Shown here one piece after another: positions 1 to 64,000 of a stretch of 64,000 nucleotides of DNA. The DNA is taken from the NCBI GenBank assembly GCA_025024175.1, contig QCXZ01000138.1:45975092-46039091 (forward strand), given 5' to 3'. A program made the position numbers and the translations under genes. The notes beneath the pieces are model-generated. The model saw nothing but the letters and a program-made list of their open reading frames with translations. It was not told the origin of the DNA and ran no database searches. Each line of letters starts with the position of its first letter. The stretch's first letter is position 1. The DNA is from Rhyzopertha dominica. Taxonomy: Eukaryota > Arthropoda > Insecta > Coleoptera > Bostrichidae.

Positions 1-653
1 GAAAGTTTAGCCGTCGAAATACTAATATCTGACTTTAGTCAATTACTATCTGACAAGCAAAATTACATTTAATCACATATTTATTATAGCACTTGGGAGA
101 ACCAAAACTGTGGAGTCCAGTATCAGCGAAACCGCGGACCCTGCTCTTCCACTTAACCCATTCACCAGAATATTAAAACAATGACAGTATATAACTGATC
201 TCAGAGAAAAAAAATTAATATTAATAAAGGGAACAAGTAAAAAAAGAAAACAAGTAGAAAAAATATAATTAGGACGGTAAGAATAAGAGTCAGATTTAAA
301 TGAAATGTTAGGAGCACTGCATTGCATTTAATTTTTTTTCCAAAAAACACGCGTGGTACAGATAAGGAAAAGTAAATCCAAGACAGTAGTTATGAACAAC
401 TTGCAACCTCTGACACAGTTGCTATCCAAACTAGGACAATGCTTCCATGACTGAAGTGAAACAATGCTAGAAGTTCGCAAAATTTAAACTTCAAATTAAA
501 ACTCAACATCCTTCGATTGATATGCGGACTACTAAGGTTCATATAAGCTTTTTGAAATTATTTCGGGATGAGTTCTTAAATCTTAATATATAATTCATGA
601 TTATACCGAAGTTTATAGCGGAACTGCTGAATTGTAAAGTTGTATCCTGTAAG
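1..653. other. AT-rich flank left of the first Penelope-like element
   Basis: No gene can be supported here. On the minus strand, 629-646 reads D-T-T-L-Q-F directly beyond the 3' end of the neighbouring Penelope-like element. This resembles the residues that follow YADD in non-LTR reverse transcriptases. It may be the far side of the retrotransposon interrupted by that insertion (2402-2900), but the match is too short to be sure. An open minus-strand stretch at 73-327 has no recognisable product. Confidence 0.3.
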
Positions 654-708
654 ATAATATTTTGTCGGATAGATCGCTGTCTCTTGAAAACACTGACAAA
701 AAGTTAAA

Positions 709-748
709 GTCTGACGTTTCGATTACACCTGTAATCTTTGTCAAAGAC
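709..748 (-). ncRNA. hammerhead-like motif in the Penelope 3' tail, copy A
   Basis: On the minus strand a GTCT arm is followed by TTGACAAA, a 7-bp hairpin (GATTACA, GG, TGTAATC), GAAACGTC and a closing AGAC arm. GTCT and AGAC pair as stem I, the hairpin is stem II, and GAA, A-C-G-U and C match the 3' core, a minimal stem III and the cleavage nucleotide of a type I hammerhead. The 5' core deviates: TTGACAA in place of CTGANGA, plus one extra base. Hammerheads are known in Penelope elements, so this is probably a decayed or variant form. Activity is doubtful. Confidence 0.5.
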
Positions 749-926
749 GAAGAACCTCAAAATTTCTCTGACACAAGTTCAAACAAAATTTTGAAAGTAA
801 ATAAACAAATCACGAAGGATGCGAGACGTTATAGAAACAACGTGCCAACTTGATTAAAAAGAACCTAACGATGAAAAAGGAACTACCTACCTACTAGATA
901 TACACGAACTACTTGATAAAAGATAA

Positions 927-2402
927 CTACAAAATAGCCTTCCAAATGTCAACTAACTCATAATTTCCACAATCCCTATTAAAATTATTAGCATTCCTAC
1001 AAATTTCTATAGCTTCTTTTATTAGACGTTTGTGATAATATTTTTCTCTATGTAACATTTTTGTTTTATCAAAATCAATCATGTTTTTAGTCAAATATGA
1101 GTGTTCCGCTACGGAAGATTTATCTATCTGTTGCAACCTAGTAGCACGTATGTGTTCTTTCAAACGCGTACCTACTTTTCTTTTAGTTTGACCTATGTAA
1201 CACTTTTCGCAAGAACAAGTAATTTTGTAAACACTTTCACTCTCTAAATGTACTTTATCTTTAGTAGAACTTAAAATTTTATCTAAATTATTATATGTAC
1301 TATCAACAACTAAAATATCGTGTTTTCTAAGCATCCTCTTTAATTTTTCCGAAAGTCCTTGTACACAAGGCAAACTCAACTTCAATTTACTTTGTCGTGG
1401 CTGAGAATTTACTTGATTTGGATGAGCAAAAACTGACCAAATATTCTTACTACTACTAGCGCTGATTTAAGATGATACATTTCTTTTTGTACAGAACTTT
1501 CGTGTGATATCCTTTGTGCTCTAACAAATAACGTCCTAATAAGACTATTCTTTTGAGAAGGAGGGTGGTGAGATGTGGCATGTAAATATCTGTCTGTGTG
1601 TGTTGGTTTTCTGTAAACCTTGTGTCCTAACCGTCCAGTGTTTGTTCTGTAAATTTGGACATCCAAGAAAGGTAAACTACCATTGCTTTCTAATTCCATA
1701 GTAAATTTTATGTCGGGATTTTGACTGTTCAAATGATTTAGAAACCTACCCAGCTCTTCTATACCGTGGGGCCAAATAACAAAAAAGTGTCATCTACGTA
1801 CCTATACCAACATTTTGGTTTAAGCTGAAAACTGTTTATCGCTACATGTTCAAAATTTTCCATAAACAAATTGGATACTGCAGGACTTAGAGGTGAACCC
1901 ATCGCACAACCTGATTTTTGTTCATAAAAATTATCGTTCCATAAGAAATAAGCAGATTTTAAACAATGTTCGGATAAGCTGGCTATCGTGTCACCTAAGG
2001 GATCGCTATTAAGCTTGGATTTGATGATATCTATCGTTTCAGGAATGGGTACTTTCGTAAATAAAGAAACCACGTCAAAACTAACCAAAATATCACCTTC
2101 TGTAATACTTAAACCTTTTATAATATCAATAAAGTCTGAAGAATTTTTGATGAAACTACTGGTATTTCCTACATAAGGTTTTAAATAGTTGGCACAAAAT
2201 TTTGCCAATCTGTAACAAGGACTGCCAATCGTATTGACTATGGGTCTTAAGGGGACATTGGTTTTGTGGACCATACAATTTAGGTATTGCAATCGGAACA
2301 GTTAAAATAAACTTCTCCTCATTCGAAAGATTTGAACTTTTGATAAGATCATTGGTAATTTTGGAAATTTTTGAGGTAGGATCTCGGGATAATTTTTGAT
2401 AA
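927..2402 (-). pseudogene. Penelope reverse transcriptase plus GIY-YIG endonuclease, frameshifted
   Basis: The coding remains run from 2402 down to 927. RT motifs are visible in order: FDVVSLFTKVP (motif A), GCAMGSPLSP (motif B) and YRYVDDTF (catalytic YVDD, motif C). Next come LPFLDVQI and a basic linker, then the GIY-YIG-type nuclease core with CYIGQTKRKVGTRLKEH near 1200. The order RT then C-terminal GIY-YIG is diagnostic of the Penelope class. At about 1764 this copy has two extra T's in a T-run compared with copy B, which breaks the frame just after YVDD. A short deletion near 1450, compared with copy B, breaks it again. It cannot make a full protein. Confidence 0.9.
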
Positions 2403-2900
2403 GATGAGAATAGTAATGATCCCAAAACAGACCCCTGAGGGACTCTTGACTTTAGTATGCCAAGATGATGAGGTCTTACCACCACTCCTATTTGTGAGAT
2501 ATCTCTTTATCAGCTTTATAGCAGATGGCATGAAATCGTAAGGGTGAAGGTTAGCTAGTAATAAGTAAGAACTCAAGGTGTCAAACGCTTTATAGCAGTC
2601 AAGAAGTATAATCAGGGGCAATTCTTTTAATCAAATAACTTAAGTATAGAGTTTATCACTTCCACAACTATCTTAAAGTCTCTACGGAACCCTGACTGTA
2701 ATGGAGGAAATATATGATTGTCATCAATGTATCGAAAGATTTAAGCTGTCAGAATCTTCTCGTAGAGGTTTGGAAATGCTAAGTGGTTTAAAGTAAGAAT
2801 TTATATTTGGCTTAGAGATCTTTGGAGTAGGTCTAACAGTCGATATCTTCCATATTTCATTAATAATATGCTTAATAACTGGAGCTATTGGACATGCACG
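2403..2900 (-). pseudogene. non-LTR retrotransposon reverse transcriptase fragment (CR1/Jockey-like)
   Basis: Minus-strand remains of a non-LTR RT. Upstream, at 2750-2900, fragments resemble the W-K-I-x-x-V-x-P-x-P and FKPLSISKP segment. Near 2660-2740 a shifted frame reads YIDDNHIFPPLQSGFRRDF, the LQSGFRxGHST region. At 2480-2621 an intact stretch reads LLDCYKAFDTLSSYLL (motif A) and ends in IKRYLTNRS. At 2408-2450 comes VPQGSVLGSLLF (motif B). Coding then stops because copy A of the Penelope-like element begins. Several frame changes mark it as dead. The clade (CR1 or Jockey) is inferred from the motif style only. Confidence 0.75.
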
Positions 2901-3649
2901 ATAGTAACATACGTATACATAGCTATTCCACCGAGCCTACAAGAATTAGTTTTAACTTCTTTAACTTACTGCTTATAAAACGTCAATGTTCATCTATAAA
3001 TTTAAATTGTGAATTAATCATATCGCTAGTGTTAGATTGGTAAAAGATTAACAAATCTATATTAATTAAATTTAAAGCGATTCTATTCAGAATTTCAGGG
3101 TTACTCAATTTATTTCACTGCCTAAGGTTCACTTCCATACTTGTCAGAATTTTAACAGTTTGACTTTTGCTAATCTGTGATATTCTGTAATAAAAATAAG
3201 CTTTATTTTCGTTTAAAACTGAAGAATTAACTAAATTGCGTGAATATTTGTTGCACCCTCGTGTCACAACAATAAAAAAAGCTATATTATCTCATTTTCT
3301 AAATGATTGTGGTTCGGGTTTTTCATGTCCGAGTTGATTTAGAAAAGCTTCAATCAACCCAATATTTCAGTATAACGTTATCTTCAGAAGCTGAATCTTC
3401 TTATTGAAATTTGCATCCTCAAATTCCACAGAAAAAAATGCCCGAGTCATAAATCGTCAGAACATGTATTTCAGCTGAGTAGAAAATGAAACCACGACCA
3501 AAATAATACATCAACAACCACGGTCAAACGACACAACTTCCTTCAACCGACAACGCATTTGTAGGAGGTCTTTACGCGTAAAAAAAGTTCCGTTTTCTAA
3601 TGGCTGTACGACTGTTATTATCTTGGAAAGGATAATTGCACAGGAAGAC
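2901..3649. other. AT-rich stretch without readable gene
   Basis: No open frame or motif could be recognised on either strand, apart from weak decayed coding-like runs near the right end that may belong to the mariner scrap that follows. Confidence 0.4.
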
Positions 3650-3870
3650 TATATTTAGAGGTGTTATTGAGCAACTCCTTGTTTGCACAGTTTGTAACAT
3701 CCGGCTTGGTTAAATGACAAGTTGTGGACGCTTGTATGGAAACGGAGATAGATTTTTTGGGTTTAGATTGTTCTTTAGTCTCTGGATCCACGTTTCACCC
3801 ATAGTGACAATACGATCGAAAACGTTTCAGGAATCTTTAAAATAACGGCATTATTTTATTACTTTATATC
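3650..3870 (-). pseudogene. mariner transposase scrap
   Basis: On the minus strand around 3750-3815 the sequence reads DRIVTMGETWI and, after a frame change, PETKEQSKPKK. In mariner transposases this block is VTMDETWIHHYTPETKEQS, which holds the first catalytic aspartate. Here that Asp is replaced by Gly and the frame is broken. The flanks are too decayed to place ends or inverted repeats. This is a short, old fragment, distinct in sequence from the other mariners in the window. Confidence 0.5.
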
Positions 3871-4384
3871 TGACCGATAAATGTTTTTATCAAAGCTTTT
3901 TCTCGGGCATGTCGCTTTCAAAAATGCAGTTTTGTCACATATGAATTCTTGGATGCCAAACTTTGACAGCTTATTTATAAAACATCATAGTTGATACCAT
4001 AGCAATAAATTAAATTTTGTTTATTGGGAAGTGTCCAGCCCTACTAGATATCAATATGCACTCGTATATTAATTTCCAAATAGACTCTCTGGCTTACGTT
4101 TTATTCTCATTAAATTCACTGACGCTGATGATACAAGTTTGGTTCATTATCAGCCTTACTTTGTTCAAAAGGTACTTCCTTTTTAATTTGTACTGACTCC
4201 TTAATATATTCCAGAAGTTACAGTTGATGATTTCCAATAAAATTGATTGAGTTCGTCGACATTATTCTATTGGCCATAATTGTTGCAGATATGCGTCTAA
4301 ATGAATGTCCAGTATATTATCTGAATGTAGTAATTTCAAGTGACCTGGAATTAACACCTGGTGGAACCGTCACCTCTCTTTTCT

Positions 4385-5013
4385 AAGAACTAAAAAAGAA
4401 CCGAAGATTGGGAAGCTTAGGTATAAAGATGCCCTACTCAGATATGGATGTGCCATCAAAAAGCGGAAAAATTATAATGGAGGAAGTACCGCGAGAGGAT
4501 TCAAAGTACCCAAAAAGCATTACTGAGAAATTATGCTAGTGAAATAGGATCCCTGAAAACAGCAGCGGATGGACATATCAGTAACGGTGAGGAAACTTTG
4601 AATGCTGAACAGGAAAGATTGGACCGTGGCCAACAAATCGATTAACGAACCCTGTCTTGAATAGGCAATTCCTAACTTTAAACCATACAAGTCTCCTAAA
4701 ACTGATGGAATCTAACGTGTTATATTGAAAAAGGAGCTGGAAATTGGCGACACTGCTTTGCAAGCTACATAGGACAGGTTATGCCCCACTTGGATGAAAA
4801 AAGATGCTTTAGTACATAGGACTTTGCATCGAATTCAGTTTGTTTACCGAACCGGAAAATCCTGTGGATTGACCTTACATGAGCTAACCCACATGACTTA
4901 AAAACTTTACGAGTAGTAAGAAAAAACAGTCGGAATATTCCTTGATATTGAGGGAGCTTTTGAGAGCACCTCATCTGACTCAATTAAAAGAATTATAAAT
5001 ATGTACGCCATGT
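4385..5013 (+). pseudogene. non-LTR retrotransposon reverse transcriptase fragment (DIEGAF type)
   Basis: Plus-strand decayed coding. Around 4400-4470 a frame reads KLRYKDALLRYGCAIKK, and near 4525-4600 RNYASEIGSLKTAADG then ISNGEETL. Together these resemble the linker between endonuclease and RT in R1/I/Jockey-type elements. At about 4830-4980 come HRIQFVYRTGKSCGLTLHEL and FLDIEGAFEST, the RT motif A block with its catalytic Asp. Stops and frame changes are frequent. The reading stops near 5013, where a piggyBac-like terminus begins. The clade is uncertain; the DIEGAF wording differs from the RT at 2403-2900, so this is a separate lineage. Confidence 0.65.
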
Positions 5014-5016
5014 GAT

Positions 5017-6098
5017 CCCTTGGGACACTATGTGACCATAAAGGAACATCTTCGTATTTTCAACATTATCATCGACGATATATGGTAATTATCAGAACTC
5101 TTTACTTTGGATATTTTCATGGACGCCTTCAATTAATGATAACAAGTGATATCTTTTGGTTATTCAGACCCAATTGTGTCAAATGGACTCCACGACGCTT
5201 AGGCGAATAGAGCGCTATGATTGTGTCGTATCTTGTCAAATCTGAGTATAACAACAATTTGAACCAACATGAACGCTGCTCGAGGTAAGTCATAAAAAAC
5301 TTGTATTTATGTTATAGTCTAATCTTACAAGATTACAAAAAACATACACACTTGTATTGTCCCCAAATTATTTATCAAGCTAAAACAAAGTGTCTCTATT
5401 ATATAGGCAGTATAATTATGCACAATTGGTCAAAGCAGTTGTGACTGAAATATTGCAAATGACAAAATAATAATTATTGGTTTATTTTAGATACCTAGAA
5501 GATACGAAAGAAAATATAATCCAGAAAATCCGGCGGATGCAGCAATGTTGTAAATGTTGGTGTAAACGTGAGTTACGAAATCCTGAGATAGTCTGGAATG
5601 TTTTAGACTAAAGAAATGATGAGCTACACGCACTCAGCGTTTTAGAATATTTTCACAAATATATAAATGATGCAGTGTTTGAAAAACTGGCAAACTTCAC
5701 TAACATTTATACCCACCAACAAATGGCAAATGCACAGTGCGATCGATTGTCTAAAATATCCAAAAGTTCGATCATTTTAGGATAAGGCCTTGTATATAAA
5801 AGTCTTTACAGAGACAATGAGTAAAGACATCTTTTGTAACAAATTTAGGACACGAAAAAAAACAAGAAATTGCTTTGTTATATACCATAGAAACTAGTAT
5901 TTACATTTTGTCATTTTTTGCTATATTTTTTACTTGTATTAAAACTTTTTGTGCACAATTATGAACAATTATTTTTTTTAAAGACACAACAATGGTTATA
6001 TGCATGAACTAGAATCATTATAAACACACATTCTTGAATTATTGCTACCGAAACATTTTTTTACCCACTATATAAAAAATCTGGTCCCAAGGGGTTAA
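5017..6098 (+). mobile_element. piggyBac-like element remnant
   Basis: The left end CCCTTGGGAC (5017-5026) is the reverse complement of the right end GTCCCAAGGG (6084-6093), and TTAA follows the right end (6095-6098). TTAA targets and CCC/GGG termini are piggyBac traits. Inside, near 5605-5745, a plus frame reads ELHALSVLEYFHKYIND then a stretch ending in FTNIYTHQQ. This resembles the start of the piggyBac DDE domain (x-P-L-E-x-F-x-x-F-F-x-D-E). The rest of the transposase is unreadable or deleted; the element is only about 1.1 kb. The left TTAA is not preserved. The element interrupts the RT fragment at 4385-5013. Confidence 0.45.
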
Positions 6099-6991
6099 AG
6101 AATTAAAATCATTTTAAGCCATTCCAATTCGACCTTGTGGAAAATGCTTTATCGTATTCATGTTTACCATTCAATATATCCCATGTACCGGTAATAATTC
6201 ATGTTTATCTACGACTCCTGTACACGACAAACATATACCGCTAATTAAAAAAATACATTGCAAGGAATTCGCCTTAGTCATGACAATCCTTTCCACACAC
6301 GAAATTGTGCAACAGCAAAGGCCTTTCAGCTAAATTATTATAATTTATCGCCAAACCAGGAAGAAAACACTGCCAATATATTCCTTTTAGAGTTTGCTAC
6401 GTCTCTCTTAATTTTCCCATTGACAGCGACCTTACAGAAAAAATAACCACCGCTTATTAAGTATATGTGCCTCATCGGTGTCAATGCCGTTTACTTTTCA
6501 ATTCGTGACTGCACACAGTGATTTCGTGTAAATTTTTTTTCTGCTGAGAGATACATCCTTCATTGCACACGATTTTATTGCGAGCTCAGTAAAAAGGAAA
6601 CAAAATTTTTAGCATTAAGGTTGAGGTAAGGTGTAATTTTCCAGCGAACACAATTTGTTATGTGTGTAAATCACCTTAGCAATGTCAAGGATGCATCAGA
6701 TGCTGTGTGTATCATTAGATACTTTGTTATCGTCTGTGATGATGCAAGCTGCTATTTTTAATCTTTAATGTATCACTGGTACTGTAATATTAAACGAAGA
6801 TATATTTACAATCTAGTTATTCCTGGGTAATAAAATAAGACGATAAATTTTACTATTTCTCTCTCCCTCTCTCTCTATTACTCTACTAGATTTCAAGTAA
6901 AAAAATATATTATTGTGAATAAACAGTATCACATTCTGTAACACAGGTGACACTTTGACGAAGGTAAAATCTGAATCGCTTCTCTAAAATA
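6099..6991. other. non-coding stretch with a CT-rich microsatellite
   Basis: No gene is recognised. A CT-rich simple repeat lies at 6858-6876. The remainder is AT-rich unique-looking sequence. Confidence 0.4.
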
Positions 6992-8860
6992 TACAGGGTT
7001 GCTACAAAGTATGGAACCAACAGGATATTTCAGGTTCTGAAATTGTGCATGGGCCGTAATTAAAATGCATTTTCTGGATTTCTTTCGGCTCAAAAGGCAC
7101 ATCATTGAAAAGGATATTTTTCTTGATTTCAAAAATGCATCACCCTTGTACAATTTATTGCTTCCGAGTTGAGAAAAGTGTGATAACAAACTTGGGTCTT
7201 GCAAAAAACTTCGGGATAATAACCATATTCGTTATCGCTAAGTAAGAACAACAACTCCAGGTGTCTCCATTTTCCTCGTGACTGGTAATAATTTTCATTC
7301 ACTTTGTTATTTGCAATCTCAGTTAAGTGAACATGATCGCATCGAAATTTTGATGATGATTGGTTATGGAGATAGAGAGCGAAGTTTTTCGGAAGTAGTT
7401 GCACTCTACAATGCAATTGCCAGATCAACAGTTATTAAAACATTCCAACGTTTTGACGAAACCGGCGGTGTTAAAAATCGTCCAAAACCAGGACGTCCAA
7501 AGGTTGCTACGAGTGGTGAATGTAGCTTGAATGTCCTTTTAGATGTGCAAGGAATCCCAAGGGTTCCGTACTTCAGCATGCTCTCACTCACCATATTAGC
7601 AGAAAATAAATTCAGAAAATTTTGAAAAGAAGTTTCATGAATACAGAATTTACTTATTATAAGAACTGAGCGAAGATGATTTCGATTGTAGGATAGAATT
7701 TTGCGAAACTGCTATGAACATAATAGATGAACAGAGAAACATTTTAAATTGGATTATGCTTTCTGATGAAGAGACTTTTTGTCTCAATGGTAATGTGAAT
7801 AGACATAATTGAAGGTATTGGTCGGACACAAATCTATATTGGATGGAATAAGTCCACACACAACACCCTTAGAAAGTGAATGTCTGGTGTGGTATTATCG
7901 GTGAGCACATTATTGGGTCTTTTTTCATCGATGGAAATTTGAATGCCATCAAGTATTTGCAGCTCTTGCGGGAAAAATTATCCCAGAACTTATTCGCCTG
8001 TTCCCTAATCGTGAAAATGCTGCGCGTCCTTCTGAACAGATATGGTTTCAGCAAGATGGTGCACGGCTCCATTTTGCAGTCAACGTTCGTGGATATTTGA
8101 ATGCGATATTTCCAGACAGATGGATTGGTAGGCGCGGAGCGATAGAATGCCCAGCACGTTCCTCTGACCTGACGCCGCGTGATTTTTTCCTGTGGGGGTA
8201 TCTGAAAAATCGTATCTGCGCTAACCGGCCACATAAGGCAGAAGATTTACAAGCACGAATCGGGGCAGAAATTCAGAACTTACCTCCAAATATGTTACAA
8301 AGAACATTAGAAAACTTTTAATCAAGGCTGCATTACTGCCAGGAAGTAAATGGNGAACATTTTGAGCATCTTCTGTAATGTAAATTTGAAAAAAATATTG
8401 CATTTTCACAAAATCATGTTTTTCTTTTTTACTTTTAGGGTACTCGATTCGCAATAAATTGATCAAACTAGACGAAAATTATTACGAGTCAAGGAAAAAT
8501 GGTAATACCTGGCGTTTTTGTCCATTTCAGCCATAAAGAAAGTTGTTTTAATTTTTTCGTTCTTTGTCAGGCTCAATTGCTGTATTTACACTCTTCTCCA
8601 CTCAGTAGCAATCAATTGTACAAGTGTGATATATTTTTGAAATCAGGAAAAAAATATCCTTTTCAGGGATTTGCCTTGTGGCCCCTCTTCCCGATTACAA
8701 AAATGCAATTTGCGTAAATAGTTCGTTCGGAAACGAGAGCTGTCACGGAGTTGAAAAATTCCAGAAAATGTATATTAATTACCCATAGGCTCATGCTCAA
8801 TTTCAGAAAAATGGGTCGAATAGAACCTGAAATATCCTGCTGGTTCCATACTTTATAAAT
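6992..8860 (+). mobile_element. Tc1/mariner-superfamily element with long inverted ends and D-41-D spacing, copy 1
   Basis: A nearly full-length DNA transposon. Both ends carry a conserved AAAGTATGGAACC...GGATATTTCAGGTTCT block in opposite orientation (about 7002-7040 and 8823-8858). The similarity continues inward: 7045-7297 can be matched in inverted orientation to about 8470-8720, so each inverted repeat is roughly 300-390 bp. The transposase lies between them on the plus strand. Target duplication was not resolved. A second, more decayed copy lies at 49530-50815. Confidence 0.85.
7278..8335 (+). pseudogene. mariner-superfamily DDE transposase, decayed, D-41-D
   Basis: The protein would cut and join transposon ends. 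The N-terminal HTH region (7320-7510) reads LSEHDRIEILMMIGYGDRER and a GGVKNRPKPGRPK linker. The catalytic core follows: LSDEETFCLNGNVNRHN (first Asp, near 7763), NVWCGIIGEHIIGSFFIDGN (7880-7945), QQDGA (second Asp at 8055-8057) and SDLTPRDFFLWGYLKNR (third Asp at 8181-8183). The last two Asp codons are separated by 41 codons, unlike the 34 of classical mariner. The C-terminus has YCQEVNG and FEHLL (8333-8370). Stops and frame changes near 7625, 7810, 7850 and 8030 show it is dead, but all three Asp are retained. Confidence 0.85.
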
Positions 8861-11800
8861 AAGTCAAATTAGTGGAGTATATTTTTTACTACCAAATTTG
8901 CAGTTTAACTTTACAAAAATACGTATTAAATGGTGCTGGATGACCAATAATACACAGGCAGAATAACAAAGCGAGGATCAAACTAGCAGCTTAATGTTAT
9001 ATACTCACATCAGGTCTGGTCTGAAATGGTGTATGATGGCACAAAAGCCCAGACCGTCTCTCCACGATGTCGTCATGTTTTCTATCTTGACACCAGGATA
9101 TCCCTCTGTCATTTTTCTGCACCAGAGCTCTAGGCCCCTTGTACCTCGTCGCTCACCCATTATTTCAGTCTTTTATATAAAATCTGAAACAAAAAGGTCA
9201 CATCACAAAGGAGAAGAAAACTATCCAAATGTTTATCTTTACGAGACAGTAATAAATTTAATTCATGTACTGTTTTTAATCTGTCATTTAATGGGCATAA
9301 TTGTATCTATGATAAGGATTTAAAAACTACATGGCCTAAGAGTTTCAAAATAAGAGGTCAGAATTATAACTAACATGCATAACAATTTATTCATAAAAAG
9401 ACAACTTTTACATATTCACATTTAAGAAACTTGGTTGTAACTATATTTTCTAGAGATGGGTAGAAAACACAAATGTTTGCTGCTATAAAAAAACTTGTTT
9501 ACTGTGAAAAAGCTACATCTAAATACATACAAAACGGTTCACATATTCTTACTTTAAACCAAGGACTCCATAAAAACTTTTACTCTGATACTGTTTAGCA
9601 TTTGGTAAGATACTTGCATCTAAGACTTTATTGGAATATCTGTCGTGATCATTTTGTGGTAATCAACATACTAACTTATTTATAAACATGAGGAGTCTGG
9701 TAACCATGACAAGAAACTACAAAAAGTTAAGCATAAAAAGGGAAATACGTAAGATGACATATCTTTCAATAAAAAGTGTCTAATAAAATGGAACTCGACG
9801 CCAAGTTAAATAAAGAGAAAACAGCGCGTTTATAAATAAATACAACAAAAAGATCATTAAAGACCAAATTATAGAATCATACTGCAAATTAAACAACTTA
9901 AAACTTAATATAATAAACATAAAGAAGGATTAAATTCCTGAATATTAAATCACTATGAAGTTGTAACGGTTAATTTGGTAACAATATAAATAAAAAAGGA
10001 AAATGCTATTGAAAGAACTCTAAGACAGTCAAATATACGCCACACGATTACTACATGGAATAAATTTCTGCTCCAACGTGGAAGTGGACAGATTACCCAA
10101 ACCAAAATAATAAATTATTAAAATTATTATGAAAATCACTAGTATCACAACATGGAGTTAATTTAATAATGTTAATGGTAAATGAAGAGAAAAAAGCAAA
10201 GATATACTTAATGGGATAGATTACCGTAAAAATAAATTAAATTTATTAAATATGAAACATATTTCAATTAAGTTGAAACAACATTAAACAAGCAAAGTCA
10301 ATTCCTGAGATAACAAAAAAACACACTTGATAATAAGACAAAATCAAGAATGTATGGCTCACTCAAATTACATGAAAGTACAGTATCGAAAGTACGGAAC
10401 AACCTATTTATTTCTGCATAAATATGAAATTTATAACAAAACGTCCTTAATTGAAGTTTCTCGCGAATTATTTTTTCCTTGGCCAACTTTTTGTTTTTGT
10501 ATGTCAATGCATTACCAAGCAACGTTTTTTTAATGGCAACAAAGCGATTTTTGCGGATTTGTGCTGTTTTTTATCTCTGAAATAACTTGTTTATTTTGAA
10601 TGGCCTGATTACAATTTTTTGCGATAAATATTATTTCTAATAAACGACAAAAGCCATTATCAAAAGTAGGTTCTGCAGATGCTAATACCAGTTTTTATTT
10701 GTTCGATAATTCTTATGCCCGTAATAGTCTATTAGTTTAAATGAATTTTTCGATTAAATTTTCAAACTGAAGACTTCTTGCAGCTTAGCAATAATCCAAT
10801 ATATGGCAGAAATTGCGCAGGTTCTTGAAAATTTCGTCTTTTATCATTGCACACCTGAATTTTTAAATGGTATAGCAGGGATGTTAAGCGTTATTTTTTT
10901 CATTTTGATGTTCTTGATCAAAATGGACAAAACTGAATCAAGAACTTTGGTAAAATACATAAATACAACCGTAAAAAGGATTTACCATAGCATGAAATTT
11001 ATTAAGATGTTGTAGGAATATTGGGTAACTCTGTTCTTTATGTCAACCATTGGTCATGCAAGATCTCAAGCTAGGAAGGGAGTTCTGTAAACATGCACAA
11101 GATGTAAGAGCTGCAGAAAGATGTTATCATCAAAGAAAATTAATTTAGTCCATGGTCTTCAATAACAGAATGATTATAGACAAGTTTACTGTACAGACAT
11201 GTAGGATTTCTGCTGGAAGGGTTGAAAAAAAAACAACTGCGGCTCAAGAAAGTGTTTTCTATGCAAACACTAATAAATTATTTATCTATATACAAATTTT
11301 TGTTACTGGAAGCAGATCTGGTTGATCCTGTTTCAGCACCCGCATGTAATAGGTAATACTTGCAGCTACCGTGGAAGCTGCCGTTTCAATCTCTAAATTG
11401 GACGCTGAAACGGGCGATAACAGCTTCGTGTGGGAAGGTCGTGGCACGCCATAAAGCGAACATCTTCGTGTAAAGTCATACCCTCAAATAACCGACATCC
11501 CGCATCGATTGCTGCTAATTTTAAATGTAAAATATGCCCATTACTTCTGCTATTTTTGCAGACATTCTGCACTTTCACGTTAACGGCTAATTGCCGTGAG
11601 CCCAGAGCGGCATTTTCATGAGATAAAACGCGCTGAATCCAGGGACACACGTGCAGTATTTGTTAAGGAAATGCAGGAAATTAATAAACAATGGATGGAA
11701 AAAAATCTATCTATACAAATAATTACAGTTGTTGGGTTGTTGCAAATGAATATTTTATCTCTTCTAGCAACTTATAATCCTCAAGACAGGATGCTTTAAG

Positions 11801-12189
11801 ATGCTCAAAATTTGTGTGAAATTCAGTTAAAAAAAGTGCTTGATTACCTCTTAGTAAACTCTAGCAATGAGTCTCTTAATGCTCGACGATAATACGTTTC
11901 CAAATCTATCTATAACTTAGTCTAGTCGGTTTAAGAAATATGGTCGATTTCGCCCACTATTATAAGGGGCATCTTCAGGACAGACATACAGAACATGTCA
12001 TACGAGAAACACGTCCAAGCTAAACAAAGTCCTAAGGATTCTTTATTTGTTGATCAATTTTGTCTTGTCTCCTGCATGGAACTTTTAGTACTGCACTATT
12101 ACACTGAACAACAAATTCCATTTGTTTAACCATAGCCGACTACGACAATGCCTACTATTTCAAATTTACCAGAACTAACAAAAGACTGT
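8861..12189. other. 3.3 kb AT-rich stretch, no recognisable gene
   Basis: Several open frames of 60-110 codons occur (for example 8994-9323 plus, 10803-11015 plus, 11393-11650 minus), but none has a recognisable motif. The block 11380-11660 is clearly less AT-rich than its surroundings and could be a non-coding conserved segment or an unknown exon. No repeat partner was noticed within the window. Confidence 0.35.
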
Positions 12190-13192
12190 TTTCTGGACTT
12201 TGAATGTAACCTTTGACCGCTCCCTCTTTAAGTCAATAGCTAAGTAACGCTCTATAAGAAAAAATGTACTTGATGATGGCTACAAAGCTTCTAAAAACGT
12301 ATATATTCTTTCAATTTCGGAAACAAGAAGTAATCGCTGGGCGCTAGGTCTGGTGAGTACGCAGGATGTCGTGCAATTCAAAGCCTGCGTCGTGAATATC
12401 ATTCATTGCAATATGACATTTGTGTACAGGAGCGTTGTCCTGATGGAACAAAATTCCTTTCCTCAATTTTCCCCATGTTTTTTCTTTGATGCGCTCGTGC
12501 AATTATGAAATTAAGTTGGCATAGTAAAAACCTGTTATTGTGTGTCCGCGTTCCAAAAAATCAACCATTAAAAGTCTGTCCGGATCCCAAAAAAATGTGG
12601 CCATAATTTTACCATCAGAGGGCACAACTCGAAATTAGGTGGTGGAGGTAACCTTTGTGATGCCACTCCATACTCTGTTGTTTTGACTCTGGGTCAAAGT
12701 GGTGGACCCATGTTTCATCAACAGTTACAAATCGAGAGAGAAACTCATCCGGGTCTGTTGAGAACTTCGCCAAAATGGCTTCAGAATGCAGGACTCTCGA
12801 AGGTTTCTGATCAGGCGTCAACATTCTAGGGACCCAGCGTGCAGGTAACTTTTTAAAACGTAAAATATCTGCTAATATTTTTTCTATACTGCCATATGAA
12901 AAGTCTGTAATTTCAGCTATCCGACGAATGGCCATTCGCCTATCTGCCATTACCATGTCATGTACAGGATTAACATTTTCCTGAATAGTGACAGTTACTA
13001 GTCGTCCGGCACCCTTTGCATGTTCACACGTTTGTCTTCCTAATTTAAATTCTAGAGACAATTTTTTTACCACTTGGTAAGAAGGAGTGCTCTTACTTAA
13101 TATACCCACCATATCTTCATGAATTTCTTCTGGCGACAACCTTTTCTTTTGCAAATATTTTGTAACTGCGCGTATCTCAGATTTTTCCATTG
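12190..13192 (-). pseudogene. classical mariner transposase (D34D type), one main frameshift
   Basis: A minus-strand mariner transposase starting at MEKSEIRAVTKYLQKK (13190). The paired HTH domain runs to about residue 110 and includes GRQTCEHAKGAGRL, RRMAIRRIAE and YGSIEKILAD. The linker LPARWVPRMLTPDQK follows. First Asp: VTVDETWVHHFDPESKQQS (about 12710). Then VMATFFWDPDRLLMVDFLE-like sequence (about 12560-12600), second Asp in LFHQDNAPVHK (about 12440) and third Asp in HPAYSPDLAPSDYFLFPKLK (about 12320-12380). That last block is reached only after a one-base loss near 12385. A second break lies near 12625. All catalytic Asp survive. It is the best preserved D34D mariner here and resembles the transposase part of SETMAR-like proteins. 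Confidence 0.88.
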
Positions 13193-13872
13193 TTGAAAAT
13201 TATTCAAACACCTTCACGTAAATTCTAAATTATATTAACAAACAACGAATGATGACAAGACTGGTATTGAACAAGTGTCACAACAAATAAATAATTTAAA
13301 TAATGTCAAAGAATTTCACTGTCAGTCAACGCCTACTATATCAGAAACCGTGAATAATGATCTCCCCTCGTAAATTGCCAAAAATATTATGGACAAACAA
13401 GTTTATTCTCACACACTTCCTGTTCAAATTAAAATATACCACTGAAAGATCTTACTTTAAAATACAGAAGCTTAGCGAAGTTTTGTTTTTACACGGCGCA
13501 TTAAATTGATGAATGTAGAATTTAGTATTTACCGTAGTTTGTCTAAAAACGTTCAATCGGAAATAATTGTGGCACATTGGGTACATCTCTAGACTTTCTA
13601 ATAAAGAGTACCTACATGTAATTCTTTTAACGCAGCAGTAACACTGCGGGCATAATGTAAAGTTGCCATGTCTGGCCAAAATATATAATTGCCATCAGAA
13701 TCATTGTCTATAATTTTTTTTAGTCTTGTTCGAATGTAAAGTTTTTCGTAACTTTCAGCATCGACAGAATTGCGAGATAAAAAAATATAGTGCACGCAAG
13801 GAAAGAAGACAGACGTGGTGGGGACAAAAATTGTCGAGAGACATTTAAATCATTGGCATGCCCGCCATAACT

Positions 13873-13940
13873 TGTGGTCACAATTTCAAACGAGCGAACA
13901 AATTTATTAACGGTTCGCTCCGTTCAAATTGTGGGCCACA
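13873..13940. repeat. inverted repeat, about 27-bp arms, 12-bp spacer
   Basis: The left arm starts TGTGGTCACAATTTC and the right arm ends GAAATTGTGGCCACA-like when read in reverse complement, with few mismatches. The arms also share the GAGCGAAC / GGTTCGCTC block next to the spacer. It could be the tip of a foldback element, a small hairpin MITE or a cruciform site. No coding function. Confidence 0.7.
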
Positions 13941-14934
13941 TTACATTGCTAAGGTGCAACTTCTTTCCTAGCGCGCACTATATAAGCTTGAGAGTGACAT
14001 TTAGAAGAAATCGCCACCCATACCAACAATTTCTTTTGAATTTTGTATGTCTTTTTATAAACTACCTTTCTTCGTCTTTTTTAGAGTAATAATGTTTGTT
14101 ATTTGCGGTATCACTTACATCGAGTATGAAAAATGATTAGTTATCAGAGATAATGATGTTTTCGGCAGACTTTCTGTTAATGAGTGTCACGTTATGATCT
14201 TTTAGAATGTTACTTACGTATTTCTTGTGAATATGCAACTTGCTAAGTGAAACCCCAAACTTACCATGAGCATACTCAAATGAGGTTTCTTCATTTGAAT
14301 CATGCATCATTTGAATATCAAATTATATGAGCCGATGTTCTTCAAAAAGACAACAAACTCTCAGCTTGTTCTCCACAGTTTATTAACACCCAAAACTAGT
14401 TTTTTACTGTTCCACTTCACGAGGAACAGCGTCAGGTTAATATAGACAAAGCACACGACCGAGAAATAGGTCTCGCCGGACGAACAGTTTTGGCACTGTT
14501 CCGCAAGTTAATTCCAACTATATTTCGCTTTGTGAAGCGGCACTTGTAAGAAACTCACTGTGCAAACATGGAGCTTACTCGCTAATATCATGTGTACACA
14601 CTTCAAGTGTTAACCAAACACACATTCGCGGTAGGTAAACATTGCGGACATGTGCCGCTGAAGTGCCTTTCTGTTTTTGTACATTTCGTAATATCACTAA
14701 TTACGAGCATTGTGGAAGTTCAGGTCAGTAGGAAGAGCACCGAAAAGTGTGAGATATTTTTAATTCTAACGGACATGTTTGATGGCTTATGAGAGAAGCC
14801 AAGGAAGAATGATGGAATGAGGATTAGAAATTGTAAGATTAATTATTAAATTGAGTTCATTGATTTTTGAAAGTTATTGGGCGTGGAAAATAAAAACTAT
14901 GTAATCTACTGGCAAGGTTTTGTGATCTATTATT

Positions 14935-14952
14935 ATGCTCGAGCTCGAGCAT
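14935..14952. repeat. 18-bp perfect palindrome
   Basis: ATGCTCGAGCTCGAGCAT equals its own reverse complement. It lies about 50 bp outside the left inverted repeat of the tyrosine-recombinase element. A different palindrome sits just inside the right end (16265-16300). Whether it belongs to the element is an inference. Confidence 0.8.
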
Positions 14953-15211
14953 TTAATTTTTTTAACTGGATAAAATGCGACTGAAACACGACTGCAATAC
15001 AACGTTTTATCCATAATCACAGGCATTTAGAACCCAAATCGCTGCAATTTTATCTGATTTCATTAAAAAAATAATTTGACATTTCGTTGAGACAGCGAAA
15101 TTAACTAAAGGAATATAGGAGGGTGTTTAGTTGTTTATTTACGATTTGATTTGCAAAAATTTGTGAAGTTGGTGGGAACTGGAAGAAAGTGTTTCAGGGA
15201 TAATCCTGAAG

Positions 15212-16090
15212 AAAGCTGCAGAAGCAACTCTACAATTATTGCCTGCGAAGTCCAAGGAACATTATGATAAAAGTATTTTCCGAATTTAACGAATGAAACG
15301 AAAAACGGGCTGTATCTATCATAAATGTTATCATATTTCTTAAATCTAAAGAAGTATGCAATTTCATCCATGTGATCGAAGTACTCGATGCTGAAGACTA
15401 CAATAAAGGTTTATAGAGATATAGACATTGGAAAATATAGTAAGCTCACTGTCTAGCTGAAGATTGTGTCGAGAGAATACAAAGCGAACAAAGCTGTAGT
15501 ATTGGAAAAAGCGCGCGTGGAAGAATTTTTGCGAAGGGCTTCCGGTAAAGAATATTTGATGATCAAGGTAACATCTCATAACTTTCTAGACGTTATAGAT
15601 AATAAATTTTGAAATATTTTAGGTTGCACTAATAATGGGAGTGTGTCGTGGGTGTCGTTGCTGCGAAAAGTTCACAATAAAAGAGGGATTCTCTATCAAT
15701 GCTGTGGAGACATGCAGAAAATACAAGTCCTTATGTCCAAAGAATTTAGGCAACGATAGATTCTTTTTACGATACACTAATCAAAAGTGTACTTCACAAC
15801 CTGTTGGAATCACCACTCCATCGAAAGCCCCTTCAAGAATTGCTGCATTTTTTAATCTGGCAAATGCAGAAGATTATAGCGGCCATTCTAAGAGGCGAAC
15901 CTCAACAACTTTACTGATTAATAAAGGCGCTGACCTCACAACAATTAAACGACATGATGGGTGGAAAAGCTTCGCTATAGCAGAAAGCTATATCGGGGAT
16001 TCCACTTTTAATAAGCTGGACATTGCAAGGAAAATCCAAGGTTCTGCTGGTACTAGTCACTCCTTGCAAGAAGAGACATCTACAGATTGA
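15212..16090 (+). pseudogene. tyrosine recombinase (Crypton-like), with a probable 55-bp intron, decayed
   Basis: The recombinase would cut DNA through a tyrosine and rejoin it without a DDE step. The N-terminal part reads LQLLPAKSKEHYDKSIF (15235-15285). After broken frames come DIGKYSKLTV and VEEFLRRASGKEYLMIK, ending at 15567. GTAACA...TTTTAG (15568-15622) looks like an intron that restores VALIMGVCRG. Exon 2 (15623-16090) has VETCRKYKSLCPKNLGNDRF, NLANAEDYSGHSKRRTSTTL (HxxR-like box), TIKRHDGWKS (catalytic His) and AESYIGDSTFNKLDIARKI (catalytic Tyr). Compared with relatives, the segment after CRG that holds the first catalytic Arg is largely deleted. A stop lies near 15451. It is non-functional. 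Confidence 0.8.
15568..15622 (+). other. predicted intron in the tyrosine recombinase
   Basis: It starts GTAACA and ends TTTTAG, 55 bp long, AT-rich and with stops. Its removal joins K to VALI in the same frame and matches the family pattern YLLMKVALIFG. Short introns of this size are common in insects. No transcript evidence is available. Confidence 0.55.
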
Positions 16091-16264
16091 ACAAGAACTT
16101 TGACAGGCATTCTTCTGAAACCGATGACATTTACAAACTTAATGTTAATGGCAAAAAAAGTAAAATTTGATAACAGAAATAACGAAATGTTTATAAATAT
16201 AAATGTTAATGTTAATAATAAATAAATAAAATGTGATTGATTTAAGACTATTTCTCTTTATCTG

Positions 16265-16300
16265 ACTAGTGGAATAAAGTAATTTCATTATTCCACTAGT
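16265..16300. repeat. hairpin near the right end of the recombinase element
   Basis: ACTAGTGGAATAA (16265-16277) and TTATTCCACTAGT (16288-16300) are perfect 13-bp inverted arms around a 10-nt loop. It lies between the recombinase gene and the right 16-bp repeat. It may be a recombinase binding site, by analogy with paired core sites of tyrosine recombinases; this is inference. Confidence 0.75.
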
Positions 16301-16337
16301 GGATAAAACATCAATTATAAAGTGATTATGGATAAAA

Positions 16338-17860
16338 GGCTTTTATTATCAGTAGTATATCAACATTATATAGAATACTAATATCCTGTGGATTTAAAGC
16401 CAAAATCCCCCACAATTGCCATCATCAGAATCGGTTTAGATAAAAAATATAACTCCAGAAGAATACAATATATGTGTATCCATCCATATCCTGTTTGCCT
16501 TCAATGTTTTATTACAGCTCTTATTAAACTTCCTTTATTCATAGGTAATATCACGTTTATATTAATGCAAGCTAAACTCCGTTCCGTATTCATCGAGACA
16601 CCCTGTATATCTGTAGTCGAGATGTAACCGATCAAAACGGAATCGATACTTATCCTTTTGTTGGTCGTGCAACGGAATTGTTTAATTGTGTTAGCTTAAG
16701 CATGACCGGCCACGATGGCATCTAAACAAACTAAATTGCGGCGCCCTGCAATGTTCGTGATAATAAAATATAATACGGACGCAGTCAGCTGTGTTGACAG
16801 TTATTTGAAACCGACGTGTTTATTAGACGACCACATTTCTCGCTGTAATCAGATATCATATTTATTCCTTTTTTATCAGTACTAAGAATTTGGAAAATGA
16901 ACAGAAAACCCAGGCGGCGAAAACACCAAAGTGAGTAAGGTTGGGTGAAAATCCAAACGCAACTATAAAAGTAGTACCCAAATTTGGATTTATATACACT
17001 ACTGCTTTCACAGAAGCGATATGCAAAAAACTGCGTCTAAATGGAGATACTCAATTGAATGCAACTCTCAAGCTTTCTGTTTATTAAGTACATTTCGAGA
17101 ATCTCGAGTATATTCTACAATTTTTTTTAATGCAAACGGTAAGCTATGTTAGGACAGTCCAATAATGAAGATACCCTTGGGTTGCTCTATTTGAATGTAT
17201 AATTTATAGACCCAAGTCCTGCTTTCTTGTGAACAAGTTCAACAACACTAACAAAGAAACAAAAAAATAATAAATTCAAAGAAAAGATATGTTTATAAGA
17301 ACACAACTCATTAAAATTTCCAACACACAATCACGTAATGGGGTTCATAAAATATAGATGTCTTATCAAAGGTAAAAACAACAGATAGGTAATGATAAAG
17401 TGAAAAATAAAGAATATTGCACTTCATATTTTTAGTTTTTGGAAAACATACTTGTTTTGTTGCTTAATTTTTCATGTCAGGATCACAAAAATTAAAGGGT
17501 AATATGAGAAAATGTGTATTAGAATAACTACTAACGAATGTAATGTCAAGAATAATTTATTTTTATTATTATTATTATCAGAGATAAAGCAGCAAATATC
17601 GCATGCGCAATGCTTTTATGCCAGTTTAATTGATAAAATCGTGTAGCTCACACTTTGCCACTGGTTATCAGTGACGCAGTATTTGGTCAAAGTCAAGGAA
17701 TCTCAAAAACGGTATGGTCTACAAACACATTTCTTAACTCAAAATATTGGATAGCAAGTGTTTTACACTAAAACGATTACATCAACAAAAAAGTACCGCC
17801 AATCTATAGGTGCAATTGATACATTATCAAACACTAATTAGGATCACATTAAAGATGCTA
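16338..17860. other. AT-rich stretch without gene
   Basis: No recognisable coding sequence. A TTA microsatellite lies at 17561-17578. The block around 16640-16860 is less AT-rich but shows no motif. Confidence 0.4.
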
Positions 17861-17925
17861 CAGACTTTATTGATATTATAAAAGGTTTAAGTATTTCAGA
17901 AGGTGATATTTTTGTTAGTTTTGAC

Positions 17926-19036
17926 GTGGTTTCTTTATTTACGAAAGTACCCATTCCTAAAACGATAGATATCATCAAATCCAAGCTTAATGGCGATCCC
18001 CTAGGTGACACGATAGCCAGATTATCCGAACATTGTTTAAAATCTACTTATTTCTTATGGAACGATAATTTTTATGAACATAAATCAGGTTGTGCAATGG
18101 GTTTACCTCTAAGTCCTGTAGTAGCCAATTTGTTTATGGAAAATTTTGAACATGTAGCGATAAACAGTTTTCAGTTTAAAACAAAATGTTGGTATAGGTA
18201 CGTAGATGACACTTTTGTTATTTGGCCCCACGGTATAGAAGAGTTGGGTAGGTTTCTAAATCGTTTGAACAGTCAAAATCCCGACATAAAATTTACTATG
18301 GAATTAGAAAGCAATGGTAGTTTACCTTTCTTGGATGTCCAAATTTACAGAACAAACACTGGACAGTTAGGACACAAGGTTTACAGAAAACCAACACACA
18401 CAGACAGATATTTACATGCCACATCTCACCACCCTCCTTCTCAAAAGAATAGTCTTATTAGGACGTTATTTGTTAGAGCACAAAGGATATCAGACGAAAG
18501 TTCTGTACAAAAAGAAATATATCATCTTAAATCAGCGCTAGTGAGAAATGGTTATAGTAGTAAGAATATTAGGTCAGTTTTTAATAAAAGTGCTCATCCA
18601 AATCAAGTAAATTCTCAGCAAGGACAAAGTAAATTGAAGTTGAGTTTGCCTTGTGTACAAGGTCTTTCGGAAAAATTAAAGAGGATGCTTACAAAACACA
18701 ATGTTTTAGTTGTTGATAGTACATATAATAATTTAGATAAAATTACTTGTTCTTGCGGCAAGTGTTACATAGGTCAAACTAAAAGAAAAGTAGGCACGCG
18801 TTTGAAAGAACACATACGTGCTACTAGGTTGCAAGAGATAGATAAATCTTCCGTAGCTGAACACTCATATTTCTAAACACATGATTGATTTCGATAAAAC
18901 AAACATTTTACATAGAGAAAAATATTATCACAAACGTCTAATAAAAGAAGCTATAGAAATTTGTAGGAATACTAATCATTTTAATAGGGATTGTGGAATT
19001 TATGAGTTAGGTGACATTTCGAAGGTTATTTTGTAG
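17926..19036 (+). pseudogene. Penelope reverse transcriptase plus GIY-YIG endonuclease, copy B
   Basis: One 316-codon open frame (17926-18876) carries RT motifs A (FTKVPIPKTIDII), B (GCAMGLPLSPVVANLF) and C (WYRYVDDTF), then LPFLDVQIYRTNTG, a basic linker and the GIY-YIG core ending CYIGQTKRKVGTRLKEH. Compared with copy A, an 18-codon segment between NNLDK and ITCSC is missing; it holds the region immediately before the nuclease core. One base is lost near 18873, so the last 50 codons (ending near 19036) are in another frame. The first third of a normal Penelope protein is absent. The RT core itself is open and keeps YVDD. Confidence 0.9.
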
Positions 19037-19210
19037 TTATCTTTTATCAAGTAGTTCGTGTATATCTAGTAGGTAGGTAGTTCCTTTTTCATCGTTAGGT
19101 TCTTTTTATCAGGTTGGCACGTTTCTATGATGTCTCGCATCCTTAATGATTTGTTTATTTACTTTCATAATGTTGTTTGAACTTGTGTCAGGCAAATTTT
19201 AAGGTTCTTC

Positions 19211-19250
19211 GTCTTTGACAAAGATTACAGGTGTAATCGAAACGTCAGAC
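19211..19250 (+). ncRNA. hammerhead-like motif in the Penelope 3' tail, copy B
   Basis: Identical in layout to copy A: GTCT arm 19211-19214, variant core TTGACAAA 19215-19222, stem II 19223-19229 with 19232-19238, GAA 19239-19241, minimal A-C-G-U stem III 19242-19245, putative cleavage after C19246 and the AGAC arm 19247-19250. Stems are perfect, but the CTGANGA core is altered. Both genomic copies share the same alteration, so the variant predates their divergence or is normal for the family. Confidence 0.5.
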
Positions 19251-19543
19251 TATTAACTTTTTGTGAGTGTTTTCAAGAGACAGCGATCTATCCGACAAAA
19301 TATTATATTATGGACGCTGAAAGCATTCTCCCTCGTATGCTACAGATGTTTTAAGTTTTTTTTTATGCAGCAATATAAGACTATTAAATTGAAATAAAAA
19401 ATAAATAGAATATTAACTTTAGAAGGGTGAACGTGTTCAGCATTCAAAACTTTTTTTATCAAGATTTTGAAAACATAATAAAGTTTACACAAGAACAAAC
19501 AGCGCTTTAACAAGGTCAAGAAACAAGACATATTTAAATTAGT

Positions 19544-19729
19544 ATGGATGTATGCCACGCCATTAGAAATGCACGTACACCCAAACCTAATGTGACATAT
19601 GAGGAAATGAAGACTCTTAAGGATTTGAATATATATAAGTCCGTTATAGTTCCTAGAGCAGATAAAGGTTCAGCCACAGTAGTTTTAGATAGAACAGATT
19701 ATGAGACTAAAGTTAGAGAATTAAATTGA
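19544..19729 (+). pseudogene. Penelope N-terminal fragment
   Basis: A short open reading of about 60 codons with VTYEEMKTLKDLNIYKSVIV then RADKGSATVVLDRTDYETKV. The ADKGxATVVxDRxDYxxK block is the conserved stretch upstream of RT motif 1 in Penelope proteins and is absent from copies A and B. The same DRTDYETK sequence recurs at the head of copy C (about 37845). It lies 240 bp beyond the 3' end of copy B in the same direction, as expected for a truncated tandem unit. Confidence 0.8.
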
Positions 19730-21129
19730 GTTATCTGCATTTTACTAAATTTGATCAAAAATGATGGTGCAGGTTTCCAAAGAAACACTGAATTTTTCTT
19801 GACTTTTATTGTTACTTTTTTACGTGCTACGTACCGGTATTTACAACTTATGACTAACCTACTTATGCCTACTGTTAATATACGTTAAATACTTACACTA
19901 AATCAACACGAAAATTACATGTCACTTAATTCAGAAATGTTACGGCAACCAAATTAAGACGGCAAAGATAAAAACATATGCAGCGCGAAATTATTCCATT
20001 TAGAACGAAAAATTCCCACATGGAATTACGCAAGCTCCAGATTAATAAACCACTCGAAGGACCATCGTGAAGAAGGCAAACCAACAACGGCTCAACCAGT
20101 CAAAACGATCTCAGTTGGCACATGTGAACTTCTTGACGGGTCACGATTCGCGTTACACCAATTAATTTCGTGGTTTCAAGTGATAATTAAAGGCATGCGA
20201 AATCGTGATTACGCAAGGAAGAGCTACACGAACAGCGCTACACCACCGTTAACTCTCCCATGTTTGTGCCACACACAATATGAAGTCGCGAAAGATGCAG
20301 TGTGCAGGAATAGCGGTGTGGACGATTAATTCTCTATTATTTAAATGTGCACCGGCAGCTATTTTGGTCCGAACTGACCTCGTAGTGCATTGAATCGAGA
20401 AATGACAACGTAAGTTTGCTTTCTAGCATCTTGAAGCAAACGATTAGAAGAAATATGGGAGCTGATACAAATTCCAGTTATAAGCTTTGTGCGACAAATT
20501 AAGCAAATAATGATTGTCATAAAGAAATATTTATGACATATTCTTCATTTTGATGGGAAATGCACTTTTGCAAATAATTTTAATAAGTGGTTGGGGCAGC
20601 CCCATGAGGGACACAATCATTAGTCAAATAAATTGATTGAAAGGTCTTTGTTCAGCACGATCGCTAGATTTGGAACAAATATTTTTTCTTGCAGGGTTTT
20701 GTTATACAAATATTATTTCTAGTGTGTTTTGCCCACAATAAAAGAAGATTCTACGGGCAGTTATACATATGTCGGTAAATTGAGTTTACAAGCAAAAAAA
20801 ATTATCATTGATTTTACCACAAAAAAAAACACATTCTTCTAGCGCTGAAACAAGAAAATCTATAATGGAAACCTCCTCATTCTGGCCTAGCGGAACGAAA
20901 AGTGATTTTATATTGATTTCGGACTTGGTAACTTTTTTTCGGCTTCTTAAATCCCAACACATTGGCAATTTTATTTTTTGGCAATGGTGTCACTTTGATA
21001 AATGAGTTTATGCAAGTGAAATACCAAAAATGTTTGTGAAATACATAATTGTAATAGATGGCAGCTCAAAGAAGCAACAGTAATATAAAAATACAAAAAT
21101 ACAAATAATTATATAAAATCTCTTTGGAT
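19730..21129. other. AT-rich stretch without gene
   Basis: No recognised coding sequence or repeat on either strand. The 20000-20400 part is less AT-rich but carries no readable motif. Confidence 0.4.
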
Positions 21130-21350
21130 AATGATGCTATGGTGCCTGCTGTTCGATTTTTAATTCTTCAAGATTATTAGTCAGGTTATCCCTATACACA
21201 ATTTGCTTTAAACGTCCCAGAAATAAAAATCCAAAATTGTTAAATTGGGCCAAAATTCTGGAGAAATTTTCCAATTCATTGAGCTCCAAATTTAGCGTTT
21301 CACCAGTTACTTATATATCAAAGCGCATGATAAGCGTCTTGCTGAAAAAG
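21130..21350 (-). pseudogene. mariner-superfamily transposase C-terminal scrap
   Basis: Read on the minus strand, 21165-21260 gives PNLTILDFYFW then, after a one-base shift, RLKQIVYRDNLTNNLEELK. This matches the SPDLTPLDFFLWGxLKxxVY...NLxxLKxRI block of insect mariner-superfamily transposases, with the third catalytic Asp. The upstream part (second Asp) is unreadable. An old, short fragment. Confidence 0.55.
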
Positions 21351-24282
21351 CATTGTATGCCGCTAATTAAGTTCTAAATCATCATATCCATCGTCAAGAA
21401 AAGGCATGTTATCTGATGATTGTCTTTTTTGATCTCTAGATATTAATTTGATATCCCAACCAAAAACACAAATACAGCGGTTCCAATATATAATTGAATT
21501 TCGCTTTGTATTGATGAATTTTCTTCTGTTTCAAAGTTCTGTGAATGTGGGACATACTGATGCGTAGTTGGAGATATTTCTTCGTTATAAGGTTTTTTTT
21601 ATCAACACCAAAACGGTAGCAGCGTCTTCGTCATAGTACGGTTTGTTATGCTCCTTTAAATTTGTCATGAATCAACTTATTAACTTGTTTTATCAGATTA
21701 TTGGGCCCCGGAAGCTTCTCATCGAATTTTTCAATAACAGAACGATAACTTTACTCACCCATAATAAAACATGAATCAAATAAATTATCTGCTCCAAAGT
21801 CAAGATTTTGTTTACGTTTACGGCAGTAAACTGCATAGAATTGTCTAGCCTGCCTGCATGATAAAAATTTTAATGTTAAGATAAATCATTACTAGTCCAA
21901 AATCTGGATAAAAATTAAATTCGCACTGAGCCAGAATAATGAAGTTTTAATTGCTGGTTTCAGTTTTTTCTTTACAGTTTGGTACAAAATCAAAGATAAA
22001 AATTTTTTCCTCTTGTAAACTTGATCAATTCCAAAACAGTGCATAACATAAACGGAGGTTACACTTGTAGTGACCCATTAATAGGGGGCTGTGCAAAAGC
22101 CTAGNGCGTTAAAATTGATAAATAAAAATCAATCGCATAGCAAACAAAAACGAAGCCACAAATCATAAATTTAGATAAAAAATCTAAAACAATTAATAAT
22201 TAAATAACCAAGAACACCTCTATTTCTTAAAGAATAATAGTCAGCAATTACTATACTCATATGAGCCACCAAAGGATAAACAATGAATGACCTAATATTT
22301 CTGTGACACAAACAAATAAAAAAGACTATTTAACACCCAAAAATAGAAATACGTCAAATTTACGCAAAACAGGAGCGTATTACTTATGTGACAAGAATGA
22401 TGAACTATGATGGATCCTAGAAAGGTCTTTATTACTGGCGTAAATATGAGAAGTGAGCAACATTAACCTGAGCAAAAACAAAGTACGTCTACCCATAATA
22501 TTTATTAACAAACAAATTATGAAAATAAAGTTAGCGGTTTTGAGGCATTAAAATACGTAATTAACGTTCAAGAAAATAAACATTATTAAGAAATTAGTTG
22601 CATTTTTTTAACACCTCTCGCTTATTCGCCTATATCATGATTAATGGCACCATCTAAAGGCGACTAAGAGTACGATTCTCATGTCCAATGATTTCAAAGT
22701 CGTCGGAATACAAAATTGCAGGGCTGAAATATTAGTGATAGACTCTATCTAATATCTAGTCATTAATACATATCAAAAAAGCTTGCAACACTTCGAAAAT
22801 CTAGCTTAACACAACTTCACTATATGCCTATTACAGTTATTGAGACTCCCATATTTGATAAGAGTACCAAAAAACACTAACTGAAGAAAGTATGACAAAA
22901 ATAAATAGAAAATAGAAAATTAAGACAAACAACAATCACACATTAATACAAAAAAGGTAATATGCCAAACCTGCGACTTTGAATAGCTCGTCACAACAAA
23001 CAAAAACCGTAACAGATGATCGACAAATGGACACGAACAAAATTACTTTACAATAAAACATACGTAAATGAAAGGTTACAGTTACAGTAATGAGCAAGTC
23101 ATCATGACGACAGTTATCAACTAGTGTGTTTACTGTTTTGTCACTTTCCTGACGGCCCTAAAATCACCCCCTCCACATAGATTGTGCTTGGCTTCCCACC
23201 AAAAACCTTCACATATGGCAAAAAAACACTGACATCTAATTTTCCACTTCCACAAACCCGAATTCTCCCAAATACCAGAATAATCACTTTGGCTTAACTA
23301 TACACGTATATAGTTTTTGAGCTCCAGGTTGCGTTATTCCAATTCCAATATTTATAAAAAAAAGTAATAAAATAAATCTATCAACGAGTCTTCGAAACCA
23401 CTACAATCCAGCGAGCACCCCAGGTATATGACCTGACAGCAGCTTGGGGGTTTTATGTTGGCAGACAATGAAATATGAATGCATTTGTGAAAACTCACTA
23501 AATGCGGAATACCTCACACTTCATGTTCGTGTTTTCATTTTTTTTCACAAAAACCCAGAAAATATCCTTGAGTTGGTTACATCAAATCCCAAACATTTCC
23601 GAAAATAAAATATCACCAATAGAAAGGCACCCTTTACACAAGCAAACCACTCGTTACATAACACGGTTGTAACATAATCACCAGTTCGAAGAATTTTCTA
23701 CGAAGAAACCTCGATCTTTTGTTCCTGACGTTCTTACGCCAGGCCTAACGACCGCACCATTATTTTAAGGATGCGCAAGACGTCGTGGAGAAGGATTACA
23801 CAATCGAGATGCATAATGCAACAATAATGCAACCAACGACTGGGAGCCTTGTGTTTCAAACTGCAGCACAGGTGACAAGCCCGTTGCGCAAGCTGAAATA
23901 CAAGGAGAATGTGCACACCTGGTCGGCTATATCTACTCGGCAATAGATAAAAGGCTTAACGTGTTCATAAAGGGAAACCTCGCGAGGCATGCGAACAGAC
24001 AGGAAAAAAGGATTGCGTCAATTCAAATTGCAGATCGATGAAACGACAGTACTAGAAAAATTGGCTATTTAGTAATTACTGTACGCTGCTTTGTAAAGAT
24101 TTACAAAATACCTATAAAGATTATAAAAAACTACTTATTAGGTNTAAANACAGAACTAAAGATGACACAATTAATATTTTATTTTTTTTAATACTGTGAT
24201 TGCCAATCGATGACAAATATAATATTGTCAGATAATATGTTATCGGAAAGATCTCGAAAATAGAAACAACGTGTTAAATTTC
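21351..24282. other. 2.9 kb AT-rich stretch, nothing recognised
   Basis: No coding motif, RNA gene or repeat partner was noticed. Three ambiguous bases occur (22105, 24144, 24149). A minus-strand open frame at 23734-23943 has no recognisable product. Confidence 0.4.
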
Positions 24283-24503
24283 TATAGCTTCTTTTATTAG
24301 ACGTTTGTAATAAAAATTTTCTCTACGTAAAATTTTTGTTTTATCAAAGTCATGTGTTTAGTCAAATATGAATGTTGAGCTACGAAAGATTTATCTGTCT
24401 GTTACAGCCTAGTAGCATATGTTCTTTCAAACGCGTACCTACTTTTCTTTTAGTTTGACTTATGTAACATTAGCCGCAAGAACAAGTAACTTTGTAAATA
24501 ATG
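24283..24503 (-). mobile_element. Penelope-like element fragment D (GIY-YIG part)
   Basis: A 220-bp minus-strand piece that closely follows copy A from the nuclease core (CYISQTKRKVGTRLKEH) to the FDKTK-like region near the C-terminus. Small deletions and a Gly to Ser change in the CYIG motif mark it as dead. It has neither the RT nor the 3' tail. Confidence 0.8.
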
Positions 24504-25539
24504 CTAAATAATCAGAACAGCGTGGTCCCACTTTGATGGGATTTGAGGATTTCAGGTTTCAAATTTTCGCAGTCATGAGCCAATTTTACTTCCACATCCA
24601 ACGGATGGGAAGTATTGTATTGCGAAAAAAATTTTCAAAATTTTTTATTTGCTCATTCGCTTTAAAATGGTCGAAAACGCAAAAAAAAAACCAAAATTTG
24701 ACCAAAAACAAATTTCTTGTCTGTGTGTCTGTGGTTTTGTTTGTATACACGATAACTTTCGAAAAACTTAATATATGAACTTGAAATTTGGCAAGCGTAT
24801 AAGTCTCAACTACCCAAAGCGACCTATTGTTTTGGGGTAAGTAGAATATCGGGAAGGGGGCAAAATTGTGAGGTAAATACCCTTTTTGCAAATTTTTATT
24901 TTTTTATATTTTTTTCGTATGTGATTGGGTGTGGAAGTATTGATTCAATTTGCAGCGGTTTTTGAGGCAAACTGAGCGGCGAAGACAGATTGTACTACTA
25001 TTATTTGTTTTACGCTATCTTCGATTTGCCAATTTCAGTAAACATCTGTATTTCGATTACTATTTATAATTTCGAAAAAAATTTTGCAGTACGATATTAA
25101 ATTTTTCGTATAACTATATGCGACACCAACTTATACAAGGGCGCAAAAGTATGGATGTGAGCTTATAGAAATTCTCATGATGGTAGCTAAAAAGTATGGA
25201 TACTATTCATCAAAACTTATTGAAATTTGGTATATGCTTAAAAGTATTTAAATATCATCCTCTCAGACGTTTATCAAACTTCTGAGGGTACAATGGTAAC
25301 TTAATAGCAAGAAGAGTTATGAAATGTAACACAAGCATACCTTATTTTAATCTAAATTTAAAAAAAATATCAAACCAATAAAATTATGAAAAATGTAAAA
25401 TTTTGTAACCCTAAAAATTGTTGTATTTATCTTTCGTTATCTCTTTGCTGCCTGAGCCAAAAATTAAGTAAAAGCTGGCAATAATTGTTAAAATAATACT
25501 TTAAACTGAATAATAAAAAAAGTTTAAACGCAAAATTCA
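24504..25539. other. repeat-like non-coding stretch
   Basis: No gene. The sequence around 24690-24850, with CACGATAACTTTCGAAAA followed by a TGAAATTTGG phrase, has the feel of a dispersed insect repeat. The arms of the foldback element at 44144-44941 use a similar TGAAATTTGG phrase. Near 25145 and 25192 the sequence AAGTATGGAT occurs twice, resembling transposon ends. Confidence 0.3.
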
Positions 25540-25815
25540 TAATTTTTATGCTACGAGCGATGTTCAAAATGATTTCCATTGATATGTTGACAATAATGAA
25601 TACGCTTAGCAAAAGTTTGCAGAGAATCAATCAAAAGTATTTGGAGAAATATTAGCAACTACGTTTCTTATTCGTTCTTGTAGGTTCAAGTGGGGTCAAA
25701 TCAAGACACCTAGCTGGACATTCAAATGCTTTATTCAAATATTCGAGCGCTTGAAGACCAATTTGTGGAGCTGTTGCGTATTGTTGAAACCATATGGTTT
25801 CATCAAGTTAAACTT
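25540..25815 (-). pseudogene. mariner-superfamily transposase C-terminal fragment
   Basis: On the minus strand 25690-25805 reads WFQQYATAPQIGLQALEYLN and, after a deletion, CPARCLDLTPLEP. Further on (about 25560-25610) it reads RIHYCQHINGNHFEH. These correspond to the FQQDGAxPHxG...WPARSPDLTPLDFF...xYCxxxNGxHFEHL blocks of insect mariner-superfamily transposases. The second Asp has become Tyr, and the spacer between blocks is deleted. The element ends were not resolved. Confidence 0.65.
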
Positions 25816-28035
25816 GTATTTCAAAATAAATGATGGTAGAATATTGAAAAAGATCCCAAATGATTTTAAACGCTCCTGTTTTCCAAATTTCAACGTTCTC
25901 TGCTAAGCCGTTCTGAAAATATTGAGCGGTATCCATATTCTGTATATATTTGTTAATAGAAAGTGTATATATTTTTATGCTAAAATGGGTAGATATACTT
26001 TTTTCCCATTCCAAAGATATATAATAATATGTCGATATTGTGTTGAACAACTTAGAAATTATTCTGGAAAAACTGATTTACAGACATAATATGATGCATT
26101 TTCAGTGTTGCAGCTATCAGTTGGCTATGATTAATAAACAAAACAATAGAATGACATCCTGTCTTATGTAAAAAATAATTTATGTGTGAATTAGATTTTC
26201 AGTAACTACTCGGCGAAAGCACTGATTAAGATAAGCAAGAAAATCATTTGCCCACACTGTTTTACCACCAATGTTGCAAACTTACGCTTACTGATGCCTG
26301 GAACGTCTTTTGTTTTTGTTCCTCAAGTTCTGGAGCTTTCGTAAACAGATTTGTTAATAAGAGAATTTCCAATCGTCATATCATATAAACGCGCAGTTGT
26401 TTCATGTCAAAAAAATCTCCAGAAAAGTTATTTTTGTCTAGTTCGTGTATGGGTTCGTACACGAAAGCCTAGCGGTGAGGCTACGATAGTAACTTATTAA
26501 GTGTAATTAACTTTAACTCGTAGAATTAATTGCTTTAGAGAGAGGCATTAGGTACACAATGGACGATTTCACACCTTCCTCACGAACTCTTTTATGGAGT
26601 ATTGTGTTTACCTAGCCATTACATGGGGAGATGTAGACGCTATACGTGAATAGCACTTGGCGAATTCAAATCTTGAAATTACCAACAGCACTTTCATCCA
26701 CGAGAGGACTAACAATTTCTTTACATTCAAACATATGGTTGGATATTCAGCGTCGACAGTTCAATTATCATCTTGTGTCTGCTTTTAGAGCGTTTTCCAC
26801 ATTCTTTCACAATTCAAAGTGCGCAATTGCATGAGTTAGTCAACATCCAACGCAGATTTCTATACCGGACACGGCAATTTACCAGATTACGCAACGTCAA
26901 ACAAATCCATTAAACAATTGAGCATCTGCCGCAGTGACTTGTCACTCGATTCGTGGCATCTGCCGAGATCAAAATAGCCGTATTAAAACGCTATAAAAGA
27001 GCTGTTAAACACATGGCACTACAACTTGACCTGAAAATGACGATGCCGTACGGCCTGCCCGTATTTTTAACACATAAAGTATATGGTAATAAAACTCCGG
27101 GCGATTCTGTTAACCTCTTTTAGGATGGGAGCTGTTTATGGGCCTTTGTCGTGGATATGATTGGCCTAATAACTGGCTTATCTGTTATTATGCAGCCTAT
27201 CATTTTAATGTTTTTATTGCATATTAATAGAGATGGCTGGACCGTTCTCCCTATCAATTGAAAAATCATGGCGCTATTAGTTCATGTGACATCATGGAAT
27301 TGTCTGGAGTTATGACAACATTTCTGGAATACTAGTTTAGGAACTAAAAGTGGAGCAATCGTGAAGACATTCCTGCATAATTTTTATGGAAAAGCAGCGA
27401 ACCGTGGGTAATAGAATTCAATCGATTAGGTAATAACTTTTCCTGGACTGTGAAACGTTATTTTGAAGCGTTAAGAGGCCGATCTAAATGTATTATTATT
27501 AATCGGGTTTTACAAAAGGACAACTCAACCCTTCGATATCAATTTGAAACATTATATCAAAATTTTATTTGTTAATATCTATCAGCACACATGAATGTTA
27601 TTTACACGAACCTTAAATTAGTCTTGAATACAGTGGAATACAACTAGCAAGTACACGGGAATTAGGTTGTGGTTGTATAACTTCTACTAAACTGCAAGGA
27701 TTATCTCATATAACTACCTGAAGTCAAAATTCCTGGTTATTATGTGAAAAGTTTGCATTTACCGAATAACTTTGATAATTGTTTAAATATTTTTTTGAAA
27801 ATCTGGGATTCGTAAATAAATACCTACACAAACCTTCCAATTACCCTCATAAAGATTAGGAAGTGGTATATAAATAGACCAAACATTTATGTACGATGTA
27901 CATGCAAATTACTGTAATTTTATAGAGGATTTCAGTTTTATTTTAACCCTTGAGTGACAACGACGAGTTTGTGTTTAGTAGTTCTTGAAAGAGTTTTTTT
28001 GGGTTCGAACTTGTTAAAATAAAAGGTCTTGACTT
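25816..28035. other. 2.2 kb AT-rich stretch, nothing recognised
   Basis: No motif-bearing frame. A small perfect hairpin (TTCGTGTA ... TACACGAA) lies near 26441-26465. No repeat partner was seen. Confidence 0.4.
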
Positions 28036-28333
28036 GGCAATGAAGTTTATGAAAATTTGTGGCCTATACATCCTATGGAATGTAAAACAGTGCTAAAGCA
28101 CTCGGTGTTCCCGAAAAAGCGTCCGAATACAAGAAATGGATTGCGAAAAGCTAAAAACTGTTGACTCATCAATCTCTAACAAAGTTCAAATTGGACAACA
28201 AATCTATGAGCTGTACAAAGCCAATTTGCCAATGACAATCAACTCTAAAATTTCATCTGGAAGTAAGACTGCTTAGGATGGCAATATATCGAGCTTGAAG
28301 AATCTGGTAAAATCTCTAGGTTTCAAATATTAA
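28036..28333 (+). pseudogene. decayed coding sequence, family not recognised
   Basis: Two plus-strand frames give protein-like text. Near 28045-28115 it reads NEVYENLWPIHPMECKTVL, and near 28168-28330, with a single stop, SISNKVQIGQQIYELYKANL then DGNISSLKNLVKSLGFKY. The codon-like regularity and single interruptions suggest an old gene or transposon accessory frame. I do not recognise the family with confidence. It starts and ends abruptly in AT-rich DNA. Confidence 0.4.
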
Positions 28334-30104
28334 AAACATTGCACCCCAAGATATCTTTGTAAAAAGGTAATGTCGTCGTGAAAAAAATATTAGGGATGTT
28401 TAAAGAGCTAAAACCAAATAGTATATAAATAACGGTACAAATTTCACCAATTGCCACATGGTTGTTTTTTGAATTCCAGATACATTGAATATCTCTGCTA
28501 GGGCGCTTTCTTCTTCTCATCTATTTTTTCATCGAAGGTACAACTATACCTTTAGCTCAGAAACTACTGCAACGTTCTTCTCGAGGTATGACCCGAACAG
28601 TTTGCAGACAAAACGCAATAAAACATTTCTACTTTGTCACCGGTTAATGTTTCAGAGGAACGGGCCCATGTGCTATTGTTTGTTAATTGCGTAAATTTAT
28701 GGCAAACAGTGCGTAACGGGCAGGGACTTCCGGTAATGTCCCTTGTCTTTTTTGTGTTTTTCGGTGAGTGGGATGGACCAGATTCATGCGCCATTATTTT
28801 CTGTAAGAGCGAAATTGTCCGCTCGATTATAATAGCTTTGATTATTTATTTATTTTCCATATTCAAAGGTGCTCGAATATTATTATAATCGAAAACTGAA
28901 TTAGAAATTTGGAGATATAATATATTTCCCCTCTGAAATTGGTACTGACAATAATTTTTTGGTTGTACAATTTGAGATTACCAATGCATGCAAAGAATAC
29001 GGATAAATAGTTTTACTGCTTTCCTTTCATTACCGATGCTAGCAAAGTTACCACGGTGATTTTTTATAAAAAAAAACATATCGCTCTAATAATTAGATGA
29101 GATCACTGCCATCATATCATCATTTCAAGAATCGTGTAAACATTAACATATTTGTTCCTTCAATTAGTATATTCATTATACATAATGAGATGTTAAGAAA
29201 ATTACTGTCATTGTTAAAACTTCGTGGAAAAGTAATTAGGCTCCTTAAAATACTTTCACCCTAACAATGTCGAGTGAAGCAATTTTTAAATGGGTTGTGG
29301 TAACTGCTGCCTAGAAATGTACTTATAGTTTCATTTTTGACAACTAAATGCTGTTATCTTAAAGTTTCATTCCTCATTCCAATAAATTCTATGCCCCAAA
29401 ACACCGTTTACATTTCTAAAATCCTCTAGTCCTCAATCTAGCAACAAAACTGGCTTTTGCCTTTCCATCGTAGCCAATTACTTTGCTGCTTCCTGCATAA
29501 TCGATCGTCATCTGTTAATTTCACGGAGGAGATTCTAACTGGCGCGATACAAATCGCGTATCATCACGCATAAAATCGCCGTACGCCGGAATTATGGAGT
29601 TTGTCCTTATTTGTAGCTGCATATGTTTTACGGGGACAGCGTCATCAGTTATACGACCAGTGGAAATTGCGCGGTTTGTCGCAACTTTACAGGATGGGCT
29701 TTATGATGGATTTGGACGTTGAAAGAGGGGTGTGGTGGTAACTGTGATGTGTGCTGCTTCATGTACTTCCTTAAAAAAAGAAGGAACTGATGAATCTTCG
29801 TTTCAAGGTTGGAAACGGTGTCATCGCCACTATGCATCAAATAAAAGGATAGTCAGCATCACACAATTTTAATTAAATCCAAAAGTGGTCATTTCAAATT
29901 TGAAGTTGAGACAAATTGAAGCAAAAGGTTATGTCATAGTTCCTGCACATATCAAGCTGACGCTGAACTGGGGAGGGTGAAAATACAAGTGCTGGCAAAT
30001 TATAAAAGTCTATCATTGGGACATCACTTAGCTGTATATAGGGTGCGGATAGTTCACTCACTTTCTGTGTAAAAAAAATTCAAATCGGTGTAGTTTGATG
30101 CAAT
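28334..30104. other. AT-rich stretch, nothing recognised
   Basis: Open frames at 28485-28890 and 29649-29840 have no recognisable motif. The 28560-28760 block is less AT-rich but unreadable as protein. Confidence 0.35.
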
Positions 30105-30720
30105 GGAACGCGACACTGTAGCGGATCAATGTCGTGTGTGGATAGTTCAAAAGTAACTTGATGGAGTAAGCGTTCCACAACGTTGGACTAGTGTTAAAGA
30201 TGACCACTACTTGGAGACCTCATACTGCTACCGACAACACTTTTGATGTTATTGTGGCTATAATAATGGACAAACAAGCAATAGACAAATATCCAAAAAC
30301 ACATGTATTTGTCTTCTTTGTAGAAAATTTAAATGCATGATTGCAAAAGTGTAGGCGAGATATGAAAGACAGCGGCGTAATTCCCTTGCACGATAACGCT
30401 TGATCGCATAAAGCAGCGTCAGTCAAAGGAGTTTGCGAGAAGAACTGCAGCGAAATTCTCCCACATCCCCCATGCACCGTGCAGGCCTGACATGAGTCCT
30501 CGAGATTTCGTTCTGTTCCTCGAGTGGAAATAAGAATTTCGTGAAGTTCAATTTATTGATTTGGAGGACAAAAGCCCTACAACAGCAAATGTTTCCAACT
30601 TCTAAAACATCTTGACAAAATGGGCGTATTTAAGGAAATTACATTACTGCCGAAGCGATGGCAACGTGTTTTATATATGCAAGGTTATTATATTGAACTT
30701 TATTACTTACTCTGTTGCAA
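30105..30720 (+). pseudogene. mariner transposase, internally deleted
   Basis: Plus-strand remains. Near 30195-30290 TTWRPHTATDNTFDV then IIMDKQAID resembles the GRPSTxTxxDNVxxV...VMxDRR linker of mariner. Near 30385-30440 HDNA, then a stop, then SHKAASVKGV matches the second-Asp block HDNARPHxA, followed by a KNCSEILPHPP piece. A frame change leads to PDMSPRDF (third Asp, near 30490). The C-terminus reads RWQRVLYMQGYYIEL (30650-30700). The first-Asp block is missing through an internal deletion. Confidence 0.65.
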
Positions 30721-31019
30721 TTTTTAAAATATACGTTTCATTTGCAAGCTGTGTCTTTTTGTGCAGGAAATATGACATGCCCCTCGTATATATGATACTA
30801 ACATATTAATTTAGAGCACAAATCTATTATTCTTTATAAAACTTAGGCAACTTAAAAAGAAATCTACCTAGTCATGAAACAATAGACGAGAAATTTTTAA
30901 GTTCACAGAGTAAATTACACTCAAATCATATTTTTAACAGTTCAGCGAAGAAGTTTGTGTTGCAAAATGCGTGAAACTAAATTGAAGTGCCGTATTGTGT
31001 AAAAATTTTTAACAAAAGA

Positions 31020-31330
31020 ATGGTCCGAATAGGCACCGCCAAATTTTTGTGTAGACAGTTTTGGCAGGGAAGAAACTTGATACAGGATGATACAAAATCA
31101 ATTCAACAAATTGAAAAATTGGTGCTTATATGTATATTAAAGATTTCTGTTATTGCCAAGGAAACGACAATTGCATGGAAAATTTTGAAAGGAAAATAGC
31201 AGGAAAAGAAATTTTCAGGGAAAAAAGTGATGGCAATAATCTTTTGGGGTACTGAAAGCATACTGCTGATAGAATATGTGCCAAGAGAGTACTCAATCGA
31301 GAAGATGCAATTCGGTTCATTACACTAATA
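31020..31330 (+). pseudogene. mariner transposase fragment
   Basis: At 31222-31320 the plus frame reads KKVMAIIFWGTESILLIEY then VPREYSIEKM. This is the KKVMAxxFWDxEGILLIEYLPRG block between the first and second catalytic Asp of mariner transposases. The preceding 31020-31110 stretch (FLCRQFWQGRNLIQDDTKS) could be the end of its HTH domain, with a deletion between. No ends were resolved. It is a different lineage from the fragment at 30105-30720. Confidence 0.55.
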
Positions 31331-32139
31331 TCAATATCAAAACCATGAACAACAATACCCCTTTTATCAATAAACACGCTGACTGATTATAAATGAACAG
31401 CTTTAATTGATTAATTAGTGATTCCTCGAAAAGCATGGGAAATATGCAAGCCAAGCTATTTTGAATGCAAATGAAGCTATAAACAAACAATAAGCATAAA
31501 TTAATGATAATTGTTACAGTACCAAGTTGTATAAATAAAGCTGCAATAATGGATTAATTGTTACAATTGTCTGGAAACTTATTTTTGCGCACTCACCACA
31601 AAAATAGCAAGACGTGCTATAAATAATTTTACACGTTCTCGATCATAAGAATAGAAGCGCGTAGGTCGAATTACTGCACTTGAGAATAGTGCAAAGGATT
31701 TGTATCTTAAAACGTTCCAGAACAAAACCAAAATTGGTCTACTTGACCAACAGCGAGCATCGCATCACAAATTTTTTATGGTTACGACCACTGGTAATAA
31801 AAATACGAAAACTACCAAAAAAGTGCAACATAAAAGGTAAATAGCTACCCTCACATAAAGTGTTTCAAAGAAAACTGACCCTATAAAGCCAGAACGTGTA
31901 CTATAAAAGACAGGTAAAGTAAATTGTACCCTAGGAAGCCAAAATTATGAAGTAAGGATTCTGTTATATTTACATTTGAGAAAATGGTACACAAACATGC
32001 AGTTTCCTTTAAAATATGGTCTAACACGACTTAGCATATCTGCATTTATCGCATATCCTTTGTTTGTTTCCAAGTTTATATTTTTTCTGTAACAAATCAC
32101 AAAAAAAACAGAAATCAATCGGGATACAGGTTACATTAT

Positions 32140-32922
32140 CCAACTACTTGATGATAATGTACAGGGGCTCCGTCCTGCTGCAACCATATGATCTTTGCGT
32201 ATGCAAAATCATATTTTAGAAATTCTCGATATCCCACCCCAATCAAAACATCGTCAATAAAGGATGAATTGATCACTTGGTCTCCAAGAATTCCTCCCCA
32301 TACGTTCAATGAACAATAATCATTTGTACGCATTCAATGAAGGTTTGCAGTCGCATATACAGGGGTGATTCTACTAGAAAAATTAATGCCACAATTAGTT
32401 TTGAGTTTTGACAAAAATGGCATAGGAACGTGTGACATTAATTTTCGAGTAGAATAACAGCCTTCATTTTTTTGCTCATTTCCGGACACCTTGTATAGTA
32501 ATGCATGTTGTGTCGATTGGCAGGCCCTTAAATGTTGCCTCATCACTAAATAAGATTTTTTGCATGATGCTTGGTTTCACAAAACTTTACTCCATTTTGA
32601 AAATCATACCCAAAAAGTTCTTGGTGTAGCTGAAGGTTGTAAGAATCAATCTTCTGTTTTAACATAATTGATGAATATTGGTTGGCGATAAGTCAATCAT
32701 TTCACTGTAACTCATTTCTAGATTTTCTTGTAACATTAAAAGAGCTTCCAACTCCAGGTATTCGTCTATTACTCGTATTTGTGCTAATACTTCTTTTTTT
32801 CTTGTACGTAACGATCCTGTAGCTTCAAATCTATCCTTCAATTTTTCAAATGCTGCATTTTGCGACAGTCTTGTAATTGTATATTCTTTGTGCCAATATA
32901 AAAGTGCGATCCGCTCCAACAA
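32140..32922 (-). pseudogene. Tc1/mariner-superfamily transposase, badly decayed
   Basis: Minus strand. The N-terminal HTH part (32659-32922) reads RIALLYWHKEYTITRLSQNA and FEATGSLRTRKKEVLAQI, the pattern of insect Tc1/mariner proteins (FxxTGSVxxRxK...). A broken middle follows. The core (32140-32330) gives SLNVWGGILGDQVINSSFID and IIWLQQDGAPVHYHQVV with the second catalytic Asp. The third-Asp block is absent. The stretch 32334-32658 between them is frame-broken. Confidence 0.7.
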
Positions 32923-34300
32923 GACTATATACCGTATTAATTAGCCCTTGACGAGTAAAAGTCTTTTTGCTTGACAGACCTAATACACCGACAGAAGTCC
33001 ACCCGTTTTATATTGTCCAAAACAGAAAAATTTATCGGAATCCAGGTATTTTAGGATAGCAAATTAGATTTTTACCTTCGACTACAGAAACCTTATATGG
33101 ATGGAAAGTTTGTCAAAAAGGCTTTTGGTCAATATAATAATAAATATAAGGCGCCATTTGAAAAAAATTTGTTATTTAGATCTTTAATTTGTCATGCTGA
33201 GTAAACACTTAAAAGATGCTCTAAACATTCAGGAATTAACGGAGTTAACACTTTAACTTGAACAAACAACTGCATTTCGGCATTCTATAAAAAAAGACGG
33301 AAAGTAAAAACGACCTTGTAGGAAAATGATTAGTAATTTAGCATATAATTCAAAACTAAAAGCAAACTGGATAGGTTACATTAAAAAAGCAGCTTTTCAG
33401 AACGTTGGTATACTTTGTATGCGTGAAATCCAGACATTTGCATGCCTAATCAGATCCAAATATTGGGCAGTGTTAATTGACATCTTGCTATCTGTCCGAT
33501 ACACAGATAATTCTCACAAAAAAACTGAGCACTTTTGGATCAAAAGCTTTGGATGAGTGCGACTAGCAACAGTACGTTGATGAACTTCATTAAGAACAAG
33601 TACTCGATTAGAACACTTACCTTCCAAAAAACAAACAAATCTCCACGTGTTCTACTCAGTTCGATTTGAAAAAAATCAATACAAAAACTTCAGCACAGAT
33701 GCCCGACAAAACCGTCGAATCTCCGATAAAATGCCGACTACAACAAATAAACGGAACGAATCAGACCACGTGTACCTCGGAACCCAAACAACACGACCAG
33801 CGCAACGCGACGCTGCTAAAACACTGTCCGTGTTCAACCGTTCGACGTTCAACTCGAAACCGAGTCTCCGAAACCGTCGAGCCGGTTGGTGGCAAAGCGG
33901 GGACCCACGTATTTCATGCCAACGGTGTGTTCGACCACACGTATGCCCAGGTAAGTTAGACGATGATTTGGGCATACGAAAGGCTCGCCCCGGGGCAGCA
34001 CGCAATTTGTACGAGGTACGAGATAATCTGGTTTGATGCTCGGTTGCCAAATTAGGAGCTGCAGATCTTTGGAAGAACAAGGTCCTTTTGGTGTTTGGGG
34101 TGATAAAGGAAGGGAAACGTCACCGGCTCCAGAAGATAACAATCCATAGAATGCTTAGCGTTGAGATCTCGAAAATGGTAACATACACAAACACAGTTAA
34201 ATGGAGACGAAGCCTTCGCAGATTTTGGCGGAAAACATTTAAACCCAATCTTGAAATATCTGGGTTATATGTTGGTCATTTATTAATACTGGTCAAAGGA
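32923..34300. other. stretch with a less AT-rich island of unknown nature
   Basis: No recognised gene. At 33660-34060 the base composition is clearly richer in G and C and open frames occur in several phases (33647-34036 plus, 33676-34080 minus), but no family could be named. At 33950-33958 CCCAGGTAAGT looks like a 5' splice site for the plus-strand frame, so an unknown exon or retroelement 5' part is possible. Confidence 0.35.
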
Positions 34301-34342
34301 CCTGACGTTTCACCGACGTCTGTAGTCGACATCTTCAGAGGA
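34301..34342 (-). ncRNA. orphan hammerhead-like motif
   Basis: On the minus strand a CCT arm precedes CTGAAGAT, then a stem (GTCGAC with GTCGGT, two G-U pairs) and GAAACGTCAGG. AGG pairs with CCT. The layout equals the Penelope 3' motif, and here the core is canonical CTGANGA with one extra base before stem II. Such a motif is typical of Penelope-element ends, but no Penelope coding sequence adjoins. It may mark a solo end fragment. Confidence 0.4.
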
Positions 34343-35807
34343 TGGCCAAGTTAGAAGTTATCAATGTATGACATTCACATCAATCACATTCACATCTAAT
34401 CTTACGACCGAGCAAAACCTGCAACCAGATGTTACTAGTTTTCAAAGAGTCGTCTCTCCTCTTAAAATTATCTCGTTTGTGTGTTTCTGTTTTGCAAATT
34501 AATTTCGTGCTATTAAATAAAACATTACGTTCCGACCAATAAAAGGAGTTCAGCCACAGCAGACTTTTCTGTTTGCTTAGGCTATATCATCGCATATGTC
34601 CAATAAAACGAGTGTAAACGCTTCTCTTAGTTGTTCCTATACAAACTTAAAAACAACTGCATGGTATGCGGTACACAACAACCTCACATAGGGGATCACG
34701 TATATGTTTTCCAGTTTTAACCATTCCTTAATTTTTTGAGTAGGGCAAATGAACAAATAGCTATCACGGAATAAAAACAGAAAAATCAGTCTTTTTGGCG
34801 GGACATACTGAATTTAATTTGAAAATCAGAATTTTTCTATCCTCGACTATACAAACAAGCTATCGCTATACGAGTACACAAACAAGATAATTTTAACACG
34901 AAAGACGAGGCTTTCAAAATTAGTAGCGTCTAGTTGCCGGTTTAGATGAGATAACTTTAATCATTGATTTCATCAAGATTAATAATCATCGCCAAATTTG
35001 TCAATATTGAATTTATCCACACTAGTTTGTTAAAAAAAATAAATAAAAAGTTAAAAACGACATTTTAGAAAATTGCTTGTACTTTTTTTTATTTCATTAA
35101 TACATCTTTAAAGTTGGATTTTTACATATGTAGGTAGACAGAACTCGTTAAGACAACTTCAATTAAATTTATCACTTAATACCGTCATATATGCTTGAAT
35201 ATATAAAATATTTTTAAATAAATTATTTTGATGTTAATTAGGTAAAGTTGGTTAAAATATTCAACAAACTGATAACAGCGGCTGTATTTAAAACTACGTT
35301 TTTAGAAATAATATTTTGATAAAAATTTCCTACAACCCATACAGAAGTAAGATTTTCCATTCTAATTTGAGGAAGGAAGGTGACCATTTACTTCTTTAGG
35401 CAGGTGAAAATTTTACCTCCCTCATCTGTAAAAATTACAGTGAAAATGAAAATAAACCTTTTTGTTTAAGGAGAACTGTGACTATACAATGTTGCAACTA
35501 TTAGAAGTAGTGACACTTACATTACAATTATTAAGGATACTAAATGAAATTTCACGACATAAAAAATAAAAAGATTCAGAGAATAACGACTAGTACTACT
35601 TTGAAAATCTGCATGCTGTAAAGTGATAACACATAAAGATTCGTCAGGCCTAATTTGATCAGTATTGGTAGAAGACAAACTTTTTTCACCGATAATTGGA
35701 TTAGCTTCTTTGTTTCTGATTCCTCCAAATATTTTCCTACAACTGTCATCAACCTTCAATTTCCGTTTCGCTTTAAGGTTAAAATACATACACTTCCACC
35801 TCCAGCA
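34343..35807. other. AT-rich stretch, nothing recognised
   Basis: No readable coding sequence; no repeats found. Confidence 0.4.
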
Positions 35808-35882
35808 GAAGCAATGCCCTGCATACATTTCTAGATTTGGCAACCCAAAGTACTTAGCTATTTTGCATGGTATTTGTGCCAA
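35808..35882 (-). pseudogene. tyrosine recombinase scrap
   Basis: Minus-strand reading IPCKIAKYFGLPNLEMYAGHCF aligns with APSRIAAFFNLANAEDYSGH of the recombinase at 15212-16090 and with the family pattern PxKIAxxLNLPxxxxYTGHCFRR, which includes the HxxR box. The sequence downstream of GHCF no longer matches. It is a short piece of the same gene family but not a recent copy. Confidence 0.55.
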
Positions 35883-36599
35883 AGCATTTTACCGAACAGA
35901 TTTGTGGATTTTCTTTTTTCGTTGTTGGAAGGTTTTTGTGAATCTTCACAAAACACATCAGTTGTAATCTCAGTTAATGACTAATAAATTTAAGCCATAA
36001 ACTGAAATCTACCTTCATTAGTAAAACACATCATCGGAGACTTCCGAAACAAGGCGTTTTATAACATCCCTGCAAAATGCACTTGGCTTTTTTGAATCTA
36101 AAACTAATATTTTGCCATTTTAGGAATACAATTACTTTGGGATACTTGATAGCCCGCGTAGAGCGCGACATCGAATATTTTGAGCAAAGACTAGATGATT
36201 TTAAATATTCAGATCCATTAACAAAATGTGTCAAATTATCATCCTCCTTAAACCCTTTAACACGTCACTGTTATTATTATATACGAGAAGCTTCAAAATG
36301 ATGTTATACTCGACTCCTCCTGGAATTTCACGCTGTGATCTTGGATGGAGAAAAAGATCCATCTAAGTTAACGATAAAAAGAGAACAACAATTTCTCTAG
36401 AAATTAGCACTACTCAATAATTACTTTAAAAAACCAGGATAACAAACTCAGTGAAAGTTGGGAATAAAGGACGATGGACGAAACTGATTCACTCATGGTA
36501 AAAAACACCCGAACTTTAGTACCACAGCCCTTAAATAAAAATATAGTAACTTGCAAGGAATGTTTTTCACATTAAAATAATAAAATTCCACAGAATACA
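35883..36599. other. AT-rich stretch, nothing recognised
   Basis: An open plus frame at 36077-36301 has no known motif. No repeats were found. Confidence 0.35.
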
Positions 36600-36985
36600 A
36601 GAAAAGACTGGTTGCAAGAGACTTGAGTCAAAACATCAATTAAATGATGTGTTTGCACCGGTCGCAAGACTTTCCACTCTTAGCTTTAGCAAACCAATTT
36701 GATCGTTTGATTGATCAAACTGTTGCTAAAACGACACTTTTAAACATAGTAAGCCTTGAAGAAACTTATATGTAAGTTCTGGAAGGTGTCAATTCTAAAA
36801 ATGGTCAGGTAATAAATTGAAAATTGAATTAATCACTAATGATCTGGATCAATCTTCTCGTTACTGGTAGAAGGTTTTGACGCAGTCATTAAAGAACGAG
36901 GTTTTCGAAATTTACCTAAGTAAAAATACTGAATATTTGTACGAAGATGATATGACGATTAGTTTGTTTTCAAATCAGAAAAAGC
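36600..36985 (+). pseudogene. Ty1/copia reverse transcriptase fragment
   Basis: Plus strand. EYKKRLVARD (36597-36625), LNDVFAPVARLSTL (36640-36680), LALANQFDRLIDQTVAKTTL (36685-36745), LEETYM and LEGVNSKNGQ (to 36810) are the RVT_2 blocks KARLVARGF...FAPVARxxTxR...QxDVKTAFLNGELxEEIYMxxPEG of copia elements. Near 36930 LYEDDMTIS matches the YVDDM catalytic box, with Val to Glu. Several frame changes are present. No LTRs, gag or integrase were seen. Confidence 0.75.
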
Positions 36986-37535
36986 TTCCAGCTTGCAAAA
37001 TGCGAACATTTCTATTTTAAGACGCACATTCCTCCAAAAAGAAAGCGCGTTGCGCCAGTTCTTCACCTGTGGTCGGCATTTTTCCACAATTTTCGTGTAC
37101 CTATCAGTGTCAGAGAAAAAAGCAACGTGGTCATTTTGGTGACTGGCGCTCGGGCAGTTACGGTTGTTTGTTTTACGATATTTTTGCCCAGTTTTCACGC
37201 ACCGCGGCTTATTTGAATTTGTTTAAGTCCTTACGTGACGGAAAGGTGAACGTGGAACAGGTTCAGACGTGTCTCCTGCGGTCTCTACACCTATATCGAG
37301 TTTCTTTTGTTCGGCGTGGTTAAGCCCTCGACATAATAGGCTTCCTAATGCCCGGACACTATGAAAGAAGTGGTATAGTGGCACAACAACTTTATGGTGT
37401 TTTGGATATGTAGTCCACAATGTTTAAATGTGGTATGAACGTGTGACCAGTATTATAGCAGATTTATTTGCGTGGTACTGGATGAAATTAATGCAGTTTA
37501 TGGTTCAGTTGTGGCATTTTTTCACCTTTACCAGA
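36986..37535. other. unassigned stretch between copia and Penelope remnants
   Basis: Part of it (37020-37340) is less AT-rich and open on both strands, with no recognisable product. Confidence 0.35.
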
Positions 37536-37812
37536 ACCGATTGAAATTATCAAATTCAAACTTAATAGAGAGCCGAAACGATAGCCAAATTATCCGAGTA
37601 CTGTTCAAAATCTACTTTTGTCTTTTGTTCCAACAATACATTAAATAAGGTAGGTTTCTAAATCATTAGAATAGTCAAAATTCTGATAAAAATGGAAAGA
37701 TGGAATTAGAAAGTACAATAGTAGTTTACTTTTCTTGTACATCCAAATTTACAAACAAAACAAAGTTTAGTTAGGACACAAAGTATAAAGAAAACACAGA
37801 CAGATGCGAGAG
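37536..37812 (+). mobile_element. Penelope-like element fragment E
   Basis: A heavily decayed run that follows the Penelope order. PIEIIKFKLNREP (motif A region) and LSEYCSKSTF are followed, after a deletion that removes motifs B and C, by the VGF-x-N-H...MELES...V-Y-F-S-C-T-S-K-F-T-N-K-like stretch. It sits directly upstream of copy C in the same direction, so it appears to be the truncated first unit of a tandem pair. Confidence 0.6.
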
Positions 37813-39490
37813 TGAATACTTTCAGCATCCAAAATGTAAGTAATTTTAGATAGAACAGATTATGAGACTAAAATTAGAGAATTAGTAGATGAGGAAACAT
37901 ATCAAAACTTCAAATCTTTCGAACGAGAAGAAGTCTTTTTCAACTGTTTCCGATTACAAGGTTCCTAAATTGTATGGTTTGCCCAAAATCCACTAATGTC
38001 CTGTTAAGACATATAGTCAATACGTATGGCAGTCCTTGTTACAACTATTTAAAACCTTATGTAGGAAAATCCAGTAGTTTCATAAAAAATTCTTCCTACT
38101 TTCTTGATGTTTCAAAAGTATTTCAGAAGATAATATTTTAGTTAACATTGATGTAGTTCCTTTATTTACGAAAATGCCCATATCAGAAACGACAGATATC
38201 ACCAAATCCAAACTTAATAGAGATGATAAGATAACCAGATTACCTAAACACTGTTTAAAATCAACTTTTTTCTTATGGAACGGTAATTTTCATGAACAAA
38301 AATCAGACTGTGCAGTAGGTTCACCTTTAAGTCCTGTAGTGACCAATTATTTTTATGGAAAACATTGAAGAAGTAGCGATCAACAGTTTTCAGTTTAAGC
38401 CAAAATGTTGGTATATGTATGTAGATGATACTTTTGTTATTTGGCCCCATGGTATAGAAGAGTTCGGTAGGTTTCCAAATCATTTGAACAGTCAAAATCC
38501 TGACATCAAATTTACTAAGGAATTAGAAAGCAGTGGTAGTTTACCTTTCTTGGATATCCAAATTTACAGAATGAACACTGGACAGTCAGGACACGAGGTT
38601 TAGAGAAAACCAAAACACNTAGACATATATTTACATGTTACATCTCACCACCCTCCCATTCAAAAGAATAGTCTTATAAGGACGTTATTTGTTAGAACAC
38701 AAAGGATCTCAGATCAGAGTTTTTTACAAAAAGATATTNATCACTGTAAATCAGCGCTAGTGAGAAATGGTTATAGCAATAAGAACNCTTGGTTAGTTTT
38801 TAATAAAAGTTCTCAGCCAAATCAAGTAAATTTCAGCCAGAACGAAGTAAATTAAAGTTGANTTTGCCTCATGTACAAGGCTTGTCGGAAAAACTAAAGA
38901 GAATGCTTAGAAAAGTTCTACTGAGATAAGGTGCATTTAGAGGGTGAGGTGTTTACAAAATCAATTGTTTTTGGGGCAAGTGTTACATAGGTCAAAACGA
39001 ATAGAACAGTAGGTACACGTTCGAAGGAATACATACGTGCTACTAGGCTATAATATTCCGTAGTTGAACAGTCATATTATACACATGGGATATTCAGAAA
39101 GCATATTTTAATTGTTGATGGCACACATAATAACCTAGAACAAATTTTGGGTAGGTACCACTACAGATAAAGTAGTACATTTAGAACGCAAAGGTGTGAA
39201 ATTACTTGATCATGCGATCAGATCAGAAGAAAAGTATAGACCCGTACTAAGAACAGATACGTGTTCGAAGGTTGAGAAAAAAAGATAAATCTTCTGTAGC
39301 TGAATATTCAAATCTAACAAAACACACCATTGATTCTGACAGAACAAAACTTTACATAAAAACATGTTATTACAAACATTTAATAAACGAACCTCTGGTG
39401 AGAATTTTTAGAAACACTAATAACTTTGATGGGGATTATGGAAACTATGAACTAGATTTTAATCAAGTATTTCGTGCATATCAAGTTTAA
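37813..39490 (+). mobile_element. Penelope-like retroelement, copy C, decayed, with a duplicated nuclease region
   Basis: Starts with a segment (37805-37838) that resembles the inverted sequence downstream of copy B. Then come DRTDYETKIRELVDEETYQNF (37850-37910) and the RT: AVGSPLSPVVTNYF (motif B, about 38310) and WYMYVDDTFVIW (motif C, 38407-38442). Next is LPFLDIQIYRMNTG. The GIY-YIG core with CYIGQ occurs near 38975. About 150 bp later, a second partial run (39090-39490) repeats the VDGTHNNLEQIL and KDKSSVAEYSNLTKH parts. Four ambiguous bases fall between 38619 and 38862. Copies A and B differ from it more than from each other, so this is an older insertion. Confidence 0.8.
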
Positions 39491-39719
39491 AGGTCTTTTT
39501 GCGCAATCGGCTTTGATTCTGTCAGGTTGGCACATGTCGATTCCTTGATGATTTTTTTAGTTATAGATACTTTGGTTACTTTTTGGAGGTTCTGCTTTTG
39601 ACAAATCGGAGCGCTAGATAAATAATGTTATCTTTATAGTCCCGACTTAACAATGAAAAAGGCAAAGTACAACAACAAGTTTTTACTGTTTTTCAATGTA
39701 ATCCCTTTGACTTCAATGC
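39491..39719. other. short AT-rich spacer
   Basis: The 39520-39610 part faintly continues the Penelope 3' tail (the TCAGGTTGGCAC phrase is shared with copy B), including a decayed TTTTGACAAAT where copies A and B have the hammerhead-like core. Confidence 0.45.
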
Positions 39720-40530
39720 ACTACTAACAACATTTAATTAAAAAAAAATACTTAGATTTGTCATCAAAATCGGCCAAAACAACTTCTCGTAACTCAAAAT
39801 CGTCTCGAAAACGTCGTCTACGGAGGTCTTTTTTTAAATAATCAAACAAATAATAATCGCAAGGAGCCATATCTGGACTATGACGAGGGTGTTGTATTTG
39901 TTGGAACCTGCAATCCATGATGGCAGCTTGTGCAAGAACAGCAGTATGAACGGGCGTATATATCGTGCAACAACTGCACGCCTCTGGTTAATTTTCCTCG
40001 ACGGTTTTCACGTAAGTAATCGTGCATAATATGTGCCATTAACGGTTATAATTGTTTCTTTCAAATCAATCAGAAGGATTCCTTCAGAATCCCAAGTATC
40101 GTAGCCATTATATTTTTTTGTTGACTGGCAGACCTAAATTTTCGTAGGGGGCCTCGCCCTTACAGTGCCATTCCATAGATTCTCTTTTTGATAAATGATC
40201 ATAGTAAAGAACCAAAGTTTCATCGCCAGTGACAATGGTTTCCAACAAGGGGTTCGTATCAGCTCCACACATTTCCAAAAAAAGATCCGAAAAATGTTTA
40301 GGAATCCATCTTGCACTGGCAGTAGTATCGGAAAGCTTGGTTATTTCTGCCACTTCCTCGACCTTCAAACGTAGCAGCTCTTCCACAAGGTCTACTATGT
40401 CCTCCGTTATCATCTCCACTGGTCGTCCAGATCTGGTGTCATTCTTCCTTCAATGCAGAGTAGAAAGGAAGGCCGTATACGCCAGCAAGTCTTTATTTAA
40501 TAATTTTGGGTGTAACTCCTTCTTTCGTTA
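39720..40530 (-). pseudogene. mariner transposase with internal deletions
   Basis: Minus strand. HTH and linker: SGRPVEMITEDIVDLVEEL and LKVEEVAEITKLSDTT (40330-40440) run straight into ASARWIPKHFSDL. About 12 residues expected between these blocks (the helix before K-x-S-A-R-W) are missing in frame. First Asp: TGDETLVLYYDHLSKRESME (40190-40260). Middle: frame-broken 39930-40110 with MATI and ETNYNR. The second-Asp block HDNAPVHTA is broken after LLHD. Third Asp: QHPRHSPDMAPCDYYLFDYL then KKDLRRRRFRDD (39800-39890). It is a SETMAR-like mariner lineage separate from the copy at 12190-13192. Confidence 0.82.
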
Positions 40531-41631
40531 AGAATTTATTATTATATTTATTTATTTTTGTTGGTGAATTTAATATTACCATGGACGTTCATGATCAATC
40601 CATTCCTTCTATTTACTTGTACGAAATATTTGTAAGGATTCTCCTATATCCTTTCCTTTCCATTCACTATATGCTTAATTAAGCTGCCAAATTGGAGAAG
40701 GTCGAATTCATCAAACTTCTCTAACGTTAATTAACAGCACACCACACGATTCGATTTATCAATACGATGTTTCTTGTTCCATCGAAAGTAAAACCGACTG
40801 GAAAACTTTTACTCTTTATAATCGCGCGCACAATAATGAATTGTTGTAACAATGGGCAACTTTCATACGCCGCAACTCATGTTCGCAATGTAAAAGAAAA
40901 CGTAATTACCCGAAAATTTCATAAATTACACGTAAAAAGCGGCGAGTGCTGGGCATTGTCACGAGTTGATGCAATAAACTGGGAGAAATTATCGCATTGT
41001 GTGGGTAAACACCAAGCGCGAGGTGTTATTTTTAAGTTATGTAACAGATAGTTTTGTTTTTAATGTCGCGAGATGACAGTTTGTTGTACCAAAAACGTCA
41101 AATTTTTAGTTGAGGAAGCATATAAAGTTTTTGATTTTCACAACAAGGCATTAACAAACAAATAACGCACCAGGAAATCTATCACCTTCCTCGACCTAAC
41201 TACTAAAACGAGATAAATAGACACCAGGTATTTTTTCGTAGAGCTGCTATAAAATCTACGCCATGAAGTAAAGGTCATCATCTGACACTTAACCAGCAGC
41301 TTTTCAGTGGGGAATTTACACTTCGTTTATTGCCATATAAAACGTCACAGTAGGTAGGCTACAGGAGTATTACGTGTAGTAAGAAGGATAGTAAGCAAAT
41401 TGTATGTCACTTCCGTCTTTTTTAAACAAATGTTTGCGATTCATTTAATAACGTTCACTCTCAGGGAAATCCTACTGTCTAATCCAGTGTCCATGATAGC
41501 TAAAAAAAATTAAAGAAACTGGACATGTAAAAGATATTCCCAAGGTCTGAACGTCCGAAATCGGCTACAAATGTGTTACTTAGCATTATGGATAAGTCAT
41601 CTATGTCAACCATGCAACTTCCTTTCGACAA
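40531..41631. other. AT-rich stretch, nothing recognised
   Basis: A 94-codon plus-strand open frame at 40767-41051 has no recognised domain or membrane segment. No repeats were found. Confidence 0.35.
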
Positions 41632-43857
41632 TCGTTATATATATATCTCGCGGTTTTTTACAGTTATCTATAACCGTATTCCGCACCCTAACATCCATCT
41701 TTTTCTATCTCTGCAGTCCTCTTCATTTAAGTTTCTTCTCTGCATGGCATCTTCTATATCATTCCTCCATTTTCTATTTGGTCGTCCTCTTTTCCTTCTT
41801 CGCGTTGGTTTCCAGTCTATTATCTTCTTTGGCCATCTGTTGTGACTCATGCGTTTTACATGCCCATACCACCTTAAACCTTTGGCTTCTATGGTATCAA
41901 GTATAGTGATTTGGACACCTATTTTTCCTCTTATTTGCCCGTTTCTTACTCTGTCTATTAGTGTTAGTCCGCATGCTCTTCTCCAAAAGTTCATTTCTGT
42001 TGATAATAACTTTTTCTTGAGTGTGGATGGTGTAGTCCATGTTTCGGCTCCATATGTTATGATGTTTTCGACTACTGATTTATATATTCGCCGTTTCGTG
42101 TAGTTCGTTATCTGTTTACTCCATCGTACTGAATTAATTTGCCTTGTGCCAATTCTTCCTTGTTCAATACGGTTTTTTATTTCTGTTTCGCATGTACCCT
42201 CTTTTGTAATCTTTACTCGGAGATATTTATAAGAGTCGAACTTTTTTATAATTTCAGTTTCTGAGATGTATGTCTTTAGCTTTTGCGCCTACTATCAAAT
42301 ACTCTGTTTTATCTGTATTGACTGTGAGGCCCCACTTCTGATATTCTAGCTCTAGTTTCCTCAGCATATATGAGATATCGTCATGATCTTCTGCTATAAT
42401 AACTTGGTCGTCAGGGAAGTGCAAGGTAAATAGTTTGCTGTTGTCGATAGATATGCCCATATTACAGCAGGTTCTTCTCCAATGCTCTAGAGTAGCGTTC
42501 AAATATATTTTAAATAAGGTGGGGGCAATAGCGCATCCTTGTCTTAAGCCTTTGCTAACTGGAAACGGCTCTGATAATTTAGACCCAACCTTTACACAGC
42601 TTGTCATATTGGAGTACAAAGACCTGACTGCCTGGATGTACATATCTTTGACTCCAGCGGTTCTCATGGCTCTCCAAAGTTTTACCATAAGCCTTTTGCA
42701 AATCCACAAATACGAGATGCGTTTCTAAGTTGCATGTTTTCTTTTCTCTATAAGTTGCTTAAGGACAAATACACTATCATTTGTTAATCGACCTGCTCGG
42801 AAACCATTTTGATCTTCTATATCTTCCGTTTCTTCTTCTATTCTGTTTTTGATTATTTTTCCATATAATCTAGATAAAAAANTTGTTACACTCAACCCTC
42901 GGTAATTAGTGCATTTTTTNCTGTCCCCCTTTTTATGAATATTTNATATATNGGCTGTTTACCTCTCTTCTGGACTTTCGTCTCCTCTTAAAAAAACATG
43001 TAAATGCATATGCTAGGAGTTGCATGAGAATATCTGGTCCATTCTTTATTAGCTCGATGGGTACACCATTCGGTCCTGGAGCCCGTCGATTTTTCATAAA
43101 ATGTAGGTTTTCCTTAATTTCTTTCACCGTTATCAAGTAGTCCTCACTGAGACTCGAAACCAAGATAAAACTATCATCCTCATTTAAAAACACCTGTCGG
43201 TCTTCGGTAAGAAGTTTTTTGTAGTGGTCCTTCCAATTATCTAGATCTATAAGGTGTAGGGGTGCATTTTCATTTCGCTCTGTTCTTAAGCTTCTCAATG
43301 TTCTCCATGCTTCTGTTTGTTTAGCTCCTCCTATGTAATTCTCTATGTGCATACATCTCTTTTCCCACATAGCGTTTTTTGCTTTATTGACAGCTTTTTT
43401 ACTTCTCTGATGTAGTACCTATACAATCTGTGAGCTTCCGCGTTGTTTGTCATTATCGACTTGTTATAAGCTTTCTTTTTATCTGCTATTAATAATTCTA
43501 TGTCTTTGTTTAACCATTCATTTTTGTTTTTTCTACGTTCCACTATTTTTTCTCCTAACGCTTCTTTTGCTGCTTCGTTTATACATATCACTGCGTGCTG
43601 AATAGTGTACATTGTTTAACTTAGTGCTAAGTCGTATCTTATATAGAAACTTTGTTGAATCGTCAAGTAGGCTGTCTATATTATATTTTATGTCTTTCAA
43701 GCTGCGTCCATCGTTATGTGTATTAGTTTTTAGCTGCGATGGTCCCCATGGGAAGAACATTTTACATTTGACTGCGAAGTGATCGGTCCGCACTCGACTC
43801 CCCTGAAAACTCTGACCTCTTCAGTTTTAATCCTAGAGTCCTGTTAATTGTGTGAAT
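41632..43857 (-). mobile_element. RTE-like non-LTR retrotransposon, 5'-truncated
   Basis: Runs right to left. It begins inside the C-terminal part of the endonuclease domain (43857) and ends with a TATATATATA tail at 41637-41648. The second RTE-like element (47690-48839) ends in the same kind of TA tail, which fits the short microsatellite tails of this group. The 5' break abuts a mariner-type transposase fragment (43880 onward), so truncation or a later rearrangement occurred there. Confidence 0.8.
41660..43857 (-). pseudogene. RTE-like endonuclease C-terminus and reverse transcriptase
   Basis: The end of the endonuclease reads RTDHFAVKCKMFF (about 43780). A linker with EWLNKDIELLIADKKKAYNK and YYIREVKKLSIKQK follows. 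RT blocks: NRRAPGPNGVPIELIKNG (43070-43125), a frame-broken NYRGLS region with four ambiguous bases (42880-42955), QNGFRAGRLTNDSVFVLKQL (about 42760-42820), SLYSNMTSCVKVGSKLSEPF then VSKGLRQGCAIAPTLFKIYL (42490-42640), and LHFPDDQVIIAED (42385-42425), where the catalytic FADD has become FPDD. The C-terminus has LRWYGHVKRMSHNRWPKKI and RRKRGRPNRKWRNDIEDAM (41740-41880), typical of RTE-type proteins. Frames break several times. Confidence 0.85.
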
Positions 43858-43879
43858 ATTGAAAAAAAAACAAATACAA

Positions 43880-44135
43880 ACCGCACAATGTCACAAAAAT
43901 GCAGTTTTGTGCGATGATGACGCACATGATCAATGATAATCCAAATTTTGCAAACAATATTTTATTTTCTGACGAAGCCACTGTCCTAAATAGATTTATA
44001 AACAGACATAACTGCCACTAGTGTCTAGTGAAAATCCTCAGTGTATGATGAACAGAAACAGAATACACAGAATCCTCAGAAAAGGTGTGGGCTGATGATA
44101 TCATTGGGTAACAGATTATAGGTCCATAGTTCTAA
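43880..44135 (+). pseudogene. Tc1/mariner-superfamily transposase fragment
   Basis: The plus frame reads CAMMTHMINDNPNFANNILF then SDEATVLNRFINRHNCH (43908-44012), with the first catalytic Asp of insect mariner-superfamily proteins (FSDEAxF...VNRHNxHYW). After frame changes come NPQCMMNRNRIHR and VWADDIIG-like text to about 44115. Downstream of the foldback element, 44945-44965 (CTGAATCACCCTATATATAA) looks like the terminus of such an element. The fragment may therefore have been split by the foldback insertion. Confidence 0.65.
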
Positions 44136-44143
44136 TAAGCTTG

Positions 44144-44941
44144 TTAAGGCACAAGCTGAAATGGGTGATAGATTTAATCATTTTAAGCAAAAAAAGTTTA
44201 TATAAACATCCGATCTCGATCAGTAGCGGAGCTACTGGAGTCTAAGTTTTTTTTTCTATTAATTAAAATATATCGGACACTTTTAAAGATATCAATCTGA
44301 AATTTGGTGAGGTTAATACATTTTAAGCATTTAAATTTTTAAAAATCTACTGGTTGATACGTTTTTGGGGGGGTAGAGGTTTATTTATCCCTCTAAACTT
44401 TTTGGTAGTACGTTTAGGATATCTTCAAGTTACCGAATTGGGTGGCTCGTTTAATTTAAAGGGTTTTTTGCTAAGTACCTACATGAAGACCCACGATACC
44501 AATGCGATATTTTTTTCTAAATGATATTAGACAAGAAATATTTTTAAAGAATTTTGCCGAAGAATAAAATTTAAGCGATATTATTTATATCGAAAACAGT
44601 TCGTTTCTCGAAAAAAAAAATGATAATCAAAAAAGCCACTAAATTGAAAGAGGCACCCAATTTGGTAACTCGAAGATATCAGAGGCGTACTCCGAAAAAG
44701 TTTGGGGGATAAAGATGCCTCTACTCCCAAAAAACCTATCAACCTGTAGATTTAAAAAGTTTTTAAAATGTTTAAAATGATGTCCTTCTAAGAACTACTA
44801 ACCACACCAAATTTCAAATTGACATCTTTAAAAGTGAGCGATATATTTTAATTATTAGAAAATAATAAATAAAGTTTGACCCTTTGTAGCTCCGCTACTG
44901 ATGAAGATCGAATCTATCACCCATTTCAGTTTGTGTCTTAA
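44144..44941. mobile_element. foldback (long inverted repeat) element flanked by TTAA
   Basis: Two arms of roughly 330 bp (about 44148-44475 and 44610-44937) are imperfect reverse complements. They share, for example, CTGAAATGGGTGATAGATT, CAGTAGCGGAGCTAC, TAAAGAT and TGAAATTTGGTG, AAATCTAC, GGTTGATA and ATATCTTC. The central 130 bp is not repeated. TTAA stands at both outer ends (44144-44147 and 44938-44941), suggesting piggyBac-type target duplication and a non-autonomous element. No coding sequence lies inside. Confidence 0.8.
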
Positions 44942-45000
44942 AATCTGAATCACCCTATATATAATCGCAGTAGCCCAAAAGTAAACAGAATGGCGATATC

Positions 45001-45022
45001 ATTATTATTATTATTATTATTT
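45001..45022 (+). repeat. ATT microsatellite
   Basis: Seven tandem ATT units. It directly follows the putative end of the mariner-type remnant split by the foldback element. Confidence 0.9.
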
Positions 45023-47094
45023 TGAATTTGGAAAGTTGTTATTATTCATGTGAGATAAATTATGTGTCTGTTATATACCAAGACTTAGCTGCTTATTAAA
45101 ACACCGGCTAATGTTACGTCACTCTTTCTGGCTCTCTTGCTGACCAGCCCAACACCACTAATCACTGAATCACCGTTGACATTTAAGTAATGTGTGCTAA
45201 TTATAGTCTTTTTTTATGTTTTAATCACAAAACAAGTCAAACAAACAGATATTAGGTAGTAAGTTCAAAGCGCTCAAAAACACGTCCTCTCGAGTCCCTC
45301 TTGAGGTTAATAATATTTTTATAATTATCAAATTAATTGTAAATACAAAAGAACTTAATTTACTTTTATTTATTATTTCCTGAAGTTATTTAAAAAAGTA
45401 TAAAAACATAGGGCATCTCCCGTTGTAAATTGTTTTTGTTCATTTTTAGTTCAACGTTTCATTTTGAAGAAACAGTAAGAATGAAATACGGACTGGAATG
45501 GGTAATCTTAAATTTAATTGTAAGAAAAGAATGGATTTAAGCCATGCAAATTTCGAATTTGTCAACGACTAAAACCAGGTTATGAAAGACGTAAAAATTT
45601 CTGCGAGTGGTATACCAGGATGTATATGTACGAAAAATGTAAGTTTTCGGATGAAAATTTGTTAATCAATAATGACATTTTCAACAAATACAACAAACAA
45701 AACCCACGCCTAAGCAGAATATCAAGGTAGCATCATCGTATTTACTATCTGTTGAAATATTTTTGGCATTTATCACAGTACCCTAACGACCTGATACATG
45801 GTGCTGCAGTACGTAACTCTAGATCGATTTATAACTACAAACGAAGTATCTTAGAACAAGATATTTTACAACTATCTACAATCGTTACAAACAAAATAAA
45901 ATGTAGCTTACATACTTACAGCTTACTCAAAAGCATTTCTTGTAGAAGGCTTACCTGCAAAGAACAAATAATTTGTTAGTATTGTAAAATTCAAACAGGG
46001 ATAAAAAAAACATGCCAGCACAGAAAATGGGTTATTTTCCAATCGTAAATCGTAAAATTTTTAATTGGAACGCTTGCAGTTGACTAGCAACAATATAACA
46101 ATTAAGCGTTCAATATTAATGCAATCTGAATTTTCACAGTAAAATTTTATCCTATCAAGCACATTGAAATTTATTATGAAACGAACAACGTTTATAATTA
46201 ATTTTACACCAATGTTTTTGCGCAAACTTTCACCGAAAACTCAAGCGCCGTCTAACTCAATCTGTTCGTCGACAGCTTCAGATTTTACCAAGCTCGCAGC
46301 TCTCGTTAGCCTCACGAAAATTTCCTCTAAAAACACCAAACAACTATACCTCGTTTGTTCCGTTTTTATCCACTTGAAACTCTGAACGCCGTGCATTGTA
46401 TCCGCCTAATGAATAGCTATGTTGTTATGTAAGCAGCGGATAATTAAAAAGTATTTTCAGTTATCAATCAACTTTTGAACGGGGCAAGTGAAGAAACGTG
46501 AGTAAAAAGTCCGACTCTCAAGGGTACGTAACGCCTATTTAATTATTTTTGCGCGGTATCGAAAGTAAAACAATATATGAAATACGTGTCGTATCGGTCA
46601 ATAGTTTCGAAACAGTTCATGTCCAATCAGCGTTGCTTGAAAGGCTCTCTCACGCGGGTTGTTTCGTATAAAAACTCTTTGTGTCTATGGCACAATTTAC
46701 TTGCCATGTAACACGAGAAAACTGCAAGGGATAATTTTGTACAGACGAAATATTAGGGCAATCGTCAACACCTGAAACTGAAAGTCAATAAAGAAGCTTC
46801 TCCATTAATGATAGTGGAGAAAGACTAGTCCTCAATTTTAGGCCAGCAGCGATATATCCAGGAAGTATAGTGGTACCATTCCATTCCCCAATCCTCTTTT
46901 TCAAGAAAACAAGATGTTGAGATATTCACGTTGTGGTTTACCAAGTACGTTTTTGCTAGTGATGATGAAGTCGTCTGTATATTTTTTTATAACTTTAACT
47001 TTTAATTTACAATTCTTACTTGACATATATCTCTTTTATCAATAGTTTTCACCTTTTTGTTGCTTAGTTTTATACACATTTATATACCACCACC
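45023..47094. other. 2 kb AT-rich stretch, nothing recognised
   Basis: Open frames at 45752-45979 and 46164-46385 carry no motif. The block 46560-46720 is less AT-rich and includes CGTATAAAAACTC, a TATA-like sequence, but no gene follows that can be read. Confidence 0.35.
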
Positions 47095-47600
47095 CTTGAA
47101 AGCTCATTGATGACACCAGAGGAGTTTCAATGGTAGGTTCATCAACAAGCCAAAATTGCAATAAAGACCTATCAAATACATCTCAATGTACTTTAAAAGA
47201 NAACATTGGGAGTAATGAACCAAACTTGGTCTCTATAAGAATTATGTTTTTACACTGTTTTCTATAGTCCCTAACAGCCAACCAACTACTAAACTACAAC
47301 AAAGCAAGATATATGATCTCGTATCTGTGTTTTTACTGATGAAGAAGTTGAGATTATTTCCATATTTACAGATTTTGAAACATTTGTTACATTTGAATAG
47401 ACTTCGGAAATTACATGTTGGATATCCCTAATTGGAAGTTTCAATTTGTCACATAAAGCTTTTGATATTAAACTGCTTTGATTTGGACTATCCAAAAGAG
47501 CTTTTAGTGTTAAGGTATTGCCATTTAACAACAGTTCTTTAATGCTTCGCTTGCGAATATACTTGACTCTAATAAACAGTTTATCGAAATAGAACAATTA
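47095..47600 (-). pseudogene. BEL/Pao retrotransposon fragment (protease region)
   Basis: Minus strand. The frame at 47289-47597 reads IKELLLNGNTLTLKALLDSP then NQSSLISKALCDKLKLPI, the retropepsin-like block of BEL/Pao elements (xLRALLDSGSQxxxIxxxxxxxLxL). The catalytic DSG is DSP here. After a gap in frame and sequence, about 47100-47185 reads DRSLLQFWLVDEPTIETPL, matching the LxxFWExEE block between protease and RT. The intervening part is deleted. No RT, integrase or LTR is visible. One ambiguous base lies at 47201. Confidence 0.7.
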
Positions 47601-47689
47601 TTACTGGGTATATAGAATATACAGACCAATTATTACTGGATATTACAGGTAAACTTGACTATTATTTGCTTAATTAACTACAGCAATGT

Positions 47690-48839
47690 ACCTTCCAAGG
47701 ATATCCTTTCAACGTTACTGCTGCGGAATTTCTAGGCTTCCTTACCACAATAAAGAAGGAAATATAATAGGAAGCACAGAGGATATAAGAGAAAGATGGG
47801 CAGAATTGTTTGAAAAATGGCCACAAGGAAATAGCAATGATATTTTAATGGGACAACATCTGATAGAGCAAGAGGGAGAGGTTGAAGAAGATTCCCCTAA
47901 GCTAGAGAGATTTTAGAAGTGATAAAGCAGTGAAAAATAATAGAAGCCCAGGTGTAGATGGGATTAGAGCAGAAATGATCGCGACAGCTTTACAGGATTA
48001 ATGGACTTCCGTCAGGCGTATGACACCATTAAGAGAGATCAACTGAATATAGCAATTAGAGAGTTATGTATACCCAAGAAGTTAATCAATCTGGTGAAAA
48101 TGACATTATTTTGCGGGTTTTCTTAGTAGGAAAAGGATTGAGGCAAGGTGATCCGATGTCACAAGTACAGTTCTTGGAACATTGTCTTGGAAAAAGTGGT
48201 GCGGGAGGCACAAATAAACAGAAGTGGATTACTACGATGTACGCTTGTCACAAGTAATATGGGTATGACGGAAGAAACAAGATCAAGGATGAGCAAAGGA
48301 ACCAGGGCTATTTACAGCATAGAAAAGTTAATTAGAAGAAAGCAAATTACTATAAAAGCAAAACTGCGGATGTACAAGGCAATTACAACGCCAACAGTCA
48401 TATATGGTAGTGAAGTGTGGAGACGAAACAATATGGAAGAAAGAGAGCTTTTGGTGTGGGAAAGAAGGATGTTGAGGAAAATATTTGGGGGCAAAAAAGT
48501 AGAAAACAAGTGGAGGCGAAGGACAAATGAGGAGCTGATGCAACTTTACCAAGATGCGGCTCTAACAAAGGTGATTAGAGCTCAAAGAATGAGATGGATG
48601 GGGCATATACTAAAGATGGCTGATAACCGAATGCCAAAAAGAGTGCTGTACAGTACGCTGGAAAGTAAAAAGAGAGGAAGACCTGCAAAAATATGGCAAA
48701 AGGAAGTGGAAGCAGACTTGAGGTGGATGTTGGAGGTAGAGAAAAGGTGACTGATTAACAGATGTGGAAAACAATTGTCAAGAAAGTAATGGTCCAATAG
48801 GCCTATCGAACTGAGCTATATATATATATATATATATTA
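47690..48839 (+). mobile_element. RTE-like non-LTR retrotransposon, internally deleted
   Basis: Plus-strand element ending in a 25-bp TA tract (48815-48839). The coding region jumps from the start of the RT to its C-terminal domain. It is the second member of the RTE-like group in the window, in the opposite orientation to 41632-43857, and different enough in sequence to be another family. Confidence 0.8.
47730..48750 (+). pseudogene. RTE-like reverse transcriptase with the catalytic core deleted
   Basis: The N-terminal side reads NIIGSTEDIRERWAELFEKW (47770-47820). KNNRSPGVDGIRAEMIATAL (47935-47990), the NKSPGxDGIPxE block, ends at a stop. MDFRQAYDTIKRDQLNIAIR (48002-48060, motif A) follows directly, so the region that normally lies between them is missing. 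GKGLRQGDPMS (48130-48162, motif B) is followed by a scrambled piece. Then a long intact C-terminal frame (to 48750) has SKGTRAIYSIEKLI, KLRMYKAITTPTVIYGSEVW, QRMRWMGHILKMADNRMPKR and KKRGRPAKIWQKEVEADL. The YADD box is absent. Confidence 0.82.
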
Positions 48840-49529
48840 TCACAATCCGTTAACACGCGTGATCCGTAGAACAATGCAACAACTAATTCATTGCCGATAA
48901 AAACGTAACTTCACCGCGAGGATGGACAAATAGCAATCTTTCGCGATTTATATCCTAGGAAGAGCGATATGAGTTATGGTAGCTAATCATGCACATTCGA
49001 ACACATCGCGGAAGATCGACCTTCCCAGCTCATGCATATCGTGCGAAAGCGCTTCCATGAATTATAAAGTCCGCGGTCGCAATTTGTATCGGTGTCAGAT
49101 ACACAGATTATTAATATCTAATAGGTAAACGCAATTACTGGATTTCCAGATGCCGTTTCAGATTCGTCACGGTGTGTTACTCGTGTGTTTCTTTGGGAAA
49201 CCGTATAGTGCGCTGATGGTTTTCGACTGATTATGCTCGTATCGATATTGAGATCTTCGGAGAACGGGTAATGAAAGAAGTACAGGTGTAACAGATGTAA
49301 TACGCGCTCGAATGGATCTCTAATTAAGTACAGTAAAAGTGCAATTACGTTTAAAAGGTTACAAAACAGATCGCGCTATAGTTGAAGCCATCTTCCTTTG
49401 TCATCAGAAAATTCATCAAAAAGAAATAAACATTTCAAGTATCTAGATATGCATGGTGGCAAATATACAGGGTGTCCCTGACACACAGCTACAATATATA
49501 GTAGACATCAAAAACAAGTTGCAATCTAC
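48840..49529. other. spacer without gene
   Basis: No recognised coding sequence. TACAGGGTGTCCCTGAC at 49468-49484 resembles a common mariner-type terminus and could be the left end of the copy that follows. Confidence 0.4.
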
Positions 49530-50815
49530 AAAGCAAATAGAAGATCGCGAAACCGGCGGTGTTAAAAATCGTCAAAAATCAGTACGTCCAAAGGTTGCTA
49601 CGATTGAGGAAAGTAGCTTGAATGTCCTTTTGGATGTGCAAGAGAATCCCGAGGGTTCCGTACAACAGCGTGCTCTCACTCACTATATTAGCAGAAGATC
49701 TGTTCAAAAACCTTCATCCATACAAAATTCACTTATTACAAGAATTAAGAGAGATGATTTCGATCGTAGGATAGAATTTTGCGAAACTACGATGAACATC
49801 GAAGAAGATAGAAACATCTTCAACTGAATTAGGTTTTCTGATGAAGCGACTTTTTGCCTCAATGATAATATAAATAGACATAATTGCAAATATTGGTCGG
49901 ACACAAATCCACACACAACACCCTCAGAAAATGAATGTCTGGTGTGGTATTATCAGTGAGCACATTACTGGGCCTTTTTTCATCGATGGAAATTTGAATG
50001 CGATCAAGTATTTTACAGCTCTTGCGGGAAAAAACTATACCGGAACTTATTCGCCTGTTCCCTAATAGTGAAAATATTGCGCATCCTTTTGAACGGTTAT
50101 GGTTTCAGGAAGATGGTGCACCGCCCCATTTTACAGTCAACGTTCGTTGACATTTGAATGCGATATTTCCAGACAGATGAATTGATAGGCGCGGAGCGAT
50201 AGAATACCCAGCATGTTCCCCTGATCTAACGCCGCTTTATTTTTTCCTGCGGGGGTATCTGAAAAATCGTATTTTTGCCACATAATGCAGGACGATTCAG
50301 GACAGAAATTCGGAACTTACCTCCAAATATGCTATAAAGAACATTAGAAGACTTTTACTCAAGGCTGCATTGCCAGGAAGTAAATGGGGAACATTTTAAG
50401 CATCGTTTATAATGTAAATCTGAAAAAAATACAGCATTTTTCACGGAATCCTGTCTTTCTTTTTTACTTTTTGGACACCCAATTCGCAATAAATTGATCA
50501 AACTAGACGAAATTATCACCATTTAAGGAAAAATGGTAACACCTGGCTTTTTTGTCCATTTTAGCCATAAACAAAATTGTTTTCAATCTTTTAGTTCTTT
50601 GTCACGCTCAATTATTATATTTATACTTTTTTCAACTCAGAAGCAACAAATTGTACAAGTGTGATACATTTTTAAAGACAGGAAAAAATATTGTTTCCAA
50701 TGGAGTGCCTTTTGACCCCCCTTTCCTATTTAAAGAAATGCAACTTGCCCCCATATCTCGAAAACGAGAGCTGACAGCTACTTATCCAGTTTTGTAAAAT
50801 TTAATCGTGTTTCGC
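49530..50815 (+). mobile_element. D-41-D type mariner-superfamily element, copy 2, left end lost
   Basis: Same family as 6992-8860. Matching starts at CGAAACCGGCGGTG (about 49548) and continues through the coding part and the inner right inverted repeat (50505-50790). The left inverted repeat and the HTH start are absent, and the outermost right end (GTTCCATACTTT) is not seen. Confidence 0.8.
49545..50400 (+). pseudogene. transposase of the D-41-D family, copy 2
   Basis: GGVKNRQKSVRPKVATIEES and DDFDRRIEFCETTMNIEEDR are intact to 49827, where a stop intervenes. Then [20 protein letters not shown] (first Asp, about 49838), [20 protein letters not shown] (49930-49985) and FQEDGAPPHFTVNV (second Asp, near 50114). 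Next, with stops, RRGAIEYPACSPDLTPLYFF follows. The third catalytic Asp is Tyr (near 50238). The end NGEHF follows about 50385. It is more damaged than copy 1. Confidence 0.8.
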
Positions 50816-53800
50816 CCAGTATATTCCGAAAAATTAATTGTGTCGATGATTTATTCAGCATTTGTTCTTTTAAATACAAGTGGATTATCATTTTCCTTAA
50901 TTCTTGTTAATAGCAGCAAAATTGCGATGAAAATGCCATTTCAAATATTTAGATGTCAAATATAAATTGTTTGAAAGTTCCTAACTAAAAGTCCATAACT
51001 TAGGTTGTTTCGACGTATATTTAATTAAACACAACTTGAATTAGAATACGTTTAAAAACATGTTTATAGAAAAGAATTAAGGGCTTGTGCGATAACATTT
51101 AAGAAGGAAAAAAATGACATTTAAAAAAGTGTTTATTGTGAAAAAAATTCACAATTTACATATTTTTAGTTTCCATGCCAACTTCACTGAGGCAGGGCTC
51201 GCAAGTACAAACATAATAGTGTAAAAATGCTTCTAAAGTAACCCAGTAATTTGTCCGAGACTTTATGCCAACCTGTACAAATAAATTCTCCTTGTAATTA
51301 ATGGCAATCAATTAAAGTGAAAATGTTATTCAACAACAGTAACGAGCAGCATAGATTTACGTTAGTATTTGCATTAGCAAGCTCCATAATTAAGCTGTTG
51401 CATCACACAATATTGTACAACATGTTGGCATCAATCAGTCGCTGTACATTTCCAAAGATATTTATTGTATTCAACTCACATTAGTAGATATTGGCTAACT
51501 AAACGATTTGAATTCGACGTATTAAAATTAGCAATTTAGGGTCTGTTGTATTAAACAATGGTGTGCCTTTTTCTGTTTATGACATGATTTAAGACGTTTA
51601 CTACAGTTCTTGCATTTCATGTTTGATGTCAATATTTTTCACTAAATCTGATTACACTGTAGATGTTCTAGCGTTTATACAATGATAATTTATAACTGGT
51701 TCAAAATTGTCATTATTTTGTGTAACAAAAATATTCTTTAGAAGTCTCTTTTCAAGAAAAAAATACTTTACGAGATATAGCAATCAGTTCATAACCGAAG
51801 AGTTAAGTTGACCACTTCCTGGTTACAAATTGTGATTTCCGTTTTCCGTAATATGTAAGATCAAATCAGATTAAACACTTTTACGATTAGTACCTGTATG
51901 ATTATTAGTATTGCCGATGGAGTAATAATATGTAATAATTCGAATACCGTTGGGGCTAATAAATGGATTGGTTGTGACTCCTGTTAAGGTGCCACTCTGA
52001 ATAGCATTACAATAACTGTAAAGGCAGGCATGGATAATAATTTCTCGTAACGTGTAATGACTAATACAAACAGCATAACACGAAAACAAATATACTTGTC
52101 TTCTAAAAAATTGATCATTGTACAATTTTCTATTGTGATATCGTGTTTAAGCATTTGAAGGAGAAGGGTTATATAGTACAAACCCCCAAATTTTAACATA
52201 TCTCAATTTTTTCAATAAAAATTTCCATTTTTCTTCGTTAAGTACATCGAAATTTTTAGCATAATAATCTATGATCCCCTTACTACTGAAGAAATTACCG
52301 TAGCTAGAAATCATTGTACACTACATATTAAAATGTACAGGGTGTTCACGGCAACAGTCTACAATAGATACTTTTCATTCGCTCGTAACTATCTTTTTTT
52401 GTGATTTTTTAAACGGATGTATACGGTACCCTTACAAGTTTACACATAGCATCTTTTCTTCATCGATGGCAGTTCATCACCAGAGTTGGGTGAGTCGTTA
52501 ATTGTGTGAGAAGATAAAGAAAAAGAGACTGCTTCGTACAGGTGATTTAACTTTAAAAGAAGCTGAATGGAATTGTAGGGCTGCAGAGGCCAGCAAGTTC
52601 CAGCTAAAGAGGACCTGAAGTGCATGATACTGAAAATTACCTTATAGCGACCAACAATAAAATTATAAACAAGATCTGGTAGACTAATTGTAAAGCCACT
52701 TAGATTTGGAGATGTTTAAAATATTTTGTTAGAAAGATACTATGTAAGCATAGCATAGCACAGCATAGCATGTAACTGAAAGTTTCAGTTGTAGTAAAGT
52801 TCTGTTTTATAAAAAAGTAACAGTTGGCATGAGTGTGCAACTATGTTCAAGTTAGTCAGTAACTAGGCAGTAAAAGTAAACAAGTTAATGTAAAACGACT
52901 TTGTAATCAACTCACTCTTAAAAAATGTTATTGATTATTAATTACCTAACATCCCGACTAAATAAGTTAACAGGTAGGGCCACGGGTTTGCGGCAAACCC
53001 ATCGTAAGGCGATTTATTTTTACACAAAGGAACCCCCAATATAACCTTATACCAATTTGAAGACTATACTACAAATTCTAACACGTTCCAATGACAAAAC
53101 AACAAAAGACCGAACTGACATTCACGAGCTAACGTAAACTTCATGAATTTCTAAAACAATACAAATTTCCTAGGGTAGGTAAAATAAATAAATTACTAGC
53201 AGGCACACCATACGAGGAAGAAGTGTAAGGTCAGGGATTCCGAAGGCGACCACACACGCAAAAAAAACTTTCTTTAGCCACCACCCAATAATTATTCGCA
53301 TGCACGTATTTTATTTATTTTCCGAGCAAAAATAATGGCGTGTAATGCCCCCAGTGCTTGCATGACTGAACCTGGGTGCAACTGAGCTTCTTCCTAGTCG
53401 GCGCGCACACACACCAATAATTAGTATTCCGATTATAGAGTTCAACGAGTTGTACTCCGCTGCTTAATTAGATCGGTGGAGATTTACACTGATCCCGACA
53501 CGAGAAAGTTTATCGGGCACTTAAGAAGACAAAAGACGATGTGACAGATCCTTCGATCGTATCTGCCTGGGAATCGCTTTCGTTGTCTTTCGGGTGTTCA
53601 ACAATGGCTTTTGTTTGGACTACTTTAGGTCGGAATGTTCCTTTCTTTACACTGGAATAATGAGAAAAAAATTATCAAAGTGGCGTATCTGTTGTAGACG
53701 AAACTAAATTCCAACGATTCGATGATCTAATCAAGAACACGGTTTAATTTCTGGGACTGCGATACTAACTGCGACGTACGTCACTGATCATTTTTTCCTC

Positions 53801-54034
53801 AATACTTCGGGCAGGCTCCGATAACAATACTGAATTTTGACGGTAAAAATCAGATATTAAACAAAAGATGTGTAACAGAAGCAGCATTTTAACTGCAGCC
53901 TCCCAACAAAATATGAAAACAATATATCGGTAGCATAAATCAATTTCTTTAAAATATAAAAGCCCCAAAATCGAAACTTCCAAAACAAACACAATCATTA
54001 AGGTGAAAAACTTACTGAAGTCAAAAAGTCTAGT
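50816..54034. other. 3.2 kb AT-rich stretch, nothing recognised
   Basis: No readable gene. Small items: a TACAGGGTGTTC transposon-end-like phrase at 52336-52347, an imperfect AGCAT tandem at 52747-52769, and a GGGTTTG-CGG-CAAACCC hairpin near 52985-53001. Open frames at 51871-52199, 52440-52625 and 53765-53998 have no motif. Confidence 0.4.
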
Positions 54035-54240
54035 TCAAGAGCACATACGTTGGATGTTCAAAATGTAGTCCATTATTGTCCACGCAAGCTTGCACTCGAC
54101 GCATCGTGGAGACTCGCACTTGACCGTTTATCGGATATAACTGTACAATAGTCTAGTGCATTAATCCGATAAATAGTACCGCAGAAACCGCGCCTAGATG
54201 TTTTTCATTACTCCATAAATGTACGTACATTTTCGCGTAC
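54035..54240 (-). pseudogene. mariner-superfamily transposase C-terminal tail
   Basis: On the minus strand 54046-54112 reads VSTMRRVQACVDNNGLHFEH then PTYVL, the RRVQACIxxNGxHFEHLL C-terminus of insect mariner-superfamily transposases. Upstream (to about 54240) only FVRENVRTFME is readable. Everything before is gone. It is a short, old fragment. Confidence 0.55.
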
Positions 54241-55054
54241 AAATTCAGACTCTTTTAAGTTAGAAACATCACTATCGTAGTCAAGTCACGTAGTATAGGA
54301 TGCCAAATTGAAGGTATAGCAGATGGCGGTTTTAAACAAGTTGCAGAAGATGATCTACCACAATTAAACATTACATACTGCCGGGTACCTACACTCCTGT
54401 ACCATTTCAAATCAAGCAGTACAAGGATGGAAGACATATAAGACGAGGACCATTTGAGAGATAATCTCAAAGCTTTCTTTAAATAAAGACAGAGTACATC
54501 AACTGATGTATAAGCTAATTTTATAAAAAATTGTAAGATCAAACCTACTGAAGGTGCTAAGAGTTCTAGAAGAACAATGGCACAAGTGCAAATTTTGAAA
54601 TTTTCAATTAATTATGACGAATGTTAAAAATAATCATTTTTCCCAGAACGATTTTTCAGCAGCACTAAGTAAGCCTTAAACACTGCAATTATTATTACTA
54701 ATAAAGTTGCAAGATCAATGTTGCTGAATTGCCAGGAATAAAAAAAAAATATATTCTTCGCTACGATTTATACCTATTACTTATAGAAATCTTAACCGCC
54801 ACGTCCATGTCATCATGGTTTTCTCTTAAGGCCATCTACCATAACCAATCTACCATGTACTCTGCGATGTTCCACTGGAATTCTTCAGAAACGTGTCTAG
54901 GTGGAAATAATATAAATGAACTTCTCAAAGAAATTTGATACAACCCAAAACAATTTTTTTATTAACAAACTCTCGGATTTTGTCTTTTTGGATAAGGTTA
55001 ATAAATTCGTATCTACACAATTAAGCATCATATCAAATTAAACGAATTTAGTGT
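54241..55054. other. AT-rich stretch, possible decayed retrotransposon
   Basis: Open frames at 54255-54542 minus and 54729-54938 plus show no clear motif. The plus-strand text before 55055 may be the upstream part of the RT fragment that follows. Confidence 0.3.
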
Positions 55055-55290
55055 TCTATAACTGGCGTACTACAAGGCTATATATGGGTCACTTACTATT
55101 TATTATCCTAATTAATAATCTTTCAAGCTCATGAAATTGTACTCATAATTTAAACTTATTACATTAAATATAGTATCTTTAGTTTCACTTATTCAGTCGA
55201 GGGCAATTTTCCTCAAAGGAATTACGTGGGAAAGATCTGGAATTAACTCTGGACATCATATTCAACTTCAGCAAGATAAAATGTGACTGC
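55055..55290 (+). pseudogene. non-LTR reverse transcriptase scrap
   Basis: Near 55060-55140 two overlapping plus frames give TGVLQG and then GHLLFIILINNLSSS. This is the SGVLQGSHLGPLLFxxFINDL block (RT motif B and the following helix) of CR1/Jockey-type elements, split by a frame change. Near 55225-55270 ELTLDIIFNFSKIKCD may be the segment after YADD. The catalytic box itself is unreadable. Confidence 0.45.
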
Positions 55291-55810
55291 GGTGTATGGT
55301 ATCCAGTATATGCATATTTTGTTAAAATTCACAGAATAAACTATTTTCCCATATCTATCACTCGTACAGGTGTCTTACGTAGTTCCTAGATTACTGTCAT
55401 GTATAGAATTGTCAATAAAGATACAGATAATAATTTAACTATGTAAAATACTTCATTTATCGCCGCAACGTTCTTTGTTTTATTCCACTAACCTATGATT
55501 ACTGTTATTATAATAAAAATGTGTATAATTTTTTTCGTGTAAACGGTTGACCTGTTGGACAATCTATTTTATTTTTATTAAAAGAATGTGAAAGATGCAA
55601 TAAACAAGTTTAGTTAACAGGAAAAGTTACACCATGGAAAAATAATCATCTGACTCTACGACTAATTCCGCCTTATTGAGGCTCATCAGACAGGGGTACT
55701 GAGTAAATTGACCAAAGCAAACCGTCGCCTTTAACCGCTGCATGCGGATTGATGTATAAAAAAGCTCTTTTATNCACAATATGGAAGAAAACCGTTGATA
55801 AACAATAACG
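55291..55810. other. spacer before the ribozyme array
   Basis: No gene. On the minus strand 55666-55689 reads CTGATGAGCCTCAATAAGGC then GGAA, a partial hammerhead-like core on the opposite strand to the array (see findings). One ambiguous base lies at 55774. Confidence 0.4.
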
Positions 55811-55966
55811 TATGCAGTTGCATGCCAATTTGTCAGGCTACAGGTCACTTCCTTTAGGAAGTAGTACCCGTTAAGGCAGCTAGGTGGCTTTGTCATCATG
55901 TCAGTGTAATGCTGACAGATGGCATTACCATCCTAAATTCTTACTTACGTCATACCATTGCTTTGG

Positions 55967-55974
55967 TATATAAG
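55967..55974 (+). promoter_or_regulatory. TATA box candidate of the ribozyme repeat (unit 1)
   Basis: TATATAAG lies 26 bp upstream of the first base of ribozyme 1, and identically at 56319-56326 and 56671-56678. A start 25-30 bp downstream would fall at the 5' edge of the ribozyme. This is inference from spacing; the diverged unit at 59062-59322 lacks the box. Confidence 0.4.
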
Positions 55975-55992
55975 CAAAACCAGTTCTATGCC

Positions 55993-56082
55993 GTGCTGTC
56001 TACACTAGACCAAAACTGCACTGATGAGCTGTAATGACAGCGAAATAGATCTATCTGCAGTTGGTTGAGGTGCAGACAGCAC
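55993..56082 (+). ncRNA. hammerhead ribozyme, unit 1
   Basis: A type I hammerhead. Distal stem I: GTGCTGTCTACAC (55993-56005) with GTGCAGACAGCAC (56070-56082), one mismatch. Proximal stem I: CTGCA (56016-56020) with TGCAG (56056-56060). Core: CTGATGA (56021-56027). Stem II: GCTGT (56028-56032) with ACAGC (56037-56041), loop AATG. Core: GAA (56042-56044). Stem III: ATAG (56045-56048) with CTAT (56051-56054), 2-nt loop. Cleavage is expected after C56055. All invariant core bases are present. The very short stem III is self-complementary, as in hammerheads thought to work as dimers. Internal loops in stem I (56006-56015, 56061-56069) could give the usual tertiary contact with loop II. Confidence 0.93.
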
Positions 56083-56344
56083 AGCATAGACATGCATTTT
56101 AATGTATGTCGGTTCTTGCCCGTTAGCAAAAAGTGCCGTGGGGACCTGCTGTCAAATTGAAGTATGCAGTTACATGCCAATTTGTCAGGCTACAGGTCAC
56201 TTCCTTTAGGAAGTAGTACCCGTTAAGGCAGCTAGGTGGCTTTGTTATCATGTCAATGTAATGCTGACAGATGGCATTGCCATCCTAAATTCTTACTTAC
56301 ATCATACCATTGCTTTGGTATATAAGCAAAACCAGTTCTATGCC

Positions 56345-56434
56345 GTGCTGTCTACACTAGACCTAAACTGCACTGATGAGCTGTAATGACAGCGAAATAG
56401 ATCTATCTGCAGTTGGTTGAGGTGCAGACAGCAC
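56345..56434 (+). ncRNA. hammerhead ribozyme, unit 2
   Basis: Same fold as unit 1, shifted by 352. CTGATGA is at 56373-56379, GAA at 56394-56396, and cleavage is expected after C56407. One base in the stem I internal loop differs from unit 1 (near 56364). Confidence 0.93.
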
Positions 56435-56696
56435 AGCATAGACATGCATTTTAATGTATGTCGGTTCTTGCCCGTTAGCAAAAAGTGCCGTGGGGACCTG
56501 CTGTCAAATTGAAGTATGCAGTTACATGCCAATTTGTTAGGCTACAGGTCACTTCCTTTAGGAAGTAGTACCCGTTAAGGCAGCTAGGTGGCTTTGTTAT
56601 CATGTCAATGTAATTCTGACAGATGGCAATGCCATCCTAAATTCTTACTTACATCATACCATTGCTTTGGTATATAAGCAAAACCAGTTCTATGCC

Positions 56697-56786
56697 GTGC
56701 TGTCTACACTAGACCTAAACTGCACTGATGAGCTGTAATGACAGCGAAATAGATCTATCTGCAGTTGATTGAGGTGTAGACAGCAC
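56697..56786 (+). ncRNA. hammerhead ribozyme, unit 3
   Basis: Same fold. CTGATGA is at 56725-56731 and cleavage is expected after C56759. The 3' distal arm reads GTGTAGACAGCAC (56774-56786), a C to T change that turns the single mismatch of units 1 and 2 into a perfect 13-bp stem. Confidence 0.93.
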
Positions 56787-56813
56787 AGCATAGACATGCA
56801 TTTTAACGTATTT

Positions 56814-57889
56814 AAAGTTTAAAATAAATAAAGGAGCTAATTGAGATGCAGACGCGATAATCACAAAAAGCTAAACTGTTCGAAACAAATCATACATAGG
56901 TATGAAGGATAGTTTCTAGTTTTCTAGGCTTAAAATGAACGCAATTTTTAGAAGATTAATTTCACTAAATTAAGCAAGATTATGGGAACTTAAAGAATAA
57001 AAACCACACAATGAATTTGAAAAATAACAGAAATCTTCAAAAAATCGAAAAAGTCTACATAAAATCTAGCGCACTTTCTACTTTCGCGAATGCTTTACTT
57101 CAGCTATAAATGAATACCCACATCCTTCTCTCTAGTACTTACATATTTGAGAACAACGCTCCGGAATGAACTTTGACAGAGCTCTTCAGGATTACTCACG
57201 TCATTCCTGCAATTTAGCAAGTTCAACGCACTGGCCTGCAATTACACAAACTGCTAAATTAAGAACGTCGACTTCCGACGATTCCTTGAATTTCTGCCAG
57301 GGTTAAGCACAGAGGAAAATCGCACGCATGCGATGACAAGCCACAGTCGTTAAAATAACCGACCGATGCGAATCTACGCCCGTTGGAATGCGTTACGTAA
57401 CTCGGTCAAAGTGGTTTTTACTTTTCTTCTTTGACAGAACAATGCGGAGAATTCACATATGCGGAGGGATCGTACGAGAGATCTGCGTTTGGATTCGCCA
57501 ATGAGACGTTTAAAGAAGGCATTGGGTGATACAAATAAAAGAAAGCATAAGCTCATACTCCACAGAAGAAATGCTTTAGTTCACCTGAATAAAACAAGCA
57601 CCATAATGCGTACGAAGTAAATCCTTATTACAATTAAATAGCTTTGCTACCAATAATTGGTTCGAAAAAAATGCATCAAGTCTTCAGTAGATGCACTGTT
57701 TATGAATAAGCAGATATATTTACATATCAGAAGTTTTCCATCTAAACTAGTGATGACTGAATTTTCGATTGTACGAAAATTAAAATACTATAAAAATCTC
57801 TCCAAAGTACAGATTTTCAGTATGCTCCAGTTTAAGAAAAAACATGGACTAGTTGGCAGCAATTTTTTTAGATGGTGTTGATGAAAAAC
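56814..57889. other. AT-rich stretch, nothing recognised
   Basis: Open frames at 57374-57556 minus and 57657-57881 plus have no motif of their own. The latter may be the decayed N-terminal part of the Harbinger remnant that follows. Confidence 0.35.
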
Positions 57890-58265
57890 AAGGTGCCGCT
57901 CTTACTCCAATAAGCAGAATGAAGATATTTGGTGGATCCTGAATTCCAAGAAGGAATTGCTGAAAAACTGCGGGTGGAACAGTCTGCAGTCCCAGCATTG
58001 GATAAAATTGAGTGGACACCTAATCATGGAGGCAAAATAGATATAGCAAAGTAAGTGTAAGTTTTCTACTGCAAATGGTTGTAATCAACTGTACTCATGT
58101 AAAAATACCAAGACATCATGGAGACGAACATGAAACCGAAAGAGCGAATGTGCAGTAAATATGCAAGCAAAGTGCGGTTCCAAATAAGTATATGTTTACA
58201 AGTATGGATGTTAGTTTGCTAGGATCTGTTCATGACAGTAGAGTTTTAAAATAATCTCCAGTACG
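57890..58265 (+). pseudogene. PIF/Harbinger transposase remnant
   Basis: The plus strand at 57930-58010 reads PEFQEGIAEKLRVEQSAVPAL, which resembles the GDPxFQxxVGxxxGVSQxTVSR helix-turn-helix region of Harbinger transposases. At 58203-58250, after a gap, MDVSLLGSVHDSRVLK matches the ...xYPGSxHDSRVLRxS block around the second acidic residue of the DDE_4 nuclease. The first and third acidic blocks are not readable, and frames change between the pieces. Confidence 0.55.
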
Positions 58266-59061
58266 GGATAACAATTCCGTTCTACTTGCCCAACACGGTT
58301 ATGCTATAAAGTAATGTCTAATATGATAGCATTTTGTAATCCTGTCAACAATATCAAAATAAGCTACAATGACAATGATGAGCATGGCAATGATCCTGGC
58401 CAGAATTTGGATGAAATAATTGACAATATCTATCTAAATTTATAAAATCAAATAAATAAGTGAGTGTAGCATGTACTTCTTTCTAAATTAAAGCTTTTGA
58501 ACTAAATGAGAACAGAAAAAAATTAATTTATGTTTATTACAAACACATTAATATTAATGTTTTAATGCTACTCACCGAAAATTTTGCTCAAAGTTGGATT
58601 CGTCTCAAATAATATTTTCTTCATTCTGTTGGTTTTTTTTTGTTTTCGGTTTTCTTCAAGCCCGCCTTCTTTTTCAATCTCGTTCTCATATTATTTACCT
58701 TTTTTAAGAAATGCTGAGGCGATTTCTTTCCACATTTTTCAAATTTCAATGCTTTTTTGAATAGCAAATTTGTCATCATTAAATATCCTTGATTAGAATA
58801 AGCTTCTTTAGAAACAAATTGCATTGTACAACATTGTCTCCGTTCACTACGGTCTTTGCTACCTGTGTTAGAACATGATATTTTTATGCACCTTGCTTGT
58901 ACTTCTGTTTTGAAGTACTGAACACTTGTTCATTTTAATGATACGGTTAAGCCAATTAATTTCTTTAAAATTTTGCCTTAAACTTTTAATTCTAATTTAA
59001 GTTAAACTAACCACATCACCACTTTTTTTTCAAAGATCTGCGATGTGTTAAAATTTTTTAT
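58266..59061. other. AT-rich stretch, nothing recognised
   Basis: A Lys-rich minus-strand open frame at 58621-58824 reflects A/T-rich composition rather than a known gene. Confidence 0.35.
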
Positions 59062-59322
59062 GGAGACCTGCAGATGCTTGCCAACTAGGCAGAATACAGG
59101 TTATTTCATTAAGCAAGTAGTTCCAGTTCAGGCAGGCAGATCGCTTTGCTATCATGTCAGTTTATTGCTAATAGATGGCATTGCCATCTATTTTTCTACT
59201 CACATCATACCATAACCAGTTGTCTGCACTAAACCTAAACTACACTGACGAGCTGTAATAAAAGCGAAACAGACCTGTCTGTAGTAGATTGTGCAGACAG
59301 CATAACATAGACATACATGTTA
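59062..59322 (+). repeat. diverged single unit of the ribozyme repeat
   Basis: It aligns with the array unit in order: GGxGACCTG, CAGAATACAGGTxA, CAGGCAG and GGCATTGCCATC, ACATCATACCAT, then the ribozyme and CATAGACATxCATxTTAA. It lacks the TATATAAG segment (about 20 bp shorter there). It lies 2.2 kb downstream of the array in the same orientation. Divergence is far greater than between array units, so it is an older, separate copy. Confidence 0.88.
59221..59299 (+). ncRNA. hammerhead ribozyme, diverged unit
   Basis: Distal stem I: TGTCTGCAC (59221-59229) with GTGCAGACA (59291-59299). Proximal stem I: CTACA (59240-59244) with TGTAG (59280-59284). Core: CTGACGA (59245-59251), within CTGANGA. 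Stem II is shortened: GCT (59252-59254) with AGC (59263-59265). GAA 59266-59268. Stem III: ACAG (59269-59272) with CTGT (59275-59278). Cleavage is expected after C59279. Compared with the array, both proximal stem I and stem III changed on both strands so that pairing is kept. Confidence 0.88.
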
Positions 59323-61012
59323 AATGTTTTACATTTGTATGGTTATCATACGACTATTGATGCTCTATTTTACAAACAAGTAGTCACAGTTTAACAATTA
59401 TACCCTGAATGGTGATAAAATTATGAATTTTTGAAGACATGTACCCGTAAAGGCGATATTAGCTTGACGTCAGCTTGTTCCTAAGTGGCAGCCATCTTGT
59501 TTAAATCGTTGGATGGCGGTTTGGCGTTTCGCAAGGTAGCTGACAGCTGTTGACGTGTTGACGAAGAACTACTCTGTAATCTAATCTAATAATCTTGCGA
59601 AAATGGTAATTTATGGCGTTATTGGTCGTTCGGTAATATATTTGTACGGCTTGGCGTCTATGATTCAAAATTAGTGCGAAAAAAGACCTTTCCACGAGAA
59701 GATGGACAACACCAGTTCATGCACCATTCGCTAGATGGCGCTCTTACCTAGGGACTTCATACGTAATGAGGCGGAGTAACTAGTAAAAAAATCAAATATT
59801 GCATCAAACATCGTGACGTCCGCTGGTTGCAATTTTATTATGGTATAAATCTTTAAGAAAACGACGTCTTTTCGGCGGAAGTGACTTAAGCGCATCATTC
59901 TGGTATCGTCGGATGTATTTACTTTCATTTTAAGTAAGCATATACAAATGTATCCTATAGGAGAAAAGTACATGTTGATCATCCTTAGGGCAATACCTAT
60001 ACCAATTCGTCCGATCTGTTGAGTTATTATCAAGTTATGTGCGTGGCAAGATAGATATTAGACTGACAAAAGCACCTTTTCTTCGCAAATGAATAAAAAA
60101 AAACGCCCTTAAAAAAACCTGTTGAAGGTAGCAAGCATGCCATAAATCAAATACCACCGAAAAAATCCAAAGAAACACGAACACGAACACTGAAGAGCAT
60201 TCTCCGAATAAAAGACGATTATTTCCGTTTACACTTTTTACGAATTGAAAGAATTGGTAACCAAATTGTTTACAAACACATTTTTATTCGTTCACAAACA
60301 CATACGCTACAAAAACCGCAAACGAGGCATTTTCTTCAACAGGATTCGCTACCCTCCGGGAGCAACGAACTGGTCCCTGCAAGTTCAATTACTTTCGATC
60401 CATTGATGAAGATTTCAAGCCAGCCCCCGTGGGTGTACCGACTGTTACATGCAACATGCCTTATCGCTTCGGGTTTCTAGTTTGTACACACGCACGGATC
60501 TATTGTGTGTGTGTTTATCTGGAACGACGTCCGACTCTCAAATGACATTTTAACTGCTTCGATTAATCTAAATTTACAATTAAACGAGTATTAGCACTCT
60601 GCCCCGACAGCCAAGAGCGAAAAGAAAGTTAATTGCCCTGCATTAGTGCGATTCTGACTAATACAGCAGTTCCCTGCGACAGCAGTGGCGTGCTCTAGGA
60701 TCATTATCGAAAATAACAGGATATCACGCTTCGAAAGAACAAGTTAATATCAATCTGAGAGGTTCATCCTTTCACTGATGAGGTTTTTTAAGTCGTCATT
60801 AATCTAACTTGGGCAGGAAAGTCTCTCTAGATGAATCTATTGAAAAGCAACAGTGGTTCAGTTATATATGGATTCATCCTCGATATGAAAGACAATAAAC
60901 AATAAAATTGCACAAATCTTTTCTTTTGCTTTTATAAATCGGCTCAAAAAACTTATAGAACCTCGTGTATTCAATGTCAAAGATCACAAAATTCCTTTGC
61001 TCTAAATGACAT
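59323..61012. other. 1.7 kb stretch, nothing recognised
   Basis: No gene. Open frames at 59501-59695 and 59731-60033 on the minus strand have no motif. The 60340-60700 part is less AT-rich but unreadable. Confidence 0.4.
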
Positions 61013-62170
61013 TTGGAGATATTAGAAAAGTTCTGTAGTATAAAATCGTCCACAAATTTGTTCTTTGTTCTCTCTAGGGAAATATTTTATGCAACTAATC
61101 GTTCTTGTCTTCTATTGGATGTCCTAGAATGTTCTATGACGTTCTCGAAATGTTTATTTTCGACGTCTCCATCACGAGCTGGTTACGGCTATGTGCCACA
61201 CTTAGGGGTTTTGTTGTATGCTGATGAATTTCCACATGAACAAAACCTTTCAAGAAACATCGAGATTATGAACTGCTGTTTCAAAGTCTGGCGCTTATGC
61301 CCTAATCCATTGAACACAGAAGTAACTTGTTTTCATCTCAAAACACCAAAAAAAAACTTCAAGTTATGTCAAATAAAATAATTCTCAAACATAACTTCTC
61401 AGCAAAATACCTTGGAGTGACCACACAACGTACAAGACATCTAGAAAACGTCAGTAAAAAATTACAGACTAGAAATAACATTCTGCATAAGCTTGCTGGT
61501 ACAAGTTGGGGTGCAAATGTAAGTGTACTCCGTATTTCTGGCACTGCCTTGCTTTATAGCACTGCTGAGTACTGTTGTTCTGTCTGGAAAAATAGTCATC
61601 ACACAGGAAAAATGGACACTCAACTAAATACTGCTAAACGAATAATCACTGGAACAAGTAAATCAACTCGATTACCTTGGCTTCTGATTCTTTCAAACAT
61701 ACGGTTTGCAACAAATAAAGCTAGGCAAAAATATCAATCAGCTCCTAATGAGTTTCTGATTTCCCGAGATCTGCAAGAGCTACCTACAACTCGGCTAACT
61801 TCTAGAAAACCTCTGTGGACAGAAGATTTCCTTCGTGCTCCTTATACCATTGAAGATGGATGGTGTTCTGGCAACTAAAGAAACATGATATATTCAATCA
61901 ACAACTTATACAATATCTTACAGAAAATGTGGCAAGGACTGACCTCCCGAGAAAGTCTTGGGGTCACTCTGAATCGCCTTCGCACTGGTCATGGCGAATG
62001 CAACTTTTTTCTTAATAAATGGGATCTATCCGCCCTTCTTGTGAATGTGGAGACCCCCTCCAAACAATTGAACATATGGATAACAGATGCTCCTGTACAG
62101 CATGGCCTGGTACTTTTACGTCTATCCATCGTGTTGACGAAGGTGTTGAAGATTGGCTTAAGATAATCGA
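61013..62170 (+). pseudogene. Jockey-like non-LTR reverse transcriptase, 3' half
   Basis: Plus strand. After decayed sequence, LLYADEFPHE (61212-61240) is motif C with YADD changed to YADE. Then come NCCFKVWRLCPNPLNTEVTC and FHLKTPKK (61270-61350). A frame change leads to a 183-codon frame (61327-61878) with NFSAKYLGVTTQRTRHLENV, TRNNILHKLAGTSWGANVSV and LRISGTALLYSTAEYCCSVW, the post-RT thumb and C-terminal region of Jockey-type proteins. A final frame (61885-62166) has SLGVTLNRLRTGHGECN and, shifted, CECGDPLQTIEHM, the C-terminal Cys/His finger. The 5' half of the RT is missing or unreadable. Confidence 0.8.
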
Positions 62171-63683
62171 GATCTGATTCAAATTTCTCTTCAATACTCT
62201 ATATCCAGAATAGATACACGTAATGCGAGATCTCTTATCGTTGAATGAAAAGATTTTATAAAAGTCGACAGTAGTCGCATGAAATTAACAGTTATTATGT
62301 GTATTAATATAATTATAACTGCTTTATTATCAATGTAAGAATGTAGGCTATCTACCTCCACAACCACGAATCTGACGATTTAGAAGTTGCGGTGAAAAAT
62401 AATTTTAATAAAAATGCAATAGCAAGCATGCATATTAATGTTCTCTTGTGCATCATCTTCTTTCTCTTCTGGTTTTAATTTTCATCATCATTCTCGCTGT
62501 AGGTTGTAATCGACTTTAAATTTTCAAAAACTACAGGTACATATTAACTTTGTTCATATGTTTTAATGCTGGTATTAAAAGCGTTGTTATCGGTTAGAAG
62601 GTTTCATTTCGCAATACCGATCACCATTCCTGGGGTTCTAAATCACTAGGCTTGGATCTGATGGTAGGGGCAGATGAGATGTTGTCGAGCTGCTGCACTT
62701 GTAGGTGGAAGAGATGATAGCTGCCCGATTGGCTAAGAGGCTTCATGACATGCCAAATTGTGCCCGTAGAAAATTTCCACACTTTTTTTTCTGATTTTTG
62801 GACTTAAGAAGAGGTGTACATTTTCAAACAATATTTCTGAAAGGCAATTCTCCTGCTGGAATAGGTACTAGCTGACTTATTCAAATTGGAATGTTTCTCG
62901 AATATTTTGATAGTTGACAGTTTTCTTTAAAAAAAAAGCGTAATGTTGTGCCACACCCACTGATACACTATTACATTAATTTGTCCACACTACCTTTGCC
63001 CTTTTTTTAAGAAAATATGTTATGTTAAAAGAACCAGGTGATAAATATTTTCTCCTATGGTAAGAGCACAGTCATTGTTTCGTCAAAATAAATCGAATAA
63101 GAAGTTGAAACAGCAGCAGTAATCTACAACTTTTCCGATAACTCCAAATTACTTTTACGACAAAGGAAACAAAATGTGTAAAAAAAACGGGTTTTGTTAC
63201 CTCTGACCTTGAATGTTTTGACTCGCGTGCGTACACGATATTATATGGGACTTTTAAAACGTAGAAATAAAAATTTTATACAAGCTTATAGCTTATTATC
63301 TTTAATTCCGAGAATTGCATTTTTCACACCTTATGTGACTGTACTACAGATAAAATAAAAAATTGTAAAAGTTACTTAAGAGCGCAGCCACAGATCAGGT
63401 TGCCACGGTCTGTATGTCTGTACTACATCAGAAAATAAGTCCACATGGTTTGTATTTATTTGTACTGCTGTTAGCTACTTAGAGATGGGTTTTCCCAGTT
63501 TCCCACTGAACATTTTACCCGATTTGCTTAAAGATTGATGTGAAGCATTTTGTACGTTGAAATAGTTGTAGATTGTTGTAACCAGTGCGCAAATTTATTT
63601 TGTTTTATTTAATCTAAATCATATTCAAGAAATTGAAGGAATCCTAGAAATTCTTGAAAATAACAAATCTAACCTATCCCTTA
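62171..63683. other. AT-rich stretch, nothing recognised
   Basis: The first 100 bp or so are probably the 3' non-coding end of the Jockey-like element. The remainder has no gene or repeat that could be supported. Confidence 0.4.
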
Positions 63684-63975
63684 CGCACAGGGGCGTAGCT
63701 AGGAGGGGTCTTGGGGGGGCTAATCCCCCCTAAACTTTTCGATAGCCCCCCTAAAAATATTTCTTAAAGTTTAAATATAATAATTTATTTATATGTGTTG
63801 ACTTTAAATTTTATGAAAATTATGAAACTGCCTTCGCCAAAGCTGCCTCCACTGGGAAGGTCAACTTTAATGTTTTACTACCTATCGTGAATAATTATTA
63901 TTATTTCTACTCGAAGGACTTAACCCCCCCCCCCCCCCTAAAACATTATATTAGCTACGCTTATGCTTACGCAAC
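63684..63975. mobile_element. small MITE-like element with GGGGCGTAGCTA ends
   Basis: The left end GGGGCGTAGCTAGG (about 63690) and right end TAGCTACGCTTATG (63951-63964) share an inverted GCGTAGCTA core. Poly-G and poly-C runs lie inside each end (63712-63720; 63925-63940). The interior is AT-rich and non-coding. It resembles the common AGGGGCGTAGCTAGG class of non-autonomous insect repeats. Exact ends are uncertain. Confidence 0.5.
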
Positions 63976-64000
63976 GCTTTATTTCATGAAAAATGACGCC

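Follow-up and report, generated by a model that had tools for sequence, protein, structure and literature searches.

The window analysed here is a 64-kb stretch of DNA from the beetle Rhyzopertha dominica, within which lies a short tandem array whose every unit carries the elements of a hammerhead ribozyme. The question it raises is whether such an array is satellite DNA or belongs to a mobile element and, if the latter, what kind of enzyme inserts it. Hammerheads in animal genomic repeats are familiar from the newt satellite and the schistosome repeats (PMC7229834; W-elements, PMC8490949), and every unit of the tandem repeat pDo500 of Dolichopoda cave crickets, also insects, includes one (PMC2837043). 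In the parts of the sources available, animal non-LTR retrozymes are defined, with insects among their hosts and Penelope-like elements (PLEs) proposed as candidate mobilisers (PMC7229834); retrozyme repeats are said to show no motif that reveals an autonomous partner (PMC7761336), and a 2024 review leaves LINEs or PLEs as the mobilisers (PMC11722881).

The array and its unit

Tandem Repeats Finder places the array at 55810-56811 (period 352, 2.8 copies, 98% matches), thus bearing out the three units spaced by 352 bp that a sequence-only reading had set at 55811-56813. The units lie head to tail on the plus strand. Unit numbering (u1-u352) begins at 55810 and, with unit 2 (56162-56513) as the reference for mapping, u1 falls at 55810, 56162, and 56514. 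The unit is 352 bp long with a G+C content of 43.2%. No stop-to-stop frame of at least 90 aa overlaps the array on its plus strand, the sole overlapping frame of that length (55627-55932) being on the opposite strand, and an RT or GIY-YIG frame is absent from the array. The sequence TATATAA at u158-164 (55967-55973, also 56319-56325 and 56671-56677, plus strand) is a candidate TATA box, which may have a promoter role.

The array has no inverted arm, and its one candidate target duplication is the 8-bp TAACGTAT, found on the plus strand at 55806-55813 on the left and 56804-56811 on the right; it is a weak candidate, of a length (8 bp or more) that about 1.4% of control flank pairs reach. Position u264 is C in units 1 and 2 and T in unit 3. 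A diverged one-arm copy lies nearby on the plus strand (59069-59323; 72% over u4-u293 by mapping and alignment), ending at the position termed site A below; in this copy both strands of stem I (ACTACA/TGTAGT) and of stem III (ACAG/CTGT) have changed in step, and stem II has one mismatch.

Elsewhere in the window, two copies that are 83% alike (7457-8713 and 49548-50748), with a transposase-like frame at 7905-8321, read like a mariner-type transposon. The only COX1-like match reported in the assembly (G000:C136:23920337-23920510) is a short piece in a large contig, contains one TGA, and is probably a nuclear mitochondrial insert.

The hammerhead motif

Each unit contains CTGATGA (u212-218), stem II (GCTGT/ACAGC, u219-232), GAAA, the stem III palindrome ATAGATCTAT (u236-245), and C at u246; the proximal part of stem I is ACTGCA/TGCAGT in every unit and is followed by a long distal helix. 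All the elements named in the sequence-only reading were located, including the C at 56055, 56407, and 56759, and its claim of a complete type I hammerhead motif in each unit is confirmed, although two details of its geometry had to be revised. The distal part of stem I is indeed a long helix, but not one of 13 bp, as in the fold of unit 1 it consists of 9-bp and 7-bp stretches round a 1x1 mismatch. The stem III palindrome is present, but its closure over a 2-nt AT loop is impossible; within a monomer the stem could have at most 3 bp, with a GATC loop, whereas between two RNAs the pairing could extend over the full 10 nt. According to the text available, animal type I hammerheads typically have a weak stem III (PMC7761336). 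In three further copies (L023:2875-2993, L034:3672-3790, and L034:3815-3934) the centre of stem III is changed from AT to TA with the 10-nt palindrome kept, a swap which is relevant only if two RNAs pair over stem III.

The hammerheads of units 1, 2, and 3 span 55985-56090 (core 56021-56055), 56337-56442 (core 56373-56407), and 56689-56794 (core 56725-56759) on the plus strand, with predicted cuts at 56055/56056, 56407/56408, and 56759/56760; all three are located by Rfam E-value and the first also by folding. At gathering scores, Rfam gave no match in the 64-kb window. When the whole window was searched by E-value, Hammerhead_HH9 (RF02275) matched the three units with 31.5, 28.5, and 25.1 bits (E 0.00057, 0.0052, and 0.067) and the region 59240-59286 with 23 bits (E 0.31), the only other match being to a snoRNA (E 0.7). 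The covariance model proposed as a check therefore found all three units, but with scores under the threshold, the HH9 gathering score being 52 bits and every HH9 match in the window falling below it. A smaller Rfam search also returned mir-214 on the same stems (17-19 bits, E 0.19-0.63), which is taken as a chance resemblance of a long hairpin. The fold of 55985-56090 has an energy of -50.4 kcal/mol (z -7.1 against shuffles), and the proposed check by folding succeeded for stems I and II, which occur in both the minimum-energy and the centroid structures, but not for stem III, which occurs in neither.

In an alignment of 50 hammerhead regions, the 40 named pairs are standard in 94.9% of cells, as against 21-43% with the partner slid. 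One stem pair alternates between A-U (26), G-C (14), and G-U (4) and is unpaired in six. Four pairs have changed on both sides, a number reached by 115 of 500 shuffles, so there is no excess; 14 of the 17 double-change cells come from a single pair switching from A-U to G-C. As the loci were picked by exact core match, the core carries no independent conservation signal. Taken together, the predicted structure supports the assignment as a hammerhead. Cleavage at adjacent units would release a 352-nt monomer RNA (56056-56407, with a second at 56408-56759, plus strand). The first is predicted to be strongly self-paired (-131.3 kcal/mol, z -6.9), stem I being formed by its 5′ end and a strand close to the 3′ end.

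Copy number and dispersal

The 35-nt core, allowing up to three mismatches, occurs 2,581 and 2,513 times on the two strands of the 479-Mb genome, a total of about 5,094, and the reversed pattern used as a control has 0 occurrences; no match to the core was found in viral contigs. Copies were mapped at 68 loci round exact core matches, the first listed on contigs C1 and C3 of the approximately 5,094, and in the window. The resulting 81 copies are made up of unit sequence; 45 have two arms placed head to head and 36 have one arm. At least two hammerheads in tandem and in one orientation are found in nine of the 81, the window copy with its three among them. The sequence-only reading had called the family a satellite or a retrozyme-like element, and it is the second term that is supported; the first is not, as each copy is a single insertion, the copies are scattered through the genome, and many are flanked by target duplications. 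The repeat is thus a tiny, non-coding mobile element present in thousands of dispersed copies. Satellite DNA was rejected on the same grounds, dispersal and target duplications, the long local arrays typical of it not being found.

Arm termini and target duplications

The outward ends of the arms (n = 126) fall largely into two clusters, 59 at u290-298 (mode 293-294; site A) and 47 at u133-149 (mode 138; site B), with 20 elsewhere. The clustering points to two RT start sites on the plus strand, A at u293 (56102, also 56454 and 56806), which is 47 nt 3′ of the predicted cut, and B at u138 (55947, also 56299 and 56651), spaced by 155 (or 197) nt. In the predicted fold, A is at the 3′ edge of the loop of a 9-bp hairpin and B is within a single-stranded stretch between hairpins. 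When ends are classed as A (u278-310) or B (u128-156), the 45 two-arm copies comprise 40 A+B, two A+A, and one B+B, and two with an unclassified end; a pairing of A with B in 40 of 43 classifiable copies has a binomial P of 1.5e-9 at p = 0.5. The inner ends of the arms are scattered and often overlap by 2-4 nt at the junction, overlaps which can be partly due to chance. The shortest arm has 39 nt and the longest 895 nt, or about 2.5 units.

An exact flank match of at least 9 bp (range 9-15 bp, mostly 13-14 bp) was found for 29 of 80 copies, one copy (L049) having too little flank to be counted; about 0.5% of 1,579 mismatched flank pairs reach this length. The duplications belong to 25 of the 45 two-arm copies, all of them A+B, and to four of 35 one-arm copies, and are absent at this length from the other 20 two-arm copies. 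Directly outside the duplication GTT is found at 22 of 58 edges, against a background of 2%.

The template

The arms and units of an insertion agree at the common variants, as would fit one RNA per insertion; the window array, with its difference at u264, is an exception. With that array left out, none of 53 within-insertion comparisons disagree at the three commonest variable sites (24 expected), and at the seven commonest 3/49 comparisons in the same orientation (17.6 expected) and 1/42 between opposite arms (16.0 expected) disagree; comparisons inside one insertion are not independent of each other. The contrast is weaker over all 46 variable sites (same orientation, 32/546 against 77.5 expected; opposite arms, 41/543 against 70.0), a difference tentatively ascribed to hot spots that mutated later. 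The shared variants might also have arisen by gene conversion between the arms of an insertion once it was in place.

Of the 42 B arms, 12 continue past the cleavage site and none ends within 5 nt of it, so the pile-up expected of linear monomers is not seen in the B arms; the A arms are biased by selection. In addition, 25 of the 45 two-arm copies exceed 352 nt in total. Since B arms cross the site, none stop near the cut and many copies are longer than the unit, the template appears to have been continuous across the cleavage site, and so would have been a circle or a homogeneous multimer.

Penelope-like elements of the same genome

A profile search for GIY-YIG (PF01541) gave at least 144 matches (150 of 2,080 candidates scored), many of which are close inverted pairs. 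One PLE, L069, was picked for the length of its 826-aa frame, which has no Pfam match at E 0.001. In the 120 of its 267 relatives that were listed, PF00078, PF28514, and PF26215 are the usual Pfam domains, PF01541 occurs in a few, and the nearest named relatives are from insects. The genome therefore holds both the retrozyme and PLEs, as also seen from RT and GIY-YIG fragments (80-96% DNA identity) that belong to a second PLE family and lie in the window at 650-2345 (-), 17847-19310 (+), 24276-24498 (-), and 37649-39047 (+). Other PLE fragments are found close to retrozyme copies at L006, L010, L012, and L029. A comparison of the retrozyme with the 826-aa PLE gave no shared sequence other than exact matches of at most 12 nt and a single imperfect match of 15 nt.

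A sample of 19 head-to-head PLE copies was compared: L069, eight whole pairs (L070-L077), and 10 pairs represented by their flanks (L078-L097), the 18 pairs being a subset of the close minus/plus neighbours among the GIY-YIG matches. In all 19, the end of one arm lies -6 to +7 nt from a position termed site 1 and that of the other 32 to 46 nt further on, at site 2; the two ends of a single copy are 31-50 nt apart. Target duplications of 12-16 bp were found in 18 of the 19, L070 having only 6 bp. GTT is found outside the PLE duplication at 8/36 edges (P 3.8e-7), 5/16 in the first set and 3/20 in the second. The second set is the fairer test, as the motif was known from the retrozyme and the first set beforehand; the enrichment in this second set is weak (P 0.007, or 0.1 allowing for register slip). 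The retrozyme and the PLEs of the same genome thus share the terminus rule and the duplication length and, in part, the target motif.

Exactly one arm of each of the 19 head-to-head PLE copies (L069-L097) bears an extra “tail” of about 40 nt. Its restriction to one arm suggests that the tail marks a second RT start, at which synthesis from the other target strand began. Two PLE groups have a GACAAAGA-stem-CGAAACGTC motif near their 3′ end (window 19217-19246 (+) and 713-742 (-); L069), which looks like a degenerate PLE hammerhead whose CUGANGA core has been lost. Compact hammerhead-like motifs, CTGACGA...GAAA and CTGAAGA...GAAA, lie by PLE fragments in L012 (1576-1602) and L006 (1794-1824); they resemble the minimal type I hammerheads reported for PLEs, and neither was reported by Rfam at E 0.5.

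Discussion

The kind of element to which this family belongs, the animal non-LTR retrozyme, has already been described, insects included (PMC7229834). In keeping with the metazoan retrozymes in the available text of that paper (Cervera and de la Pena 2020), it has a type I hammerhead and coexisting PLEs, its non-coding unit of 352 bp and 43.2% G+C fits their range of 150-450 bp and low G+C, and its approximately 5,094 copies compare with about 5000 for the mussel retrozyme. Tandem copies, from dimer to multimer, are found in the window (2.8 units) and in 9/81 mapped copies and not in the rest. This is where the family departs from those retrozymes, which are presented there as head-to-tail repeats with an unknown mobiliser, whereas 45/81 copies here are head to head, with two clustered RT starts. 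A plant LTR retrozyme was rejected, as the hammerhead is type I (open stem I) and not type III and there is no LTR-type organisation. The ~500-bp repeats of pDo500 are regarded as satellite DNA, and an insertion footprint is not described in the part of that report available (PMC2837043); for the W-elements a target duplication is suggested for one, but the available text does not describe a two-site, two-strand footprint (PMC8490949). Among the matches listed in open-licence full texts, no earlier report of a retrozyme insertion footprint was recognised.

The closest parallels are with PLEs. In the excerpted accounts, the purified protein of the lizard PLE PAc (Anolis) cuts and extends both strands from two internal RNA starts which match the ends of genomic copies; in vitro and in bulk there is no difference between strands in the start site used, and the hammerhead is dispensable (PMC11167929). 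The PLEs of the rotifer Adineta, from the text available, have inverted pseudo-LTRs, 8-10 bp duplications in some copies and none in others, an optional tail on one inverted arm, and head-to-head as the commonest arrangement, for which self-priming was suggested (PMC3846280). The retrozyme shares with these elements two internal RT starts, extension of both strands, head-to-head copies, and short duplications, that is, a PLE-type insertion footprint with one start per arm. The TATA box in the pseudo-LTR region of the Adineta PLEs and the hammerhead in that of Anolis also have parallels in its unit, as far as those texts go (PMC3846280; PMC11167929). In contrast to the bulk result for the lizard PLE in the text available (PMC11167929), the genomic pairing here is of one of each start per single insertion. 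The retrozyme is nonetheless not itself a PLE, which is ruled out by the lack of a telomerase-like RT and GIY-YIG frame in the array; it also differs in its full hammerhead stems I and II and in starts 155/197 nt apart instead of about 40 as in the PLE measured in this genome.

We consider it probable that this is a short, non-autonomous animal non-LTR retrozyme, and that it is inserted when a PLE-type enzyme reverse transcribes a circular or homogeneous multimeric RNA from both target strands. Loci with at least two tandem units, such as the window array, would be transcribed, and the hammerheads would cut the transcript into 352-nt monomers to be closed into circles. A PLE-type RT/GIY-YIG endonuclease would then cut the two target strands about 13 bp apart, favouring sites with GTT outside, and each target strand would prime within the RNA, one at A and one at B. 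Synthesis would often pass the cleavage site, sometimes for more than one round of the unit, before the two cDNAs are linked to each other in head-to-head orientation; the target duplication would come from filling in the stagger. Several results weigh against this reading. No sequence is shared with L069 beyond the short matches of 12 and 15 nt, the start spacing is 31-50 nt in the PLEs and 155/197 nt in the retrozyme, and GTT is weak in the second PLE set. One-arm copies account for 36/81 and have duplications in only 4/35, and 20/45 two-arm copies lack one of 9 bp or more. The window array itself has no inverted arm, an 8-bp candidate duplication, and units differing at u264. As for the ribozyme, the four double-change pairs are not in excess of the shuffles, the loci were picked by their core, and the Rfam scores are sub-threshold.

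The nearest alternative keeps the same retrozyme and a PLE-type enzyme but takes the template to be an uncut multimeric transcript of a homogeneous tandem locus and holds that insertion does not need the hammerhead. The arms that traverse the cleavage site are what it would predict, a homogeneous multimeric transcript accounts for the shared variants as well as a circle does, and the available text on the lizard PLE describes insertion as persisting in hammerhead mutants, with unprocessed RNA apparently the main substrate (PMC11167929). It is chiefly for this dispensability of the hammerhead in vitro that the alternative is kept, as possible though not probable. Against it, only 9/81 copies have tandem hammerheads and yet arms and units agree at common variants; this is not a strong argument, as a few homogeneous source loci would suffice.

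The other alternatives depart further from the observations, and satellite DNA, DNA or foldback transposons, self-priming, and LINE twin priming were rejected on termini, dispersal, duplications, and arm structure. Twin priming in LINE-1 produces an inverted 5′ piece and target duplications, and an ordinary non-LTR retrotransposon could in this way have made inverted arms and duplications in the retrozyme; but the second start is clustered at u138 and not scattered, A is paired with B in 40/43 with the same rule in the PLEs of the same genome, and inspection by eye found no poly(A) tract at the copy edges, leaving this explanation improbable. Hairpin-primed synthesis on an antisense template would give head-to-head copies and short overlaps at the inner junction, but predicts neither a second clustered outer terminus 155 nt away nor one of each per copy, and is if anything more doubtful still. 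That the family is an ordinary satellite array holding a chance or relic hammerhead is suggested by the window copy, a tandem array with no inverted arm, and is barely credible given about 5,094 dispersed copies, target duplications, and clustered termini; it is refuted for the family and could apply only to what happens to individual arrays later on. A DNA transposon or foldback element, to which the many inverted repeats with target duplications might point, is just as hard to credit when inner ends are scattered, arms are anywhere between 39 and 895 nt long and reach about 2.5 units, and the two termini are different positions of the unit.

Returning to two-strand reverse transcription by a PLE-type enzyme, we lean slightly towards the wider view that animal retrozymes are parasites of PLEs, in which one circle is read by two RTs of a single PLE complex, each strand from its own site. 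If this is true, each two-arm insertion would be a head-to-head record of a single circle, and the rule of one start per strand (40/43 in the retrozyme, 19/19 in the PLEs) would be general to PLE integration and would explain the one-arm tail. The insertion record of this family of about 5,000 copies reduces the question of what mobilises animal retrozymes to two start nucleotides and one class of enzyme, and the same record informs how the PLEs themselves integrate.
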